Below, one piece after another: positions 1 through 64,000 of a stretch of 64,000 nucleotides of DNA. This DNA comes from Halovivax cerinus (GTDB taxonomy: Archaea > Halobacteriota > Halobacteria > Halobacteriales > Natrialbaceae). Each line of letters starts with the position of its first letter. Positions within the stretch are counted from its first letter, which is position 1. The DNA lies in contig NZ_CP101824.1 in assembly GCF_024498195.1 (NCBI RefSeq), positions 2,356,001 to 2,420,000 on the forward strand. Reading direction: 5' to 3'. The position numbers and the translations under genes are program-made. The notes below the pieces were generated by a model. It was not told the origin of the DNA and made no database searches. It saw only the letters and a list, made by a program, of their open reading frames with translations.

Positions 1-124
1 GCCGTCCTCAACGTGGTCCTGGCGGAGCGGGTCACCGAGGATGGAACCGACGAACTGGTCGCACGCACCGGCGATGGCTCTACCGATACGGACCGTTAAG
101 CGGGTGGCAGTCGAACCGGCGTCT

Positions 125-1066
125 ATGTCCGCGCCCTCGACCGACCAACTGATCGTGCTGAACAAGGACGAGGACACCGTGTCGTTCGTCGACGCGGCGG
201 CCGGCGACACGATCGACGTCGTCGAAACCGAGTTCAATCCCCACGAGGTGGCCGTCTCTCCGGACGGTTCGCGAGCGTACGTGACCTGCTCGCTCGGCGG
301 CTCGGTGGTCGCTATCGACACGGCCGACCGTACCGTCGTCGACCGGTTCGAACACGACCTGTTCGACTTCCCGCACGGGCTCGCCGTCCGCGAATCCGCC
401 GACGAACTCTGGCTCGCCTCGACGTACAGTAGCCAGCTCTTCGTCTTCGACGTCGACACCTTGGCACTCCTGGAGAGGATCCCGACGCACCAGGACAAGT
501 CGCACATGGTCACGTTCTCGCCCGACGAGGAAACGGCCTACGTGGCCAACATCGGGAGCGACACCGTCACAGTCGTCGACTGCGACACTCGCCGCGTCGT
601 CGCGGATCCGCCGGTCGGTGAGGGCCCCGAGGGGATCGGCGTCGACCCGGATACCGGCGAGGTACTCGTCGCCAACCAGGACGACGGCACGCTCTCGGTC
701 CTGGATCCGGACACGTACGAGGAAACGAGCGAGGCCCTGCTCGGCGAGACGCCCATCCGCGTGATGCTCTCGCCCGACGGCCGGTACGCGTTCGTCCCGA
801 ACCGCGAATCGGACAGCGTCTCGGTGATCGACACCGAACACGTTCGGAACGGCGAGCGGAAACCGTGGGAGATCGCCCGAATTCCAGTCGGCATCTGGCC
901 CGGCGGCACCGTCTTCGCGCCGGACGGCTCGCGAGCCTTCGTCGCGAACAACAAGACGAACGACGTCTCCGTGATCGACGTCGATTCGTTCGAAGAAGTG
1001 ACACGGTACGACGCCGGCATCCATCCCGACGGCATCGCGTATCTAGCGGACCCCGACGCATCGTAA
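125..1066 (+). CDS. YVTN-type beta-propeller repeat protein
   Basis: This 313-residue protein is built of about seven repeats of roughly 40 residues. Each has a strand such as AVSPDGSRAYVT, VTFSPDEETAYVAN or VFAPDGSRAFVAN followed by VSVID or VTVVD. This is the pattern of YVTN/NHL-like beta-propellers of the lactonase or surface-layer-repeat type. No signal peptide, lipobox or membrane segment is visible, so it is probably cytoplasmic unless the start is wrong. The ATG at 125 was chosen because the repeats begin shortly after it; an upstream in-frame ATG at 41 would add 28 residues of low-quality sequence. The next gene converges on it 26 bp away. Substrate and reaction cannot be read from the sequence; propellers of this kind act as enzymes or as binding scaffolds. 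Confidence 0.85.
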   Translation: MSAPSTDQLIVLNKDEDTVSFVDAAAGDTIDVVETEFNPHEVAVSPDGSRAYVTCSLGGSVVAIDTADRTVVDRFEHDLFDFPHGLAVRESADELWLASTYSSQLFVFDVDTLALLERIPTHQDKSHMVTFSPDEETAYVANIGSDTVTVVDCDTRRVVADPPVGEGPEGIGVDPDTGEVLVANQDDGTLSVLDPDTYEETSEALLGETPIRVMLSPDGRYAFVPNRESDSVSVIDTEHVRNGERKPWEIARIPVGIWPGGTVFAPDGSRAFVANNKTNDVSVIDVDSFEEVTRYDAGIHPDGIAYLADPDAS

Positions 1067-1092
1067 CCAGCGTCTGGGCCGCCTCTCGACGC

Positions 1093-2400
1093 TCACTCGT
1101 ACGCCGGGAGGATCAGGTCGCGTCGGATCGCGACACTCGCTCCGACGAGGCCCACCCCGACGACGAGTAACCCGATCGATTGCCAGGTGAGCAGGCCGAC
1201 CAATCCGTCTACGAGGAGCTGGACGAACCGCATCGCCGCTTCCGGGCCGTTAGCGGATTCGATCGCGGATTCGACCGCACCTGAAGCGAACTGCGCGCCG
1301 ACGAGACTCGCGAGACCGACCATCGCCGTCGCGCTGCCGACGAGGCGAGCGGCGCTCGACGGCGGACCGATCCAGGTGAGAAGTGCGGCGAGCCCGAGTG
1401 CGAGCAGCGGGAGGACGATGGCCAGCGTCGACGCCGTCGTGGTCGCGGTCTGTGCTGTCTCCATCGTGCTGCGTTCCTGCGCCCCGAACTCCTCCGTTAC
1501 GTTCACCGATTCCGGCGCCTCGGCGCGGATAGTGTCCTCGGCTTCGGTGAGTGCGGCGGATCGGAGTTCGGCCATTCCCGTCTCCACCGTCTCGCTGTAG
1601 GTGTCGTAGCCGATCGCGCCGGTGAGCGCTTCGACCCTGGCGTCCACGATGGTCTCGACCGGATCGGCGACGGACGCGGGGATCGTGCCATCGTCGACCG
1701 CCGCCTGGATCTGGCGCTCTTGCTCGTCGAGTAGGTCCGCTCGAATGTCGCCGCGACGCCGTTCGTACCTACGGTCAAGTTCCTCGTCGCTCAGGTGTCT
1801 CGGCGTCTCGTCCTGGATCTGCTGTTTGATGCGCGCTTCGAACGAGGCCCGGTGCTCGTCGAACGAGGACTGACTCTCGGCCATCTCCTCGATCGCCGTC
1901 CCGGGTGCCGTCTCTCCGGTTCCGGTCGCCAGCCCTGAGAGCGTCTCGTCGAAATCGGACGGCGAGACTCCCTGAAGTTCGGCTTCGAGTTCTGTGACGG
2001 CGTTCTCGATTACGGGGTCCGTCTCGATCGTGAGCGAGAGGGTCTCACGCTCACCGTGCAGGTAGGCGTACAACTCGTCCACGTTCGCGTCGACCTGTGA
2101 CCTGACGTACTCTCTAGTGATGGCCGCCGCGAGCACGTCGTTCGTCGATCGGTCGATGGGGAGTGCCGGACTGATCGTCCCGCCGTCCCCGCCGAGTTGC
2201 CCCTCTATCTCCGTTTCGAGCGATGCGTACAGTTCGGCCTCCGCGGCCGTGTCGGTCGCGTACTCCGAGTTCATTACCGTCCGATCGGTCGCGACCAGGA
2301 CGTTGGCCGACAGCAGTGCGCCCGAGAACACCACCCCGAGAACGCCGAAGATAACGATACGCTTGATATTCACGAGGGAAGGATTGGGGTACTGGATCAT
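1093..2400 (-). CDS. Membrane-anchored protein of unknown function, 4 TM segments
   Basis: The protein has 435 residues. It starts with one hydrophobic helix (about residues 12-32, IVIFGVLGVVFSGALLSANV). A long acidic, helix-rich domain of about 280 residues with many Glu/Arg stretches follows, then three transmembrane helices (about 325-345, 353-376 and 400-425). The central domain therefore probably sits outside the membrane between two anchors. The open frame continues further upstream, but that part is antisense to the aldehyde dehydrogenase and lacks membrane character, so the ATG at 2400 just before the first helix is preferred. It is transcribed divergently from the aldehyde dehydrogenase with 160 bp between them. 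I do not recognise the family. Confidence 0.8.
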   Translation of the reverse strand: MIQYPNPSLVNIKRIVIFGVLGVVFSGALLSANVLVATDRTVMNSEYATDTAAEAELYASLETEIEGQLGGDGGTISPALPIDRSTNDVLAAAITREYVRSQVDANVDELYAYLHGERETLSLTIETDPVIENAVTELEAELQGVSPSDFDETLSGLATGTGETAPGTAIEEMAESQSSFDEHRASFEARIKQQIQDETPRHLSDEELDRRYERRRGDIRADLLDEQERQIQAAVDDGTIPASVADPVETIVDARVEALTGAIGYDTYSETVETGMAELRSAALTEAEDTIRAEAPESVNVTEEFGAQERSTMETAQTATTTASTLAIVLPLLALGLAALLTWIGPPSSAARLVGSATAMVGLASLVGAQFASGAVESAIESANGPEAAMRFVQLLVDGLVGLLTWQSIGLLVVGVGLVGASVAIRRDLILPAYE

Positions 2401-2529
2401 AAGCGCTGTTGCCGGGGGAACCAGCACGGCGCTGTCGTCACCCGCGGGTCGTTCGAACGTCAAAGAAGGGTCTCGACGGCACGGTCGTGGCCCTGTTGCA
2501 ATCCCGGATCCGTCTCCACCTCGCATCAA

Positions 2530-2536
2530 CTTATTA
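2530..2536 (+). promoter_or_regulatory. TATA-like box of the aldehyde dehydrogenase gene
   Basis: CTTATTA lies about 25-30 bp before the ATG at 2561, in an otherwise GC-rich stretch. This spacing fits a haloarchaeal promoter giving a leaderless transcript. It supports the start at 2561 over the longer open frame. Confidence 0.5.
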
Positions 2537-2560
2537 GGTTTCCTCAGTGTTAGGGTACGT

Positions 2561-4147
2561 ATGACCAGTTCGAAGGGGACGACGCCGATCACCGCAACGG
2601 GGCTGTCAGAGTCGCGCCTCGAGCATCTCGCCGACCGCGTGCGACCGGTGAACGATCGGCCCTCGATCCCGGTCCACACGCCGATCACGGACGAGGCGGT
2701 CGGGGCGATTCCAGCGTGCGAAGCGACGGACGTCGAACACGCGGTCGACCGTGCCCGTCGCGCCCAGTCCACGTGGAGCGAGACGCCGGTCGACGACCGG
2801 GCGGCCATCCTGGAACGGTTCGGCGACCTCGTCGCCGACCGTCGCGAGACGCTGCTGGACCTGATACAGCTCGAGACGGGCAAGTCGCGTCTCCACGCGC
2901 TGGAGGAGGTCGTCGACGTGCCGCTTACGTGTTCGTACTACGCGAGCGAGGGGCCGGGGATCCTGGCGGACGACCGTCGGACCGGCGCCGTCCCGCTCGC
3001 GACGACGGCGACGGTCACCCGTGACCCGGTCGGCGTCGTCGGGGTACTCTCGCCGTGGAACTATCCGATGACGCTCTCGATGACCGACGCGATCCCGGCG
3101 CTGCTGGCCGGGAATGCCGTGGTCTGCAAACCGGACGCGAAGACGCCATTTATCGCACTCGCGCTCGCGGAACTCCTCGAGGAGGCCGGCCTCCCGTCGG
3201 GGATCTTCCAGATCGTCACCGGCGAGGGAGCGACCGTCGGGCCGGCGCTGATCGACGCCGTCGACTACGTCGCGTTCACCGGAAGTACGGAGACGGGACG
3301 GTCCGTCGCCGAGCAGGCCGGCCGCAACCTGATCGGCTGTTCGCTCGAACTCGGCGGGAAGAACCCGCTGATCGTTCTCGACGACGCAAACGTCGAAACG
3401 GCGGCCCGCGGCGCCGTCGAGGGTGCGTTCACCAACGCGGGACAGCTCTGTCTCGCGCCCGAACGCATCTTCGTCGACGAGCGTCGGTACGAGGCGTTTC
3501 TCGACGCCTTCGTGGGTGCCACGCGGCGGCTCTCCGTCGGACTCGAATTCGACTACGGTCCCGACGTCGGCTCGCTCATCGATGGCGACCACCTGGCGTC
3601 CGTCGAGGCGCACGTCGAGGACGCCGTGTCGGACGGCGCGTCCGTCCTCACCGGCGGGCGCGCGCGACCGGACGTCGGCCCCTTCTGCTACGAACCGACG
3701 ATCCTGACCGACGTCGATCCGGACGCGCGGGTCGCTTGCGAGGAGACGTTCGGACCGGTCGTCTCGGTGATGCCCGTCGCCGACGCGGACGACGCGATCG
3801 AGCGCGCCAACGACACCGACTACGGGTTGAACGCGAGCGTGTGGACGAGTGACCGGTCACGCGGCCGCGAGGTGGCCCGTCAGATCGACTGCGGAACCGT
3901 CTGCGTGAACGATCCCTACACGATCGGGTGGGGCGCCGTCGACGCGCCGATGGGCGGCTTCGGCGACTCCGGACTCGGCCGGCGGCACGGGCCCGAGGGT
4001 CTCACTCGCTTCACCGAATCGCGGACCATCGCGACCTCACGCGTCGGCCCCCTTGGCGCTCCGCCGGGCGTCCCGAAGTGGCTGTTTGCCCGCGCGTTCA
4101 CCGGACTGACCGCCGTTCAGCGCCGCCTCACTAGGTGGGTGTCGTGA
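2561..4147 (+). CDS. NAD(P)-dependent aldehyde dehydrogenase (succinate-semialdehyde dehydrogenase-like)
   Basis: This is a full-length 528-residue member of the aldehyde dehydrogenase superfamily, which oxidises aldehydes to acids with NAD(P)+. Visible motifs are the cofactor-binding SPWNYP segment near residue 165, FTGSTETG, the catalytic Glu in LELGGKNP (Glu263) and the nucleophile in GQLCLAPER (Cys297). The 34-residue spacing from Glu to Cys is normal. A C-terminal tail of about 30 residues (WLFARAFTGL and basic residues) extends beyond the usual end. The next gene starts inside its stop codon (GTGA overlap), so the two are probably co-translated. The overall sequence resembles the succinate-semialdehyde group, but the true aldehyde may be set by the partner SDR and is not known. 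Confidence 0.92.
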   Translation: MTSSKGTTPITATGLSESRLEHLADRVRPVNDRPSIPVHTPITDEAVGAIPACEATDVEHAVDRARRAQSTWSETPVDDRAAILERFGDLVADRRETLLDLIQLETGKSRLHALEEVVDVPLTCSYYASEGPGILADDRRTGAVPLATTATVTRDPVGVVGVLSPWNYPMTLSMTDAIPALLAGNAVVCKPDAKTPFIALALAELLEEAGLPSGIFQIVTGEGATVGPALIDAVDYVAFTGSTETGRSVAEQAGRNLIGCSLELGGKNPLIVLDDANVETAARGAVEGAFTNAGQLCLAPERIFVDERRYEAFLDAFVGATRRLSVGLEFDYGPDVGSLIDGDHLASVEAHVEDAVSDGASVLTGGRARPDVGPFCYEPTILTDVDPDARVACEETFGPVVSVMPVADADDAIERANDTDYGLNASVWTSDRSRGREVARQIDCGTVCVNDPYTIGWGAVDAPMGGFGDSGLGRRHGPEGLTRFTESRTIATSRVGPLGAPPGVPKWLFARAFTGLTAVQRRLTRWVS

Positions 4148-5304
4148 GGGATCCGACCGTCTTCCTCACCGGCTTCCCCGGCTTCCTCGGCTCCGCGCTG
4201 CTCGAACGGCTCCTCTCGCGTGGCGACGGACCGGTCGCCTGCCTCGTCCAGCCGAAGTACGCCGACGTCGCCCGGGAACGGGCGCGGGAGATCGCGGCCA
4301 ACGTCCGTGGTACCGAGAGCGAATCGGTCGGACGCATCGGTAGCGACGACGATGCCGACGCCGTCGAGACCGTCTCCGACGATGGGGACGCCGACGCCAT
4401 CCGCCTGGTCGAGGGCGACATCACGGACCCAGATCTCGGCCTCGGCGACGATCGTGACGCGCTCGACGCCGTCACCGAACTGTACCACCTGGCTGCGGTC
4501 TACGATCTCGGTGTCGAGCGCGACCTGGCGGAGGCGGTCAACGTCCGCGGGACGGAGCACGTCCTCGCGCTCGCCGAATCTCTCGATGTCGATCGCTTTC
4601 ACTACGTCAGTACGTGCTACGTCAGCGGGCGGTACGACGGCGTGTTCACTGCGGACCACCTCCGCGAGGGTCAGTCGTTCAACAACCACTACGAGGAGAC
4701 GAAGTATCGCGCCGAGGTCGCCGTCCAGGAGCGCATGGCCGAGGGCTTCCCGGCGACGATCTACCGCCCCGCCATCGTCGTCGGCGACAGCGAAACCGGC
4801 GAGACCGAGAAGTTCGACGGTCCCTACAACCTCTTGCAACTGATCCTCGCCCAGCCCCGCCTGCTCTCCGCGACGTTCACCCTTCCGAACTCGGCCGACG
4901 CCGAGCTGAACGTCGTCCCGCGGGACTTCGTCGTCGACGCCATCGCCCACATCAGCGCCCGGGGAGACGCGGTCGGCGAGGTCTACCAGCTCTGCGACCC
5001 GGCGCCGCTGTCCGTCCCGGCGTTCGTCGACGCCCTCGCCGACGCGACCGACCACCGCACCGTCCGGCTCCCGACGACGATGGGGATCGCGACCGCGGCG
5101 ACGAACGCCCTCGACCGACTCGGCATCGAGTCGGATCCCCACACGTTCCCCTATCTCGACCACCCGACGCGGTACGCCTGTCCGAATACGACCCGCGCTC
5201 TCGCGGGAAGCGACGTTTCCGTCCCGCCGTTCGAATCCTACGTCGACCGACTCGTCGCCTTTGCAAGGGAGCACCCGGACATACGGGACGAACCGATGAT
5301 CTGA
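4144..5304 (+). CDS. Extended SDR, acyl-CoA-reductase-like (NAD-binding_4 type)
   Basis: The protein has 386 residues and an N-terminal Rossmann motif, FLTGFPGFLG (GxxGxxG). It has the SDR catalytic pair Tyr183-x3-Lys187 in HYEETKYRAE, and a YRPAIVVGDSETGE segment typical of the extended SDR branch that includes fatty-acyl-CoA and thioester reductases. An acidic insert of about 25 residues (near residues 58-85) is a halophilic trait. The GTG at 4144 shares four bases with the dehydrogenase stop and is preferred; a GTG at 4135 is possible. Together the pair could interconvert an acyl thioester, an aldehyde and an acid, but that is inference. No acyl-CoA ligase or carrier protein is adjacent. 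Confidence 0.85.
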   Translation: MRDPTVFLTGFPGFLGSALLERLLSRGDGPVACLVQPKYADVARERAREIAANVRGTESESVGRIGSDDDADAVETVSDDGDADAIRLVEGDITDPDLGLGDDRDALDAVTELYHLAAVYDLGVERDLAEAVNVRGTEHVLALAESLDVDRFHYVSTCYVSGRYDGVFTADHLREGQSFNNHYEETKYRAEVAVQERMAEGFPATIYRPAIVVGDSETGETEKFDGPYNLLQLILAQPRLLSATFTLPNSADAELNVVPRDFVVDAIAHISARGDAVGEVYQLCDPAPLSVPAFVDALADATDHRTVRLPTTMGIATAATNALDRLGIESDPHTFPYLDHPTRYACPNTTRALAGSDVSVPPFESYVDRLVAFAREHPDIRDEPMI

Positions 5305-5958
5305 GTGGGTTCGACGGACTAGACTTGCGACTGGTCAGGGTAGCCGGCACGAGCGATCCGGATGAGACTGAAAGGGGTTGGCGCGCGTGGCGGCGGAAGC
5401 CGCCACGGTATAGGCGGTCGGTGGAACCGACCGCCCTCTCGGGGAAGGTGCGGGAGGTAAGTGACGCGGGAGCTGCGCTCCCGCTAATCTGAGACTCCCG
5501 TCACAGACACCGCACCGAGCGAAGCGAGTGAGGAGCACAACGACCGCCCCGACTCGTGACCGCCAGGGGCTTTCACCGTGTTCTCTACAGAATACTTCCA
5601 GCATTCGTCTACCGAACACCCTGTTGTTGGCGGTACCAACCCGGATCCTTTCCCACTAATTGTCGATAATTATATGGCGCTTCGAGTTGACGTGGTGAAC
5701 GGAAGTCACGCGCTCCATGCACCGCGCGGGGACATGCGCCGTAGAAATGTCCCGGGTGCTGAACCCACCCGAGACGTGGCTTCCGAAACCCCTACTGGGG
5801 GATTCCTTCAGCCATGCTTGCAAACACACTACCGAAACAAAAAGGTCGCGGCGGTCTGTGGTACAGTCAGCGTGCGCTTCGTCCCGAATTAGTCTGGGAT
5901 TCTAAAGCGAGAGTCGAATCACTCGTCGTTCGACTCGGCTCTCTCCCGGTGAACTGAG
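5305..5958. other. Gene-poor 650-bp region, possibly decayed
   Basis: No convincing gene is seen here. Short open frames on the plus strand (about 5578-5905) have unusual composition and no recognisable domain. They may be remnants of a mobile element, but no transposase motif could be identified. The left third holds three strong hairpins (listed separately). A small inverted repeat, AGTCGAA at 5912-5918 and TTCGACT at 5929-5935, lies just before the next gene. Confidence 0.5.
5387..5484. other. Cluster of three strong hairpins, possible structured RNA
   Basis: Three perfect stem-loops follow each other. 5387-5406 has an 8-bp stem GTGGCGGC with a GGAA loop of GNRA type. 5413-5435 has a 10-bp stem GGCGGTCGGT with a 3-nt loop. 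5466-5484 has an 8-bp stem GCGGGAGC with a 3-nt loop. They lie 80 bp after the SDR stop codon and outside any gene. They could be a processed 3' region, an independent small RNA, or the structured end of a lost transposon. The strand is not determined. Confidence 0.45.
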
Positions 5959-6186
5959 ATGGGCAGACACGAGTTCGACGAGCCGCGGCCGGACGATCCG
6001 TGCCCCCGCTGCGGTCAGGACCTGGCGAAGACGTACTGGGCGTACGTTCGGGCGGTCCACGAGGGGCCACTCTCGTACCGGTACGCGGATTCGGAGAAAC
6101 GCCTGTGCGTGGACTGCATCGCGGCGATCGGGATGCTGGAGTTCGATACGACTCGGGTGCCTGGGGGTGATCCGGGGTCGGCGTGA
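5959..6186 (+). CDS. Small zinc-ribbon protein, unknown function
   Basis: This 75-residue protein has two cysteine pairs, CPRCG near residue 15 and CVDC near residue 50. Together they could form a four-Cys zinc site. The core between them (TYWAYVRAVHEGPLSYRY) is aromatic and looks well folded. Small CPxCG zinc-finger proteins are abundant in haloarchaea and mostly uncharacterised. It stands alone, with about 150 bp before the next gene. The ATG at 5959 is the first start, placed 17 residues before the first Cys pair. Confidence 0.75.
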   Translation: MGRHEFDEPRPDDPCPRCGQDLAKTYWAYVRAVHEGPLSYRYADSEKRLCVDCIAAIGMLEFDTTRVPGGDPGSA

Positions 6187-6280
6187 GAGATTTCGGTCCG
6201 GTCAACCCTCTGTAAGCGGATCACGGGTGTTCGATCGTGTGTGAAACACCTATCGCGACTAGTAGCGCACAACTATAGAT

Positions 6281-6309
6281 AATTCCGGATATAGACAATT
6301 CCGGATAGT
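6281..6309. repeat. Two tandem copies of a 16-bp AT-rich motif
   Basis: AATTCCGGAT occurs at 6281-6290 and again at 6297-6306, each followed by ATAG or AGT. The copies lie 30-58 bp before the start at 6339, where a promoter would be expected. They could be an operator or just promoter-region duplication. Confidence 0.45.
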
Positions 6310-6338
6310 ATTGTATCACGGGTGGAGTGGATATAGAT

Positions 6339-6704
6339 ATGAACCGTCGAGCGGTACTCGCCGGTAGTGTACTCATTGGCGGGAGTGTTACCGGCGGCGT
6401 CTTGTGGCGGCGTACCCGGAGTAACGTGGCGATCGAAGTACAGAATCTCACCGACGAACGCACGCAGGTCTCTCTGTCCGTTTCGGCGGGTTCCGGCGAA
6501 ACAGTGTATACTGACCGGTTCGACGTCGGCGCAGGCGGATCGATAACTCGGTACAACGTCGCTGGTACCGGCGAACACGCTGCCACAATTCACGTGGGAG
6601 ACCGAGAGCACACCCACACACTCGATTCGGTCGTGTGCCACGAGCCACGGATCGTCTTCGAAATAGAAGGTGGGCTCTCGATCGCGTCGTTTTCGACGTG
6701 CTAA
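6339..6704 (+). CDS. Small secreted or membrane-anchored protein, unknown function
   Basis: The protein has 121 residues. It begins MNRRAVLAGSVLIGGSVTGG: an Arg-Arg pair followed by a hydrophobic stretch, resembling a short Tat or anchor signal. The rest is a beta-rich domain (VAIEVQNLTDERTQVSLSVS, then TVYTDRFDVGAGGSITRYNV) like small immunoglobulin-like or DUF-type periplasmic domains. Two Cys residues near the end (VVCHEP and the terminal FSTC) could form a disulfide. No lipobox Cys is present. The ATG at 6339 is preferred over an upstream in-frame ATG at 6327 because it places the RR motif at the N-terminus. Confidence 0.65.
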   Translation: MNRRAVLAGSVLIGGSVTGGVLWRRTRSNVAIEVQNLTDERTQVSLSVSAGSGETVYTDRFDVGAGGSITRYNVAGTGEHAATIHVGDREHTHTLDSVVCHEPRIVFEIEGGLSIASFSTC

Positions 6705-6848
6705 CGGTCAAACGAGTCCTCGGCACGTGGATCTACGTCGAGCTATACATATCCCCTTACTCGGACACCGTGACGTCCTCGCCCGCCGGGTTCCCACGAC
6801 CGTGGAACGGGCCGGAAGGGGTTCCTCTCTGCGACCCAACACCGTCGT

Positions 6849-7358
6849 ATGACGCTCGTCGTTCCCTTCGACGGATCGGAACTGGCCGAGGCGGCGCTCG
6901 TCCGCGCCACAGAGTTCGGTACGGTCTTCGACGAAGATGTACTGGCCGTCAGTGTCGTCCCGAACGGAAACGCTGACTACGCACGAGAGCGCGGCTGGAT
7001 CGACCCGGACGAAGACTTCGACAGGGAAGCCGTCGTTTCGACGTTACACAGGCAGGTGACCGATCTCTGCCCGAGCGCCGACTTCCGTCACAAGCTCGTC
7101 GATCGGTACGCTCCCACCGGCTCCATCGCGAACCGGCTGCGAGCCGTGGCGCGGGACGAAGACGCGTCGATGGTCTTCATCGGCAGCGAGAACGCCGGCC
7201 ATCTCGTCACCGCGGTGAGTAGCGTCGGCGGAACCGTCGCGACGGACGCGTCCTACGACGTCGTCATCGTTCGACACCGCCGTCCGACCAAAATCGCCAC
7301 ACTCAGGGACGCCTCACCCCACCGAACCCCGAAATCGGATTTTTACTTCCCGGGGTAA
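6849..7358 (+). CDS. Universal stress protein (UspA) family
   Basis: A single UspA domain of 169 residues. It begins MTLVVPFDGSELAEAAL and ends in the usual VVIVRH strand near residue 150, with a 20-residue tail after it. The ATP-binding loop (GSENAGHLVTAVSSVGG) lacks the full G-x2-G-x9-G-S/T pattern, so nucleotide binding is uncertain. It stands alone between a small secreted protein and the tRNA-Val repeat region. Usp proteins in haloarchaea are numerous and generally linked to stress; the specific role cannot be read here. Confidence 0.85.
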   Translation: MTLVVPFDGSELAEAALVRATEFGTVFDEDVLAVSVVPNGNADYARERGWIDPDEDFDREAVVSTLHRQVTDLCPSADFRHKLVDRYAPTGSIANRLRAVARDEDASMVFIGSENAGHLVTAVSSVGGTVATDASYDVVIVRHRRPTKIATLRDASPHRTPKSDFYFPG

Positions 7359-7423
7359 CCCGAGACGCAGTTGGCAGCCGCCGCTCCACGCGTCGCTCCG
7401 CAACCGCTGTCGGTCGAACCCTC

Positions 7424-7717
7424 GGTGGGGCAGATTTGAACTGCTGCGAGACGTGCTCGCTTCGCTGTGTGCGCCTCGCGTAGTTCGAATCTCCTTCCAC
7501 CATTTTCGAGCGATGTACTCGTCGCTCCGCTCCTCGCGTGTTGTCGCTCGAAAAGTGGGTTGGGGCAGATTTGAACCGAAGGAAGACGGTCGCCTCACTC
7601 CGTTCGGCGCTGCGACTTCCAGGGTTCAAATCTTCTTCCACCATTTTCGAGCGATGTACTCGTCGCTCCGCTCCTCGCGTATTGTCGCTCGAAAAGTGGG
7701 TTGGGGCAGATTTGAAC
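7424..7717. repeat. Serial duplication of the tRNA-Val 3' end with spacer
   Basis: The tRNA-Val 3' segment GGGTTGGGGCAGATTTGAAC (plus-strand reading, 7698-7717) occurs again exactly 141 bp away at 7557-7576. A shortened third copy lies at 7426-7444. About 90 bp is shared between 7484-7576 and 7625-7717, including an inverted repeat around TTTTCGAGCG and CGCTCGAAAA. Duplications of tRNA 3' ends are the usual trace of integrative elements that recombine at tRNA genes. No integrase is in this window, so these look like leftover attachment sites. Confidence 0.7.
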
Positions 7718-7771
7718 TGCCGGTCTCCTCCATGTCAAGGAGGTGTCATAACCAGACTAGACCACCAACCC
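7697..7771 (-). tRNA. tRNA-Val (anticodon GAC)
   Basis: A 75-nt cloverleaf can be folded on the minus strand. The acceptor stem is GGGTTGG with CCAACCC and discriminator A, the D arm is GTC-GAC, and the anticodon stem is CCTCC-GGAGG. The anticodon loop TTGACAT gives anticodon GAC, and the T arm is GGCAG-TTCAAAT-CTGCC. No CCA is encoded and no intron is present. The 3' end is duplicated downstream. Confidence 0.95.
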
Positions 7772-7918
7772 GTCTGGTCTGCGTTCGTCTGCACTCAATC
7801 GTAGCCCGCCCCCGTAATTGAAGGTTTCGAATCGATCGACGGCCGTCGGTCGTTGGCACGGTCCGGGCCGGTACCTGAACGTGGCTCCATCGACCACTGG
7901 GTGGCTGCGTGCGACACG

Positions 7919-7944
7919 TTTAAGTGGATGTATTCTTTTGTACA
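7919..7944 (+). promoter_or_regulatory. trp operon promoter with TGTACA motif
   Basis: A TATA-like TTTAAGTG starts at 7919, 59 bp before the trpD start. The hexamer palindrome TGTACA lies at 7939-7944, near the expected transcription start. In the methanogen Methanothermobacter, TrpY represses trp genes through TGTACA-containing TRP boxes. A similar role here is inference only, and a single hexamer is weak evidence. Confidence 0.4.
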
Positions 7945-7977
7945 TCGTAAGACAAAGACGTCCATCAGTGATACGCT

Positions 7978-8982
7978 ATGCAGGCCCACGTCGAACGCGT
8001 TACGAACGGAACGGACCTCAGTCAGCCCCAGGCGAAGGCGGCCGCGACGGCCCTCTTCGAGGAGGCGACGGAGGCACAGATCGGCGCCCTCCTCGCGGGG
8101 TTGCGAGCGAAGGGTGAGACCGAGGCGGAGATCGCGGGGTTCGCGGAGGGGATGCGTGCGGCCGCGCGGACGGTCGACCCGGATTGTGAACCACTCGTCG
8201 ATACCTGCGGGACCGGTGGCGACGACTACGACACCATCAACGTCTCCACCACGAGCGCGATCGTCGCGGCGGGCACGGGGGTTCCCATCGCGAAGCACGG
8301 GAACGCCGCCGTCTCGTCTTCGTCCGGGAGTACGGACGTCCTGACGGAACTCGGGGTCGAGGTACGAGAGGACCCCGCCGCCGTCGAAGCGGCGATCGAA
8401 CGCGACGGGATCGGATACCTCCACGCGCCGGCGTTCCACCCGGCGATGAAGGCCGTCAGCGGTCCGCGCCGGGAACTCGCGATGCGGACGATCTTCAACG
8501 TCCTCGGTCCGCTTACCAATCCCGCCGGGGCGGACGCACAGGTCGTCGGCGTCTACGACCCCGACCTCGTTCCGGTACTCGCGAACGCCCTCGCTCGACT
8601 GCCGGTCGAGCGTGCCCTCGTCGTCCACGGCGCCGGGACCGACGAGATCGCTATTCACGGACGGACGCAGGTCGCCGAAGTCTCGGGGTCCACCGTCTCG
8701 GAGTACTCGATCACACCCGCCGATCTCGGACTCGACCGCCACTCGATCGCGGCCATCGAGGGTGGCTCGCCGTCGGAAAACGCGGCCGCGCTCGAGGGGA
8801 TCGTCTCGGGCGAGATCGAAGATGCACGGCGCGACGTCGTCCTCGCGAACGCGGGCGCCGCCGTCTACGTCGCGGGGGACGTTTCGTCACTCTCTGAGGG
8901 GGTCGAACTGGCCCGCGAGGCGATCGAGACCGGCGACGCGGCGGCCACGCTCGACCGACTCCGCGGTGTGCCCGCCCGATGA
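7978..8982 (+). CDS. trpD: Anthranilate phosphoribosyltransferase
   Basis: TrpD (334 residues) transfers the phosphoribosyl group of PRPP to anthranilate, the second step from chorismate to tryptophan. The PRPP loop CGTGGDD is at about residues 77-83. It is followed by NVSTTSAIVAAGTGVPIAKHGNAAVSS and the anthranilate-binding segments HPAMKAV and RTIFNVLGPLTNPA. Length and motif order are normal for the family. It is the first gene of a four-gene operon; its stop TGA overlaps the trpF ATG (ATGA at 8979-8982). The trpCBA genes are not in the window, which matches the split trp gene sets known in haloarchaea. Confidence 0.97.
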   Translation: MQAHVERVTNGTDLSQPQAKAAATALFEEATEAQIGALLAGLRAKGETEAEIAGFAEGMRAAARTVDPDCEPLVDTCGTGGDDYDTINVSTTSAIVAAGTGVPIAKHGNAAVSSSSGSTDVLTELGVEVREDPAAVEAAIERDGIGYLHAPAFHPAMKAVSGPRRELAMRTIFNVLGPLTNPAGADAQVVGVYDPDLVPVLANALARLPVERALVVHGAGTDEIAIHGRTQVAEVSGSTVSEYSITPADLGLDRHSIAAIEGGSPSENAAALEGIVSGEIEDARRDVVLANAGAAVYVAGDVSSLSEGVELAREAIETGDAAATLDRLRGVPAR

Positions 8983-9686
8983 CGGTCGACGGCTCGACCG
9001 CCGGCGCTCGTCCTGACGCCGAGACGGCCAGTCGGCCGCGTGTGAAGATCTGCGGGCTCACCCGTCCGGCAGACGTCGACGCCGCGATCGACGCTGGCGC
9101 CGACGCCGTCGGAGTCGTCTGTGACGTGCCGATCGAGACGCCGCGAGAGGTGACCGCCGAGCGAGCCGCCGATTTGATCGATCGGGTACCGTCCTCGGTC
9201 ACGAGTGTCCTCGTCACGATGGTGACGGACGTCGAACGCGTCTCTCGACTGGCCGGACGGGTCGACCCCGACGCGATCCAGCTTCACGGCGGCGTCGGTG
9301 TCGGTGAACTGGCCTCGTTGCGCTCGCGTCTGGACGCGTTACTCTTCGTCGCCGTCGACGCGGGCGCGGACGAGGTCCCCTCGCACTACGACGAACTGGC
9401 CGACGCCCTCGTGATCGACTCCGTCGACGAGTCGGGGGCTGGCGGTACCGGCGAGACGCACGACTGGCGAACGACCGAAGAGCGAGCGGCGTCCCTCGCG
9501 TCACCGGTCGTCCTCGCCGGCGGACTCACCCCGTCGAACGTCGCGAGAGCGGTCGCGGTCGCCCACCCGTTCGCCGTCGACGTCTCGACGGGAATCGAGA
9601 CGGCCGCGGGCGTCAAGGACCACGATGCGGTCCGTACCTTCGTCGAGCGAGCGAGAGCCGCGTCCGTCGAGACGGAGCGTCCATGA
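8979..9686 (+). CDS. trpF: Phosphoribosylanthranilate isomerase
   Basis: TrpF (235 residues) catalyses the Amadori rearrangement of phosphoribosylanthranilate to CdRP on a TIM barrel. The catalytic Cys is in VKICGLT (about residues 22-28), the catalytic Asp is in the later VDVSTGIE segment, and the phosphate-binding strands include VVLAGGLTPSNV. About 20 extra N-terminal residues (MTVDGSTAGARPDAE) precede the barrel. An internal acidic/Gly insert near residue 155 (ESGAGGTGETHDW) is in the normal loop position. It overlaps trpD and trpE by four bases on each side, consistent with translational coupling. Confidence 0.95.
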   Translation: MTVDGSTAGARPDAETASRPRVKICGLTRPADVDAAIDAGADAVGVVCDVPIETPREVTAERAADLIDRVPSSVTSVLVTMVTDVERVSRLAGRVDPDAIQLHGGVGVGELASLRSRLDALLFVAVDAGADEVPSHYDELADALVIDSVDESGAGGTGETHDWRTTEERAASLASPVVLAGGLTPSNVARAVAVAHPFAVDVSTGIETAAGVKDHDAVRTFVERARAASVETERP

Positions 9687-11458
9687 CGCGACCGGCGCTT
9701 TCGCTCGACCGTGAGGAGTTCGTCGCCCTCGCCGGCGACGGTGACGAACGGCCGGCGGTCGTCCACACCGTGGCCAATCTCGACGTCGAGACGACGCCGG
9801 TGGCGGCCTACGCCGCACTCTCCGGTCGGCCTGCGGGACCGGACGGCGACGCGGGAGCGGCCACTGACGGGCGAGCCGATCGCTACGCGTTCCTGTTGGA
9901 GAGCGCGGGGAAGACGGCTTCGAGCGATCCAGACGGTGCGTTCCGGCCGAACGACGCCGGGTCAGACCGACACGCGCGATATTCTTACGTCGGTTACGAC
10001 CCGGCGGCTATCGTCACCGTCGACCCGGACGGAACGTCGATCGAGGCCATCTCGCCCGACGCACCGGTAGACCTGGTCGAGACGGACGTCCCGGGCGACG
10101 ACCTGGACGCGCTCCGCGCCGCAGTGCCGGACGTGCGTCTCGCGAACCCGCCCTCGTACGATCGCCAGCACTTCGACGGCGGCCTCGTCGGGTTTCTCGC
10201 GTACGACGCCGTCTACGATCTGTGGCTGGAGGAGGTGGGGGTCGAGCGACCCCCGTCGCCGGTGCCGGACGCCCAATTCCTGCTGACGACGAAGACCCTC
10301 GCATTCGACGAGCGTGAGGGAACGATCTCGCTCGTGTGTACCCCGATCGTCGACCGGGAAACCGAGCCGGGTCAGCTCTACGACGACCTCAGCCGGGAAG
10401 CGGCACGGGTCCTGGATCGGCTCCGCGACGCCGGAGTGCCCGAGACGGGCGGATTCGCCCCTGGAGACGAACGCGCCGGCGAACGGGCCGACTACGAGGC
10501 GATCGTCCGCCGGGCGAAAGACCACGTCCGCGACGGTGACGTCTATCAGTGTGTCGTCTCTCGATCCCGGAAACTCGACGGTGAGATCGACCCGCTCGCG
10601 CTGTACACATCGCTGCGTGCGTGCAATCCCTCGCCGTACATGTACCTGCTCGCCCACGGCGACCGCACCGTCGTCGGCGCGAGCCCGGAGACGCTCGTGT
10701 CCGTTCACGGCGACCGGGTCGAGGTGAATCCGATCGCTGGAACGTGTGATCGGGGACCGAACCCGGTCGAGGATCGTCGTCTCGCGGGCGAACTGCTGGC
10801 GGACGACAAAGAGCGGGCCGAGCACACGATGCTGGTCGACCTCGCGCGTAACGACGTTCGCCGGGTATCGAACCCGGGGAGCGTCCGCGTCGAGGACTTC
10901 ATGACCGTCCGCAAGTACAGCCACGTCCAGCACATCGAGTCGACCGTCACGGGCGAACTCGCATCGGACGCCGACGCGTTCGACGCGACGCGGGCGACGT
11001 TCCCGGCCGGAACGCTCGCCGGGGCGCCGAAGATCCGCGCCATGGAACTCATCGACGAATTCGAGACCCGTCCGCGCGGCCTCTACGGTGGCGGTGTGGG
11101 GTACTACTCGTGGACGGGCGACGCCGATTTTGCGATCGTGATCAGGACGGCCACGATCGAACATGGAGTGGGGTCGTCTTCGCAGGGACGGACCCAGAGC
11201 GAACGTGAATCGGCCACGCGAGACGATGTATCGCGTCGAGGTCGTGATCGGATCGTCGTCCAGGCGGGCGCCGGGCTCGTCGCCGACAGCGACCCGGCGT
11301 CCGAGTACGAAGAGACGGAGGCGAAGATGGGTGGCGTCCTGACCGCGCTCGATCGGATCGCGGTCGACGGGGACGGCGCGAGCGAGTCGACGGATGCGGC
11401 CGACGTCGATCGTCGATCGACGGCCGACTCCGACCGACGACTGGAGGCCGACCGATGA
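9683..11458 (+). CDS. trpE: Anthranilate synthase component I
   Basis: TrpE (591 residues) converts chorismate to anthranilate using ammonia supplied by TrpG. The N-terminal domain carries LLES (about residues 71-74), part of the tryptophan feedback site of this family. The C-terminal chorismate-binding domain shows DVYQCVVSR, NPSPYMYLL, NPIAGTCDRG, HTMLVDLARND and GAPKIRAMELID. An insert of about 25 residues (GVGSSSQGRTQSERES and onward) splits two conserved strands, IVIRTATIEH and IVVQAGAGLVADS. The C-terminus has an acidic/Arg tail. Both look like halophilic loop extensions. It overlaps trpF and trpG by ATGA. Confidence 0.96.
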   Translation: MTRPALSLDREEFVALAGDGDERPAVVHTVANLDVETTPVAAYAALSGRPAGPDGDAGAATDGRADRYAFLLESAGKTASSDPDGAFRPNDAGSDRHARYSYVGYDPAAIVTVDPDGTSIEAISPDAPVDLVETDVPGDDLDALRAAVPDVRLANPPSYDRQHFDGGLVGFLAYDAVYDLWLEEVGVERPPSPVPDAQFLLTTKTLAFDEREGTISLVCTPIVDRETEPGQLYDDLSREAARVLDRLRDAGVPETGGFAPGDERAGERADYEAIVRRAKDHVRDGDVYQCVVSRSRKLDGEIDPLALYTSLRACNPSPYMYLLAHGDRTVVGASPETLVSVHGDRVEVNPIAGTCDRGPNPVEDRRLAGELLADDKERAEHTMLVDLARNDVRRVSNPGSVRVEDFMTVRKYSHVQHIESTVTGELASDADAFDATRATFPAGTLAGAPKIRAMELIDEFETRPRGLYGGGVGYYSWTGDADFAIVIRTATIEHGVGSSSQGRTQSERESATRDDVSRRGRDRIVVQAGAGLVADSDPASEYEETEAKMGGVLTALDRIAVDGDGASESTDAADVDRRSTADSDRRLEADR

Positions 11459-12099
11459 GCGCGTCCGATCGATCCAGAACCGACGACCGTCGGCCGTCGG
11501 TCCTCGTCGTCGACAACTACGACTCCTTCACGTACAACCTCGTGGAGTACCTGAGCGCGCACGCGGAGCCGACGGTCGTCACGAACACCGCCTCGATCGA
11601 AGCGATTCGCGATGCCGAACCGGACGCGATCGTCCTGAGCCCCGGGCCCGGTCACCCGAAGAACGATCGCGACGTCGGCGTCACGCGAGCGGTCCTGACG
11701 GAACTGAGCCCACGAATTCCCACGTTCGGCGTCTGCCTGGGGCTGGAGGCGGCCGTTTACGAGTACGGTGGACGGATCGGCCGCGCACCCGAACCCGTTC
11801 ACGGCAAGGCCTCACAGATCGACCACGACGGCGCGGGCGTCTTCGACGGTCTCGAACAGGGCCTTCTCGTCGGTCGGTATCACTCCCTGGTCGCGACCGA
11901 GGTGCCGTCGTGTTTCGACGTGACTGCGACGACGGATCACGGTGACGAGACGCTCGTCATGGGGGTTCGACACCGGACGTATCCGCTTTCGTGCGTGCAG
12001 TTCCACCCGGAGAGCGTACTCACGGGTCGCGGCCACGGGATCGTCGAGAACTTCGTTTGGTCGGCCGAATCGGACGCGTCGTCGCGTCAGCCCAGGTAG
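11455..12099 (+). CDS. trpG: Anthranilate synthase component II (glutamine amidotransferase)
   Basis: TrpG (214 residues) releases ammonia from glutamine for TrpE. It begins its domain with VLVVDNYDSFTYNLVEYL and contains the oxyanion segment LSPGPGHP. The nucleophile Cys is in FGVCLGLEA, and the His/Glu pair is in CVQFHPESV. The residues after the Cys are LGLEA where most class I amidotransferases have LGHQ; this looks like a lineage variant, since the triad is complete. It is the last gene of the operon. Its 3' end overlaps by 13 bp the tail of a small gene on the other strand. Confidence 0.95.
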   Translation: MSASDRSRTDDRRPSVLVVDNYDSFTYNLVEYLSAHAEPTVVTNTASIEAIRDAEPDAIVLSPGPGHPKNDRDVGVTRAVLTELSPRIPTFGVCLGLEAAVYEYGGRIGRAPEPVHGKASQIDHDGAGVFDGLEQGLLVGRYHSLVATEVPSCFDVTATTDHGDETLVMGVRHRTYPLSCVQFHPESVLTGRGHGIVENFVWSAESDASSRQPR

Positions 12100-12281
12100 C
12101 CGACGGCCAGCAGCGCGCCGAGGCCGATCGCCGCGATCACCGCGAGCCGGATCGCGAGACTGATGGCGAATCTGACGACCGAGACGGTCGCGACGAGGGC
12201 CAGGATCGCGATGATGCCGAACAGCACCGGCGAATCCGACGCGAGCGTTTGTGCGGACTCGACCAGCGGGGACGGAAGCAT
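12087..12281 (-). CDS. Small two-helix membrane protein
   Basis: This 64-residue protein has a short polar N-terminus (MLPSPLVESAQTLASDS) and two hydrophobic stretches, about residues 18-36 (VLFGIIAILALVATVSVV) and 40-63 (ISLAIRLAVIAAIGLGALLA). The start at 12281 is taken because the longer upstream frame has no membrane or domain character. It converges on trpG with a 13-bp overlap of 3' ends. Small proteins of this type are common in haloarchaea; the function is unknown. Confidence 0.65.
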   Translation of the reverse strand: MLPSPLVESAQTLASDSPVLFGIIAILALVATVSVVRFAISLAIRLAVIAAIGLGALLAVGYLG

Positions 12282-12480
12282 ACACTCCAACTGACGTGTA
12301 TCGTCGTAACCGTTTCGGTGTTCGGGAGTGACCGTCGGTTTGCGATATCTGTTTCGCGGTCGATACCGGCGTCCCTCGAGGGTCGCCCCGCTCGTCGAGA
12401 CCCACGTCACCCTCGCGCCGACGCGTACGTCCGCGGTCGAAACCGGGTCGATTTACGTTCCCCGCCGCGAAGCCGGTGGT

Positions 12481-13359
12481 ATGACGACGCCGACGGCGCT
12501 CGAGAACGCGGACGGACCGCGGGCGATCGACACGCACGCCCATCAACCGACGAGCGAGTTTCTCCACGACGCGGGTGGCCAGATGATGCGCGACGCGGCC
12601 GACCGCTTCGGCGCGGATCTGGAAACCGACACCTACGAGAACATGATCGCCGAGTACCGCGAGGCGGGTGTCGGCCGCGCCGTCCTGCTCGGCTGGGACG
12701 CCGAGACCAACACGGGAAACCCGCCGGTACCGAACGATTACGTCGCCGAGGTACGTGACGAGCACGAGGACTTCTTCATCGGATTCGGCTCCGTCGACCC
12801 GCTGAAGGACGACTGCGTCGAGGAGGCGATACGTTGCGTCGAGGACCTGGGCCTCTCCGGGTTCAAGTTCCAGCAGATCGCGCAGGGGTTCGATCCGTCC
12901 GACCCGGAACACGACGAGCTCTTCGCCACTATCGAAGACCTCGGCGTACCGGTCGTCTTCCACGGCGGGAACTCGACGCTCGGCGCCTGCTCGGCCGGCG
13001 GTCGCGGCCTCAAGATCAAGTACGGTAACCCGATGCTGATCGACGACGTCGCCGCGGACCACCCTGACCTGCAGATCCTGCTCGCCCACCCGGCGTTCCC
13101 GTGGGAGCGAGAACAGCTCGCGATCTGCCAGCAGAAGGGCAACGTGTACATGGACCTCTCGGGGTGGATGCCCCGGTACATCGACGATCAGGTCGTCCAC
13201 TACGCCAAGACGCTCCTTTCGGACAAGGTCATGTTCGGCACGGACTACCCGATGATCGAACCCGACCCGTGGCTCTCGCAGTTCGCGGAACTCGACCTCT
13301 CCGAGGACATTCAGCGAAAACTCCTCTGGGAAAACGCCGAGGAGTTCTTCGGGTTGTAA
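12481..13359 (+). CDS. Amidohydrolase family 2 protein (metal-dependent TIM-barrel hydrolase)
   Basis: The protein has 292 residues. Metal-ligand motifs are visible in order: DTHAH near the N-terminus (HxH), VVFHGGN in the middle, LAHPAFPW, and the catalytic Asp in MFGTDYPM near residue 258. This is the ACMSD/LigW-like branch of amidohydrolases, which hydrolyse or decarboxylate small aromatic or carboxylic compounds. The exact substrate cannot be assigned. The ATG at 12481 is preferred; an earlier in-frame start at 12328 would add 51 Arg-rich residues that look non-coding. It is followed by the long AT-rich leader region of nrdJ. Confidence 0.85.
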   Translation: MTTPTALENADGPRAIDTHAHQPTSEFLHDAGGQMMRDAADRFGADLETDTYENMIAEYREAGVGRAVLLGWDAETNTGNPPVPNDYVAEVRDEHEDFFIGFGSVDPLKDDCVEEAIRCVEDLGLSGFKFQQIAQGFDPSDPEHDELFATIEDLGVPVVFHGGNSTLGACSAGGRGLKIKYGNPMLIDDVAADHPDLQILLAHPAFPWEREQLAICQQKGNVYMDLSGWMPRYIDDQVVHYAKTLLSDKVMFGTDYPMIEPDPWLSQFAELDLSEDIQRKLLWENAEEFFGL

Positions 13360-13827
13360 GGTTATCTCGGTGTTTCGAATCAGCTTCGAAAGAGAAAACC
13401 GTGGCACTGAATTGACTTCTTGACCACTCGATTTACTTTCACTCTGCTTTGGGTACCGTTAAGAGTGGCAGTGTTCTACTCACCGTAGACGCAAGGGACG
13501 GCTACAGGGATGCGGCTCGGACCCGTTAACAGACCAGCGACAGCTTTATTGTACAATCTGGTTTGTAGTACCGAAGATTCACTTTCACTTGTGGGTTTGG
13601 GTTTTTGTCGCCATTTGATACGAACCTATCAGGCTTTCCGTCCTCGGGTCGTATTTTCACACAATAAATGACCGGAACTGCTTGAAATATCCAAAGATCG
13701 TGAAATACAGTGAATCGATACATTAATGCAGTTGGTCATACACCCATTGGCCGTCTTCAACCATGCAAGTGAGTACCCGGTCCGACTGTCAAATCGCCCC
13801 CCGGAGCGACGCAGGAGTGGTCTGCGC
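13360..13827 (+). promoter_or_regulatory. AT-rich leader/promoter region of the ribonucleotide reductase gene
   Basis: These 468 bp hold no convincing gene and are clearly AT-richer than the flanking genes. Features seen are a palindrome ATTGTACAAT at 13548-13557 and several AT-rich boxes, including CATTAATG near 13723-13730. No cobalamin riboswitch or other known RNA element was recognised, although nrdJ encodes a B12-dependent enzyme. The promoter and any operator for nrdJ should lie here. Confidence 0.45.
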
Positions 13828-16800
13828 ATGAGCGGGTCCGAGCGCGCGGTGGACGAGATCACACTGCCCGTCAAGCGCACCGATGGCGAGACCCTCGCCG
13901 AGCGGATGACGGCGAACGCCTACGAGAACATCCTCCCCGCTCGGTACCTTCGCAAGGACGCCGACGGCGAGTTGATCGAGAGCCAGGAGGACCTCTTCGA
14001 GCGCGTCGGCAAGAACATCGCTCTGGCCGAAGCGGTCTACGAGGCGGACAACCAGGACGTCGAGATCACGGTCACCCCCGACCAGTTGAAGCCCGGCCAC
14101 CCCCGTCGAGACGAGCTGGCCGCCGAGGTCTTCGGTGCGGGAACCACCACCGACGACGACGTCGAGACCTCCCTCACCGAGCACAACGTCAACAAGTTCG
14201 CCTACGACACGATCGTTCCCGAGCTCCCGGCGTCCGTCCGCGAACACGTCGAGGACGTGACCGAGACGTTCGTCGATGGCATGTCGAACCTCTCGTTCAT
14301 GCCGAACTCCCCCACGCTGATGAACGCCGGCGACGAACTCCAGCAGCTGTCTGCGTGCTTCGTCATGAGCCCGGACGACGACCTCTCGGACATTCACGAG
14401 ACGGCCAAGAAGGCCGCAGAGGTCTTCCAGTCCGGCGGCGGCGTCGGCTACGGATTCTGGCAACTCCGCCCCTTCGGCGACTCGGTCGGCTCGACGGGCG
14501 GCATCGCGTCGGGCCCGATCACGTTCATGCGCACGTACGACCAGCTCTGTGAGACCATCGCCCAGGGCGGAACGCGCCGCGGCGCCCAGATGGGTATCAT
14601 GCGCGTCTCGCACCCCGACGTCATCGAGTTCATCCACGCGAAGAACAAGGACGTCTCGCTCGCGCACACGCTCCGTCTCAACGACCCCGACGACTACACG
14701 TACACCACGTTCTCGGAAGCGCTGGAGGAGGCTCGCGATCTCATCGACGAGGACGGCCGGGTCCCCAAGCACCTGCGAAACGCCGTCGAGGGCCACCTCT
14801 CTAACTTCAACATCTCTGTCGGCGTCACCGACACCTTCATGGAAGCGCTCCAGAACGGCGAGGAGTACACGTTTACCAATCCCAGAACTGAGGAACCCCA
14901 CATCGCCACGGAAGAGACCAAGGAGATGTACGGTCGGTACGATCTCGACGAACACGTCGAGGTTGGCGAACCCCTCTCCGTGCCAGCAGAACTCGTCTGG
15001 GAGCGCATCGTCGAGGGTGCCCACGAGAACGGCGAACCTGGCGTGATCTACTTAGAACGGGTGAACAAGGAGCACTCCTTCGACGTCGAGAAGCACCCCG
15101 AACACCGGATCAAGGCGACGAACCCCTGTGGGGAGCAGCCGCTCGAAGAGTTCGAGGCCTGTAACCTCGGCCACATCAACCTGAGCACCCTCGCCGACCT
15201 CGACTCCCCTGACTGGCGCGTCTGGGCCGACGAGCACGCCGACGAGTACGCGAGCCGCGAAGCGGCGATCGACGCGTTCCTCCAGGAGGCCATCGACTTC
15301 GAGGAGTTCGACGAGCGTATCGAGTACGGTACGCGCTTCCTCGAGAACGTCGTCACCATGTCGGACTTCCCGGTCGAGGAGATCGAGCAGACGGTTCGCG
15401 ACATGCGCAAGATCGGCCTCGGTATCATGGGGCTGGCCCAGCTGTACGTCCAGCTCGGCGTGCGCTACGGGAGCGACGCGGGCAACGAGATCGCTCGCCA
15501 GCTGATGACCCACATCAATCACGAGGCGAAGTGGACGAGTCACGAACTCGCCCTCGAACGCGGTTCCTTCAACGACTGGGACGACTCGAAGTACGCCGAC
15601 CCGCAGGACTACACCGACTGGTTCGAACAGCAGACGGGTCTCGACGCCGAGAAGTACCCCGACGGCTTCCCGATCCGCAATCACAACGTCACGACCATCG
15701 CGCCGACGGGCACGACATCGATGGTCGGTAACACCACTGGCGGCTGCGAGCCCATCTACAACGTCGCCTACTACAAGAACGTCACCGACGACGTCCAGGG
15801 AGACGAGATGCTCGTCGAGTTCGACGACTACTTCCTCCGTACCTTAGAGGACAACGACATCGACGTCGATGCCGTCAAAGCCGAAGCACAAGAACAGATG
15901 GCTACCAACGAGTTCGACGGCGTCGAGGGGCTCGACACCGTTCCGGACGCCATCGGCGAGCTGTTCGTCATCACGTCGGACCTCTCCGCGAAGGACCACG
16001 CCGCGGTCCAGTGTGCCTGTCAGGCTGGCGTCGACTCGGCCATCTCGAAGACGGTCAACGCGCCCAACGACTCCTCGCTCGAGGACGCAAAGGAGGTATT
16101 CGAGTGGGTCTACGAGAACGGCGGCAAGGGCGTCACCTACTACCGCGACGGGACCCGTTCGAAGCAGGTACTCACCACGCGGGCGGACAACGCCGAGTTC
16201 GCCGACGAGGACGAAGCCGCAGAAGTCATCGTCGAGCAGATCCGCGAGATCTTCGGCAGCCTCGAGGCGTTCTTCGAGAGCGAGGACGTCCTGGCCGTCG
16301 CCGATGAGGAACTGTCGTCGCTACTCTCTGGTGACGTCGACTACACCGAAAAACGAGAGCGACCCGACTCGCTCCACGGCGTCAGTCAGCGCATCGACAC
16401 CGGCTACGGCAAGGTCTACGTGACGATCAACGAGGATCCCGAGACCGGCCAGCCGTTCGAACTCTTCGCGAACATCGGTCACTCCGGCGGCTTCACCAAC
16501 TCCTTCACAGAGGCGCTCGCGAAGGTCATCTCGACCGCGCTACGAAGCGGCGTCGATCCTCGCGAGATCGTCGACGAACTCTGCGGAACGCGCAGTCCGA
16601 AGGTCGCCTGGGACAAGGGCGAGCAGATCCAGTCGATCCCGGACGCGATCGGCACCGCGATGCGTCGCTACCTCGACGACGAGATCGACAAACCGTACCC
16701 AAAGCAGCAGACTCTGGAGGAGTCCGCCGACGAGATCGGTCCGGAGGCCGAGGTCCGGACGGCGGCGATCGAACACGAAGATACCGAGACTGACGGCGGT

Positions 16801-16959
16801 GCGGCCGCCCGGCCGGCGGACGCCACACAATCGACGGACGCCACGCAGGATCTGATCGACGCCGGCGAATCACCGGAGTGTCCCGACTGCGGTGCACTCT
16901 CGCTGTACTTCTCGGAAGGGTGCAAGACCTGCGAATCCTGCGGTTGGAGCGAGTGCTGA
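13828..16959 (+). CDS. nrdJ: Adenosylcobalamin-dependent (class II) ribonucleoside-diphosphate reductase
   Basis: NrdJ (1043 residues) reduces ribonucleotides to deoxyribonucleotides using a B12-generated cysteine radical. Conserved motifs are NSPTLMNAG, SACFVMS (Cys177, one of the reducing pair), SGGGVGYGF, NPCGEQPLEEFEACNL (Cys434, Glu436) and APTGTTSMVGNTTGGCEP. It ends with a zinc ribbon, CPDCG then CKTCESCGW. No intein is seen. The ATG at 13828 is preferred over one at 13726, because the extra 34 residues (HPLAVFNHASEYPV and onward) do not resemble the family. No small subunit is next to it, as expected for class II. Confidence 0.95.
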   Translation: MSGSERAVDEITLPVKRTDGETLAERMTANAYENILPARYLRKDADGELIESQEDLFERVGKNIALAEAVYEADNQDVEITVTPDQLKPGHPRRDELAAEVFGAGTTTDDDVETSLTEHNVNKFAYDTIVPELPASVREHVEDVTETFVDGMSNLSFMPNSPTLMNAGDELQQLSACFVMSPDDDLSDIHETAKKAAEVFQSGGGVGYGFWQLRPFGDSVGSTGGIASGPITFMRTYDQLCETIAQGGTRRGAQMGIMRVSHPDVIEFIHAKNKDVSLAHTLRLNDPDDYTYTTFSEALEEARDLIDEDGRVPKHLRNAVEGHLSNFNISVGVTDTFMEALQNGEEYTFTNPRTEEPHIATEETKEMYGRYDLDEHVEVGEPLSVPAELVWERIVEGAHENGEPGVIYLERVNKEHSFDVEKHPEHRIKATNPCGEQPLEEFEACNLGHINLSTLADLDSPDWRVWADEHADEYASREAAIDAFLQEAIDFEEFDERIEYGTRFLENVVTMSDFPVEEIEQTVRDMRKIGLGIMGLAQLYVQLGVRYGSDAGNEIARQLMTHINHEAKWTSHELALERGSFNDWDDSKYADPQDYTDWFEQQTGLDAEKYPDGFPIRNHNVTTIAPTGTTSMVGNTTGGCEPIYNVAYYKNVTDDVQGDEMLVEFDDYFLRTLEDNDIDVDAVKAEAQEQMATNEFDGVEGLDTVPDAIGELFVITSDLSAKDHAAVQCACQAGVDSAISKTVNAPNDSSLEDAKEVFEWVYENGGKGVTYYRDGTRSKQVLTTRADNAEFADEDEAAEVIVEQIREIFGSLEAFFESEDVLAVADEELSSLLSGDVDYTEKRERPDSLHGVSQRIDTGYGKVYVTINEDPETGQPFELFANIGHSGGFTNSFTEALAKVISTALRSGVDPREIVDELCGTRSPKVAWDKGEQIQSIPDAIGTAMRRYLDDEIDKPYPKQQTLEESADEIGPEAEVRTAAIEHEDTETDGGAAARPADATQSTDATQDLIDAGESPECPDCGALSLYFSEGCKTCESCGWSEC

Positions 16960-17194
16960 ACGCGGCGACCGCCGCGATGGTCACACCCGGCCGGGACCTG
17001 AGTTCGATCGTCGACCGTTTTCTCGTTGGTACACGTCTTCGAGCGGCGGGCTCCCGTTCGGTTGCGATGCCCAGCACGTCAGCTGACGCCGCGCATCGGG
17101 TCGGCCACCCTCGAATCGGAGTCCGTCGCCGTCGCGCTCGACTGGCGCGTCGATAGCTACTTCCCGGTGCACGTCGGTGTCTTACTCGAATCCG

Positions 17195-17344
17195 ATGGCC
17201 GATCCGTCCGAGTCGACCCACGGCGGAACTGAGACGAGCGGGCCGGCCTGCCCGCTCTGCGAGGCGGGGATGTACAAACGTCACTGTAAGTACGTCTGTC
17301 CGCACCACGGCGTCGTCTACGACTGCTCTGATCCGTTTCGGTGA
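17195..17344 (+). CDS. 49-residue zinc-finger microprotein
   Basis: An ATG at 17195 opens a 49-codon frame. It has a disordered acidic start (MADPSESTHGGTETSGP) and a compact core: CPLC, then MYKRHCKYVCPHHG, then VVYDCSDPF. Cys and His are arranged as C-x2-C ... C-x4-C-x2-H-H ... C, suggesting one or two zinc sites. The core is of a kind repeatedly found as stand-alone small zinc-finger proteins in haloarchaea. The stop is at 17342-17344. It lies between nrdJ and a response regulator gene with no clear operon link. Confidence 0.75.
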   Translation: MADPSESTHGGTETSGPACPLCEAGMYKRHCKYVCPHHGVVYDCSDPFR

Positions 17345-17455
17345 GTCGGTCCACCAGCTGGCGGGCGTACAGGTCGGGTTCGAATCTCGAATCGAACGCT
17401 GAGTCCGATAGTAGCAATAAGTGTGCGAAGCGCGCTCGTAGAGTCGAACGACCGA

Positions 17456-17983
17456 ATGGCAGCCAAACCGACCATCCTCGTCGTCGACGACGAACGGGAA
17501 CTCGCAGATCTCTACGCAACCTGGGTCGACGGCGAGTACGTCGTCCGGACCGCATACAACGGGTCCGAGGCGCTAACGCGAGTCGACGACGACGTCGACA
17601 TCGTGTTGCTGGATCGCCGTATGCCCGATCTATCGGGAGACGAGGTACTAGAGCGGATACGCGAACTGGGTCTCGATTGCTGGGTGATCATGGTCACGGC
17701 CGTGGATCCGGGACTCGATATCGTCGAACTCGACGTCGACGACTACGTGACCAAGCCCGTGAGCCGATCGACGTTGATCCGAATCATCGAGAACCTGCGC
17801 GTTCAATCGCGCTACACCGATACGGAGCGCCGGCAACTCGCTGCGGTCTCGAACAAGATGGAGTCGCTCGAATCCGACAGTCAAATCGACGGCGTCCGTG
17901 AAACCGACGCCTACAGGGATCTGGAGGAGGACTTAAAGCAGTTGAGCGACTCACTCGTCGACGAGTTCGACGAGGTGGAGTGA
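17456..17983 (+). CDS. Response regulator with HalX domain
   Basis: This 175-residue protein has an N-terminal receiver domain (ILVVDDERELADLYATW) with the acidic pair DD, the phospho-acceptor Asp53 in LLDRRMPDLSG, the Thr in MVTAVDP and the Lys in YVTKPVS. A helical C-terminal region follows (RTLI/IRIIENLRVQSRY ... EDLKQLSDSLVDEFDEVE). It matches the HalX-type domain found after receivers in haloarchaea. No DNA-binding domain is present, so the output is probably protein-protein. No histidine kinase is adjacent. The ATG at 17456 starts directly before the first strand; an upstream frame adds 11 residues. Confidence 0.88.
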   Translation: MAAKPTILVVDDERELADLYATWVDGEYVVRTAYNGSEALTRVDDDVDIVLLDRRMPDLSGDEVLERIRELGLDCWVIMVTAVDPGLDIVELDVDDYVTKPVSRSTLIRIIENLRVQSRYTDTERRQLAAVSNKMESLESDSQIDGVRETDAYRDLEEDLKQLSDSLVDEFDEVE

Positions 17984-18040
17984 GCCGATCGGCGAGGGAA
18001 CCGGGCGTCGCCCGGATGTGACCCGCCGATCTCCTGCTCG

Positions 18041-18739
18041 TTACGGCGTTCCCGTCTGTTGTGTGGTCTGGTCGCTGACCGATCGATAGAGCGGGCCTGC
18101 GAGGACGAGGGCGCTCGCGAGGAGCCCTCCGACGACGAGCGTCGGATCGATCGATCGAACGCTGGCCTCGGAGAGCGTCGCGGCCGACGCGCCGACCGTC
18201 ACGGCGGCGATCGTCCAGGGTAACTCTCCGATGGCCGTTCCGACGAGGAACCGCGGGAGTGAGACGCCGTGGACGGCTGCGCCGAGGGTCGCGACGTCCG
18301 AGGGAATCGGGGCGAGTCGCGAGGCGACCACGCCCCGCGTCGGCCCGACCGTCTCGTAAAATCGGTCGACGTAGGCCCGCGCACGGGCCGCCCGACCACC
18401 GTCCGTGGTGTCGATCGACACCGAACCGTGTCCGCCGTCTACCCGTGTGGCCACCAGGAACGTCGGCGTGACCGTTACGACCACGCCGGCGAGGGCGATC
18501 GGAACGCCGGCGACGATCCCGAACCCGAATCCGACGAGGCCCGCGAGCGGCGTCGTCGGCCAGGCGAGTGCGGGACGGAGAAGGTAGCAACCGGCGACGA
18601 CGAGTCCGAAGACGACCGGGTCGGCGGCCACGGCTTCGAGCGTGACGACGACCCGCTCCGGAGAAACGAGCAACCCCACCGTGACCGCCGTGGCGACGAG
18701 TCCGAACGCGACGATTCCACGGTCCGGTACGGACGACAT
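18041..18739 (-). CDS. TVP38/TMEM64-like (DedA-superfamily) membrane protein
   Basis: The protein has 232 residues and about five to six hydrophobic segments. The middle section (PLAGLVGFGFGIVAGVPIAL), followed by a re-entrant-like RGVVASRLAPIPSDVATLGA stretch and FLVGTAIGELPWTIAAV, matches the pattern of the TVP38/TMEM64 (SNARE-associated/DedA-like) family. Members are membrane proteins whose transport role is poorly defined, with lipid or ion flux proposed. The ATG at 18739 is preferred because it begins at the first membrane helix. It is divergent from the DUF5830-type gene, 127 bp apart. Confidence 0.75.
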   Translation of the reverse strand: MSSVPDRGIVAFGLVATAVTVGLLVSPERVVVTLEAVAADPVVFGLVVAGCYLLRPALAWPTTPLAGLVGFGFGIVAGVPIALAGVVVTVTPTFLVATRVDGGHGSVSIDTTDGGRAARARAYVDRFYETVGPTRGVVASRLAPIPSDVATLGAAVHGVSLPRFLVGTAIGELPWTIAAVTVGASAATLSEASVRSIDPTLVVGGLLASALVLAGPLYRSVSDQTTQQTGTP

Positions 18740-18866
18740 TACCCGTCGTTCGGACGGTGGTATTGAAGGTTTTGTGTCTGACAGTCGGATCCGACGTGTA
18801 AAACGCGACGGAACGCGACCGTTCGTGGCACAATCCTTATTCGAGTCGCTTTCGGATGAGGAGTCG

Positions 18867-19220
18867 ATGGACGACCGAGTCGAACGGGGGCTGGCATTGC
18901 TCGTCCGGCTCGAACACGAGTCACTCTCCCTTTCGGACACCATCGATCGGCTCGAAGCCGTCACGACCGACCCGACAGCGATTCGGACGATCCTGGACGA
19001 GGCGGAGACGCGCGGAGTCATCGACCGGGAGGACGCGACTGTCCGACCGCGACGTCACCAGTACCTTCGATTCGGCCGCGACGTGATCTCGAAGGACGGC
19101 GAGTTTTCGTGCCGACGGTGTGGTGCGTCGCTCTCGACCGGGTACTTCATGGACCTCGACGCGGGCGAGATCGGTCCGTTCGGCTCGACGTGTATCAGGA
19201 AGGTACTGGGTCGGGAGTGA
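18867..19220 (+). CDS. DUF5830-type conserved haloarchaeal protein
   Basis: This 117-residue protein has an N-terminal helical segment resembling a winged helix (MDDRVERGLALLVRLEHESL, then VTTDPTAIRTILDEAETRGVI). A zinc-ribbon-like end follows with CRRCGASLSTGYFM and a last Cys in FGSTCIRKVLGRE. I recognise this layout as the haloarchaeal family annotated DUF5830, whose function is unknown; the shape suggests a small DNA- or RNA-associated regulator. The start at 18867 is chosen because the longer frame upstream runs antisense through the neighbouring membrane-protein gene. Confidence 0.75.
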   Translation: MDDRVERGLALLVRLEHESLSLSDTIDRLEAVTTDPTAIRTILDEAETRGVIDREDATVRPRRHQYLRFGRDVISKDGEFSCRRCGASLSTGYFMDLDAGEIGPFGSTCIRKVLGRE

Positions 19221-19313
19221 TGGAGACCCATGGAGGGTACCGTTGGGCCGAACGGCGATACGCGGTGTTTGACCGCCACGGTCGATTCGCCTCCGTCTGG
19301 GTGGTTGTCGGGT

Positions 19314-20429
19314 TCACCGACCGCGCCTGAGTTCTTCGATCAGTTGCTCGATCGTCTGTTGCTGGCGTTCGAGCTGGGCCGTCTGTCGTTCGACGGCGTC
19401 TTCGAGCGCGGCTATGCGGTCCGTCACGTCAGCGTCTGCGTTCGCCGTCGCGGGTTCGAATCCGCTCGATTCGAACGAGGCTTCGGAGCCGCCACCCTCG
19501 CTGGGACGTGGGTCGCGTTCGGCCGTCGACTCGGCGCCACTGGCTGACGGACTGGTCGGGTCGGGGTCGACTGACTGTTCTGCCTCGGCCGCCGACGCGC
19601 CGGTTTCGACGTCGAGCGTCTCTACGGAGTGTCCGTCCGAACTGTCGGCGCCGACGTCGACCGCCGCGGTCGCGGTTTCGGTGTCGATGGCGGGTTCGGC
19701 ACCGTCGGGGCCTTCGTCGTCGGAATCCGTACTCAGCGGATCGACGCCCTCACCGAAGTCGACGGTGGAGCGCTGGTCTCGCTCGTCGTCCAGTCCGACT
19801 TTCTCGTGGAGTTCGTCGAGCGAGTCGACGTCGTGGACCGCGAAGATGGCCTGTTGCAGTCGCTGGCGGAGCTCTGCCGCGTTCTCGTTGGGGGCTTTGA
19901 TCCGCTGTTGGCGACCGTCTATCTCGAGGACGACCTGCGTCGCGACGCTACCGGATTCGAACGTGAGGCCGGTGACGTCCTCGTACCGGAACTCTTCGAA
20001 GTCCTCGTCCCAGACGGCGCTGCCGATGTGCTTGACGAGGCGCTGGCTGGTGACGATGACCGTCAGTTCACTAAAGCGGAAGGTCTGGACGACGCGCTCG
20101 CCGGGATCGGTGATACCGTTGCCGGCCAGGACACCGGCGAGAACGGGGTGGACGACGGCGTCGGTCACGGACGCCGGAACCTTGAACTCGCGGGTTCCTT
20201 CGAGCGAGTACTCGAGGGTGATACGTGTCTTGCGCCGACCTTCGGTGACCGCCACCCGATCGGCGTCGTGCGGGAATTCGTCGACCGATTCGTCGCTGAG
20301 GAGGCCGTCGGACCGGTATATGAGGGTACTTTCGGAGGTGACGAAGAGCTCGTCGTCGCCGCCGAGAGACACCCGCTCGACGACTTCGGCGTCGTCGAGC
20401 GACGACTGGACGATGGCGGGTACGCTCAT
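19314..20429 (-). CDS. Conserved haloarchaeal protein with PH-like domain and C-terminal coiled coil
   Basis: The protein has 371 residues. Residues 1 to about 190 form a beta-rich domain with segments such as VSLGGDDELFVTSESTLIYR, RITLEYSL and FRFSELTVIVTSQRLVKHIG, resembling PH-like or DUF7115-type domains. Residues about 200-325 are a long acidic, Ser/Ala-rich linker. The last 40 residues (ALEDAVERQTAQLERQQQTI and onward) form a heptad coiled coil, probably for oligomerisation. No membrane segment is present. It lies just upstream of tRNA-Met, on the opposite strand. The function is unknown. Confidence 0.75.
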   Translation of the reverse strand: MSVPAIVQSSLDDAEVVERVSLGGDDELFVTSESTLIYRSDGLLSDESVDEFPHDADRVAVTEGRRKTRITLEYSLEGTREFKVPASVTDAVVHPVLAGVLAGNGITDPGERVVQTFRFSELTVIVTSQRLVKHIGSAVWDEDFEEFRYEDVTGLTFESGSVATQVVLEIDGRQQRIKAPNENAAELRQRLQQAIFAVHDVDSLDELHEKVGLDDERDQRSTVDFGEGVDPLSTDSDDEGPDGAEPAIDTETATAAVDVGADSSDGHSVETLDVETGASAAEAEQSVDPDPTSPSASGAESTAERDPRPSEGGGSEASFESSGFEPATANADADVTDRIAALEDAVERQTAQLERQQQTIEQLIEELRRGR

Positions 20430-20531
20430 GCACCCTCGTTGGAATCACCGTATGATAAAACCGTGGGTGGGCGAGCCACGCCGGCGAGGAATCGGAAGGG
20501 TTTAGAAAACGTCCCGACTACGGACGAACGA

Positions 20532-20675
20532 GCCCGGGTGGCTTAGCTGGACATAGCGCCGCACTCATAGGGTTCAGAGATTCGGTGCGGCACAGCGAGT
20601 CCGTGTCCCACGAGGACTGCCGAGCCTCGGACCTGGGACATGCGGAGATCGAGGGTTCGGAGCCCTCCCCGGGCA
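20532..20675 (+). tRNA. Elongator tRNA-Met (CAT) with a ~70-nt intron
   Basis: The acceptor stem GCCCGGG (20532-20538) pairs with CCCGGGC (20668-20674), followed by A. The anticodon stem CCGCA pairs with TGCGG across an interruption, with anticodon CAT at 20566-20568. The T arm is GAGGG-TTCGGAG-CCCTC. The intron runs from about 20570 to 20639, directly 3' of position 37, the usual archaeal site. Its exact ends depend on the bulge-helix-bulge fold and may shift by one or two nucleotides. Intron-containing elongator tRNA-Met is known in haloarchaea. Confidence 0.9.
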
Positions 20676-20881
20676 TTCTTCTATCGACGCCACGAGTTGG
20701 AGACGAGTGCCAACTCCGACGTGTCTGCGTGGACGGCGTGACGAGCGCGGGATCGACTCCGGCATTCTCGGACCCTCGGTGCGTCGTACGAGGCCGAGAG
20801 CGGGGAGACCGGTCGGGACAGTTCCCCGGTACTGCGGACGGTTCGGGTCTCAAGCTGGACTGGCCGACCGTCGGTTGTCCC

Positions 20882-22069
20882 TCACTTGTCGATCCGCGAC
20901 TCCAGCGTCGCGAGTCGGTCTTCCAGTTCGGAGATGCGCTCGTCTTTCTCGTCTATGGATTCTGCCAGTCCCTGAATCGCGGCGAGCGCGACGCCGTCGG
21001 AATCGACCGACGCGATGGCGGTCTCGTCCGCGCCGAGATCGAACGTGTCTGCGAACTCCTCGGCCATCGGTCCCATGTGTCGGCCGTCTTCGTGCTCGCG
21101 GAACTCCCAGGTGGTGACCGAGAGCGACCTGACGCCCCGGAGTGCGGCCTGCGGGTCGACCGGTTCGACGTTCGTCTTCGCCGCGCTGGCGCTCACAGTG
21201 TTGAACGCCGGTGCGTGGATGGGCATCTGGAAGTGCGCTTCGTCGGGACCGGACGACGAGATGTCGGTGTCCGTAGAGTCCCCGAACACGACCGCTCCGT
21301 CGTGCGTTGCGGTGGCGCCCCGACCGGCCGCGAACGAGTCCTCGCCGGCCGCTTCGTTCGAGAACCCGCCGGGAACGGTCGCCCGATCGCCGCTCGCCGT
21401 GTTGTTACGACCGCCGCCGACCGTCGCGTGGGCACCGCTGGCCGTATTCCCCTGTCCGCCCGTGGCGCCGCCACCGCCGACCGTCGCTCGCCGGGCACTC
21501 GCCGTATTGCCGACACCGCCACCGACGGTCGCGTCGACGCCGCTCGCCTCGTTGCCCGCGCCGCCGGCCACCGTCGCCGCCTGACCGGTGGCTTCGTTTC
21601 CCCAGCCCGCGCCGACCGTCGATCGAATGCCCGTGGCCTCGTTCTCGAGTCCGCCGCCGACGGTCGCGTACTCCGCTTCGGTCTCGTTGTCTTCGCCACC
21701 GCCGATCGTCGTGTGCTTGCCTCTGGCGGTATTCCACGCGCCGCCGCCGATGAAACTCAGGGTGCCCTCCGCCAGATTACCGCCACCGCCGTCGATGCCT
21801 TCGACCGTGCCGCCGCCAGCGATGGTACTCGCGGTCCCCGTCGTCCGATTGTTTCGGCCGCCGCCGACGACGCTGTACCGACCGAACACCGAGTTGTCGT
21901 GACCGCCGCTCGCCGTCCCGAAGTCGTCCCCGGTGAGGTTCCGCTCGCCACCGCCGACGGTACTCGCCTGTCCGTCGGCTCGGTTGTCTTCGCCGCCGCT
22001 GACGGTGCTCAGGTCGCCATTCGCCTCGTTTCCGACGCCGCCGCCGATCGTGCTTCCCTCGCCGCTCAT
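20882..22069 (-). CDS. YadA-head-like repeat protein with C-terminal S74-type chaperone domain
   Basis: The protein has 395 residues. Residues 1 to about 250 are some fifteen repeats of 14-16 residues of the form STVGGGxxNxAxGxxA (for example STIGGGVGNEANGDL). This is the left-handed beta-roll pattern of trimeric-autotransporter heads. From about residue 300 to the end it resembles the peptidase S74 intramolecular chaperone of phage tail spikes: SASAAKTNVEPVDPQAALRG, WEFREHEDGRHMGPMAEEF, then a coiled coil (IDEKDERISELEDRLATLES). The self-cleavage pair of S74 is normally S-x4-K, and SASAAK keeps that spacing without the usual Asp. No signal peptide is seen on this frame. See also the ORF just upstream. 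Confidence 0.8.
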   Translation of the reverse strand: MSGEGSTIGGGVGNEANGDLSTVSGGEDNRADGQASTVGGGERNLTGDDFGTASGGHDNSVFGRYSVVGGGRNNRTTGTASTIAGGGTVEGIDGGGGNLAEGTLSFIGGGAWNTARGKHTTIGGGEDNETEAEYATVGGGLENEATGIRSTVGAGWGNEATGQAATVAGGAGNEASGVDATVGGGVGNTASARRATVGGGGATGGQGNTASGAHATVGGGRNNTASGDRATVPGGFSNEAAGEDSFAAGRGATATHDGAVVFGDSTDTDISSSGPDEAHFQMPIHAPAFNTVSASAAKTNVEPVDPQAALRGVRSLSVTTWEFREHEDGRHMGPMAEEFADTFDLGADETAIASVDSDGVALAAIQGLAESIDEKDERISELEDRLATLESRIDK

Positions 22070-22117
22070 CGCGTCCCTCCGCCCGTTCCATGCCGTCCGT
22101 CTCCCGTTCGGTGGGCC

Positions 22118-22309
22118 TCAATCGCCGGTCGGTCTCTCCAGGTTGCTGTCCGGTTTCTCCGAGTTGGTCCGTGTCGTGTCATTCGTGTTCTCCATCGATC
22201 CGCTCCGTTCGCGCCGCTTCGGGTGTTCTTCCTCGCGCGTCTTCACGATGCTCGAGCCACCGGTACGGCCCATCCGCTGGCGATACAGATCGCTACCCGT
22301 TTCCATCAT
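22118..22309 (-). CDS. Small ORF upstream of, and in frame with, the S74-type protein
   Basis: This 63-residue frame begins MMETGSDLYRQRMGRTGGSS and is rich in Arg, Glu, Asn and Thr, without a membrane segment or domain I recognise. Its stop codon (22118-22120) is followed in the same reading frame by 16 open codons and then the start of the S74-type protein. It could be a separate short protein, or the original N-terminus cut off by a nonsense change. A TATA-like CGTTAAGC (minus strand, about 22347-22354) precedes it by some 40 bp, so transcription of the pair probably begins here. Confidence 0.4.
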   Translation of the reverse strand: MMETGSDLYRQRMGRTGGSSIVKTREEEHPKRRERSGSMENTNDTTRTNSEKPDSNLERPTGD

Positions 22310-22367
22310 CGATAGCTAATCACCGACGCTATCTACGCGAACGTAGTGCTTAACGGTATCCGTTGAA

Positions 22368-24146
22368 CTATCGGTGTCGATTCCGCCCCTCTTTCGGAAA
22401 CTCGTTCCCACGCGGGATCATCGACGTCTCGCAGTAGGCCTCGCCCGCGGCGTAATCGACGCCCGGCTGAACGTACGGATACGGGCCGTCGGCCGGCGTG
22501 TTCTGTGCGTCGCCGCCGTCGTCGGCCGTCTCGACGAGTCCCATCACCTCGTAGTCGACGGGTGAGTGTTCGGCAAGGTAGTCGACGATCACGTCGACCG
22601 GAATCGTCTCCTCGTCGACGCGGACGTCCCGAAAGGGGAAGCCGCAGTTGCCGAGGTCGCGTTCTGGATCGCCGGGGCGAGTGAACGTGGCGACGGAGTA
22701 GGTCTCCTCGGGGTCGATCGCCTCGCCGTCGATCCGCATCTCGACGAGGCGGCGGTTTCGCTGGGCGGTCGGATCGATCGTTACCGCGACGTTCGAGGAG
22801 AAGTTCCGGACGCGGCCGTCTTCCTGCTGGTAGGGGTACGGCGTGAAGTTGTCGACGAGGAAGTCCTCCACGTGCGAAATTAACTGCTGGCCGAAGGCGA
22901 CGCCGCGTGCGACGGGCGCCGTCTGCGGGAAGAACGTGTAGAGCTGGCCGAGGGTGACCTCGCCCGGTGGGATGGCGGTCCCGTACCGGAATCCGTGGGC
23001 GACGGCCAGGTCGGTGTCGAAGTGCTCACGGAGCGCGTCGTTGAACAGCGTGTTCCAGGCGCTCTCCAGGAACGACTGGCGATACAGCGGCTGCTCCGTC
23101 TCGCCGACGACGGTGTCGAGCGGACGGTCTAGCGTGCCAGCGCCGCGCTCGAAGTCGGGGTCGTCTACGAAGAAGGGTTCTCTGATCGACTCGACCGTTT
23201 GTTCCGCATTGGGGTCCGGGTCTGGCGTCTCGTCGTGACTCTCGACGAGTGGATAGAGGTGGTGGCGGAACTGCATCTCGCCGTCCACGATGCGAATGTC
23301 GACCCGGCCGAGCGCCTCGCCCATCCCGGATTCGACGACGACCGTCTCGGTCTCGGAGACGACGATCGGCTCCCAGGTGTACTCGTGGGTGTGGGCGCTG
23401 AACAGCACGTCGACGCTCGCACAGTCCTTCGCCGCCTGGACCATCCACGGCAGGCCGATCTCGGTCACGGCGACGACGACCTCGGCACCCTCGTCGCGGG
23501 CAGCCTGCGCTGACTCCTCGAGGAGAGCGGGATGCTTGCCGAACCGGTACTTCCCCTCGGCAAACGCGGGGGCCATCCGGTCGACGTAGACGTTGGTCAT
23601 CCCGACGACGCCGACGTCGACGCCACCGACCTGGACGAGACGAAAGGCGTCGTACAGTAACTCGTCGTCCCAGCTGTACAGGTTGTTCGCGAGGACCGGC
23701 GCGTCGAGGGCGTCCATCAGGTCGACGAAGTTGCCATCCTCGGCGGCCTCGTTGCCGAAGTCCCAGTTGCCGGGGACGTAGACGTCGGGGCGGAGATGGC
23801 GGTCGATCGGCTCCAGCATCGCCCGGCCGTTCGTGTACGTCGTCTCTGCCGAACCGTGGAAGGTGTCGCCGCTCATGAGCGTGCAGACCTCGTGATCGGC
23901 TCGCAACTCGTCGAGTTTCGCCGCGAGGATCGGGACGCCACCGCCGTGCTCGACGGTGCGATCGTCGCCGCCGAAATCGAGGTCGGGAGCGGACGTCGGA
24001 TTGTCGTAGTAGACCTGATATCGCGGGGTGAGTTGGCCGTGCAGATCGCTGATATGGGCGAAGACGACGTCGGGGGCTCCGCTGTCGGCTGCAGGCGTCC
24101 CGTCGAGCGATCGCCAGGGTCCTGCGGGAGAGGGGTCGTGACTCAT
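22368..24146 (-). CDS. 5'-nucleotidase-family metallophosphoesterase, SoxB-like
   Basis: The 592-residue protein has an N-terminal calcineurin-like domain: AHISDLHGQ, MSGDTFHG, PGNWDFGN and FSAHTHEYTW. A C-terminal nucleotidase domain follows: GFRYGTAIPPGEVTLGQLYT, then VEDFLVDNFTPYPYQQEDGR and VTIDPTAQRNRRL. The Trp in GNWD replaces the His of the usual GNHE. The NxFxPxPYxQ stretch and TIDP resemble SoxB, the dimanganese thiosulfohydrolase of the Sox pathway. SoxB-like hydrolysis of a sulfur ester is therefore possible, but ordinary nucleotidase activity cannot be excluded. No signal peptide is visible from the ATG at 24146. A TauE/SafE permease gene is divergent from it. Confidence 0.8.
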   Translation of the reverse strand: MSHDPSPAGPWRSLDGTPAADSGAPDVVFAHISDLHGQLTPRYQVYYDNPTSAPDLDFGGDDRTVEHGGGVPILAAKLDELRADHEVCTLMSGDTFHGSAETTYTNGRAMLEPIDRHLRPDVYVPGNWDFGNEAAEDGNFVDLMDALDAPVLANNLYSWDDELLYDAFRLVQVGGVDVGVVGMTNVYVDRMAPAFAEGKYRFGKHPALLEESAQAARDEGAEVVVAVTEIGLPWMVQAAKDCASVDVLFSAHTHEYTWEPIVVSETETVVVESGMGEALGRVDIRIVDGEMQFRHHLYPLVESHDETPDPDPNAEQTVESIREPFFVDDPDFERGAGTLDRPLDTVVGETEQPLYRQSFLESAWNTLFNDALREHFDTDLAVAHGFRYGTAIPPGEVTLGQLYTFFPQTAPVARGVAFGQQLISHVEDFLVDNFTPYPYQQEDGRVRNFSSNVAVTIDPTAQRNRRLVEMRIDGEAIDPEETYSVATFTRPGDPERDLGNCGFPFRDVRVDEETIPVDVIVDYLAEHSPVDYEVMGLVETADDGGDAQNTPADGPYPYVQPGVDYAAGEAYCETSMIPRGNEFPKEGRNRHR

Positions 24147-24339
24147 GTTCGGCGGGCGAGCTACACCGATGATCACTACATAGGTTGGGGTATCCTGCGC
24201 GCACGCCGGGACCGTGGCGTAATCGTCAGCTAGTGGGTACACCCGATCATCCTCGACTATCAAGCCCAAACGGGATACCGGAGGCCGTGGGCCATATACG
24301 GGCGATGCACGACGTCCGACTCGATCGTGGTGGGATGCG

Positions 24340-25125
24340 ATGACGACGAACTGGGTGACGACCGGCCTCACGTCCGCGGTGATTCTACTCGCGTCGATCG
24401 TCCACGGCATCGCGGGCTTCGGCTTCGCGCAGGTCTCGATGGGAATGATGCCGCTGTTTCGCTCGCCCGCGAGCGCCTCGATCATCTTCACCGCGACGGC
24501 CGTCGTGAGCAACGGGCGCGTCTGGTGGAGCGTCCGCGACGCGTTCGACTGGCGCAAGTGGATCGTCCCGGTCGCCGGACTCGTCGTCGGGATGCCGCTC
24601 GGCATCTACGTCTTCAGTCGATTCGACGAGAATTCGATGCGCGTTGCCATCGGCGCCGTCCTGGTCCTCGCGGTGATCGTCGTGGGCGCGACCCAGCAAC
24701 TGGATGTCGTCACCGACTGGATCGAGGCACGCGACTATCGGCCCGGCAACGTCGTCGGCGCGACCGCCGGCCTGTTCGCGGGCATCTTCGGCGGCTCCGT
24801 CGCGGTGCCCGGCCCGCCGATGATCGTTTACGGCGCGTTCATGTCTGCCAGCGGGTTCTGGAGCGACGAAGAGATGAAGGCAGTGTTCACTGCCTTCTTC
24901 GGGACACTCATGCTGTATCGCCTTGCCAGTCTTACCTACACGGGCGCGGTGACGGCGCCCCTGATGATCGAGGCGGCGATCGCGATACCGATGGTGTTCG
25001 TCGGTGCGTGGGCTGGTGTGTACATATTCGACAATATACCGCAGCGGGTGTTCCAGTGGCTCGTCCTCGTGCTACTGACCGTGAACGCGTTCGTCCTCCT
25101 TTTCACGTCGATTCCAGAACTATAA
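24340..25125 (+). CDS. TauE/SafE-family anion permease
   Basis: This 261-residue membrane protein has about eight transmembrane segments in two related halves. The first half begins with VILLASIVHGIAGFGFAQVS and the second with NVVGATAGLFAGIFGGSVAV; the paired Gly-rich motifs are the signature of TauE/SafE (DUF81) proteins. Members export sulfite, sulfoacetate or other small organic anions. Its divergent neighbour is the SoxB-like phosphoesterase, separated by 193 bp, which may point to a sulfur substrate; this is inference. The ATG at 24340 begins at the first helix. Confidence 0.85.
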   Translation: MTTNWVTTGLTSAVILLASIVHGIAGFGFAQVSMGMMPLFRSPASASIIFTATAVVSNGRVWWSVRDAFDWRKWIVPVAGLVVGMPLGIYVFSRFDENSMRVAIGAVLVLAVIVVGATQQLDVVTDWIEARDYRPGNVVGATAGLFAGIFGGSVAVPGPPMIVYGAFMSASGFWSDEEMKAVFTAFFGTLMLYRLASLTYTGAVTAPLMIEAAIAIPMVFVGAWAGVYIFDNIPQRVFQWLVLVLLTVNAFVLLFTSIPEL

Positions 25126-25223
25126 CCGCCAAAAAACCGACGTCTTCGGTTGCTACCGACCGACCCTGCGACGACTCTGCCACGACCGATGCCATTTTGG
25201 TATTGGGGATATAGAACAATACT

Positions 25224-26462
25224 GTGTCGACTATCACCTCCCGATTAGTCGGTGCACTCGGACTGCAGGGACACCTATCGGTGAACGATCGACACCTGCT
25301 CGGGTACACGACCGTCGCGCACGCGCTCAATCACGCGGTGATCCTCTCGATCCCGCTGTTCGTTCCGATCTGGCTCGGTGAATTCGGCGTCTCTCGGGGC
25401 GAGATCGGTCTCGCAGTCACGATCATGACCGCGCTGTTCGGCGTGACGGCGCTCCCTGCCGGCCTCCTGAGCGATCGATTCGGTTCCGACGTACTCATCT
25501 CGGGCTTTCTCGCGACGACTGGCATCGCGCTGTTACTGGTCCCCTTCATCGACGGTTTCGTCGGACTCACTGTCGTACTCGCCCTGGTCGGCGCCGCGGC
25601 CGGTCTCTATCACCCGCCAGCGCTGAGTTTCATCAGTCGCGAGGCCGACCAACCGACCAGGGGATTCGCCTACCACGGACTGGGCGCGAACCTGGGGATC
25701 GGGCTCGGTCCACTCGTCCTCACGCTCGGGCTCGCCGTCGCCGGTTGGCGAACGGTCCTCCCGTTTCTCGCCGTCCCGCTGCTCGGATTCGCCGTGCTGT
25801 TTGCGCTGCGTGGGCCCGACGACTATCCCGACGACCCGGCGTACAGTGCCGACGGTGACGTCCGGAGCCATCTTCGACCCTTCCTCGGGCTCACGTTCGG
25901 GCTGATCGTCGTGATGTACATCGCGGCCGGTCTCTACTACCGCGGTGTGTTGACTTTTCTGCCGGACTTCCTCGATACGGTCGCGTCGCTCCCGGTGGTC
26001 TCGGTCGGCTCGGTCTCGTTTGAACCGGGGCGCTGGGTGTACTCGGCGATATTGCTGGTCGGTTCGATCGGACAGATCGCCGGCGGAAACCTCGGCGAGC
26101 GCTACGGACCGGGTCGGGTCCTGCTCGGTATCTTCGTCGCGACGAGTGGCGCACTCGTCGGCATATCGGCTCTCGGCGGTGGGGCGGTACTGATCGCTGG
26201 ATTCCTGTTCGGTATCCTGCTGTTCACCCTTCCGCCGCTCCAGTCGGCAATCGTCTCGGAGTACGTCCCGGCGGCCAGTCAGGGATTCGGGTACGGACTG
26301 GTCTTCGCGATCAACTTCGGAATCGGATCGCTGGGAGCGACGCTCGCCGGAACCGTCATCGACGCGAGTTCGTTTACGCGATTCTTCCAGCTGTTCGCGC
26401 TCTTCCCGCTGCTCGCATTCGTCGCGGTATCCCTCCTGTACAGACGAGGGCTGGAGAGCTGA
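25224..26462 (+). CDS. Major facilitator superfamily transporter
   Basis: The protein has 412 residues and twelve predicted hydrophobic helices. The MFS signature between helices 2 and 3 is visible as GLLSDRFGSDVLI, with a related GGNLGERYGPGRVL in the second half. The start is a GTG at 25224; no ATG lies nearby in frame and the first helix begins soon after (HALNHAVILSIPLFVPIW). The gene is about 100 bp downstream of the TauE gene on the same strand and may be read with it. The substrate is not predictable from the sequence. Confidence 0.87.
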   Translation: MSTITSRLVGALGLQGHLSVNDRHLLGYTTVAHALNHAVILSIPLFVPIWLGEFGVSRGEIGLAVTIMTALFGVTALPAGLLSDRFGSDVLISGFLATTGIALLLVPFIDGFVGLTVVLALVGAAAGLYHPPALSFISREADQPTRGFAYHGLGANLGIGLGPLVLTLGLAVAGWRTVLPFLAVPLLGFAVLFALRGPDDYPDDPAYSADGDVRSHLRPFLGLTFGLIVVMYIAAGLYYRGVLTFLPDFLDTVASLPVVSVGSVSFEPGRWVYSAILLVGSIGQIAGGNLGERYGPGRVLLGIFVATSGALVGISALGGGAVLIAGFLFGILLFTLPPLQSAIVSEYVPAASQGFGYGLVFAINFGIGSLGATLAGTVIDASSFTRFFQLFALFPLLAFVAVSLLYRRGLES

Positions 26463-26500
26463 TCGACGGGGAGTGGTCGACCGGGAGACCGGTAGTCCGA

Positions 26501-27172
26501 TCAGTAGATGAGTTCGTCGTCGTTCTCGACCATGTATAGCGTGCGTGCGGCGATGTTGACTGCGTGGTCGCCGACACGTTCTAAGTCGCGAATCGTCAGC
26601 AGGAGTCGGGAGACGTCCTGGAGGAGGTCCTCGACCTCGTCGGAGTCGTCGAGCTCTCGCTCGATCAGATCCCTGACGACGATCTCGCTGGCGCGCTCGG
26701 CGAAGTGATCGACGTCGTCGTCGCGCACGGCGAGGTCGCGACAGGCTGCGACGTTTTCGGTGTCGTAGGCCTGGACGGCGTCGTCGACCATATCGAGCGT
26801 CTCGACGCCCATCTCCTGGATGTCGACGTCGGGAAAGAGATCTCGCGTCGCGTCGAGCGTGTACTCGCCCAGGTTGACCGCGAGGTCGGCGATGCGTTCC
26901 AGATCGGTGATGATCTTGAACGACGCAGCGATAAAGCGGAGGTCGCTCGCGACGGGTTGCTGGAGCGCCAGCAGGTCGATGCACTGCTGTTCGAGTTCGA
27001 GGTACATCTGGTTGACCTCGTAGTCGCCCTCGATCACTTCGCGAGCGAGGTCCTCGTCCTTCCGGTCCAGCGCGTCGAGCCCCATCCGGAGGCGTTCCAT
27101 CACGACCTCGCCCATGTAGCAGACGTCCTCGCGAAGTCCCTCGAGTTGTTCCTGATATGAATCTCTGGCCAT
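26501..27172 (-). CDS. phoU: Phosphate signalling protein PhoU
   Basis: The 223-residue protein has the two tandem three-helix PhoU domains. The metal-binding E/DxxxD motifs appear twice, as DLERIADLAVNLGEYT and DLERVGDHAVNIAARTLYMV. The family couples PstSCAB transport to phosphate signalling. It is the last gene of the minus-strand phosphate block, downstream of pstB. The two are separated by 580 bp holding a dead alcohol dehydrogenase gene and a large hairpin, so phoU may have its own promoter. The start at 27172 (MARDSYQEQLEGLREDV) fits the family N-terminus. Confidence 0.93.
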   Translation of the reverse strand: MARDSYQEQLEGLREDVCYMGEVVMERLRMGLDALDRKDEDLAREVIEGDYEVNQMYLELEQQCIDLLALQQPVASDLRFIAASFKIITDLERIADLAVNLGEYTLDATRDLFPDVDIQEMGVETLDMVDDAVQAYDTENVAACRDLAVRDDDVDHFAERASEIVVRDLIERELDDSDEVEDLLQDVSRLLLTIRDLERVGDHAVNIAARTLYMVENDDELIY

Positions 27173-27375
27173 GTTCGACGTTCCACGACCGACTGGCATG
27201 TAGCTTGCGCCTCGTAGTACGTTGCTGGCGATTTCGCCAAAGATGGACGGCCTGTCGAGTCCGCGTGTGCTCGGAAGTCGGTCGGGTTCGCGGCGCGTAT
27301 CGAGTCTCCCCGGTCGGACCGAGACGGCATGGGCGCAACGGACTATCGAGCGATAACCTATCCGTGGAGAGTGGC

Positions 27376-27498
27376 TCAAGGCTCGAGGAGGACCTTCGTC
27401 ACGCCCTCTTCGCGTTCGTCGAACCGCTCGTACATCTCCGACGCCTCGTCGATCGAGACGTCGTGTGCGTCGTTGTAGACGACTGCTTTCGTTGGCAT
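27376..27498 (-). pseudogene. Internally deleted zinc-dependent alcohol dehydrogenase (relic)
   Basis: A 40-codon frame reads MPTKAVVYNDAHDV followed directly by SIDEASEMYERFDEREEG and VTKVLLEP. The first part is the N-terminus and the second the extreme C-terminus of zinc-dependent dehydrogenases of the glutathione-independent formaldehyde dehydrogenase type. About 330 residues that should lie between them are gone, with the frame kept. It cannot be an enzyme. It sits between phoU and pstB, and no flanking repeat explaining the deletion was seen. Confidence 0.75.
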
Positions 27499-27675
27499 CG
27501 AATCACCACGACACCCGACACTTGGTCTGTGCCAAAAGGTTCTCCACGCAGGTGCAACGGGCTGGGAGTGAAATGGGGTGCGGTGCGGTGTGGAAGAACG
27601 CAGTCACCGTGAACGAACGGAGTGAGTGAGCGGGCCGACGACCCCACCGGAGGTGGGGGAGGAGTGCTTTTGATC

Positions 27676-27751
27676 AACCTTTTGCCGAGTGTCGACGCGC
27701 CGTGGAGCGCGATAGCGCTCCCGGCGCGACATGAACGCAGGGCAAAAGGTT
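27676..27751 (-). terminator. Large stem-loop directly after pstB
   Basis: AACCTTTTGCC (27676-27686) is repeated inverted as GGCAAAAGGTT (27741-27751). Inside are GCGCCG...CGGCGC and the tight hairpin GAGCGC-GATA-GCGCTC. The structure ends 1 bp from the pstB stop codon. It may stop or process the pst transcript before phoU. It is not a standard archaeal U-tract terminator, so the label is tentative. Confidence 0.5.
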
Positions 27752-27752
27752 G

Positions 27753-28622
27753 TTAGCCGAACTTCCCGGTGATGTAGTCCTCGACGCGCTGGTGGTCGGG
27801 GTTCTCGAAGATCTTGTTGGTGTCGTCGAACTCGACGAGTTCGCCGCCGGTGAGGAAGACGGCCGTCTTGTCGGAGATGCGGGCCGCCTGCTGCATGTTG
27901 TGGGTGACGATGACGACGGTGTAGTCCTCGGCGAGTTCCTCGATCAGGTCCTCGATTTTCGAGGTCGCGACGGGGTCCAGCGCCGACGCCGGCTCGTCCA
28001 TCAGGATGACTTCCGGGTCGGGGGCGATGGCGCGAGCGATGCAGAGGCGCTGTTGTTGCCCGCCGGAGAGTTCGAGGCCGCTCTCGTCGAGCTGGTGTTC
28101 GACCTCGTCCCAGAGTGCCGAGCGTTTGAGTGCGGTCTCGACCTTCTCGTCGACGTTCTCGTCGTCTCCCTGTACCTTGAGGCCGTAGGCGACGTTGTCG
28201 CGGATGGATTTGGGGAACGGGTTCGGTGACTGGAAGACCATGCCGATCTTTCGGCGCAGGGCGACGGGGTCGACGTCGTCGTCGTAGACGTTCTTGCCGT
28301 CGAACAGGAGGTCACCCTCGATGCGGGCGGTGTCGACGAGGTCGTTCATGCGGTTGATCGAGCGCAGGAACGTCGACTTCCCACAGCCCGACGGGCCGAT
28401 GACGGCGGTGACCTGCTTTTCGGGAATCTCGATATCGACGTCGGTGAGCGCCTGTTCGTCGCCGTAGTAGACGTCTAAGTTCCGCGCTTCGAGCAGGGTG
28501 CGGTCCATCATCGTTCGCTGATCAGGACCATCCCTGTCGTCGACGATGTCGGAATCGAGCGTGGTGTCTGGCTGGTCGGCGGCCGATTCGGTCTCCGAGT
28601 GGGACATCTGTGGTGGTGTCAT
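27753..28622 (-). CDS. pstB: Phosphate ABC transporter ATP-binding protein
   Basis: PstB (289 residues) is the ATPase of the high-affinity phosphate importer. Walker A is GPSGCGKST, the Q-loop is [11 protein letters not shown], the ABC signature is LSGGQQQR, Walker B is [13 protein letters not shown] and the switch His is in [10 protein letters not shown]. An acidic N-terminal extension of about 40 residues precedes the core ([20 protein letters not shown]). It starts 2 bp after the pstA stop and belongs to one operon with pstSCA. The start at 28622 is an ATG; a second ATG five codons later is possible. Confidence 0.96.
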
Positions 28623-28624
28623 GA

Positions 28625-29515
28625 TCAGGTGGATTGCTCAAAGCGGTTGCGGATGACGATGGCGATCGAGTTGATGGTGAGCAGGATGACGAGCAGCGTG
28701 ACGACGCCGGCGGCGACGACGCCGTACTGGAACGCCTGCTGTGGGTACGAGGCCCAGTTGTAGATCTGCAGCGGCATCGCGCTGGCCTTGCTCAGGAGGC
28801 CCGTCGGGACGCCGAAGACGGTCGTGGGCGCGGCGATCATGATGAGCGGTGCCGTCTCCCCGATCGCCCGACCGAGCGCGAGGATGGTGCCGGTCATGAT
28901 GCCCGGCATGGCTCGTGGTAAGACGACGTTGCGGATCGTCTGCCACTTCGTCGCGCCCATTCCGTAGGAGGCCTGTCGCTGCGAGTCGGGCACCGCGCGG
29001 ATCGCCTCCTGGGCGGAGATGATCACGATCGGCAGGATGAGCAGGCCGACGGTGAACGCGGCGGCGATCACCGACCCGTAGCCGATGTCCAGCAACCCGA
29101 CGAACAGGCCGAGCCCGAGCAGGCCGTAGACGACCGACGGGACCCCGGCGAGGTTGGCGATGTTGAGCTGGATGAACGTCGTCAGTGGGCCGTCGCTCGC
29201 GTACTCTTCGAGGTAGACCGCCGCGCCCACGCCGAGCGGGAAGGTGATCAGCGCGATGAGGAGCATGATGGCGATCGAGCCGACGATCGCCGGGAGGAAG
29301 CCGGCCTGGTCCGGGAACGGGTGCGGTGGACTCGTGAGGAAGCCCCAGTCGAGCCAGCCGACGGCGTCGACGGCGACGTTCGCGAGCAAAAGTGCCAGCG
29401 AGACGATTCCGACGAGCGTCGCGCCTAGTGCGAGCAGTCGGAAGGCGACGTCTTTGCGGCGACTGATCCGGCCGAACGTGGCGTCAGAGTGTGCGCCGGT
29501 CGATTCGGCCGCCAT
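28625..29515 (-). CDS. pstA: Phosphate ABC transporter permease PstA
   Basis: PstA (296 residues) is one of two membrane subunits of the phosphate importer. It has six hydrophobic helices, and the EAA-type coupling motif is seen as [22 protein letters not shown] followed by [26 protein letters not shown]. Its start codon overlaps the pstC stop by one base, so the genes are co-translated. Its length is normal for PstA. Confidence 0.95.
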
Positions 29516-30438
29516 CAGTGGTACACCTCCCTGTAGCGCGAGGCGACGAACTCACTGATCAGGTTCATGGCGAACGTGATGACGAACAGCGTGAGGCCGA
29601 CCGCGAAGAGGCTCTGGTACTGCACGCCCTGGCTGACCATGTCGCCGGTCCCGATCTCGACCATCGCGGCCGTCATCGTCTGGACCGAATCCAGGAACAT
29701 CCCGGCCGGGTTCGTCAGATCGGCCATCTGCGGCGTCTGACCGGCCGCCATGGCGACGATCATGGTTTCCCCGATCGCCCGGGAGAGGGCGAGGATGAAC
29801 GAGGAGAAGATGCCCGACAGCGCGGCCGGGACGACGATCGTCGTGGAGACGGTGAACTTCGTCGCGCCGAGGCCGTAGCCGGCCTGACGGAGCGAGTCTG
29901 GCACGGCGCTCATCGCGTCCTCGCTGATCGAAGAGACCATCGGGATGATCATGATGCCGACCATGATCGACGCCGAGAGGGCGTTGAACGTCCCGATGGG
30001 GAGAAACCTGTCGAGAAACGGCGTGACGTAGACGAGTGCGAAGTAGCCGTAGACGACCGTCGGGACGCCGGCGAGCACTTCGAGAGCGGGTTTGAGGTAC
30101 GCGCGCCGACGCTCCGAGGCGTACTCGGAGAGGTAGATCGCAGTCAGCAGGCCGATCGGCAGTGCGACCGCCGCGGCGCCGATCGTGACCGTGAGGGTCC
30201 CGGAAATCAACGGCAGAACGCCGAAAGAGACCGGTTCGTGACTCGGTGCCCAGTTCGTTCCCGTGAGGAAGTCGACGATCGACACCGTCCCGAAGAAGTC
30301 GACGGCGTCGACAAGCAGCGTGAGGATAATTGCGACGGTCGTCGCGATCGAGAGGAGCGCACAGAGCAAGAAGAGGTAGCGAAACGTCGTGCCGCGGAGG
30401 GTTCGGATTCCGTCGTGGGAGAAGTCGGGCTGGCTCAT
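29515..30438 (-). CDS. pstC: Phosphate ABC transporter permease PstC
   Basis: PstC (307 residues) is the second membrane subunit. It has an N-terminal helix ([20 protein letters not shown]), a loop with [16 protein letters not shown], five further helices, and the coupling motif [19 protein letters not shown] followed by [20 protein letters not shown]. The start ATG overlaps the pstS stop by four bases (ATGA), which supports the annotated start and an operon pstS-pstC-pstA-pstB. Confidence 0.95.
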
Positions 30439-31409
30439 GCGGTCACCTCGTCGATCGTCGCTTCGAGTTTGTCCTCGTTCTCCGCCCGTTTCTCCTCGTT
30501 CAGCGGCACGTACCCGATCTCGGCGATCAGGTCACTCGTCGTTTGCTCCATGTAGTAGCGAACGAAGTTCCGAACCGTCGGGTCGGCCAGCGACTCCTTG
30601 GCCACGTAGATGTACAGGTCACGCGTGAGTGGGGTGTACTCGCCGGTCTGTGCGGTATCGAGCGACGGTTCGACGCAGCCGTCGCCGTCGTCGACGGCGA
30701 CTGCCTTGACGGAGTCGGGGTTTTCGCTGTAGTACGAGAAGCCGAAGTAGCCCATCGCCGTCTCGGAGCCCTGGACCCCCTGGACGATCGTTCGATCCTG
30801 TTCAGTCGCGTAGTAATCGCCGCGATGGTTCGTCTCTTCACCGACGATCTCCTCTTTGAAGTAGTCGAACGTCCCCGAGGTGGTCGCAGCCCCGTAGAGT
30901 TCGAATTCTTCGTCGGGAAACGAGTCGTCGATGTCGCTCCAGCGATCGGCGCCGTCTGCACGCCAGATCTCCTGGAGCTGTTCGACGGTGAGACAATCGA
31001 CGAAATCTGCGTCCGGATTGACCACGACAGTGAGCGCGTCGGTGGCAACTGGAAACTCGATCGGTGTGACGTCGTTGTTCCCGCACTGTCCCTCTTCGGC
31101 GTCGGCAATCTCCCTGCTGGCGTTGTTGATATCGGTTCGGCCCGCACAGAAGAAGTTCCCGAACCCGCCCCCGGTCCCGGTCTTACTGAGCGAGATGTTG
31201 GTCGTCGGGTTCTCCCGCGTGTACGCGGAGGCGATCGCTTCGGTCACGGGGAAGACGGTACTGCTCCCCGCGACGTTGATCTGATTGCCTTCCGCGGCGA
31301 GAATCCCACTACACCCCGCCAGTGCACCAGAAACGGAGACGCCAGCCGCGGCGAGAAGTTCTCGCCGGCCGACTCCGGCCGGCCCGGCCGCAGGTGAGTC
31401 TCTCGACAT
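30435..31409 (-). CDS. pstS: Phosphate-binding lipoprotein PstS
   Basis: PstS (324 residues) captures phosphate outside the cell. The N-terminus has a twin-arginine-like [21 protein letters not shown] with a lipobox Cys, so it is probably a Tat-exported lipoprotein as usual in haloarchaea. The binding domain shows [34 protein letters not shown] and DINNASREI. The ATG at 31409 is preferred to a GTG one codon earlier. A TATA-like box lies 45-52 bp upstream. It is the first gene of the pst operon. Confidence 0.95.
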
Positions 31410-31453
31410 CACTGGGTAGGAACCACAGCGTAGGTAAGTAGACTTCTATGATG

Positions 31454-31461
31454 TCTATATA
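31454..31461 (-). promoter_or_regulatory. TATA-like box of the pst operon
   Basis: On the minus strand the sequence CTATATAG lies about 45-50 bp before the pstS start. It is the strongest TATA-like element in the 396-bp gap between pstS and the divergent AbrB-PhoU gene, which otherwise holds no gene. Confidence 0.5.
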
Positions 31462-31776
31462 GGGGTATGTAGTGTCACAGTAGATGGGCGGTGGCTGGCC
31501 GTGGCGGACGACTGATATCGTTCGATGCGGAGTTCGGTCGTCTCAGTTCTCATACCGCACATTCTGCGTCGAGTAGCGTCCGTATACTCGGATTCTGATT
31601 CTCGAAAGGGCAGGCGGAATCGCCCGATTCGACTGTGACGGTGGTCGGTGAGACTGATCGTGGATGTTCAGACTGAGGCCGGTGTTCGATCCAGTATCGA
31701 AATCGATTCCGCGAGTACCGACTCGTTTCTTGGCTCTTTCACCCTCTCTGGGATGGAATACATAGATCGTAGTGCA

Positions 31777-31784
31777 TTTATATT
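31777..31784 (+). promoter_or_regulatory. TATA-like box of the AbrB-PhoU regulator gene
   Basis: TTTATATT is centred about 26 bp before the ATG at 31806. This is the ideal spacing for a leaderless haloarchaeal transcript, and it supports the ATG at 31806 over the slightly longer open frame. Confidence 0.6.
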
Positions 31785-31805
31785 GGGGTGGGCCCATACT
31801 CACGT

Positions 31806-32801
31806 ATGGAGACCCGCAAGGTGCAGGTGACCGGCGGTTCTACGTATACCGTCTCGTTACCCAAGGAGTGGGCGACGGCGAACGGGGTCGAGGCCGGAAG
31901 CACCGTCGAATTCTACCCGGAGGACGGTGCACTCCTGTTGACGCCGCGGCGCGAGAGTGGACACCAGGAGGGGACGATGGACGTCACGGACATCACCGAC
32001 GAGCAGCTCACCCGCGCGGTCATGACGATGTACGTGAGCGGGTTCGATCTGATCCGACTGACCGCCGACCGCGTCACGACCGACCAGCGGCGGGCGATAC
32101 GGGACGCGACGCAGAACCTGGTCGGCGTCGAGGTACTCTCGGAGACGACGGACAGCGTCGTCATCCAGGACCTGCTCGACTCGGCCGAACTCTCGATCGT
32201 CAACGCCGTCTCCCGAATGCGCCTGATCGCGGAGTCGATGCTCGAGGACGCCGTCACCGCGATCGTCGAGAACGACGACGACATCGCCCACGACGTGATC
32301 CAGCGCGACGACGACGTCGATCGCCTCTTCCTCGTCGTTTCGCGGATCTTTCGAGCGACGCTGCGCTCTCCGACGGCCACCGAATCGCTCGGCGTCACGC
32401 GTGAGGATTGCTTCGACTATCACTCGAGTGCTCGCCAGCTCGAACGCGTCGCGGACCACGCGGTGAAGATGAGCAAACTCGCCGTAAAGCTCGACGACGT
32501 CCCCGACGACGTCGCTGACGGCCTTGTTGCCCTCTACGAGGACGCCGACGACGTCATCCGGACGTCGATGGACGCCCTCGACGCCGAGGACAGCGACCGG
32601 GCGACGAAACTCGGTCACTCGGCTCGCCAGGCCGTCCGCGAGATAGACGAACACACCCGGACGATCGACGATCGTCTGCGCGAACTCGATCCCGTGGAGG
32701 CGCAGTCGCTCGGTCTCATCGTCGACTCGCTCTCGCGGTGTGCCGACTACGGCGGCAACGTCGCCGAAACCGCGCTTCAGAAGGCCGCGCCGCGGCCGTA
32801 G
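31806..32801 (+). CDS. Phosphate uptake regulator, SpoVT/AbrB-PhoU fusion
   Basis: The protein has 331 residues. Residues 1-45 are a swapped-hairpin AbrB DNA-binding domain (METRKVQVTGGSTYTVSLPK, EWATANGVEAGSTVEFY). The rest is two PhoU-like helical repeats with ARQLERVADHAVKMSKLAV and SLSRCADYGGNVAETAL carrying metal-ligand patterns. It therefore combines DNA binding with the sensor fold of the Pst system. It is divergent from pstS, whose promoter it probably controls; this is inference from domain and position. A second, plain PhoU is encoded at the far end of the block. Confidence 0.9.
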   Translation: METRKVQVTGGSTYTVSLPKEWATANGVEAGSTVEFYPEDGALLLTPRRESGHQEGTMDVTDITDEQLTRAVMTMYVSGFDLIRLTADRVTTDQRRAIRDATQNLVGVEVLSETTDSVVIQDLLDSAELSIVNAVSRMRLIAESMLEDAVTAIVENDDDIAHDVIQRDDDVDRLFLVVSRIFRATLRSPTATESLGVTREDCFDYHSSARQLERVADHAVKMSKLAVKLDDVPDDVADGLVALYEDADDVIRTSMDALDAEDSDRATKLGHSARQAVREIDEHTRTIDDRLRELDPVEAQSLGLIVDSLSRCADYGGNVAETALQKAAPRP

Positions 32802-32864
32802 CTCGCTCACGAGCCGGGACGACGATCGACGCGTCTAAATCCTGTCAGTTCGTCGGCCCATCCG

Positions 32865-33401
32865 ATGACCGCCGAGTCGATTCGAGCCCGCCCGGCCGAA
32901 CCGCCCGATACCTGCCCGCTCCGCGACGTTTGCGTAGAGAGCTGGCGACGTGCCTACGCCGGGTTACTACCCGACGCGTACGTCGAGGCGAATCTGGAGA
33001 CGTTCTACACGGCCGATCGGCTCCGCCGGGAGATCGAGGCGCCGGGGGAGGCGGGCCGGTGGCTGGTCGCCGTCGAGTCCGGGGCCTCGTCGCCAGCTGG
33101 TCGCGTGTTCGGCGCCGGACGCGGAACACCGCCGATGGACGGTCGCTGCGAGGTATTCACGCTGTACGTCCATCCCGAGTACCAGGGTCGTAGAGCGGGG
33201 TCGACGCTCCTTTCGACGATCACGGCCGAGCAGCGAGCGGAGGGCGGTCGTGAACAGGTCGTCGAGGTCTTCGCGGGCCACGAACCGGCGATCGGCTTTT
33301 ACGAACACCACGGCTTCGACCGAATCGGCGAGCGACGCACTGACGTCGTCGCTGCGGTCGATCTTGACCACCGGACGATTCGCATGGCTCGCGAGATCTG
33401 A
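32865..33401 (+). CDS. GNAT-family N-acetyltransferase
   Basis: This 178-residue protein has the GNAT fold: an N-terminal strand and helix (VCVESWRRAYAGLLPDAYV), the central strand CEVFTLYVHPEYQGRRAGSTL, where the acetyl-CoA loop is Q-G-R-R-A-G, and a C-terminal AIGFYEHHGFDRIGERR typical of the family. The YAGLLPD segment is common in GNAT proteins of the RimI-like group. The acetyl acceptor is unknown. It starts 64 bp after the phosphate regulator. Confidence 0.88.
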   Translation: MTAESIRARPAEPPDTCPLRDVCVESWRRAYAGLLPDAYVEANLETFYTADRLRREIEAPGEAGRWLVAVESGASSPAGRVFGAGRGTPPMDGRCEVFTLYVHPEYQGRRAGSTLLSTITAEQRAEGGREQVVEVFAGHEPAIGFYEHHGFDRIGERRTDVVAAVDLDHRTIRMAREI

Positions 33402-33462
33402 GTGTCTCTCCGCAGCGACGTCACGAACTGTGTGGAAAATCCGCGGCCTGGATCCGTGCTGC

Positions 33463-33834
33463 CTAGTCGAGGAGAACCGCGTTGACCTGGCCGGTCTGGC
33501 CGGGTCGAGACGTCACACGCGCGGTCCCCTCGCTGGTCTCGATGACGGCTCCTTTCGTGATGATGTTCCGCCGGACGTAGTTCGGGTTGGCGTCGTTCTC
33601 GACGACGTTTTCGATCTCGGCGGCGACGGTCGCCTCACCGTCGTTGACCTGCGCGACGTTCGTCGCCAGCGCGCGCGTCTTCGTGTTCTCTCCGCGGACG
33701 TCGGTCGTCTGGAAACGGGGCTCCCCGACCTGTGTTTCGGTCGGCTCGCGCCCGAGTTCGTCCTTTCGCGGGTTCCGTGCGTGTTTGAGGCGTCCACCGG
33801 TACGCTTGCGCGTCGAGCGGCCCTGATCTTGCAT
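33463..33834 (-). CDS. rps8e: 30S ribosomal protein S8e
   Basis: This 123-residue protein is the archaeal/eukaryotic-type small-subunit protein S8e. It begins MQDQGRSTRKRTGGRLKHAR, the highly conserved basic start, and continues with KRKDELGRE-like PRKDELGREPTETQVG and the GNTKTRAL-like ENTKTRALATNVAQV. The C-terminal part (NYVRRNIITKGAVIETSEG) is also typical. It is a single gene on the minus strand, divergent from the DUF2240-type gene with a 192-bp gap. Confidence 0.97.
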   Translation of the reverse strand: MQDQGRSTRKRTGGRLKHARNPRKDELGREPTETQVGEPRFQTTDVRGENTKTRALATNVAQVNDGEATVAAEIENVVENDANPNYVRRNIITKGAVIETSEGTARVTSRPGQTGQVNAVLLD

Positions 33835-34026
33835 GGGCGGAGAAACTGCCGGCGCGTACTTATTAGCTCCGTTTCGCGCGCTCGTAGTCGGCGACCGACT
33901 CCACCGCGGCGACCGACTCCACCGCCGGCGTCTGCGGGAGCCGGTCCGTCCGCTCCGGCGATCGGTCCGACACCGTATCGGGGGGAACCGTCACGGTTAA
34001 CGGGGCCGTCGCGAAACGAGGGTTCG

Positions 34027-34482
34027 ATGAGCCTTCGGGTCGCCGCCGCCGCACCGTTCGTCCAGCGAGGCACGCAGTCGATGCGCCAGAACGAGTTCGT
34101 CGTGGCGCTGTCGATGGATCGCGACTGGTTCTCGCCCGACCAGGCGAAGCGCTTGGCCGACGTCGCCACCGAAGCCGGTATCGTCGAACGCGACGGGGAG
34201 ACGCTCGTTCTGACTGTCGATACGGCCGATATCGAGGTTCCGGAGGAGTTCGTCCCCGACGAAGACGTCCTCGCGGAGCGCTCGCCCTTCGAACGGATTC
34301 TAGACGCCGTCGTCGCGGGCGGTCGGCCCAAACACGAGGCCGTCGGGGCGATCAACGCCTGCCAGCAATCGCTCGGACTCACGATCGAGGCCGCGGCGCT
34401 CGTCTACGCCCGTCGGGAGGGCGTCGACATCGAGGACGTTCTCCCGGCGGTTCGTGAGGCCGTCAGGAATCCCGACTCGTGA
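34027..34482 (+). CDS. DUF2240-type conserved archaeal protein
   Basis: The protein has 151 residues and starts MSLRVAAAAPFVQRGTQSMR. It contains an N-terminal winged-helix-like segment (EFVVALSMDRDWFSPDQAKR, LADVATEAGIVERDGETLVL) and a helical C-terminal half (AVGAINACQQSLGLTIEAAA). This layout matches the archaeal family DUF2240, of unknown function. A GTG inside its stop codon (GTGA) could start the next gene, so the two may be co-expressed. Confidence 0.8.
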   Translation: MSLRVAAAAPFVQRGTQSMRQNEFVVALSMDRDWFSPDQAKRLADVATEAGIVERDGETLVLTVDTADIEVPEEFVPDEDVLAERSPFERILDAVVAGGRPKHEAVGAINACQQSLGLTIEAAALVYARREGVDIEDVLPAVREAVRNPDS

Positions 34483-34550
34483 GCGCGTCCGGCGGACTGG
34501 CGACCGTCGTCGATCGAAGCCGATTACCCGTCCGCCCGTCACGACTCCGT

Positions 34551-34988
34551 ATGGTCGACGAGCGAGTGACGGACGGAATCAGGATCGCGGAGTTGCTCGC
34601 CTCGGAGGTCGAAGGCCGTGGCGACGGCCCGCTCGGTGCGCTCCGGGTGACCGACGCGAATCAGGACGTCGAGCCTTCGATGGACGGAGCTCGTGCGTAC
34701 TCGATCACTCGGACCCGAACCGAGGCTGCCGGAACCGACACCGGGTCGGCCGACGAATCCGCCAGCGGGACCGATCGTCCGGTCGCCACGGTCAACGTCC
34801 ACGACGACCGGATTCACCTCGCCGTCCGCACGAACCCCGACGCGACTCACGAGGACGCCTCGGCGGCTGGCCTCAGAACCAGGCCGAAAGCGACTGAACC
34901 GCCGCAGACGCTGGTGTTCGTCGAATCGGGAGCCGAGGTAAAACGGGCGGCGACCGTACTGGCGTCCGTCGCAGACGAAGCAGAGTAG
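34551..34988 (+). CDS. Conserved haloarchaeal protein, unknown function
   Basis: From the ATG at 34551 the protein has 145 residues: MVDERVTDGIRIAELLASEV, an acidic variable middle with Thr/Ser-rich sequence, then VNVHDDRIHLAVRTNP and PQTLVFVESGAEVKRAATVL. I do not recognise a named family. A GTG at 34479 overlapping the upstream stop would add 24 residues (MSASGGLATVVDRSRLPVRP and onward) and give translational coupling. The ATG is preferred because conserved-looking sequence begins there and a GATTAC box lies about 30 bp before it. Confidence 0.7.
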   Translation: MVDERVTDGIRIAELLASEVEGRGDGPLGALRVTDANQDVEPSMDGARAYSITRTRTEAAGTDTGSADESASGTDRPVATVNVHDDRIHLAVRTNPDATHEDASAAGLRTRPKATEPPQTLVFVESGAEVKRAATVLASVADEAE

Positions 34989-35019
34989 GGATCCTCACCG
35001 GGCCGACGTCTACCGACGG

Positions 35020-35682
35020 TTAGGCGTTCGTGAGCGCCGCGACCACGTCCGGGAGGTCCGTCGCGAGGCGATTCTGGTCGACTGTCGCGTCCGCACGTGG
35101 GTCTGGTTCGGCGTCGGGCGGCAGCACCTGGACGGCCGCGAGACCCGCGTCGGCCGCTCCGCGGACGTCGGTCTCGACGTCGTCGCCCACGTAGGCGGCC
35201 TCGTTCGCGTCGACGTCGAGGGCGTCGAGTATCGCCTCGAAGGCCCGTTCGTCGGGTTTGCCGGCCTCGAGTTCGCCCGTCACGCGGACGGCGTCGACGG
35301 CCGACTCGATGTCCAGCGCGTCGAGTTTCTCGCGCTGAGCGCGGACCGGCCCGTTGGTGAGCACGCCGAGCCGGTACCGGGTGCCCAGGTCGTCGAGCAT
35401 CCGTTCGACGCCCGGGAGGATCGAGAGCGAGCCGGTCACCGATTCGCGGTACGCCCGGGCGACCCGCGCGGGGTCGGCGTCGCTGTCGTAGTCGGCGAGC
35501 AACTCGTCGAAGATCGGCTCGCGCGTCTCGCCGGTGAGGTGACGGCGGTGCGCCTCGACGTACTCGCCACGCTCCAGCGTCGGCGCGCCGGCCGCCTCGC
35601 TCGCCTCGGCCAGGAGCGTCGCCCGATCGCGGTCCGGAACAGCGAGCGTCTCGTCGAGATCGAAGATCACCGCGCGGAGCAT
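35020..35682 (-). CDS. HAD-superfamily hydrolase
   Basis: This 220-residue protein shows the four HAD motifs: the nucleophile Asp pair in IFDLDETLAVPD, the Thr/Ser in LGVLTNGPV, the Lys in LEAGKPDERAFE and the acidic pair in YVGDDVETDVRGA. A helical cap domain (about residues 20-90) places it in the phosphoglycolate-phosphatase-like subfamily I. It dephosphorylates a small molecule that cannot be identified here. It is a single gene converging on the hypothetical gene to its left. Confidence 0.9.
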   Translation of the reverse strand: MLRAVIFDLDETLAVPDRDRATLLAEASEAAGAPTLERGEYVEAHRRHLTGETREPIFDELLADYDSDADPARVARAYRESVTGSLSILPGVERMLDDLGTRYRLGVLTNGPVRAQREKLDALDIESAVDAVRVTGELEAGKPDERAFEAILDALDVDANEAAYVGDDVETDVRGAADAGLAAVQVLPPDAEPDPRADATVDQNRLATDLPDVVAALTNA

Positions 35683-35837
35683 CGATCAGGTATAGGAACC
35701 GAACGGGTTCAAGGTTTCCGTCCCCTGGACCGGATGGAAGGGAGAATAGCCGAGTGCGTGTGCGAAATGTTGAGTGGGGGTATGACCGGGTGTGTAACTC
35801 TACGCGGCTGCCGCCATCGGAGCGACGACCCTCACGA

Positions 35838-37376
35838 TCAAGACCGCCAGTACGAGCGCGTCAGTAGCACGAGAACGGGGAAGAGCTCCAGTCGACCAAT
35901 CCACATGAGGAAGATCATAACGATCTTAGAGCTATCAGGAAAAGCGAGATAACTTCCAAAGGGCCCGATCGAACCGAATCCAGGACCGATGTTTCCGATC
36001 GTCGCCAGGCTTGCACTGAACGCTTCGAGAGGGGTTAGGGAATATCCAATTCGGCTCGCGTCGAGGGCAATAACCAACGTTGCAAACACGAAGACGAACA
36101 GGTACATAAACGTGAACCCGAGGATGCTTCGAACGACTTCCTCGTCGACGACGGTACCACCGAGTCTGATCGGTCGAATAGCGTCTGGGTGAACAGCAGC
36201 GAATATTTCGCGACGAAGAAATTTCAGACTAACGAGCCATCGGACCACCTTGATGCCACCACCGGTCGAACCAGCAGAACCTCCGACGAACATCGCAAAC
36301 AAGAGGACTAGTTTGCCCGACCCGTCCCACGCGACGAAGTCGCTCGTTGCGTATCCGGTCGAGGTCAATAGCGACGTTATCTGAAAGGCGCTCTGTCGTA
36401 GTGAGTTTTCCATCGCTCCTGCGGTTGTACCGCCGAGTTCTGATAGCGATGGCGCAGCACCGAAATAGAGCATGCCTGCAAGGAGTGCGGAAAACGTCCC
36501 GATCGCGGTGATGTACGTTCGGAACTCGGGATTTCGGAAGAGCAAATTCCCTTCCCCGCGGAGGATATACCAGAATAGCGCGAAGTTTGTTCCGGCAATT
36601 ATCATAAACGGGATGGCGACCCATTGGACGGCGGGTGAAAATGCCGCGATGCTATTTGCTTCCGGGGAGAATCCGCCAGTAGGAAGGGTGGTAAAAGCGT
36701 GTGCGATAGCATTAAACGCGGTCATTTCTGGTGCGTACCCGGTGAAGTGTAATGTAGAGAGTATAATGACGTAGAGGAGGGTGAATCCAATGTATACGAA
36801 CCACAGGATACGTGCTGTCTCGGCGATTCGGGGTGTCAGTTTCTGTAGCTGTGGACCTGGGGCTTCTGATTGAACAAGTTGTGCACCGTTCATCGCCAAC
36901 TCCGGAAGTATAGCGACCATCAGGACGATGATCCCCATTCCACCGAGCCACTGTGTGAGTTGTCGCCACAGTAGGATCGCGTGCGAGTGCCGCTCGTACG
37001 ATATTTCGTCCATCACGGTCGCTCCCGTCGTCGTGAACCCCGACATGGACTCAAAAAGAGCGTTCACGGGATGAGCTAGCGATGATTCCGTCCCGACTCC
37101 GGCTATCAGGTAGGGAACTGCGCCGACGATCGCAACGGCCAGCCACGTGATTGCGACGAACAACATCGCCTCCCTCATACGGAGTTCCGTCTCGGAACTC
37201 AACTTCTCGAGTGCGTGTCCGGCGATGAGAGCAAAGAGAATCGTGAGGCTAAACGTGAAAATCTCCTCGCGGTAGATGAGTGCGACAGCAAGCGGTACTA
37301 ATAGCGGGATAGAGAGGTACTTTAGAACGGTTCCAGTAAGTGCAAGGCTGATTCGCCACTCCACACGAACTCTCAT
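35838..37376 (-). CDS. TrkH-type potassium uptake membrane subunit (copy 1)
   Basis: The 512-residue membrane protein has the four M1-P-M2 repeats of TrkH/KtrB transporters. The selectivity-filter loops are visible as GFTTTGATV, LPTGGFSPEANS, TSTGYATSDF and TIGNIGPGFGSIG, each with the conserved filter Gly. The usual Arg block of M2 in the last repeat is seen near MWIGRLELFPVLVLL. TrkH subunits need a cytosolic RCK protein such as TrkA. The nearest is on the other strand (37952). The gene is AT-richer than its neighbours, with more A/T third positions. Confidence 0.93.
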   Translation of the reverse strand: MRVRVEWRISLALTGTVLKYLSIPLLVPLAVALIYREEIFTFSLTILFALIAGHALEKLSSETELRMREAMLFVAITWLAVAIVGAVPYLIAGVGTESSLAHPVNALFESMSGFTTTGATVMDEISYERHSHAILLWRQLTQWLGGMGIIVLMVAILPELAMNGAQLVQSEAPGPQLQKLTPRIAETARILWFVYIGFTLLYVIILSTLHFTGYAPEMTAFNAIAHAFTTLPTGGFSPEANSIAAFSPAVQWVAIPFMIIAGTNFALFWYILRGEGNLLFRNPEFRTYITAIGTFSALLAGMLYFGAAPSLSELGGTTAGAMENSLRQSAFQITSLLTSTGYATSDFVAWDGSGKLVLLFAMFVGGSAGSTGGGIKVVRWLVSLKFLRREIFAAVHPDAIRPIRLGGTVVDEEVVRSILGFTFMYLFVFVFATLVIALDASRIGYSLTPLEAFSASLATIGNIGPGFGSIGPFGSYLAFPDSSKIVMIFLMWIGRLELFPVLVLLTRSYWRS

Positions 37377-37577
37377 GGTAACCCCCTACGAGACACGCAA
37401 CTAACCACGATATATCGGGATTCCGGGTAGGGAGTATTAAACCATCGTAATACGACGGGCGCGGAGATCTTTCTGAGGAGATTGGGTTAGACAAATCCTT
37501 CTTTAGTGGCGCCGTTTGTCATCTCACCTGTTCAGCACGGGGAATGATCTATAGCCGGAGTTACCCTACGTAACCAT

Positions 37578-37808
37578 ATGAACGTCCGTCCACCTAGCGT
37601 TCGATATCCACACTCGTTCTACGACGTCTTCACCATCGTCGTGACCGCCGTTGTCGTTGCGGCGATCGTTCTCTCTGTCGCGTACGGCACGGTTATCCGG
37701 ATTGAGATGGCTGTACTACTGACGGTGGTTTTCGCGTGGGCCGCCTGGGCTATCACTAAGATACTCGCGCAGGAGACCGCCCCGGGAAAGACGAAGCCGT
37801 ACAAATGA
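37578..37808 (+). CDS. Small two-TM membrane protein, possible Trk accessory subunit
   Basis: The 76-residue protein has a short polar N-terminus (MNVRPPSVRYPHSFYD) and two hydrophobic helices (VFTIVVTAVVVAAIVLSVAY and MAVLLTVVFAWAAWAITKIL). It ends in a basic tail (GKTKPYK). It sits 143 bp before a trkA gene on the same strand and 200 bp from a divergent trkH gene. A second small membrane gene is coupled to the next trkH, so an accessory role in potassium uptake is possible. This is inference. Confidence 0.65.
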   Translation: MNVRPPSVRYPHSFYDVFTIVVTAVVVAAIVLSVAYGTVIRIEMAVLLTVVFAWAAWAITKILAQETAPGKTKPYK

Positions 37809-37951
37809 GATACCTGTATCAGAATAGCATTTCTGTCTATCCAGCCGGAAACCCGGGTATCGAGAACATTCAGGCGGGAGTTTACAGCACGCCCAAACTG
37901 ATTACTGCTAACACGAATGGATTATGTCTCGTGAGTCGTAAGGCCTGACAA

Positions 37952-38629
37952 ATGTATATCATCGTCGTCGGTGCCGGTGACATTGGTACTCCGTTAGTTG
38001 ACATCGCCACCCGGTCCGGAAATGAAGTCGTCGTGATCGAACAGGACGAAGAGCGGGCAGACAGGCTCGCGGGTGAGTACGACTGCTTGATCCTCAATGC
38101 AGATGCAACGATTAAGAATACGCTTCAGGACGCGGGGGCCGACCAGGCAGATGCGATTATCTCGACGACCGACCGGGATGCCACGAATATTATGATCTGT
38201 CTACTTGCGAACGAACTCGAGATTCCTTCGGTCGTCTCTGTCGTTCACAATCCTGATCACATGCGCTTGTTTCGTCAGGTAGGCGCTCACACGATGAAAA
38301 ACCCCGAGGAACTCATCGCCGAGCATCTCTATCGGGGTGTCGCTCGGCCGTCGATCGTCGATTATATGCGAATCGGAGAGCAGGCGGAGGTTTTCGAAAT
38401 CACCGTCGAGGACGATGCGCCAATAGCGGGGAGAACCCTGCACGAAGCTGCGACGAACGATATCCTCCCAGGCGATGTCTTGGTCGTCGCTATCGAACGG
38501 AATGGCCAGGACCCACCGGTCACGCCTCAGGGGAATACCAGGATCGAACCCGATGACTTGCTGACAATCTATGCCGCTTCTGGGGTGACGTCAGAACTGG
38601 TCCAGGTGTTCGGCTACTCTGAGAAGTGA
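37952..38629 (+). CDS. TrkA-family RCK protein (single-module)
   Basis: The 225-residue protein has one RCK_N nucleotide-binding domain (MYIIVVGAGDIGTPLVDIA, acidic VVVIEQDEERADRL) and one RCK_C domain (about 140-225, AEVFEITVEDDAPIAGRTLH). It regulates potassium flux through a TrkH partner in response to NAD(H) or ATP/ADP. Most haloarchaeal TrkA proteins have two tandem modules; this one has half that length and probably forms larger oligomers. The gene is 162 bp before trkH copy 2. Confidence 0.9.
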   Translation: MYIIVVGAGDIGTPLVDIATRSGNEVVVIEQDEERADRLAGEYDCLILNADATIKNTLQDAGADQADAIISTTDRDATNIMICLLANELEIPSVVSVVHNPDHMRLFRQVGAHTMKNPEELIAEHLYRGVARPSIVDYMRIGEQAEVFEITVEDDAPIAGRTLHEAATNDILPGDVLVVAIERNGQDPPVTPQGNTRIEPDDLLTIYAASGVTSELVQVFGYSEK

Positions 38630-38791
38630 TATAACGTCTTTTCTGGCTCCCGGACGGACTCAACTGTTCGGGTTATACGGCCTGCCGACAGTGCTATTGA
38701 AGTTTGGCGGCCCAGTCGCCACAAATTCGATTGGACGGGCCTGCCATCGTTTCGGTGTATATATGATCCTCTGTTGAACAAGAAGGTACTG

Positions 38792-40342
38792 ATGAAGGCG
38801 GCACGTAAAACGATCGGGCGGGATTTAGGGCGCATTTTGCAGGCACTCGCCGCCCTGCTGTTCGTTTCTCTCTTCATTTCGATCGCCTGGGGGGAGTACT
38901 ATGCGATTCCTGCGCTCGTTGTCTCCGGCCTCGTTCCGTTGTCTATCGGCAGGGCCTTCACAATCCGGTTCCGCGACGCCGCGAACCCCGGAAAGCTCCA
39001 CGGAATGATGATCGCTGCCGCCGGCTGGCTCTTCGTCGCAATTTTTGGCTCACTTCCGTTTTTTCTGATTGCGTGGACTGTCGAACTCTCTCCAGCGGTA
39101 TTTTCCTCACCGCCACAAACGGAGACGCTCGCGGCCTTCAAATCCCCGCTCAATGCCCTTTTTGAAAGCATGAGCGGTTTCACCGGAACTGGTTTGACGA
39201 TGACCGACAACGAAGAAGTACTCCCCCGGACCCTCCAGTGGTGGCGCTCGTTCAGCGAGTGGATTGGGGGTGTCGGGGTGATCGTCCTTACCACCGCGAT
39301 CCTCGCGAGACCAGGAAGTGGATCGTTGACCCTTTACGAGAGCGAGGCACGATCCGAACGAATCCACCCTAGCATCGTCTCCACAGTCCAGACGATCTGG
39401 TGGATATTTATTCTCTTTACATTCCTCTCAATCCAGGTCCTTTGGCTGGTCGGCATGCCACCGTGGGAGGCGATCAACCATGCGATGACCGGCCTTTCGA
39501 CCGGTGGATTTTCCGTAACTGATGAATCGATAGCCACGTACGACAGCGCTGCGATCGACTTCGCACTTATCCCGATTATGGTTCTCGGGAGCATTGCGTT
39601 TCCCGTACACTATCTCATTCTTCAGGGCCAACTTCGCAACTTCTACAAAGATCTCCAGACCCGCTGGGTGTTTATCTACATGACCCTCGGATCGGTCTCG
39701 CTAACTGGACTTCTGTATTACGGCGGGACGTACGATACGCCTTTCAGCGCGTTTCGCTACGGTTCGTTTCAGTTCGTTTCGGCGGCTACCTGTGCGGGCT
39801 TCCAAACGGCAGTCGACGCTACTAACGTTGGTCTTGGCAACTGGCCAATCCAGGCACAACTCGCCGTCGTATTCGGTATGGTCGTCGGCGGTGCTGCAGG
39901 GTCTACAGCCGGCGGTATCAAGCTTATTCGTGCAATCACGTTAGTAAAAGGCACACGCCACCGAATCTCCGACGTTTTCTACCCCGACACGGCAGTCCGC
40001 CGGTTGAAAATCAACGGTCGGCGATTGACGCAAACGGAAATTCGTCAGGAGTTCGAAGAGGCGGCGATTATCGGGTTCCTCTGGTTCGTCTTCCTGGGCG
40101 TTGGGATCTTCGCTCTGTTACTCACCCTCCCGATGGGGGAGTACACACTCGAAAATGTGCTCTTCGAAGTGGCGAGCGCGCAAGGGAACGTTGGGCTATC
40201 GACGGGAATCGTCGGGGCCGAATCGCTTCCAACTCCGGGAAAAATAGTCTTCCTGTTCAACATGTGGATCGGCCGCCTGGAGATCATCCCCGTTCTCGTT
40301 ACGCTACGCGCCATTTTCCGTCGAGGAGGACTCTACCGATGA
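38792..40342 (+). CDS. TrkH-type potassium uptake membrane subunit (copy 2)
   Basis: The 516-residue membrane protein has four M1-P-M2 repeats with filter loops GFTGTGLTMTDN, LSTGGFSVTDES, ATCAGFQTAVDA and AQGNVGLSTGIVG. It differs most from the other two copies here: the third loop has CAGF instead of STGY, and the N-terminus (MKAARKTIGRDLGRILQALA) is longer. The ATG at 38792 is preferred over a TTG six codons upstream. The 40339 gene overlaps its stop (ATGA), so both are probably read together with the trkA gene upstream. Confidence 0.92.
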   Translation: MKAARKTIGRDLGRILQALAALLFVSLFISIAWGEYYAIPALVVSGLVPLSIGRAFTIRFRDAANPGKLHGMMIAAAGWLFVAIFGSLPFFLIAWTVELSPAVFSSPPQTETLAAFKSPLNALFESMSGFTGTGLTMTDNEEVLPRTLQWWRSFSEWIGGVGVIVLTTAILARPGSGSLTLYESEARSERIHPSIVSTVQTIWWIFILFTFLSIQVLWLVGMPPWEAINHAMTGLSTGGFSVTDESIATYDSAAIDFALIPIMVLGSIAFPVHYLILQGQLRNFYKDLQTRWVFIYMTLGSVSLTGLLYYGGTYDTPFSAFRYGSFQFVSAATCAGFQTAVDATNVGLGNWPIQAQLAVVFGMVVGGAAGSTAGGIKLIRAITLVKGTRHRISDVFYPDTAVRRLKINGRRLTQTEIRQEFEEAAIIGFLWFVFLGVGIFALLLTLPMGEYTLENVLFEVASAQGNVGLSTGIVGAESLPTPGKIVFLFNMWIGRLEIIPVLVTLRAIFRRGGLYR

Positions 40343-40545
40343 CAAGGCCCGATCTATCACGCATCGATCGAGTCGTTGACTTCGGTCCTGACGACAGCGT
40401 ATACGTTTGGCTCTTACTCGTCGGCCCGGTTGTAATTTCGCTCACTGTGACTTTTGGTCGATCGTGGGCGTCGGTTAGTGCCTCCCTACTGTACGAGGCT
40501 GCTTTCTGTATCGCCATTGCGTATCGGTGGATAACCGAGTCGTGA
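40339..40545 (+). CDS. Small membrane protein translationally coupled to TrkH copy 2
   Basis: The 68-residue protein starts MTRPDLSRIDRVVDFGPDDS. It contains one or two hydrophobic segments (VYVWLLLVGPVVISLTVTFG and VSASLLYEAAFCIAIAYRW). Its ATG overlaps the trkH stop by four bases, a strong sign that it is translated with the transporter. It may be a small subunit or regulator of the Trk system. No homologue is known to me. Confidence 0.7.
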   Translation: MTRPDLSRIDRVVDFGPDDSVYVWLLLVGPVVISLTVTFGRSWASVSASLLYEAAFCIAIAYRWITES

Positions 40546-40619
40546 TCCTGGTATTGCACCCTCGAAAGACGCTCGCTACCGTTGTCACAGGTTCGTACAT
40601 TGAGCGTGGATGATGCTCT

Positions 40620-41954
40620 TCACATACTCTCAATTACCTCGTCAAGCACTGCGGCGTCGACGAAGACGACGACGTGATCGCCGGGCCTGACGATCGTCGT
40701 CCCGCGGGGCGTGATCAGGTCGCCGCCGCGGGAGATCGCGCCGATGACGACCCCGTCTGGGAGGTCCTGCGTCGCCTCGGCGATCGGCTTGTCGGTGAGG
40801 GTGCTGTCCGGTCCGACTTCGATTTCGATGACTTCCGCACGGTCGTGTTCGAGCATCGCGACCTTCTCCGTGCGCGCCGCACGCGTAAAGCGGACGATCT
40901 CTTCGGCCGTCTCTTCACGCGGGTTGATCACCACGTCGACGCCGACCGTCTCGAACAGCGTGGCGTACTCGACGTTCTCGATGACCGCGACCGTCCGTTC
41001 GACGCCGACGCGGTGGGCGAGCAAGGCGGCGAGCAGATTCTTCTCGTCGCTGTCGAGGGCGGCGACGAGGACGTCGGCCTCGTCGATGTGCTCGCGCACG
41101 AGAAAGTCGGTGTCGGTGGCGTCGCTCTGGAGCACCATCGTGTTCGGCAGGTTCTCGGCCGCCTCTCTGGCTCGCTCGGGATTTCGTTCGATCATACGGA
41201 GTCGATGGCCGTGCTCTTCGAACTCACGGGCTGCTTGGATGCCGATTTCGCTCGCGCCGACCACGACGACATCCTTGGTTCCGTTGTCCTCGACGCTGGC
41301 GACCTCGTTCGCGAACCGGGTGATCGACTCGGGACTGCCGATGACGACGACCCTGTCTCCCTCGCACATGACCGTGTTCCCCTTGGCGACGAGCATCTCG
41401 TCGTCCCGGAAGACGGCGGCGAACGTCAGCGAGTCGTAGCGGTCGGCCTCCTTGACGGTCTGTCCGGCGACGGGGCTGTCCTCGCGGATCTCGAACTCGG
41501 CCATCCTGACGAGCCCGCCGGCGAACATGTCGACGTCGCGAGCGGCTGGCAGGCCGGTGACGCGAAAGATGGCCTGTGCCGTCAGGAGGTCGGTACAGAC
41601 CATGAAGTCGACGCCGAAGGCGCCCTCGGAGCCCTGCCAGGTCTCGAGCAAAGTCCGGCGCCGAACCCGGGCGATAGTGAACGCATCGCTCTCGGTCTTC
41701 GTCGCACCGCAGATCACGACGTTCGTCTCGTCGCTGTCCGTACTCGCGATGACCATGTCTGCCTCGCCGATCTCGGCTTCGCGGAGCGTCCCGATCTCGG
41801 TGCCGTCGCCTGCGATGGCGAGAACGTCGAGCTCGTAGGTGAGGTCCTCGACGATGTCCTCGTCTTTGTCGACGACGATCACGTCGTGGCCGTCGGCCAG
41901 ATTCTCGGCGATAGTCCGGCCCACGGCGCCGGCACCGACGATCACGACGCGCAC
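40620..41954 (-). CDS. trkA: TrkA-family RCK protein (two-module)
   Basis: The 444-residue protein has two complete RCK modules: the first begins MRVVIVGAGAVGRTIAENLA and the second near residue 220 with DVVVVGASEIGIQAAREFEE. Each Rossmann domain has a conserved nucleotide-binding Gly motif and acidic residue, and each is followed by an RCK_C domain (GQTVKEADRYD, VVVFVDAAVLDEVIESM). This is the usual TrkA architecture. It is divergent from trkH copy 3 (277-bp gap) and converges on the small gene at 40339. By position it may serve copy 3. Confidence 0.94.
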   Translation of the reverse strand: MRVVIVGAGAVGRTIAENLADGHDVIVVDKDEDIVEDLTYELDVLAIAGDGTEIGTLREAEIGEADMVIASTDSDETNVVICGATKTESDAFTIARVRRRTLLETWQGSEGAFGVDFMVCTDLLTAQAIFRVTGLPAARDVDMFAGGLVRMAEFEIREDSPVAGQTVKEADRYDSLTFAAVFRDDEMLVAKGNTVMCEGDRVVVIGSPESITRFANEVASVEDNGTKDVVVVGASEIGIQAAREFEEHGHRLRMIERNPERAREAAENLPNTMVLQSDATDTDFLVREHIDEADVLVAALDSDEKNLLAALLAHRVGVERTVAVIENVEYATLFETVGVDVVINPREETAEEIVRFTRAARTEKVAMLEHDRAEVIEIEVGPDSTLTDKPIAEATQDLPDGVVIGAISRGGDLITPRGTTIVRPGDHVVVFVDAAVLDEVIESM

Positions 41955-42231
41955 GATCGATCACCGTCGTTCATTGGCGGCGATTGCCGAGCCACGATCA
42001 TATACGTTCCGTCATCCGTATTTCCTACGCCGATGGTCTGAGGGTGCGATTAACGACAAATGCGTTCGAATCAACGGACACTACTGGCTTTAGCCTGGCC
42101 CGTTCGGGCTCGCCAGTTCGAGTCACGACGCGCCAGTTCCGACGACCTGCTCTCGAGGCGAAGCGAAGCGCCACTCCCCATCGCCGTTCCGAATCCATTA
42201 TCTCTCCGCCTGTCCCAGCGGGTGATACGCA

Positions 42232-43800
42232 ATGGCCCTTCGGGTAGACTGGCGGTCGAGTGCGAGCCAGACGGGGACGGTACTGAAGTGGCTGTCCGTC
42301 CCGCTCGCAGCGCCGCTGCTACTGGCACTCCTTGACGGCAGGGCCATCGTCCCGTTCGCCGTCGCAATCGCCGTCACGCTGGCCCTCGGCACCGGGATGG
42401 AGCGACTGTCTTCGGTCCGGAACCTCGGCCACCGGGAAGCGCTTCTCGTCGTCGCCTCGGCCTGGTTCGGTGTTGCGCTCGTCGGGGCGATCCCGTTCGT
42501 CCTCGTCGGACAGTCGGCGCCGCCCGAGTCGGCCTTCGCCGGATTTCCGGTTGCAGTCGGCGGTGGCGTCAGTTTTACGGGTGAGTTCGGTGGCGTCGTC
42601 AACTCCCTTTTCGAGAGTATGAGCGGGCTGACGACGACTGGCGCGACGATCATGAGCGCGTGGGACTTCGCGAACCAGTCCCGGGCGATCCTCCTTTGGC
42701 GCCAGCTCCTCCAGTGGCTCGGCGGGCTCGGCATCCTGATCGTCGCCATCGGCCTCTTTGCGAACCTACGCGTCGGTGGCGCACAGCTGATGGAGACCGA
42801 GACGCAGACACAGAGCGTGAACAAGCTCACCCCGGAGATCGAACAGACCGCCCGGATCATCTGGGGACTGTACGTCGGATTGACGATCGTGACGATCGCC
42901 GTCCTGTACGGGCTACACGTCGTCGGGATCGCGCCGGAGATGACTCTCTTCAACGCGGTCGCCCACGCGCTCACGAGCGTCTCGACGGCCGGTTTCTCCC
43001 CGGAGGCTCAGAGTATCGGCGCCTTCGAACCGATCGTCCAGTGGGTCCTCATCCCGGTCATGCTCGTTGGGGCGACGAACTTCATCCTGCTGTGGTACGT
43101 CGTTCAGGGAGACCTGGAACGACTGTTGCGATCGGAGGAGTTTCGGTTCTACCTCGGTATCGTCACCGTGGCAGCGTCGATCGTGATCGGTGTGCTCGTC
43201 GTCGATCCGGGACACATCCAGTCTGTCGAGGCCTCCGTTAGACACGGCCTGTTCAACGTCGTCTCGATGATCACGACCACGGGATACGCGTCGTACGATT
43301 ACACGACGTGGGGTCCGGGCGCCCAGCACGTCCTCTTCCTTTCGATGTTCGTCGGCGGGATGGCCGGCTCGACGACGTGTTCGATCAAGACGTTGCGCTG
43401 GCTGGTCATCCTGAAGGGGCTCTACCGGAACCTATTTCTCTCTATTCACCCGACGGCGGTCCGCCCGATCCGGCTCGGCGACTCGGTCGTCGACGAGGAG
43501 ACGATCGGCGACATCTTCTCGTACGTGATGCTCGCCCTGCTCATCTTCTTCGGACTGACGGTCCTCGTAGTCGTCGACGCCTCGCTCTCGGGACGAGCCG
43601 TCTCCGAGTTCGACGCGCTGGGCGCGGCGGCGTCGATCGCGCTCAACATCGGCCCGGCGTTCGGCGAGGCCGGCCCGATGGACAACTACGCGGTGTTCCC
43701 GACCTCGACCCGGTTCGTCATGGTCGTCATGATGTGGATCGGCCGGATCGAGTTCATCCCGGTGCTCGTCCTGCTCCTGCCGGCGTTCTGGAAGTCCTGA
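42232..43800 (+). CDS. trkH: TrkH-type potassium uptake membrane subunit (copy 3)
   Basis: The 522-residue membrane protein begins MALRVDWRSSASQTGTVLKW, close in layout to copy 1 (MRVRVEWRISLALTGTVLKY). The filter loops are GLTTTGATIMSA, VSTAGFSPEAQS, TTTGYASYDY and LNIGPAFGEAGPMDN. Codon use is the high-GC style of the surrounding genome, unlike copies 1 and 2. It is probably the resident TrkH, working with the two-module TrkA encoded divergently beside it. The Trk system imports K+, the main compatible ion of salt-in haloarchaea. Confidence 0.94.
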   Translation: MALRVDWRSSASQTGTVLKWLSVPLAAPLLLALLDGRAIVPFAVAIAVTLALGTGMERLSSVRNLGHREALLVVASAWFGVALVGAIPFVLVGQSAPPESAFAGFPVAVGGGVSFTGEFGGVVNSLFESMSGLTTTGATIMSAWDFANQSRAILLWRQLLQWLGGLGILIVAIGLFANLRVGGAQLMETETQTQSVNKLTPEIEQTARIIWGLYVGLTIVTIAVLYGLHVVGIAPEMTLFNAVAHALTSVSTAGFSPEAQSIGAFEPIVQWVLIPVMLVGATNFILLWYVVQGDLERLLRSEEFRFYLGIVTVAASIVIGVLVVDPGHIQSVEASVRHGLFNVVSMITTTGYASYDYTTWGPGAQHVLFLSMFVGGMAGSTTCSIKTLRWLVILKGLYRNLFLSIHPTAVRPIRLGDSVVDEETIGDIFSYVMLALLIFFGLTVLVVVDASLSGRAVSEFDALGAAASIALNIGPAFGEAGPMDNYAVFPTSTRFVMVVMMWIGRIEFIPVLVLLLPAFWKS

Positions 43801-43888
43801 CTGACGAACGGAGCGCACGGACGGCAGTCCGTACGTGTTCGTACGACGCAAATTGCAGCCGCTGTAACGGTCGCGTCGGAACGTGACC

Positions 43889-43951
43889 CCGACGTACCGT
43901 GTTGGTCCGACGTACCGTGTTGGCCCGGCGTACCGTGTTAGCCCGACGTCA
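43889..43951. repeat. 18-bp tandem repeat, three copies plus a partial
   Basis: The unit CCGACGTACCGTGTTGGT begins at 43889, 43907 and 43925 with one or two changes per copy, and a truncated copy starts at 43943. It lies between the trkH copy 3 stop codon and the left 436-bp direct repeat. It is not part of a convincing gene. It is probably a slippage array. Confidence 0.7.
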
Positions 43952-44216
43952 CGGTTCTCGAAACGTCGACGCGAGCAGGGTCGAGCCCCGCAGTGTCGAC
44001 GCTCCTCCCCGGATCTGGATTTTCAGCCACATCGGACCGAACAGGGTGCGAGCCACGACGCGGCTGCCCGCCCGGCGACGCCACGAGGTGCCGGCTCCCC
44101 GGCAGTCGCCAGCCACGACAGCCTATCGGCGCGTGGCGGCATCCCCCAATCGAATCGAATCCGGGGACGTACCTCGCGACACGTCGCTATCGGCGGAGAA
44201 TCGAGGGGCTGGTTTG

Positions 44217-44234
44217 CGAGACGTTTATGTCTCG
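44217..44234 (+). promoter_or_regulatory. Palindrome over TATA box, left copy
   Basis: CGAGAC-GTTTAT-GTCTCG: 6-bp perfect arms surround an AT-rich GTTTAT centre, ending 18 bp before the ATG at 44252. It is identical to the right copy. The arrangement suggests an operator covering the TATA box of a leaderless gene. Confidence 0.5.
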
Positions 44235-44251
44235 TGGGCAGGTACGCAATC

Positions 44252-44374
44252 ATGGCTTCAGCCTCTTCGGTGGAAGCCACGTCTCGGGTGCTCTGACACC
44301 CGGGGCATTTCAGCGCATCCCCCTGCGACAGTTCGGAGACGGTGACTTCCAGCGAGAGCTACTTCGCAGTGTGA
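44252..44374 (+). pseudogene. Short peptide gene, left copy, interrupted by a stop codon
   Basis: The frame begins MASASSVEATSRVL and then stops (TGA at 44294-44296). Beyond the stop the same frame continues HPGHFSASPC and DSSETVTSSESYFAV to a second stop at 44374, matching the right-hand copy. Relative to that copy, position 14 is Leu instead of Cys and position 15 is a stop instead of Gln. Several residues differ after position 20, while the last eight are unchanged. It is either a dead copy or encodes only a 14-residue peptide. Confidence 0.5.
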
Positions 44375-44459
44375 CTTATATCTACTGGTGAATATCGGAA
44401 ATATTGGAAGGTGCAGTCTCTCGAATCGATTCTGGCGTCGACGATCACATCGTTCTATT

Positions 44460-44744
44460 CTACGGGAATCGGTCGTAAATCGAAGACCGGTGACCGACGG
44501 TACCGATCTTCATCACCCGTTCGTCGTGATCGAAGCGCACGATCGCGCGGTAGTCGCCAACACGAAGCGATTGCCACGGATCCATCCCGGTAAGCGGTTT
44601 CGCAAAGTCCGGTGGAGCTCGGAACTCGTCAGTGACGACATCGTCGAACTTGTCCAGAAGCCGTTGCTGTGTCGTCGCGTTCAGCCCACCCAGCGCCTCC
44701 GCAGCGCGCTCGGAGAGTTCCCACGTCCAACTCACTCTTCTCAC
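44460..44744 (-). CDS. RelE/ParE-superfamily toxin
   Basis: The 94-residue protein (GTG start) begins MRRVSWTWELSERAAEALGG. It carries the RelE/ParE pattern: helices with LNATTQQRLLDKFDDVV, the central strands WQSLRVGDYRAIVRFDHDER and the end VMKIGTVGHRSSIYDRF. The Arg pair in LRVGDYRAIVRF and the HRSSIYDRF tail match catalytic/tail positions of RelE-type mRNA interferases. ParE-type gyrase poisons share the fold, so the mode of action is open. The start overlaps the antitoxin stop (GTGA), the classical order antitoxin then toxin. Confidence 0.88.
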   Translation of the reverse strand: MRRVSWTWELSERAAEALGGLNATTQQRLLDKFDDVVTDEFRAPPDFAKPLTGMDPWQSLRVGDYRAIVRFDHDERVMKIGTVGHRSSIYDRFP

Positions 44745-45019
44745 TCGTCGCTGTCCGTCCCGAACCGTTCACGGGCTTGCTCGGCGTTCACTGTCTTCCC
44801 CTCCGCGAACTGTCGTTCGCTTTCCGCGAGATCTTCCAGCGCCCGTCGAGAGAGACGGGTTCCGTACACCGCATCGCGCAGTCCTTCTCGCATGAATTCC
44901 GATCGAGAGTCGTAGCCGTCTTCCTGCCATCGTTCATCCATGTCCGCGAGGAAGTCGGTGGGCAGTCGAAGGTTCACCTTCTCATTGTTGTCGCCACCGG
45001 TGGTGTTTGAGTGAGCCAT
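44741..45019 (-). CDS. Ribbon-helix-helix antitoxin
   Basis: The 92-residue protein begins MAHSNTTGGDNNEKVNLRLP. The segment KVNLRLPTDFLADMDERW, then GYDSRSEFMREGLRDAVYG, is a MetJ/CopG-type ribbon-helix-helix DNA-binding domain. The acidic C-terminal part (ALEDLAESERQFAEGKTVNA and onward) should wrap the toxin. An 18-bp perfect palindrome directly upstream (45025-45042) is a likely autoregulatory operator. The start at 45019 is preferred; the longer upstream frame runs into the direct repeat. Confidence 0.88.
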   Translation of the reverse strand: MAHSNTTGGDNNEKVNLRLPTDFLADMDERWQEDGYDSRSEFMREGLRDAVYGTRLSRRALEDLAESERQFAEGKTVNAEQARERFGTDSDE

Positions 45020-45024
45020 ATAGT

Positions 45025-45042
45025 GTAGTACGTGCGTACTAC
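45025..45042 (-). promoter_or_regulatory. Operator palindrome of the toxin-antitoxin operon
   Basis: GTAGTACG-TG-CGTACTAC is a perfect inverted repeat 6 bp upstream of the antitoxin start. Ribbon-helix-helix antitoxins typically bind such palindromes to repress their own operon. The position overlaps the expected promoter/start region. Confidence 0.65.
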
Positions 45043-45359
45043 ATAAGTCGCTTTCGCCACTGATGACGCTACTCGATACCGAGTAGTGTCGCCAGCTATC
45101 GCGCAGAGTCGACACGAGCAGGGCCGCCCCCTGTAGTGTCGACGCTCCTCCCCGGATCTGGATTTTCAGCCACATCGGACCGAACAGGGTGCGAGCCACG
45201 ACGCGGCTGCCCGCCCGGCGACGCCACGAGGTGCCGGCTCCCCGGCAGTCGCCAGCCACGACAGCCTATCGGCGCGTGGCGGCATCCCCCAATCGAATCG
45301 AATCCGGGGACGTACCTCGCGACACGTCGCTATCGGCGGAGAATCGAGGGGCTGGTTTG

Positions 45360-45377
45360 CGAGACGTTTATGTCTCG
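45360..45377 (+). promoter_or_regulatory. Palindrome over TATA box, right copy
   Basis: CGAGAC-GTTTAT-GTCTCG lies 18-35 bp before the ATG at 45395. The TTTAT centre is at the TATA position for a leaderless transcript. It is identical to the copy at 44217-44234, so one regulator could control both. Confidence 0.55.
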
Positions 45378-45394
45378 TGGGCAGGTACGCAATC

Positions 45395-45517
45395 ATGGCT
45401 TCAGCCTCTTCGGTGGAAGCCACGTCTCGGGTGTGTCAGCACCCGGGGCATTTCGGCGCATCCCCCTGCGGCGGATTGGAGACGGTGTCTTCCAGCGAGA
45501 GCTACTTCGCAGTGTGA
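45395..45517 (+). CDS. 40-residue peptide with Cys/His cluster
   Basis: The ATG at 45395 opens a 40-codon frame. The first half is MASASSVEATSRVCQHPGHF and the second is GASPCGGLETVSSSESYFAV. Residues Cys14, His16, His19 and Cys25 form a possible metal site (C-x-H-x2-H-x5-C). The TATA-like box lies about 25 bp upstream, fitting leaderless translation. The coding evidence is the promoter spacing and conservation of frame and C-terminus with the left copy. It could be a zinc microprotein, a secreted peptide or a chance frame. No family is recognised. Confidence 0.5.
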   Translation: MASASSVEATSRVCQHPGHFGASPCGGLETVSSSESYFAV

Positions 45518-45729
45518 CTTATATCTACTGGTGAATATCGGAAAATATCGGAACCGGGAGTGACACTCCGGCCGGGGATTCGATGGGGGATATCGTCGCC
45601 AATACCGGATCTCGTTTGCGGACCCGGATGGTTCGACAGCCGATTCATCGGCTACGGTTGGTCCGTAGTACCTGAAGCGGGTATTTGAGTGATCCTCATT
45701 TATTTATGGCAGTCGACGGTACTTTAATT

Positions 45730-46470
45730 ATGGTCTCCCGGGTTTCGGTGGTCGTCGTCCTGCTCACTGTCCTCGGCTCTGGATGTGTGACTGGCCCGGT
45801 ATCGTCTACCGATACCGAACCAGCGGCTCCCCTCCCCGAGAAACCGGACACGCTCACCGAACGGACGGTCTCGAATTACACGACCACGTACGAGGCGACC
45901 ACGATCTACAACCGGTACGTAGACGACAATCCGACGAACAATCAGCTATCCTGTCGAAGCGACGTCCGTGTCGCCCTCGAATCGGCGTTCGTCGTGCGCG
46001 TACAGTGTACGGGCGGTGTGCAACTGGCCGGCGGTATTATGGAGAGCGATTCACACGTCGACGTCGCTGCGTCAGTCCAGTACTACGTCAGCGACGATAC
46101 CACCATTCGCATCGATACAGCCGACTTTCGAGCAGTTAGACATCAGGGGTACCAGCCGGACGGGTCCGATCGAACGGGTTTCACTCTGGTGAACCTCGCG
46201 AACGATTCGGCCGCTGTGCACGTCGAACTCGAACGTAACGGCTCAGCGTCGCCGCTGCACTTCGAATACGATGTCGATCCGTACGAGGGCGTCGCCCAAC
46301 TCGGACTTCCGTTCGAGTACGGCACTACGAGGGAGATGCGAATCCAGACCGACGATTCGACGGCCACTGCAGAGTTCACCTCGGAACGGATCGAATTCGA
46401 TGCGCCGACGGTCGGTTACATCCTCCCCGACGGGAACGTTCGCATCACAGCGGGCCCCTCCGAACTGTGA
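45730..46470 (+). CDS. Secreted lipoprotein, unknown function
   Basis: The 246-residue protein begins MVSRVSVVVVLLTVLGSGCV: a Sec-type signal with a lipobox (LGSG-Cys), so it is probably anchored outside the cell by lipid. The mature part is Thr/Asp-rich, starting with acidic disordered sequence, and then beta-rich (SYVQYYVSDDTTIRIDTADF-like strands, FTLVNLANDSAAVHVELER). It resembles immunoglobulin-like haloarchaeal lipoproteins. The ATG at 45730 is chosen because it places the signal at the start; a TTG upstream would add 15 residues. Confidence 0.75.
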   Translation: MVSRVSVVVVLLTVLGSGCVTGPVSSTDTEPAAPLPEKPDTLTERTVSNYTTTYEATTIYNRYVDDNPTNNQLSCRSDVRVALESAFVVRVQCTGGVQLAGGIMESDSHVDVAASVQYYVSDDTTIRIDTADFRAVRHQGYQPDGSDRTGFTLVNLANDSAAVHVELERNGSASPLHFEYDVDPYEGVAQLGLPFEYGTTREMRIQTDDSTATAEFTSERIEFDAPTVGYILPDGNVRITAGPSEL

Positions 46471-46686
46471 CGATAACGGATCCGTCCGTCGCCATGCAGA
46501 GAACCAGGTCGCGACTCAGCGGGAGTAACCTCGAACTTCGTACGACTGCTCCCCGGAGATGGGGATTGGCGCTCGATTAGACCTGCCCGTGGACTCGTGT
46601 GCCGGCTACCGTCGCGTTTCGGAACGGCGCCCCGCCGGCCCGTACCAATCCTTTTGCCGTCAGCCGACGAATCGTCGCCCATTGCC

Positions 46687-47106
46687 ATGCACTTTCGACA
46701 CCTGTGCGTTCCGGTCGCCTCCGAGGCCGACGCGGACGTGACCTGCGCGGCGCTCGATCCGTACCTCGAAGGGGTCGACCGGGTCACGGCCGTCCACGTC
46801 ATCGAGAAATCCGGCGGCGGGATCGACAAGGCGCCGCTGGGGAAGCGAGAGGAGGATTCGGCGGACATCCTGGACGCCATCGAGATGGCACTCGGCGATC
46901 GGGTTCGGGTCGACACGGACCGGTACTACGGCACCGACGTCGCGGAGACGATCTTCGAGGCTGCCGGCGACGTCGACGCGGACGCGGTCGCGTTCCGCGC
47001 CCGTGGCGGCAGTCGAATCGCCCGTCTGCTGTCGGGTGACGTCTCCACGCGGCTCGTGACTGATCCGGCGATCCCGGTCGTCTCGCTCCCCGAACCGGCC
47101 GAGTAG
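46687..47106 (+). CDS. Universal stress protein-like, divergent
   Basis: This 139-residue protein has the UspA pattern of a first strand (MHFRHLCVPVASEADADVTC), a TAVHVIEK strand, and a final VVSLPEP strand after RIARLLSGDVSTRLVTDPAI. The ATP loop GSxxx pattern is replaced by ARGGSRIARLLSGDVS, so nucleotide binding is doubtful. It converges on the permease-Usp gene with a 35-bp gap. Its role is unknown. Confidence 0.8.
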   Translation: MHFRHLCVPVASEADADVTCAALDPYLEGVDRVTAVHVIEKSGGGIDKAPLGKREEDSADILDAIEMALGDRVRVDTDRYYGTDVAETIFEAAGDVDADAVAFRARGGSRIARLLSGDVSTRLVTDPAIPVVSLPEPAE

Positions 47107-47141
47107 TCCTCCACGTCGAATCCGCCGGCTGCAGCCCATCG

Positions 47142-49520
47142 TTACGATCGGCCGAACAGCCGCTCGAAGAATGAACGCTTCGTCGGCCGTTCGGCCAGCA
47201 GGACCGAACACTCGACCTCGTCGACGACGTCGTAGACGAGCGAGTGATCGACGAGCCGGGAGAGCAGCCCGCGCTCGGTCGCCCCGATGAGCAGGAGCGT
47301 CCGATCGGCCGCCTCGCGTCGGATCGCCGCCTCGACGTCGCCCGTCGCGTCGATCGTGAGGGTGGCGTCGGCCAGATCGTGGTCGGCGGCCCACGCGGAG
47401 AGGAACGCCTCGCCTTCCTCCCGCTCGGACGGATCGTCGACGACGTACAGCAGTTCGACGTCCGCGCCGGTCGTCCGCTGTAAGGTGCGGGCGACGTCCG
47501 CGCTCAACTCCGAGTCCGGTCCGCCCGCGGTCGGCAGCAGGATGCGCGAGGTGTCGAAATCTCGCTCGTTCAGGACGAGGAAGTCACACGGCAGGTCGTG
47601 CGTGAGCTCGTCCAGCGGGCGCTCGGCCCGTCCGGCCGCCCACGGCCGGTCGTCACCCCATCCCATGACGACCGCGTCGGCGTCGTGTCGATGGGCGGCG
47701 TCGAAGATCGCCTCGAATGGCCGGTGCGAGACGACCGTGGTCGTCTCGATCTCGACGTCGGATCGGGAGACGCTCTCGCGAGCTTGATCGAGCAGTCGCT
47801 GTGACTCGGCGTCGATGCGATCGGTCATCGCCGCGCCACGATCGAGCGGCGTCTGGTCTGGCACCTTGACGATGTGGACGGCGTGGACGATGCCGTCACG
47901 GTCCGCAGCCAGTTCGCTCCCGAGTTCCATCAGCGCACCTTCGGTTCGGGGGTTCGAGAGCGGGACCATCACGCGGTCGGGGACCGCCTCGTCCGGAGCC
48001 GCGACTTCGGCCGCGGAGACGGCGGCGTCGGGCATCTCCTCCGACCGGTCGAGAATGTGTTCGCTGAGAACGCCCTGGACCGTCGTGTGTTTTCGCGCGT
48101 AGAACCAGTACCAGGCGACGGAGCCGACGACGAAGGCCATACTCAGCGCGATGACGATCCCGTCCATGAAGTAGATCAATCCGAAGGAAAAGAGCGCTCC
48201 CAGGATGGGCGTGACCGGGTAGAACGGGACCCGGAAGTCCGGATCGTACTCCGGCACGTCGGCCTCGCGAAACGCGATCAAGGCGACGTTCATCAGGGCG
48301 TAGACGACGAGGTGGAGGACGCTCGCGGCGTTCGAGAGGATCTTGAGATCCTGTCCGAGCGCCACGATGAAGAGGAGGATGAGACCACCAGTCAGAGCGA
48401 TCGAGCGATACGGCGTCGCGTATCGCGGGTGAATCTCGTTGAGTTCGTCCGAAATGAGCTTGTCGCGCCCCATCGCGAAGTTGATACGCGCCGAGGCGAG
48501 GATGGAGGCGTTCGCCGAGGAGGCCGTCGCGAGCAGCGCCGCGACCGAGATGGCGCCGACGCCGACCAGTTCGAGGAGGGGGATGCCGGCGAAGCTGCGT
48601 TCGGCCACCTGTGAGACCGGCGTCTCCAGGTGCAGCTGGTCCCACGGGACGATGCCGACCATGATGCTGACAAGTATCGCGTAGAAGACCGTGACGATCG
48701 CGACGCTGCCGATCACGGCCAGGGGGAGATTGCGCCCAGGGTTCTTCAGTTCCTCCGCGACGGTCGCGATCTTCGCGTAACCGAGGAACGAGACGAAGAC
48801 CAGCGCCGTGCCCGGGAGGATCGCCCCGTAGCCGAGGTCGGTCGGGGCGGGGCCGTCCTGGAGCAGGACCGCCCACTCGAACTCGAAGAATCCGGCGGCG
48901 GCGAAGACGGTCAAGATCAACAGCAGCGTGGAGACGATGATCGTCTGGATGCCGCCGGTTTCCTTCGCACCGATGTAGTTGACGCCGACGAACGCCACGC
49001 CGGCGAGCAGCGCCCCGATCTGAATGTCGGAGACGCCGATCGTCGTCGTTCCGCCGACCAGTGTCGTCCCGAGGAATTCGGCCTCGAAGAGCGATACTTC
49101 GGGGAGCGACACGGATGGGAGTGAGAACGTCCCCAGTGAGAGCGAGGGGAGTTCGGCGGCCGTTCCCTCGAGCATGCCGGTGAGGTAGCCGCCGAACCCG
49201 ATGCAGTAAAACGCCGAGGCGAAGGCGAGCCCCATCCAGTCGCCCATGCCGGAGATCGACCCGAACATAGGGCCGAGGCCGCGATTGATGTAGTAGTACC
49301 CGCCTCCGGCTTTCGGCATCGCCGTCCCGAGTTCGCTCACGGCGAGGGCGTTGATCATGGCGATGGCGCCACCGATGACGAACGAGACGACGACGATCGG
49401 GCCCGCCTCCTGCGCCGCGATCCCCGGCAGGACGAAGATCCCGGCGCCCATCATCGTCCCGATCCCGATCATCATCGCCGAGACCAGCCCGAGGTCCTTG
49501 GCGAGTTCCTCGTCACTCAT
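47142..49520 (-). CDS. APC-family amino-acid permease fused to two Usp domains
   Basis: The 792-residue protein has an N-terminal APC permease of about 490 residues. It starts GLVSAMMIGIGTMMGAGIFV, the substrate-binding G-rich motif of helix 1, and has about twelve transmembrane helices. The C-terminal part holds two UspA domains in tandem: about 510-640 (ending GWGDDRPWAAGRAERPLDEL and DFLVLNE) and about 645-792 (ILLPTAGGPDSELSADV and ending VECSVLLAERPTKRS). Such fusions occur in archaea and may let stress or nucleotide state gate transport. The substrate is unknown. Confidence 0.9.
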   Translation of the reverse strand: MSDEELAKDLGLVSAMMIGIGTMMGAGIFVLPGIAAQEAGPIVVVSFVIGGAIAMINALAVSELGTAMPKAGGGYYYINRGLGPMFGSISGMGDWMGLAFASAFYCIGFGGYLTGMLEGTAAELPSLSLGTFSLPSVSLPEVSLFEAEFLGTTLVGGTTTIGVSDIQIGALLAGVAFVGVNYIGAKETGGIQTIIVSTLLLILTVFAAAGFFEFEWAVLLQDGPAPTDLGYGAILPGTALVFVSFLGYAKIATVAEELKNPGRNLPLAVIGSVAIVTVFYAILVSIMVGIVPWDQLHLETPVSQVAERSFAGIPLLELVGVGAISVAALLATASSANASILASARINFAMGRDKLISDELNEIHPRYATPYRSIALTGGLILLFIVALGQDLKILSNAASVLHLVVYALMNVALIAFREADVPEYDPDFRVPFYPVTPILGALFSFGLIYFMDGIVIALSMAFVVGSVAWYWFYARKHTTVQGVLSEHILDRSEEMPDAAVSAAEVAAPDEAVPDRVMVPLSNPRTEGALMELGSELAADRDGIVHAVHIVKVPDQTPLDRGAAMTDRIDAESQRLLDQARESVSRSDVEIETTTVVSHRPFEAIFDAAHRHDADAVVMGWGDDRPWAAGRAERPLDELTHDLPCDFLVLNERDFDTSRILLPTAGGPDSELSADVARTLQRTTGADVELLYVVDDPSEREEGEAFLSAWAADHDLADATLTIDATGDVEAAIRREAADRTLLLIGATERGLLSRLVDHSLVYDVVDEVECSVLLAERPTKRSFFERLFGRS

Positions 49521-49706
49521 CGGTCAGGAGGCCTCGTCCGTAGCTGTGTCGCCACCGGTCGGTGGAGGACGGTGCGACTCGCGTTCGGTTTCGACAGTCG
49601 GGTTCATGCTCAAGGGCTACTAGCGACCCACCTTAAGCGTTCTGAGGACCGCTCGATCGACGGTGGGCGTCTCTCGGCCCGGTCGATTCGACGCAGTCGG
49701 TCGGTA

Positions 49707-50972
49707 TCAGGCCGATCTTGTCTCCAACCGAGGCACCACCACCGCTTCGATTCGGTCGGCGTAGCCCATCAGCGTCGTTCCCAGCACACTCATCGCGAGG
49801 ACGTAGCCGACGGCGAGGGCGTAGAGTTCGTCGGCGACGCTGCCGGGAAGCACTTCGTTCGCGCCGGCCGTGAGGGCGACGCTCGCGATGATCAGCGAGA
49901 ACTCGCCGCGAGTGGTCATGCCGAGGGCGACGCGGAGGGATCGTTTCGCCGAGAGGTCGTAGACGCGTCCGCCCCAGTAAGCCGTGACGAGCTTCGTAAC
50001 CGTCGTGACGACGACGGCGATCGCGATGAGGTCGACGACGGGCCCGAACGACCCTGGATCCGTACGCAGGCCGATCCAGAGGAAGAACAGGGCCGCGAAC
50101 GCATCCCTGACGGGTTCGAGGAGCCGTTCTAAGTCGTGAACGTGGCCGGTCGAGGCGAAGCCCATGCCGACGAAGAACGCGGCGACGGCTTCGCTGACGC
50201 CGAGCGAGAGCGCCACACCCGCGATCAACACCGTCAGCCCGAGCGTCCGGATCACTGTGAACTCGTGGGAGGCACCGGCGAGCAGTCGCTCGAAGAACGG
50301 CTCACCGACGGAGACGAACGCGACCAGTGCGCCGATGAAGCCGAGGCCGATCGCGACCGATCCGAGTGCCTCGGAGACGCCCCCGCTCCCCGTCGCGATC
50401 GCGGTCGCGATTGCGAGGTAGACCGCGATGAAGAGGTCCTCGTAGACCAGGATGCCGAGGATCGGGTCCGCCTCGTCGTTCGCGATCCAGCCCAGGTCGA
50501 TGAGCGACTTGGTGATGATCGCCGACGAGGAGATGTAGACGATCCCGGCCACGAAGAAGGCGGCCAGTGCGCCGCCGAACAGGAGCCAGCCGAGGCCGAA
50601 CCCGACGACGAAGGTGCCCAGATCGATCGTCCCGGCCGTGCCGATCTTCCGCCGGGAGGCAAGCAGTCGTTCCAGATTGAACTCGAGCCCGAGGAAGAAC
50701 AGCAGGAGGACGATCCCGAGCTCGGCCCCGAGGGTAACGAACTCCCCGGTTCCGTCGACGGCGACGGCGCTCGCCCCGGCGACGAGGTCGACGCCGGCGA
50801 CCTCGAATGGAGGGGCCACGTCCGGCAGGCGCCCGAGGACGAACGGCCCGAGGACGATCCCGACGAGGATGTACAGCGGGATGACGGACTGGCCGGCCCT
50901 GTCCGCGACGAGACCGGCGAGGGCAGCCGCGGCAAACAGGATGCCGACCTGAAAGAGCGTCACCTCGGCCAC
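49707..50972 (-). CDS. CPA2-family cation:proton antiporter (KhtU-like)
   Basis: The 421-residue membrane protein has about twelve helices of the CPA2 type. The core has GLEFNLERLLASRRKIG, SSSAIITKSLIDLGW (unwound helix region), EDLFIAVYLAI and TRGEFSLIIASVALTAGA. It exchanges K+ or Na+ for H+. The GTG start at 50972 fits the family N-terminus. The gene upstream on the same strand encodes a TrkA-C-type regulator, the arrangement of KhtT-KhtU antiporters that export K+ under stress. Ion preference is not readable. Confidence 0.9.
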   Translation of the reverse strand: MAEVTLFQVGILFAAAALAGLVADRAGQSVIPLYILVGIVLGPFVLGRLPDVAPPFEVAGVDLVAGASAVAVDGTGEFVTLGAELGIVLLLFFLGLEFNLERLLASRRKIGTAGTIDLGTFVVGFGLGWLLFGGALAAFFVAGIVYISSSAIITKSLIDLGWIANDEADPILGILVYEDLFIAVYLAIATAIATGSGGVSEALGSVAIGLGFIGALVAFVSVGEPFFERLLAGASHEFTVIRTLGLTVLIAGVALSLGVSEAVAAFFVGMGFASTGHVHDLERLLEPVRDAFAALFFLWIGLRTDPGSFGPVVDLIAIAVVVTTVTKLVTAYWGGRVYDLSAKRSLRVALGMTTRGEFSLIIASVALTAGANEVLPGSVADELYALAVGYVLAMSVLGTTLMGYADRIEAVVVPRLETRSA

Positions 50973-51083
50973 GGTCGCACCCCCACGTGATACCGTTTCG
51001 ACGGGTACCTCGCCGTTGGCGCGCGCTTCGGCGGTCGCGCCATCCGGTCGTGCGCCGCACTGAGTCGGGCCATCGTCACTGGT

Positions 51084-51575
51084 TCAGGCCTCGTCACCGG
51101 ATACCATCGATTCGAACGTCTGACAATTCTCGCGTTCGCCGACGACGACGACCGTGTCGCCCGCCTCGATGACGGTGTCCGGCTCCGGCGGTGACAGGAC
51201 GTCGTCGTCGCGCTGGATCGCCACGACGGAGACTCCCGTCCGTTCACGGACCCGGGACTCTGCGAGCGATTGTCCGACGAGTTCGGCGTCGTCGTCGACG
51301 TTGTACCACTCGATGAGGGTCTCGTCGGAGAGCAGCGTCTCGACCTGTTTCGTCTCGACCGGCTGGAAGTACGCCCCCTCGAGTATCGTCCCGACCGTCC
51401 GCGCGAGACGATCCGAGAGTTCTGCGACCTTCTCGCCGTCGGCGTCCGCCGACTCCTTCCGGTAGAGTTCGCGTTTTCCGGTGTTGTGCGTGATTATCAC
51501 GAGGCGAGCGTCGCCTTCGAGTTCGACCTCGTGTTTCTTGCCCACCCCGGGCAGGTCGCTCTCGTAGATGTCCAT
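51084..51575 (-). CDS. TrkA-C-type regulatory subunit of the antiporter (KhtT-like)
   Basis: The 163-residue protein begins MDIYESDLPGVGKKHEVELE, the conserved start of KhtT-like regulators. It ends with a TrkA_C domain (LAESRVRERTGVSVVAIQRD, VIEAGDTVVVVGERENCQTF). KhtT-type subunits bind a nucleotide and gate the antiporter. It lies 111 bp before the antiporter gene on the same strand. The ATG at 51575 is preferred; the longer frame upstream is repeat-rich (STVGLDEASTVGLEETSTVE) and has no family resemblance. Confidence 0.88.
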   Translation of the reverse strand: MDIYESDLPGVGKKHEVELEGDARLVIITHNTGKRELYRKESADADGEKVAELSDRLARTVGTILEGAYFQPVETKQVETLLSDETLIEWYNVDDDAELVGQSLAESRVRERTGVSVVAIQRDDDVLSPPEPDTVIEAGDTVVVVGERENCQTFESMVSGDEA

Positions 51576-51772
51576 ACCCAGACAGGGGGATCGAACCGCC
51601 TTAAATCGGTTGTCGGAGACCGCGTTCGAACCGGTGTGGAAGAATCCCTGGAACCGCCGAGTTGGATCGCCGGTTGGACTGGACCCCGTGAGTTCGACCG
51701 TACTGGTCTCTTCGAGTCCGACCGTACTGGCCTCGTCGAGTCCGACCGTACTGTTCACCGACCCGGATCGAC

Positions 51773-52450
51773 TCACTCGTCGGGCGCTACCTCGATCGTG
51801 GGCGAGTGGCGCGTCGACTCGATGGTCGTCCAGACGAGTTCGCGGTACTCGGCGGTCGTGTATCGTCCCGTCGTGTACGCGTTCGCCCAGTCGGTGTAGA
51901 CGACCACACTTCCGATCGGTTCGTCGGGTGATTCGAGGATCGTCGTCCCGAGTGCGTACGCGTCGTATCCGGCATCGACGAGTGCCGCGTACGCACCGGC
52001 GAGTGCGGCCACGTGGTTGCCGATTCCCTCGCTCCGATCGACGTCCGTGACGTAGTCGACCGCCAGCACGTCGCGTTTCTCACGAACGGATTCGACGCGT
52101 GGTACCCGAATCGTCACGGCCTCTGTGAACGTCTCTACGTCGCTGACATCCGCCCCGGCGGCCGCCTCGACGCTCGCGTCGAACCGGTCGGCTCTGGTCT
52201 CGATGGGCAGCGACGGGATCAGTTCTGCGACCGGCCACTTCGTGTTCGGCGGCAACTCCGACCCGACGTCCTCGGTACAGCCGGCCAGTCCGGCGAGCCC
52301 CGCAACTGCGCCGATACGGAGTACGCGCCGGCGAGTCAGCCAACCGGTTGGCGACGTCGAGCGCGCATCGCTCCTACCGTCGGCCTGCGATCGCTTCTCA
52401 CCGCCGGTGGCGCTGTTCGCTTTCACCGGCACGACCCGGTGTCCGGTCAT
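51773..52450 (-). CDS. Tat-exported lipoprotein, unknown function
   Basis: The 225-residue protein has an N-terminal extension and then RRRVLRIGAVAGLAGLAGC, a twin-arginine signal with a lipobox Cys. The mature domain of about 170 residues contains ESVREKRDVLAVDYVTDVDR, GAYAALVDAGYDAYALGTTI and GSVVVYTDWANAYTTGRYTT. It may be a small alpha/beta domain; no family is recognised. It starts about 200 bp upstream of the NhaP-type antiporter on the opposite strand. The start at 52450 is uncertain; the true start could be nearer the RRR motif. Confidence 0.75.
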   Translation of the reverse strand: MTGHRVVPVKANSATGGEKRSQADGRSDARSTSPTGWLTRRRVLRIGAVAGLAGLAGCTEDVGSELPPNTKWPVAELIPSLPIETRADRFDASVEAAAGADVSDVETFTEAVTIRVPRVESVREKRDVLAVDYVTDVDRSEGIGNHVAALAGAYAALVDAGYDAYALGTTILESPDEPIGSVVVYTDWANAYTTGRYTTAEYRELVWTTIESTRHSPTIEVAPDE

Positions 52451-52560
52451 AGTCGTTGCTGGGGGTCGCTGCCGAACTACGGTGGGCTTGCGTACGTCGG
52501 GCGGCGGGACACCCACGAACGACGGTAGCACCGTCTCGATGCCGCAGCGGACTGCGATCC

Positions 52561-52625
52561 GTGGACAGTGGTAGGTGACCGCTCTCCGTGGACAGTGGTA
52601 GGTGACCGCTCTCCGTGGACAGTGG
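52561..52625. repeat. 27-bp tandem repeat, 2.4 copies, before the NhaP-type gene
   Basis: The 27-bp unit starts GTGGACAGTGGTAGGTGACC and ends GCTCTCC. It is present at 52561-52587 and 52588-52614 without visible change. A third copy is cut after 11 bases (52615-52625). It ends 31 bp before the antiporter start, so it lies in the promoter. Copy number could change by slippage and affect expression. Confidence 0.8.
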
Positions 52626-52656
52626 TTTTTGTCCGTTGTCGTGGGAGGGAGGGCAC

Positions 52657-53907
52657 GTGGCGTTCGAACTGTACGATCTGCTGGTGATCGTCGCCGGCAT
52701 TCTCCTGTTCGGTATCGCTATCTTGCCGCGCTTCGTCGCTCGGCGAGCCATCTCGCTTCCGATCCTCTTCGTGGCGTTCGGTGCCGCCGTCTTTTCGCTG
52801 CCGATCGGGCTCCCAGCGCTCGATCCGTTAGAACAGCCCGCGGCGACCGAACGACTGGCCGAGTTTGGGGTGATCATCGCGCTGATGGGCGTCGGGCTGA
52901 AACTCGATCGGCCGCCAGGACTGCGATCCTGGGCATCGACGTGGCGCTTGCTCGCCGTCGCGATGCCGGTGTCCATCGCTGGCGCGGCGGTAGTGGGGTG
53001 GTGGGTCGTCGGCTTCGTCGCGCCCACGGCCATCCTGCTCGGGGCGGTCGTCGCCCCGACCGATCCCGTCCTCGCCGCCGAGGTGCAGGTGGACGAACCC
53101 CAGACGGGAGCCGAGTACGAGGACAGACCCGTCGGTGACGACGACGTCTCGTTCGCCCTCTCCTCGGAGGCGGGGCTCAACGACGGGCTAGCGTTCCCGT
53201 TTACCAATCTCGCGATCGCGATCGCCCTGATCGGGCTGGCGCCGGGCAACTGGGCCGTCGAGTGGCTCCTCGTCGACGTGGGCTACCGCATCGTCGTCGG
53301 CACCGTCCTCGGCGTCGCGTTGGGGTGGCTCGTCTCACGGCTCATCTTCCTCACCGCTCCGGACACCAAGATCGCCCAATCGGTCCAGGGACTCGAAGCC
53401 GTCGCCGGGACCCTGCTCGTCTACGGACTCACGGAGGCGGTCGGTGGCTACGGCTTCATCGCCGTGTTCGTCGCCGCCGTGACGATCCGCAGTTCGGAGC
53501 GCTCTCACGAGTACAACGACGCGCTCCACCAGATTGCCGAGCTTGCCGAACAGCTCGCGATGGGCGTCATCATGATCTTCTTCGGCGGCGCGATCGCGAG
53601 CGGCTTGCTCGCCCCGCTGACCGTCGAGGCGACCGTCGCAGCGGTGGCGATCGTCTTCGTGGTCCGGCCGCTCGCTGGCGTCGTCGCACTTCTGGGCTTC
53701 GACCGGCCGTGGACGGAACGCGCCACGATCGCGTTCTTCGGAATCCGCGGCATCGGCTCGTTTTACTACCTCGCTCACGGACTCAACGAGGCCGTCTTCG
53801 CGGACGTCGAGTTGCTCTGGGCGCTCGTCGGAGCGGTCGTCCTCGTCTCGATCGTCGTCCACGGTATCACGGCGACGCCGATCGTTTCTCGGGTGACGAA
53901 CGCGTAA
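52657..53907 (+). CDS. CPA1-family Na+/H+ antiporter (NhaP-type)
   Basis: The 416-residue membrane protein has twelve or more helices. The CPA1 signature with the ion-binding Asp is seen in LGAVVAPTDPVLAAEVQVDE, followed by SSEAGLNDGLAFPFTNLAIA, and FFGIRGIGSFYYLAHGLNEA near the C-terminus. It exports Na+ in exchange for H+. The start is a GTG at 52657 just before the first helix. An upstream GTG (52615) lies in the tandem repeats. It stands beside the lipoprotein gene, and its partner regulator is not evident. Confidence 0.92.
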   Translation: MAFELYDLLVIVAGILLFGIAILPRFVARRAISLPILFVAFGAAVFSLPIGLPALDPLEQPAATERLAEFGVIIALMGVGLKLDRPPGLRSWASTWRLLAVAMPVSIAGAAVVGWWVVGFVAPTAILLGAVVAPTDPVLAAEVQVDEPQTGAEYEDRPVGDDDVSFALSSEAGLNDGLAFPFTNLAIAIALIGLAPGNWAVEWLLVDVGYRIVVGTVLGVALGWLVSRLIFLTAPDTKIAQSVQGLEAVAGTLLVYGLTEAVGGYGFIAVFVAAVTIRSSERSHEYNDALHQIAELAEQLAMGVIMIFFGGAIASGLLAPLTVEATVAAVAIVFVVRPLAGVVALLGFDRPWTERATIAFFGIRGIGSFYYLAHGLNEAVFADVELLWALVGAVVLVSIVVHGITATPIVSRVTNA

Positions 53908-53937
53908 CGCGAGATCGCGGGTGGACGGGTGTCGTCC

Positions 53938-54945
53938 TCACGAGGACGTGTCGTCGACGGGTGGCCAGGCCCACGCGTCGGCTTGCACGACGCCCAGAAG
54001 TTTCCGTCGACGCTCCCGTCGATCGGCGAGTACGTCGGCGAACGCCTCGTCGGAGACCGTCTCGATGCCGGCGATGCGGAGTCGGTCGATCTCCGGCGGT
54101 GGCGGGAGCGCCTCGGCGGGGTCGATGAACGATCGGTCGAGCGTGTGGAGGTACCGATCCACGCTCGACCGGGCGCTCCTGAGGAGGGTCGCGTTCGGCT
54201 GTGCGTCGGGTTCGACGCCGTGTCGGAGGAGTGTCAGTGCGTCGTCGAAGAGGGCGACGGCGACGGCCGAGGAGTTTTCTGAGCGCTCGCTGTGGTAGTA
54301 GTGCAGGATCGGGTAGGCCTGATGTTTGTCGGAGAGCAGATCGAGCTGATCCGAGAGCGAGTTCAGTCGCTGCTCGAGTCCGTCGAAGCCATCACGGTCG
54401 GTGTGTCCGTTTCGGACGAACGCTTCGCTACGCTCACCGAGGCCAGTGACGGCACTGGCGAACGCCCGTTTCTCGGAGACGGCGGAGAGTACCGTGAGAA
54501 CGTACGAGACGCCGAGCGTGACGAGGGCCATGCCGCTTGCGGTGGTGGCGGCGCTGGCGAGTTGCCAGCCGTCGGTCGTCGGGACGTAATCGCCGTTGCC
54601 GGCGGTAAACATCATGTACGAGACGTAGTAGAGTCGGCCGGCCCAGTCCGCCGGCGCACCGCTGCTCGAACTGATAACCGCGAACCGATCCCCGGCGAAG
54701 AAGAAGCTCCAGCCGAGCCAGAGACCGACGATCCAGAGCGTCAGCGTGGCGGTGAGGATGAGCGGACCGGCCAGGCTCAGCGCCCGTTCACTCCCGCTTA
54801 CTCGCCGGAGTCCCCGCCAGAAACCGGTCGTCAGCGGACCGGAGAGCGGGCCCGATCCGCCGTCCACCCACAGCGTCGTCCAGAGGATGTCGACGATCGT
54901 CGCGACGAGCACGACGCTCCCAACGCCGAGGTAGAGGGGGCGCAT
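53938..54945 (-). CDS. Two-TM potassium-channel-like protein with cytosolic domain
   Basis: The 335-residue protein has an N-terminal helix (YLGVGSVVLVATIVDILWTT), a further pair of helices around residues 62-80 and 130-150, and a pore loop MMFTAGNGDYVPTTDGWQL. The filter reads TAGNGD where classical K+ channels have TVGYGD; Asn replaces Tyr. The cytosolic C-terminal half (from about residue 160) is helical, charged and acidic, with no RCK domain, and may sense a ligand or partner. Ion selectivity is therefore uncertain. It converges on the NhaP-type gene with a 30-bp gap. Confidence 0.8.
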   Translation of the reverse strand: MRPLYLGVGSVVLVATIVDILWTTLWVDGGSGPLSGPLTTGFWRGLRRVSGSERALSLAGPLILTATLTLWIVGLWLGWSFFFAGDRFAVISSSSGAPADWAGRLYYVSYMMFTAGNGDYVPTTDGWQLASAATTASGMALVTLGVSYVLTVLSAVSEKRAFASAVTGLGERSEAFVRNGHTDRDGFDGLEQRLNSLSDQLDLLSDKHQAYPILHYYHSERSENSSAVAVALFDDALTLLRHGVEPDAQPNATLLRSARSSVDRYLHTLDRSFIDPAEALPPPPEIDRLRIAGIETVSDEAFADVLADRRERRRKLLGVVQADAWAWPPVDDTSS

Positions 54946-55162
54946 CGTACCCAGGTACGTCGCCTGCGCCCGTCAATGTCGGGCACGCACATCGTGAGCC
55001 GACGAACCAGATACACTCCACTACGGGGGTGACGACGTCACTGTCAGAGCTCTGCGACCATCACGTACTGTACCGGTGTGCCGTCGGATTCGACTACGGC
55101 AGACTCGTATTGTCCAAAAAAGTAAGCGTCGATCGGCCGTCGATCGGCCGTGACTGTGGTCG

Positions 55163-56308
55163 TTACTCGTCTCCCATTCCGGCGTCCTCGGATCCCATCA
55201 TGTCCTCGTGGGCGTAGACGTAGATCGTCGCACGTTCGACGGTCCAGCTCGTGTCGACCTCGGACGTCGTCGAGTCGTCTTCGGAATCGTCCATGCCGAC
55301 GCCGCCGTCGGTTTCGTTGTCGTCCATGCCGACGCCGTCGTCGGTCTCGTTGTCGTCCATGCCGACGCCGTCGTCGGTCGTGTCAGTACCCATCTCTCCG
55401 GTCAGATCGGAGAGCGAGCCCTGAGTGTAGACGAATATGGTCGCCGTATCGATACTCACCTCGCCACCGTCATCCATTCCGGTATCGGTAGCGTCCTCGG
55501 TTTCGTCGTCGTCCGTGCCGACGCCGTCGTCGGTCTCGTTGTCGTCCGTGCCGACGCCGTTGTCAGTCTCGTTGTCGTCCGTGCCGACGCCGTCGTCCCC
55601 CATCGTCGAATCGTCGGTCTCGTCACCGACGATGATGAAGATCGAGGCGGCGTCTAACTCCGAGTCGGTGAGGCTCGTGTCACCGTCCGCGCCGGTGTAC
55701 TCGTCGTCGTCGATGACGACGAACACGGTGGCCTGCTCGATCGTCAGGTCCCCACTGGGGGCTCCGTCCATGGAGCCAGTGTCACCGGCCTCGGATTCGG
55801 TGTCGTTCGCGTCGCTCTCGTCGGTTCCAGCGTCATCGCCGGTCGCGTCGGCCGCTCCGCTCGCGTCCATGCCGGTCTCCTGGAGGTCGACGACGTTCGG
55901 TGCCTCCACGGTTACCTGCATGTGGACGTTGTCGAACCGATCGACGCTATCGGCACTGGTCTGGTGATCCCCGGCGTCGTCCGTTCCAACGCCGGTGTCG
56001 TCGGACTCGTTGTCGTCGGTGCCGACGCCGTCGTCGGTCTCGTTGTCGTCCGTTCCGACGCCGGTGTCGGTCTCGTTGTCGTCGGTCGTGTCTCCGGCCA
56101 TATCGCCCGCATCACTGACCGGAACGTTCGATTCGTCGGGGACGACGAACACGGTGGCGTTCTCCACCGTTACCTGTAGCTCGTCGTCGTCCGTTGTTTG
56201 TTCGTGCTGGTCGGTCCACGCGCCCGTGCTTGCCACCCCTACCGCAGCAATGCCCGAGAGGAGCATCGCCACTGTGAGGGTGACGGCTATCAGTTGTTGT
56301 CTGCTCAT
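55163..56308 (-). CDS. Secreted acidic repeat protein with beta-strand motifs
   Basis: The 381-residue protein starts MSRQQLIAVTLTVAMLLSGI, a Sec signal. The mature part alternates two elements. A short beta-like motif occurs about six times: VTVENATVFVVPDES, LTIEQATVFVVIDDD, VSIDTATIFVYTQG, WTVERATIYVYAHED and two weaker ones. Between them lie three blocks, each of three copies of the 11-residue unit GVGTDDNETDD (GVGMDD in the last block). The units are very acidic and carry NET or NES glycosylation sequons. Similar DNA units are repeated, so copy number may vary. Ca2+ binding or surface-layer function is possible but not shown. Confidence 0.8.
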   Translation of the reverse strand: MSRQQLIAVTLTVAMLLSGIAAVGVASTGAWTDQHEQTTDDDELQVTVENATVFVVPDESNVPVSDAGDMAGDTTDDNETDTGVGTDDNETDDGVGTDDNESDDTGVGTDDAGDHQTSADSVDRFDNVHMQVTVEAPNVVDLQETGMDASGAADATGDDAGTDESDANDTESEAGDTGSMDGAPSGDLTIEQATVFVVIDDDEYTGADGDTSLTDSELDAASIFIIVGDETDDSTMGDDGVGTDDNETDNGVGTDDNETDDGVGTDDDETEDATDTGMDDGGEVSIDTATIFVYTQGSLSDLTGEMGTDTTDDGVGMDDNETDDGVGMDDNETDGGVGMDDSEDDSTTSEVDTSWTVERATIYVYAHEDMMGSEDAGMGDE

Positions 56309-56528
56309 GCCTCGCGAATCGACCGACGAGGGCCTACGGGTTAAAGTAGAAGAACGATTTCATCCGGTAAGTGCCTCTTTCGCGGCGAAATTCACGAGTA
56401 GGTTGATCTTCATCAACTTCTATAGCGTTCTATCTACTATTCGTGACATTCTGATCTGTCCGTCGTCCGTGTTCGACTTCGATCGTGGGCATACGGGCCA
56501 GAAGAATCCACTTTGTCTCTTCTCGTTT

Positions 56529-56969
56529 CTACCGGTCTCCGCCTCCCCGGGCCACGAGGACGGAAACCGGGGAGCGCCGGACGACCGTTTCTGCGACACT
56601 GCCGAGCAAGACGCGCGAGAGGCCTTCCTGTCCGTGGCTGCCGATGACGATCAGGTCCATCGATTCCGTTTCTGCGTAGTCGACGATCCGAGTGTCCGGT
56701 TCGCCGGTCACGTGCGTCGTCTCCAGGTCCCGTCCGTACTCCGCCGCGACGTCGCTCGCCGACTGGAGGATTTCTTCTGCGTGTTCTTCGACCTGCTCAC
56801 TGACGGGGAGCTGAAGTTCGGGGCCGACGAGCTGGGCCCAGTAGCCCTGCGGGATCTCGATGACGTACAGCGCCGTCACGTCGCTATCGGGGAATTCGTC
56901 GAAGACCAGTTCGAGCGCCGCTCGCGACTGTGGCGATCCGTCGTAGGGAACGAGAATCCGGTCGGCCAT
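56529..56969 (-). CDS. Universal stress protein (UspA) family, ATP-binding type
   Basis: A single Usp domain of 146 residues. It starts MADRILVPYDGSPQSRAALE. It has the complete ATP loop GSHGQEGLSRVLLGSVAETV (G-x2-G-x9-G-S) followed by VVRRSPVSVLVARG. Of the Usp proteins in this window it is the clearest candidate for nucleotide binding. It is a single gene in a region with long spacers on both sides. Confidence 0.93.
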   Translation of the reverse strand: MADRILVPYDGSPQSRAALELVFDEFPDSDVTALYVIEIPQGYWAQLVGPELQLPVSEQVEEHAEEILQSASDVAAEYGRDLETTHVTGEPDTRIVDYAETESMDLIVIGSHGQEGLSRVLLGSVAETVVRRSPVSVLVARGGGDR

Positions 56970-57052
56970 GCGCCTCCTTTTCGCTCAACCGATATAATAC
57001 TGTCCAGAACGGCGACAAATGATCGGTTCGCCCGCCAGTTTTCGAACGCAGT

Positions 57053-57080
57053 TCTCTCTCTCTCTCTCTCTCTCTCTCTC
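57053..57080. repeat. (TC)n dinucleotide repeat
   Basis: About 14 TC units run without interruption in the gap between the Usp gene and the protease gene. The minus strand is (GA)n. A similar tract occurs at 59720-59738. It is a probable slippage site. Confidence 0.9.
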
Positions 57081-57167
57081 GCGTATATCCTCGCTATCTC
57101 GTCCACGAGTGCCAGAACGGAGTGGGGGAACCGACCACAGTCACGGGACCGACCGGCTCGATGCCGC

Positions 57168-58202
57168 TCACGAGGCCGTCCGGTTATCCATACCTGTTCC
57201 AGCCATCGTCTTGAGGCGCTCGATCCGGCGGGTCGTTTCGGGGTGCGTCCGGACGAACCGGGTTCTCGAGCGCTCGGCTGGCGGGAGGATGTCGAGCGCG
57301 CTCGTCGAGCGCGCGTACTCGCGCTTGTCCTGTGTCGGAGGCCCGCGACTGTCGTCGAGCGTCTCGAGCGCGCTTGCCAGTGCACTGGGTGACCCGGTCA
57401 ACTCCGCCGCGGCGCGATCGGCCGCGAACTCGCGCCCGCGTGAGAAGAGTCCGATGCCGAGTTCACACAGCCGTTCCTGTGCCGTCGGTACCGCGGTCAG
57501 GACTCCCCACGCGAGGAGGCGACCGCCGTGGGTGAACGGGCTCATGGCGTGAACCCGATTCAGGGTCGGTCGCTCGTCGGCCTCGAGCCGTTCGGCGACG
57601 AGCAGCGGGACGAGCAATCGTCGCATGAATCGACTGTCGTCGTTTGCCAGGTGTGCGACTTCGTGGGCGAGCACGGCGAGCCGCTCAGCGTCGTCGAGTT
57701 CGCGTATCAGGCCGCGGGTGAGCACGATCGTCCCGCTGGCTCGGCCGCCGATCGCGTACGACTCGGGGCGTCGTCGGTTGACGATGCGGAGGTCGGGTTC
57801 CGGAACCGCCGCCTGAGCGGCCAGTTTCCGGCTCGCCGCGGCGAGTTCGGGGTGGCGGTCGTCCGCCGGCGTCCCGGGCTCGGCGATCGCCCGCTCGAAC
57901 GCCCGAATCTCGGCTCGCACCGGCCGCAGATAGACGAGGGGGAGCGCGACGAATCCGATTCCGATCGCCGCCGCGACGAGCGTCGTCGGTGGAATGTCCC
58001 AGACAGTCACGATCCAGGTTTCCTCCAGAACGGGGAAGAACAGGGCAGATAGCAGCGCCACTACCGTTCCGACGACGAGGAGGGCGGTGGCGCCGAGGAC
58101 GCCCGCCGCGATCACGGCGATCGTGAGCGAGACACCGGTGACGATCACCAGTGCGCCGAGCCCGCGCCCGACCAGGGACAGATGGTGCCGTGTGAGTGAC
58201 AT
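57168..58202 (-). CDS. M48-family zinc metalloprotease (HtpX-like)
   Basis: The 344-residue protein has three N-terminal membrane helices (VIVTGVSLTIAVIAAGVLGA, ATALLVVGTVVALLSALFF, LVAAAIGIGFVALPLVYL). A cytosolic or lumenal protease domain follows. The zinc motif HEVAH lies in LAVLAHEVAHLANDDSRFM, and the third ligand is in SRGREFAADRAAAELTG. HtpX-like proteases remove damaged membrane proteins. The domain is preceded by ESYAIGGRASGTIVLTRGLI, typical of the family. It is a single gene with no apparent operon. Confidence 0.9.
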   Translation of the reverse strand: MSLTRHHLSLVGRGLGALVIVTGVSLTIAVIAAGVLGATALLVVGTVVALLSALFFPVLEETWIVTVWDIPPTTLVAAAIGIGFVALPLVYLRPVRAEIRAFERAIAEPGTPADDRHPELAAASRKLAAQAAVPEPDLRIVNRRRPESYAIGGRASGTIVLTRGLIRELDDAERLAVLAHEVAHLANDDSRFMRRLLVPLLVAERLEADERPTLNRVHAMSPFTHGGRLLAWGVLTAVPTAQERLCELGIGLFSRGREFAADRAAAELTGSPSALASALETLDDSRGPPTQDKREYARSTSALDILPPAERSRTRFVRTHPETTRRIERLKTMAGTGMDNRTAS

Positions 58203-58394
58203 GGCTGAGATTCGTTGGTTATCGGTTCTCCCAGTGACGCATGAATATTGTGGTCGTTGACACGAACGCAGTGGTGCTGGAATCTCCCCTGTCGGGATGA
58301 GCGGACAAACGGGCGCCGTCGACAGTTGTCCACCCTGCGTTGGCCGGGACCTGCGTTTTCACGAGCGGAGTGGTCGACCGAACGGGTGTGACCA

Positions 58395-58763
58395 GTGCTC
58401 GGTACGACGACGTGGGCCATTCCGGAAGGCTACATTCCCGTGGGAAGCACCGGTTCAGAGCCGGAACTGGAGAGTCACGAGACGGTGTGTCTCTTGAACG
58501 CGGGTGACGAGGCCGCAGTCGTCGAGATAACGATCTACTTCGCCGATCGAGAACCGGTAGGCCCGTACACCGTCACGGTTCCGGCGAGACGGACCCGTCA
58601 CGTCAGGTTCGACCAGCTCGAGGAACCGGAGCCGATCCCGCGCGGGACCGACTACGCTAGCGTCATCGAAGCCGACGTCCCCATCGTCTGTCAGCACACG
58701 CGACTGGACTCGCGACAGGCCGAGAACGCGCTCCTCTCGACGATGGCGGCGCCGATCGAGTGA
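58395..58763 (+). CDS. Sensory-rhodopsin-transducer-like protein (ASRT family)
   Basis: The 122-residue protein closely follows the Anabaena sensory rhodopsin transducer family: WAIPEGYIP, ETVCLLNAGDEAAVVEITIY, FADREPVGPYTVTVPARRTR, HVRFDQLEEPEPIPRGTDYA and VCQHTRLDSRQAENALLST. ASRT is a soluble beta-sandwich tetramer proposed to relay a light or small-molecule signal. No rhodopsin or kinase gene is nearby. The GTG at 58395 is the start that matches the family N-terminus. Many ASRT-like proteins occur without rhodopsin, so a binding role for another ligand is likely. Confidence 0.88.
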   Translation: MLGTTTWAIPEGYIPVGSTGSEPELESHETVCLLNAGDEAAVVEITIYFADREPVGPYTVTVPARRTRHVRFDQLEEPEPIPRGTDYASVIEADVPIVCQHTRLDSRQAENALLSTMAAPIE

Positions 58764-58894
58764 GGAAATTCGAACGAGGCGAGAGTGAACAAACTCGGAC
58801 GAGTTGGAACCCGGACGAGTTGGGTACGACCGCGCGCGGACCACGCGGCTGCGTCGATAGCAACGTTTTCGACCCTCGTCGCGAAACGCGGGAT

Positions 58895-59716
58895 ATGAAC
58901 TTCTTCGATCGGCTGCACGACCGGATCGTCACGGTCGACAGCGTCGTCTCCGTCGGGCTCGACCCCGACCCGTCTCGCATCCCGGCTCACCTGCAGGATC
59001 ACGACCTTCCGCGGTGGGCGTTCAACCGGCGAATCATCGACGCGACGCACGAACACGCGGCCGTCTTCAAACCGAACGCTGCCTTTTACGAGGATCCGGA
59101 CGGGTTCCGGGCCTTGGCAGAGACGATCGCGTACGCCCACGGCAAGAACGTCCCCGTCTTGCTCGACGCCAAGCGGGCGGACATCGGCAACACGACGCGA
59201 CAGTACGCCGAACTCGTCGATCCCGATTCCCCCGGGCCGTCGGCGGATGCGATCACCGTCAATCCGTACATGGGTAGGGACTCGTTACAGCCCTTCCTCG
59301 CGAACGAGGAGGCCGGCGTCTTCGTCCTCTGTCGCACCTCGAACCCCGGCGGGGCGGATCTCCAGGACCTCGAACTCGAGACCGGCGAAGCGCTGTACGA
59401 ACGCGTGGCTGCACTGGCCGACCTCTGGAACGAGAACGACAACGTGGGCCTCGTCGTCGGCGCGACGAAACCCGAGGAACTCGCGGACCTCCGGGAGCAG
59501 GTGCCGGATTTGCCATTCCTCGTCCCCGGCGTCGGGGCCCAGGGTGGCGACGCGGAGGCCGCCGTCGAGTACGGCCTCGCGAACGGCGTCGGACTGGTCA
59601 ACTCCTCGCGCGGGATCATCTTCGCTGGCGAGGATGCCGGCGCGGACTTCGACACGGCGGCAGGGAGGGCCGCGAAACGCCTCAAGAAACGACTGAATCA
59701 GTACCGCGACGAGTGA
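58895..59716 (+). CDS. pyrF: Orotidine 5'-phosphate decarboxylase
   Basis: PyrF (273 residues) decarboxylates OMP to UMP, the last step of pyrimidine synthesis. The catalytic Lys/Asp network is in LLDAKRADIGNTTRQYA. Earlier VSVGLDPD binds the ribose phosphate, and FLVPGVGAQGGD plus VNSSRGIIFAG are the phosphate-binding loop regions of the long (type 2) subfamily. The ATG at 58895 is preferred because the preceding frame has no family resemblance. It is about 130 bp after the ASRT-like gene. Confidence 0.95.
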   Translation: MNFFDRLHDRIVTVDSVVSVGLDPDPSRIPAHLQDHDLPRWAFNRRIIDATHEHAAVFKPNAAFYEDPDGFRALAETIAYAHGKNVPVLLDAKRADIGNTTRQYAELVDPDSPGPSADAITVNPYMGRDSLQPFLANEEAGVFVLCRTSNPGGADLQDLELETGEALYERVAALADLWNENDNVGLVVGATKPEELADLREQVPDLPFLVPGVGAQGGDAEAAVEYGLANGVGLVNSSRGIIFAGEDAGADFDTAAGRAAKRLKKRLNQYRDE

Positions 59717-59719
59717 GTT

Positions 59720-59738
59720 TCTCTCTCTCTCTCTCTCT
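59720..59738. repeat. (CT)n dinucleotide repeat after pyrF
   Basis: About nine CT units directly follow the pyrF stop codon. Together with the tract at 57053-57080 it is the second dinucleotide array in 2.7 kb. Confidence 0.85.
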
Positions 59739-59764
59739 GCCTGCTCCCGCCACGTAGGCCCTCC

Positions 59765-59941
59765 CTAGAACCGGTGAATCTCCGTGTCGTCGGTATCTCC
59801 TGGTTGTGCCTGTGCCGCACAATCCGCACAGAGGCCAAGTCCTCCCTCGAAGTGGACGTCACAGACGAGTGCCCCGCAGTTCTCACACCGATGCTCCGCG
59901 GGCCGTGACTCGCAGATCTGACAGAGGCCTTCGACGCTCAT
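59765..59941 (-). CDS. 58-residue zinc-finger microprotein
   Basis: The minus-strand ATG at 59941 opens 58 codons: MSVEGLCQICESRPAEHRCE, then NCGALVCDVHFEGGLGLCAD, then CAAQAQPGDTDDTEIHRF. There are seven Cys and two His in pairs C-x2-C, C-x2-C, C-x2-H and C-x2-C, compatible with two zinc sites in a cross-brace (B-box or RING-like) pattern. The tail is acidic and probably disordered. It converges on pyrF, 48 bp apart. The function is unknown. Confidence 0.75.
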   Translation of the reverse strand: MSVEGLCQICESRPAEHRCENCGALVCDVHFEGGLGLCADCAAQAQPGDTDDTEIHRF

Positions 59942-60057
59942 AGCTTTCCCACGACGCCGAAGGGCTTGAAAGCACGGTGGTCGGGGTTCGGTGCGGTCGA
60001 CAACTGCGTCCGAACCCGAGTGTACCCGAGAACGATCGATCGATTCTCGCGACGGCG

Positions 60058-60414
60058 TTACGTCGAATCGAGGCTGAACACCTCTATCTCGTTCCCCTCA
60101 CTGTCGACGAAATGGAACGTCCGGTAGTCGCCGATTTCGAGTATGGTCTCGTGGACCATCTCCGGTGCGATCGATTCGATTCGTTCGTATGCATCGTCGA
60201 CGTCGTCGACCTCGAAATTCGGCACGCAGTTGTTCCCGAATCTGATCTCGTGGCCGTCGTACGCAGCGTTGTACAGGCCGAAATCGATCGTACCGAACGT
60301 AAAGATCGAAAATCGTTGCTCTTCCTGTTCGGGTTCTCTGTCGAATAGCTCACGGTAGAAGTCGACCGCTCGATCCATGTCCTCGACCCCGACGTAGACG
60401 GAACTCAGTTCCAC
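60058..60414 (-). CDS. VOC-superfamily (glyoxalase/dioxygenase-like) protein
   Basis: The 118-residue protein has the paired beta-alpha-beta3 modules of the VOC fold: MELSSVYVGVEDMDRAVDFY, RELFDREPE ... FGLYNAAYDGHEI and DDAYERIESIAPEMVHE ... YRTFHFVDSEGNEIEVFSL. Metal-ligand positions in the C-terminal half include the final Glu (IEVFSL). It may be a glyoxalase-like isomerase, a ligand-binding protein or a resistance protein; these cannot be separated here. It is a single gene. Confidence 0.88.
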   Translation of the reverse strand: MELSSVYVGVEDMDRAVDFYRELFDREPEQEEQRFSIFTFGTIDFGLYNAAYDGHEIRFGNNCVPNFEVDDVDDAYERIESIAPEMVHETILEIGDYRTFHFVDSEGNEIEVFSLDST

Positions 60415-60577
60415 GCTGATCGCACCCTCTGGTCCGTTTCAGTCATGATGTTTTCGAACACTTTCTGCCGATCGTTCATAAAAACACTCCGGATACTGAA
60501 ACTGAAACCTATCAAGCGCGCTATACAGAATCTGCACGGATAGGGCGCTATCGACAGTACGCAGTGACGGCTACTCA

Positions 60578-60850
60578 CTAGCTGTGACGGACGATGGAGA
60601 GCGAACTCGCGACGACGGCTCCCACACCGACGTAGTACAGGAGATGCACGACGGCGAGGCCGACCCACGGAGTACCGTGTTCGAGCCCGCCCCAGCCGCC
60701 GAGGAATATCGCCCCAGCGATGCTGTCGGCGATCGTCCGTGGATCGGCGAGTGCCGTCACCGCCAGCTCGTCGACGAGAGTCGCGGTGATGATCCCTGGG
60801 AGTATCAACGCCAGCCCGAGCGCCAGATCCGATCGGCTAGTGGTGTGCAT
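60578..60850 (-). CDS. Small three-helix membrane protein
   Basis: The 90-residue protein has about three hydrophobic segments: LALGLALILPGIITATLVDE, TIADSIAGAIFLGGWGGLEH and GLAVVHLLYYVGVGAVVASS. Charges are few and confined to loops (the His- and Glu-containing GGLEHGTP). It starts MHTTSRSDLAL at 60850. It is divergent from the GTPBP1-like gene, 235 bp away. The family is not recognised. Confidence 0.65.
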   Translation of the reverse strand: MHTTSRSDLALGLALILPGIITATLVDELAVTALADPRTIADSIAGAIFLGGWGGLEHGTPWVGLAVVHLLYYVGVGAVVASSLSIVRHS

Positions 60851-61085
60851 GTCTTGCCATTCGGTCTGGCCTGAACGTGATTTGTATTCAGCAATGGACG
60901 TGGGAACTCTTTGTCACCACCTCTACCGGGGCGATTCGAGTCCTGTCGAGCCCATCGTCCGTAGACGGTGCCTGGATGCGGTCGCTGTCTCATCGGAGCA
61001 GACCGGGGTGGACGCCGGTCTGTCGTGGAATGCTAGCACGGATCACTGGCGAAGATTTTTCCTGTGTGAGTGGGTACCGAACTGT

Positions 61086-62768
61086 ATGTCCCGTGACCGG
61101 GCCCTGTTGCAGCGGGCCCTGGACCGTGGCGAGGAGGACGGTGGCAACGTCGAATTCAAAGAGCGTCTCTCCCGACACATCCACCTGGCCGAGGGACGTC
61201 GCGAGAGTCTCGCTGCGCAATTGCGCCATCGGGTTCTTTCGGGCGACGGAGAGGCGACCTACGTCGTTGGCGTCACCGACGACGGCGGCCTCGCCGGCAT
61301 CTCGCCGGACGCGTTCTCCGAGTCGATGGACGTCCTCTCTCTGCTCGCCGAGGAAGCCGACGCCCACATCGAGGACGTCCAGACGTGGGGCGTGGATCGA
61401 TCCGACGCGGATGCGGACTCGTCCGTCGGGGACGGGAAGGCAGGCGCGTCGGAGGGTGCCAGCGAGACCGAGTCCACGGGCGGGCTCGTCGGCGTCGCGA
61501 CTATCTGTGACGGCGCGGTTCTCGAGACGGACACCGAACACGTCGTCGTCGGGACGGCCGGCCACGTCGACCACGGCAAGTCCACCCTCGTCGGTTCGCT
61601 GGTGACCGGCCGGGCCGACGACGGCGAGGGCAACACGCGAAGCTTTCTCGACGTCAAGCCTCACGAGGTCGAACGCGGCCTCTCGGCGGACCTCTCCTAC
61701 GCGGTTTACGGGTTCGACGACGATGGCCCGGTTCACGTTCGGAATCCGAACCGGAAGGGCGACCGCGCGGCTGTCGTCGAGGAAGCCGACCGACTCGTCT
61801 CGTTCGTCGACACCGTCGGGCACGAACCCTGGCTGCGGACGACGATCCGTGGCCTCGTCGGGCAGAAACTCGACTACGGGTTGCTCACCGTCGCGGCCGA
61901 CGACGGGCCCACCCGTGTCACGCGCGAACACCTCGGGGTCCTCCTCGCGACGGATCTGCCGACCATGGTCGCCATCACGAAGACGGACCTCGTCGAGGAC
62001 GAGCGCGTCGAGGAAGTCGAACGCGAGGTCGAACGCCTGCTGCGCGACGTCGAGAAGTCGCCGCTGTCGGTCGAGCGCCACGGCGTCGACGCCGCCGTCG
62101 AGGAGATCGACGAGACGGTCGTTCCGATCGCCCGCACGAGCGCGGTCACGATGACGGGCCTCGACACCCTCGACGAATTGTTCGACCGGTTGCCCAAGAC
62201 CGCGGGCGAGGACGGCGAGTTCCGGATGTACGTCGATCGCTCCTACTCGGTGACCGGCGTCGGGGCGGTCGCATCGGGGACGATCAAGTCGGGTGCGGTC
62301 GAGGCCGGCGACGAATTACTCGTCGGTCCGATGGCCGACGGCGGGTTCCACGAAGTCGAGGTGCGCTCCATCGAGATGCACTACCACCGCGTCGACAGGG
62401 CTCGCTCCGGTCGGATCGTCGGTATCGCGCTGAAGGGGATCTCCGAATCGGCCCTGGAGCGAGGGATGGTCCTCCTGCCCGCCGACGCAGATCCCGAACC
62501 CGTCCGGGAGTTCGAGGCCGAGGTGATGGTGCTCAACCACCCGACCCGCATCGGGGATGGCTACGAACCCGTGGTACACCTGGAGACGATCGGCGAGGCC
62601 GCGGCGTTCTACCCCGAGGGTGGTCGTCTCCTGCCAGGCGACACGGGAAAGACACGCATTCGTTTCAAGTTCCGTCCGTATCTCGTCGAGGAGGGCCAGA
62701 AGTTCGTCTTCCGCGAGGGCCGCAGCAAGGGCGTCGGTACGGTGACGGACGTCACGCCCCGAGTCTGA
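61086..62768 (+). CDS. GTPBP1-like translational GTPase
   Basis: The 560-residue protein has an N-terminal AlbA_2-like part (GNVEFKERLSRHIHLAEGRR, GEATYVVGVTDDGGLAGISP) and an acidic linker of about 30 residues. The G domain then shows G1 GTAGHVDHGKST, the DxxG-equivalent SFVDTVGHEPW, TKTD in place of NKxD, and RTSAVTMTG. Beta-barrel domains II and III follow (GVGAVASGTIKSGAVEAGDE; VFREGRSKGVGTVTDV at the end). It resembles the archaeal/eukaryotic GTPBP1 group related to EF-1A, linked to translation or mRNA surveillance. The ATG at 61086 starts directly before the conserved region. Confidence 0.88.
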   Translation: MSRDRALLQRALDRGEEDGGNVEFKERLSRHIHLAEGRRESLAAQLRHRVLSGDGEATYVVGVTDDGGLAGISPDAFSESMDVLSLLAEEADAHIEDVQTWGVDRSDADADSSVGDGKAGASEGASETESTGGLVGVATICDGAVLETDTEHVVVGTAGHVDHGKSTLVGSLVTGRADDGEGNTRSFLDVKPHEVERGLSADLSYAVYGFDDDGPVHVRNPNRKGDRAAVVEEADRLVSFVDTVGHEPWLRTTIRGLVGQKLDYGLLTVAADDGPTRVTREHLGVLLATDLPTMVAITKTDLVEDERVEEVEREVERLLRDVEKSPLSVERHGVDAAVEEIDETVVPIARTSAVTMTGLDTLDELFDRLPKTAGEDGEFRMYVDRSYSVTGVGAVASGTIKSGAVEAGDELLVGPMADGGFHEVEVRSIEMHYHRVDRARSGRIVGIALKGISESALERGMVLLPADADPEPVREFEAEVMVLNHPTRIGDGYEPVVHLETIGEAAAFYPEGGRLLPGDTGKTRIRFKFRPYLVEEGQKFVFREGRSKGVGTVTDVTPRV

Positions 62769-62858
62769 CTCGAGCCGGTTTACGCCAGGTGACGGACGGG
62801 GTTCTCAGTACCGAACCTGACAGAAACAGTTAGTATTCCCGCGGGTGAACTGTCGACT

Positions 62859-63851
62859 ATGCACATCTTCGTCGCCGGCGCGACAGGCGTCCTCGGACGG
62901 CGACTCGTCGCGGAACTCGAAGATCGCGGCCACAACGTGGTCGGACTAGTACGGGACGACGCAGGCGCGGAAGCGGTCCGATCGCGTGGTGGGACGCCGG
63001 TCGTCGGTGACGTACTCGACCGCCCCTCTCTCGTCGAGGCTGTCGGGCCTGACATCGATGCCATTGTCCACGCGGCGACGGCGATTCCGACCGACGCGAA
63101 ACCGTCCGCGGCGGACTGGAAACGCAACGACCGGATCCGGATCGACGGAACCGAACATTTGCTCGCGGCGGCCAGAGAGGCCGAGGTGGGGCAATTTGTC
63201 GCACAGAGCATCGTCTGGGTCGCTCGCCAGCCCGACGGGAGCGCGTTCGACGAGACGGCGACGCCGAACCCGGATCGAACGACGGCGTCGGCGCTCGAAG
63301 CCGAGGAGCTGGTGGAAGCGGCGACGGCCGGGACCGGGATGGATGGCTGCGTTCTACGCGGCGGCTGGTTTTACGCCCCCGATGCGGCACATACGCGCCA
63401 ATTCGGCGAGCGTCTCCTCGCCGGCCGGATGCCTGTCGTCGGGAGCGGCCTCCTCGGTCGCCGGGACGCGACGCTCTCGGTGGTGCACGTCGACGACGCC
63501 GCGGCGGCCTACGCCAGCGCGATCGAACACCGCCTCTCTGGGGTGTATCACGTGGTCGACGAGGAACCGGTGACGCTGGCTGCGTTTCTGCGCACGCTGG
63601 CGGACGAACTCGGCGCGTCGGCGCCACGTCGAGTTCCCGGCTGGCTCGCACGGCTGGCCGTCGGGCGCGACACCGTCCGACTGCTGACGAACTCGATGCC
63701 GACGAATGCGGCGCGTTTTCGTGCGGAGACGGGCTGGAAACCTGTATACTCGACCTACGAGGCGGGGATCGAACGCGTCGTCGAACGGTGGCGGGAAACC
63801 GGTGCGATCGAACGGGTCGACGGTAGGTACGTCTGGCGGGGCGAGGTGTGA
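62859..63851 (+). CDS. Atypical extended SDR (NAD-dependent epimerase-like)
   Basis: The 330-residue protein begins MHIFVAGATGVLGRRLVAEL, the GxxGxxG Rossmann motif. It continues with the segments NVVGLVRDD, IDAIVHAATAI, NDRIRIDGTEHLLAAAREAE and CVLRGGWFYAPDA. The expected catalytic Y-x3-K is absent: the equivalent region reads RTTASALEAEELV, with Thr and Leu. It is therefore probably an atypical or non-catalytic SDR, as seen in some NmrA-like and complex-I-associated relatives. Length and C-terminal substrate domain (GVYHVVDEEPVTLAAFLRTL) are normal. Confidence 0.85.
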   Translation: MHIFVAGATGVLGRRLVAELEDRGHNVVGLVRDDAGAEAVRSRGGTPVVGDVLDRPSLVEAVGPDIDAIVHAATAIPTDAKPSAADWKRNDRIRIDGTEHLLAAAREAEVGQFVAQSIVWVARQPDGSAFDETATPNPDRTTASALEAEELVEAATAGTGMDGCVLRGGWFYAPDAAHTRQFGERLLAGRMPVVGSGLLGRRDATLSVVHVDDAAAAYASAIEHRLSGVYHVVDEEPVTLAAFLRTLADELGASAPRRVPGWLARLAVGRDTVRLLTNSMPTNAARFRAETGWKPVYSTYEAGIERVVERWRETGAIERVDGRYVWRGEV

Positions 63852-63887
63852 CCGGACGACGATCTACACTTGCGCCACACCGTCCGC

Positions 63888-64000
63888 TCACTCCGCGAGC
63901 CGATACCCGCCTTCGACCCGTTCGACGAGGCCGAACGCCGCGGCCCACCCGAGCAGTCGGTCGATACGGTCCGTCCAGTGCTCCGTGAGGTCGTCCCCGT
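63888..64000 (-). CDS. C-terminal end of a gene leaving the window, winged-helix-like
   Basis: Thirty-six final codons are visible on the minus strand: EHWTDRIDRLLGWAAAFGLV followed by ERVEGGYRLAE and a stop at 63888-63890. The helix-turn then GLVERVEGGYRLAE wing looks like the end of a winged-helix domain. It converges on the SDR gene (37 bp apart). Nothing can be said of its function without the rest. Confidence 0.6.
   Translation of the reverse strand, partial: GDDLTEHWTDRIDRLLGWAAAFGLVERVEGGYRLAE

Follow-up and report, generated by a model that had tools for sequence, protein, structure and literature searches.

The protein described here unites two modules that are each known from other systems. 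Intramolecular chaperones of the Peptidase_S74 (S74) type are found in phage tailspikes and, as the ICA domain, in MYRF. The S74 domain cuts at the serine of a Ser/Lys dyad five residues apart, S587/K592 in MYRF (PMC3742440). S74 fibres have also been reported in bacterial eCISs (PMC12923769), and contractile injection systems (CISs) are known in haloarchaea (PMC11566945). The second module, a head built from short repeats, is familiar from trimeric autotransporters of the UspA1/YadA type, which carry a Sec signal and an outer-membrane beta-barrel anchor. In the literature searched, we found no description of haloarchaeal S74, head–S74 or tail-fiber-domain proteins, and automatic annotation labels head–S74 fibres 'tail fiber domain-containing proteins'.

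In this study, we examined a 64,000-nucleotide stretch of the Halovivax cerinus genome (contig NZ_CP101824.1, positions 2,356,001 to 2,420,000; hereafter the window). An intact open reading frame on its minus strand (20882..22069) encodes a head–S74 fibre protein of 395 residues, with M1 at 22069 and the stop codon at 20882-20884, exactly as originally delimited. This window protein is a real, maintained, signal-less variant of a kind of protein common in bacteria and phages. Its left-handed beta-roll head (residues 1-275; 21245..22069, minus strand) comprises about 15 repeats of about 15 residues with the pattern [ST]-x-[VI]-G-G-G-x-x-N-x-A-x-G. Thirteen units follow the strict 15-residue pattern, whereas composition shuffles average 0.23 and do not exceed 3, and they are spaced 15 residues apart except at two gaps, each occupied by one insert-bearing unit, so that the count of some fifteen repeats made at first sight holds. 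By phmmer against the PDB, the head of the Moraxella adhesin UspA1 (3pr7) matches residues 79-265 (E 8e-41). An AlphaFold2 model of one chain, built from 28 sequences and having a mean pLDDT of 81, runs from a beta-roll through the S74 domain to a final single helix (residues 357-394), and it superposes on the heads of UspA1 (3pr7, Z 19.0) and BpaC (7o23, Z 18.8). The structure prediction that had been proposed as a check thus gives, for the single chain, a beta-roll of the expected kind. The coiled coil noted at the outset corresponds to the modelled helix; this C-terminal segment (residues 357-395; 20885..21001, minus strand) also shows 3-4 heptad spacing in its sequence.

While head sequence and predicted fold are common to the window protein and the UspA1/YadA-type heads, the means of secretion and anchoring are not. 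We found no Pfam match to a C-terminal beta-barrel anchor at E values up to 1, the protein ending instead in the helix that follows S74, and it has no Sec signal. Assignment as a trimeric autotransporter (type Vc) is therefore rejected. The likeness to such proteins drawn in the original prediction survives for the fold of the head and fails for anchor and signal.

The S74 domain (intramolecular chaperone; residues 293-356; 21002..21193, minus strand) was recognised by two routes. The Pfam family Peptidase_S74 (PF13884) matches residues 296-343 (E 4e-7; 30.6 bits against a cut-off of 22), which bears out the chaperone that had been proposed, and a Foldseek search with the model retrieved the MyRF ICA (7dc3, prob 1.00) and, more weakly, the intramolecular chaperone 3gw6 (prob 0.51). 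A profile of the S74 alignment gave only chance matches among PDB sequences. The predicted dyad, S293-K298, lies in the motif S-A-S-A-A-K (residues 293-298; 21176..21193, minus strand), and this S-x4-K arrangement is invariant in the aligned relatives, bar one divergent haloarchaeal protein (L059). Because S293 and K298 are the equivalent of the MYRF dyad, cleavage is predicted between V292 and S293 and would release residues 293-395; the cut first suggested, before S295-A-A-K298, is thus moved two residues upstream. The lowest pLDDT of the model falls at residues 289-293. By analogy with the chemistry of S74, we infer that the protein forms a trimer. Although fold match and dyad are shared with phage tailspike chaperones and the MYRF ICA, the passenger differs: the window protein is neither a virion part nor a transcription factor.

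To place this protein in the cell, the absence of a signal is the central observation. Residues 1-60 contain no Sec signal peptide or hydrophobic N-terminus, in line with the original prediction; their highest hydropathy over 19 residues is -0.03, whereas two relatives with Tat signals reach 1.28 and 1.64 in their N-terminal parts. A twin-arginine signal is absent both from the window protein and from its ortholog (91% amino-acid identity) in a second genome of the genus, G207. DNA conservation between the two starts sharply at the ATG, the ATG and a GGAGG ribosome-binding site being kept and the sequence upstream mostly not. The dN/dS of the pair is 0.196 overall and 0.05 for residues 1-60, and the gene falls inside the range of its flanking genes (0.09-0.32). 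Together, the conserved start, the low dN/dS and the lack of a hydrophobic stretch argue that the signal is genuinely absent and the gene maintained; as read from the sequences, the window protein starts at the head repeats and is kept by selection. Since the dS of 0.27 lies near the bottom of the range for this pair of genomes, the gene may have been exchanged laterally between the two species, and the estimate of selection covers a short time. A candidate promoter region (22300..22367, minus strand), placed by alignment, is partly conserved in G207 (blastn, 74% over 76 nt), and blastn gave no comparable match in G070 and G100, two genus-mates that lack the gene. A small upstream open reading frame (22307–22118) was considered as a partner or missing N-terminus and rejected, as it is not conserved in G207.

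A 1.7-kb insert, made up of the gene and its upstream region, lies between a tRNA-Met and a 5′-nucleotidase gene, at a site that is empty in G070 and G100. The downstream border of the insert is an intron-containing tRNA-Met(CAT) gene at about 20532..20674 (plus strand), read by eye because ARAGORN missed it, and it is the tRNA beside which the gene had been noted to lie. This tRNA is conserved in G070, G100 and G207, whose homology to the window stops at or just past it. The 3′ side of tRNA genes is a common integration site, and that of this tRNA-Met is variable in the genus; in G207, the same interval holds a lysyl-oxidase-like gene and has lost most of the nucleotidase gene. The neighbours in the window, housekeeping in character, comprise a ribonucleotide-reductase-like gene, a response regulator, DUF7115, the 5′-nucleotidase, TauE, MFS and PhoU/Pst, and we found no virion or integrase genes among them, as the original reading of the locus had it. 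Neither an att-like duplication of the tRNA 3′ end nor, around the locus, an Rfam match at gathering scores was detected.

Of 292 Halobacteria genomes, 24 contain a match to the head–S74 gene. The S74 subfamily is frequent among bacteria and counts at least 418 confirmed places, the best 80 of which lie in haloarchaea, Verrucomicrobiota, Chloroflexota, Planctomycetota, Myxococcota, Lysobacterales and others. Many bacterial relatives carry the same head repeats. Those of the five bacterial groups just named resemble the window protein in many cases in repeats, S74 subfamily and coiled coil, but differ from it in that most have additional domains or a hydrophobic segment at the N-terminus. Maximum-likelihood analysis placed the 33 haloarchaeal S74 domains on one side of a branch (100/97), and their clade adjoins Lysobacterales, a Bacteroidetes bin from Great Salt Lake and Archangium. 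The haloarchaeal domain was, on this phylogeny, apparently acquired once from bacteria; with few columns and a midpoint root, the tree suggests the direction of transfer and the donor rather than fixing them. Viral sequences contributed little: among phage records only an Agrobacterium phage had an S74 match, and the IMG/VR matches placed in the tree all lie outside the haloarchaeal clade, so that no viral relative falls within it in the collections searched.

Within the haloarchaeal clade, the window protein and its ortholog are sister (99/80) to a protein encoded on a Halalkaliarchaeum plasmid (Halalkaliarchaeum sp. AArc-CO, L038, WP_259532799.1, 'tail fiber domain-containing protein'; 52% identity over 320 columns). 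This relative shares head repeats, an S-x4-K S74 domain and a coiled coil with the window protein, but has an N-terminal Tat-type signal and fewer regular repeats. Tat-type N-termini are the most frequent, being found in 18 of the 33 members, often preceded by an N-terminal coiled coil; seven have a signal-less 'NHDYN.P' ('DYN'-type) N-terminus and eight neither. The latter eight include at least three fragments (L002, L010, L031) and a protein with a possible lipobox, from the second gene of L088. In several bacterial members (L040, L096, L098, L111, L129, L136, L149; mostly Chloroflexota), a hydrophobic C-terminal segment follows S74, and cleavage would there detach the head from the membrane, as it does in MYRF.

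Taking these findings together, the window protein is probably an orphan, signal-less offshoot of the haloarchaeal head–S74 surface fibres, a family mostly equipped with Tat signals and apparently acquired once from bacteria; it would be a self-cleaving homotrimer, kept by selection and likely assembled in the cytoplasm. The C-terminal S74 domain, together with the coiled coil, would align three chains in register to form a homotrimeric left-handed beta-roll fibre. Once the trimer has folded, S74 would cut each chain before S293, leaving a mature head of residues 1-292 and releasing the chaperone. Lacking a signal, the fibre would most likely be assembled in the cytoplasm and serve in binding or as a structural element, either there or after non-classical release or lysis. 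An unexported fibre is odd in functional terms, which counts against such an explanation. The window copy is at the same time a natural test of head–S74 assembly without export.

Alternatively, the protein might be displayed on the cell as a surface adhesin, its trimer exported without a signal of its own by piggybacking on a Tat-signal relative or on a partner encoded elsewhere. Most relatives do have Tat signals, and a candidate partner exists. Many haloarchaeal head–S74 genes are adjoined by members of a secreted family with a common extracellular domain of about 200 residues (L053:8811-11723, L087:5262-6428, L005:8302-9633, L046, L055, L057 and others). The family occurs in 14 of the 24 head-bearing genomes, far above chance among the 292 genomes in all (Fisher p 1e-11). 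G041 encodes the domain as a fusion with a 7TM sensor histidine kinase, and elsewhere it is fused to CARDB; the partner reading frames of G113 and G058, likened by size, are of the same large size (946–973 aa). Partner genes are also present in the genome of the window (G000:C1:3267881) and in G207 (C1:1908792), away from the head–S74 gene. Against a role for them in export of the window protein, the copy in the window genome follows a Tat/QGQIGT coiled-coil protein without head repeats (L193:5273-6685, within L193:5273-8006; G000:C1:3266-3269 kb). Because the partner follows this headless protein, its occurrence seems to go with the N-terminal module and not with the head, and it would probably dock on this module, which the window protein lacks; the window contains no partner gene adjacent to the head–S74 gene. 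The one Tat-type head copy of the same genome is moreover broken. This second copy (L005:4278-9633; G000:C1:2484277-2489632), with a Tat/coiled-coil N-terminus and a partner gene, has a head disrupted both by an in-frame stop and by insertion of an IS200/IS605 element (TnpA/TnpB). Export of the window protein in this manner therefore appears unlikely, and the surface adhesin offered in the original prediction, while it suits most of the relatives with their Tat signals, does not suit the signal-less window copy as it stands.

For the family as a whole, the partner invites a speculative model, to which we give only slightly more credence than to piggyback export. Haloarchaea might rely on S74 to build trimeric surface fibres within the cell before sending them, already folded, through Tat, the fibre N-terminus then docking on a membrane partner, in some species a 7TM histidine kinase, for adhesion-sensing; the window copy would be an offshoot that is either retained in the cytoplasm or released. 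In many members a coiled coil precedes the twin-arginine motif, as would fit folded export. The monophyletic archaeal branch and the partner, with its histidine kinase fusion in one lineage, provide testable handles on how archaea build fibres and perhaps sense with them. This operon partner is, in our opinion, a more interesting lead than any link to a contractile sheath.

Such a link was nevertheless considered, given that the window protein could belong, as a fibre, to a CIS or another tail-like particle and, like phage fibres, be assembled in the cytoplasm. The window genome encodes a sheath and two gp19-like tube genes, with small genes between them, at C1:317-321 kb (L085:12445-16070), and in five related loci a short S74 gene without head repeats lies directly downstream of a gp19-like tail-tube gene (L039/L011, L039:9223-10531; L088:5139-6411; L090:2691-4283; L089:4961-6462; L012). 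The S74 fibres of bacterial eCISs point in the same direction. For the window gene itself, however, the sheath is nearly 2 Mb away along the sequence, and head and sheath genes occur together in 6 of 292 genomes, not significantly more often than by chance (Fisher p 0.12). G070 and G100 have a sheath without an ortholog at the window site; conversely, G045 and G253, the two sheath-searched genomes with gp19-linked S74 copies, have no sheath. The window protein also has no recognisable attachment domain. An injection-machine fibre, as had been suggested, is thus improbable for this gene, even though some close relatives adjoin tube genes. No baseplate genes were seen among the reading frames read near the L085 sheath cluster, which is directly followed by a tRNA dimethylguanosine methyltransferase gene.

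Least probable, by a little, is that the gene is a decaying remnant on its way out, N-terminally truncated or the virus relic beside a tRNA of the original prediction: several haloarchaeal copies are broken (L002/L005, L010, L025, L031) and the gene lies 3′ of a tRNA, but its reading frame is open in two species under purifying selection (dN/dS 0.196; 0.05 at the N-terminus), with no att-like repeat or viral gene nearby, and in the collections searched the haloarchaeal clade contains no viral contig.

Two further observations concern modules related to this family. The signal-less 'NHDYNVPE..DWH.PLN.NF' module is widespread on haloarchaeal megaplasmids (L195:12007-13266, L196:9998-11326, L197:10007-10315 and plasmid matches H19-H37). 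It had no clear phage match, and a role as a dedicated CIS attachment domain is not supported, as it also fronts or adjoins LamG, β-helix and carbohydrate-binding proteins; glycosyltransferase genes surround or lie close to the three loci inspected. Finally, the window genome encodes a third S74 protein (L004:7832-8896; G000:C1:2254 kb), with a strong phage-like S74 match (60.8 bits) and no head repeats, whose gene is situated upstream of a Mur-ligase-like gene.
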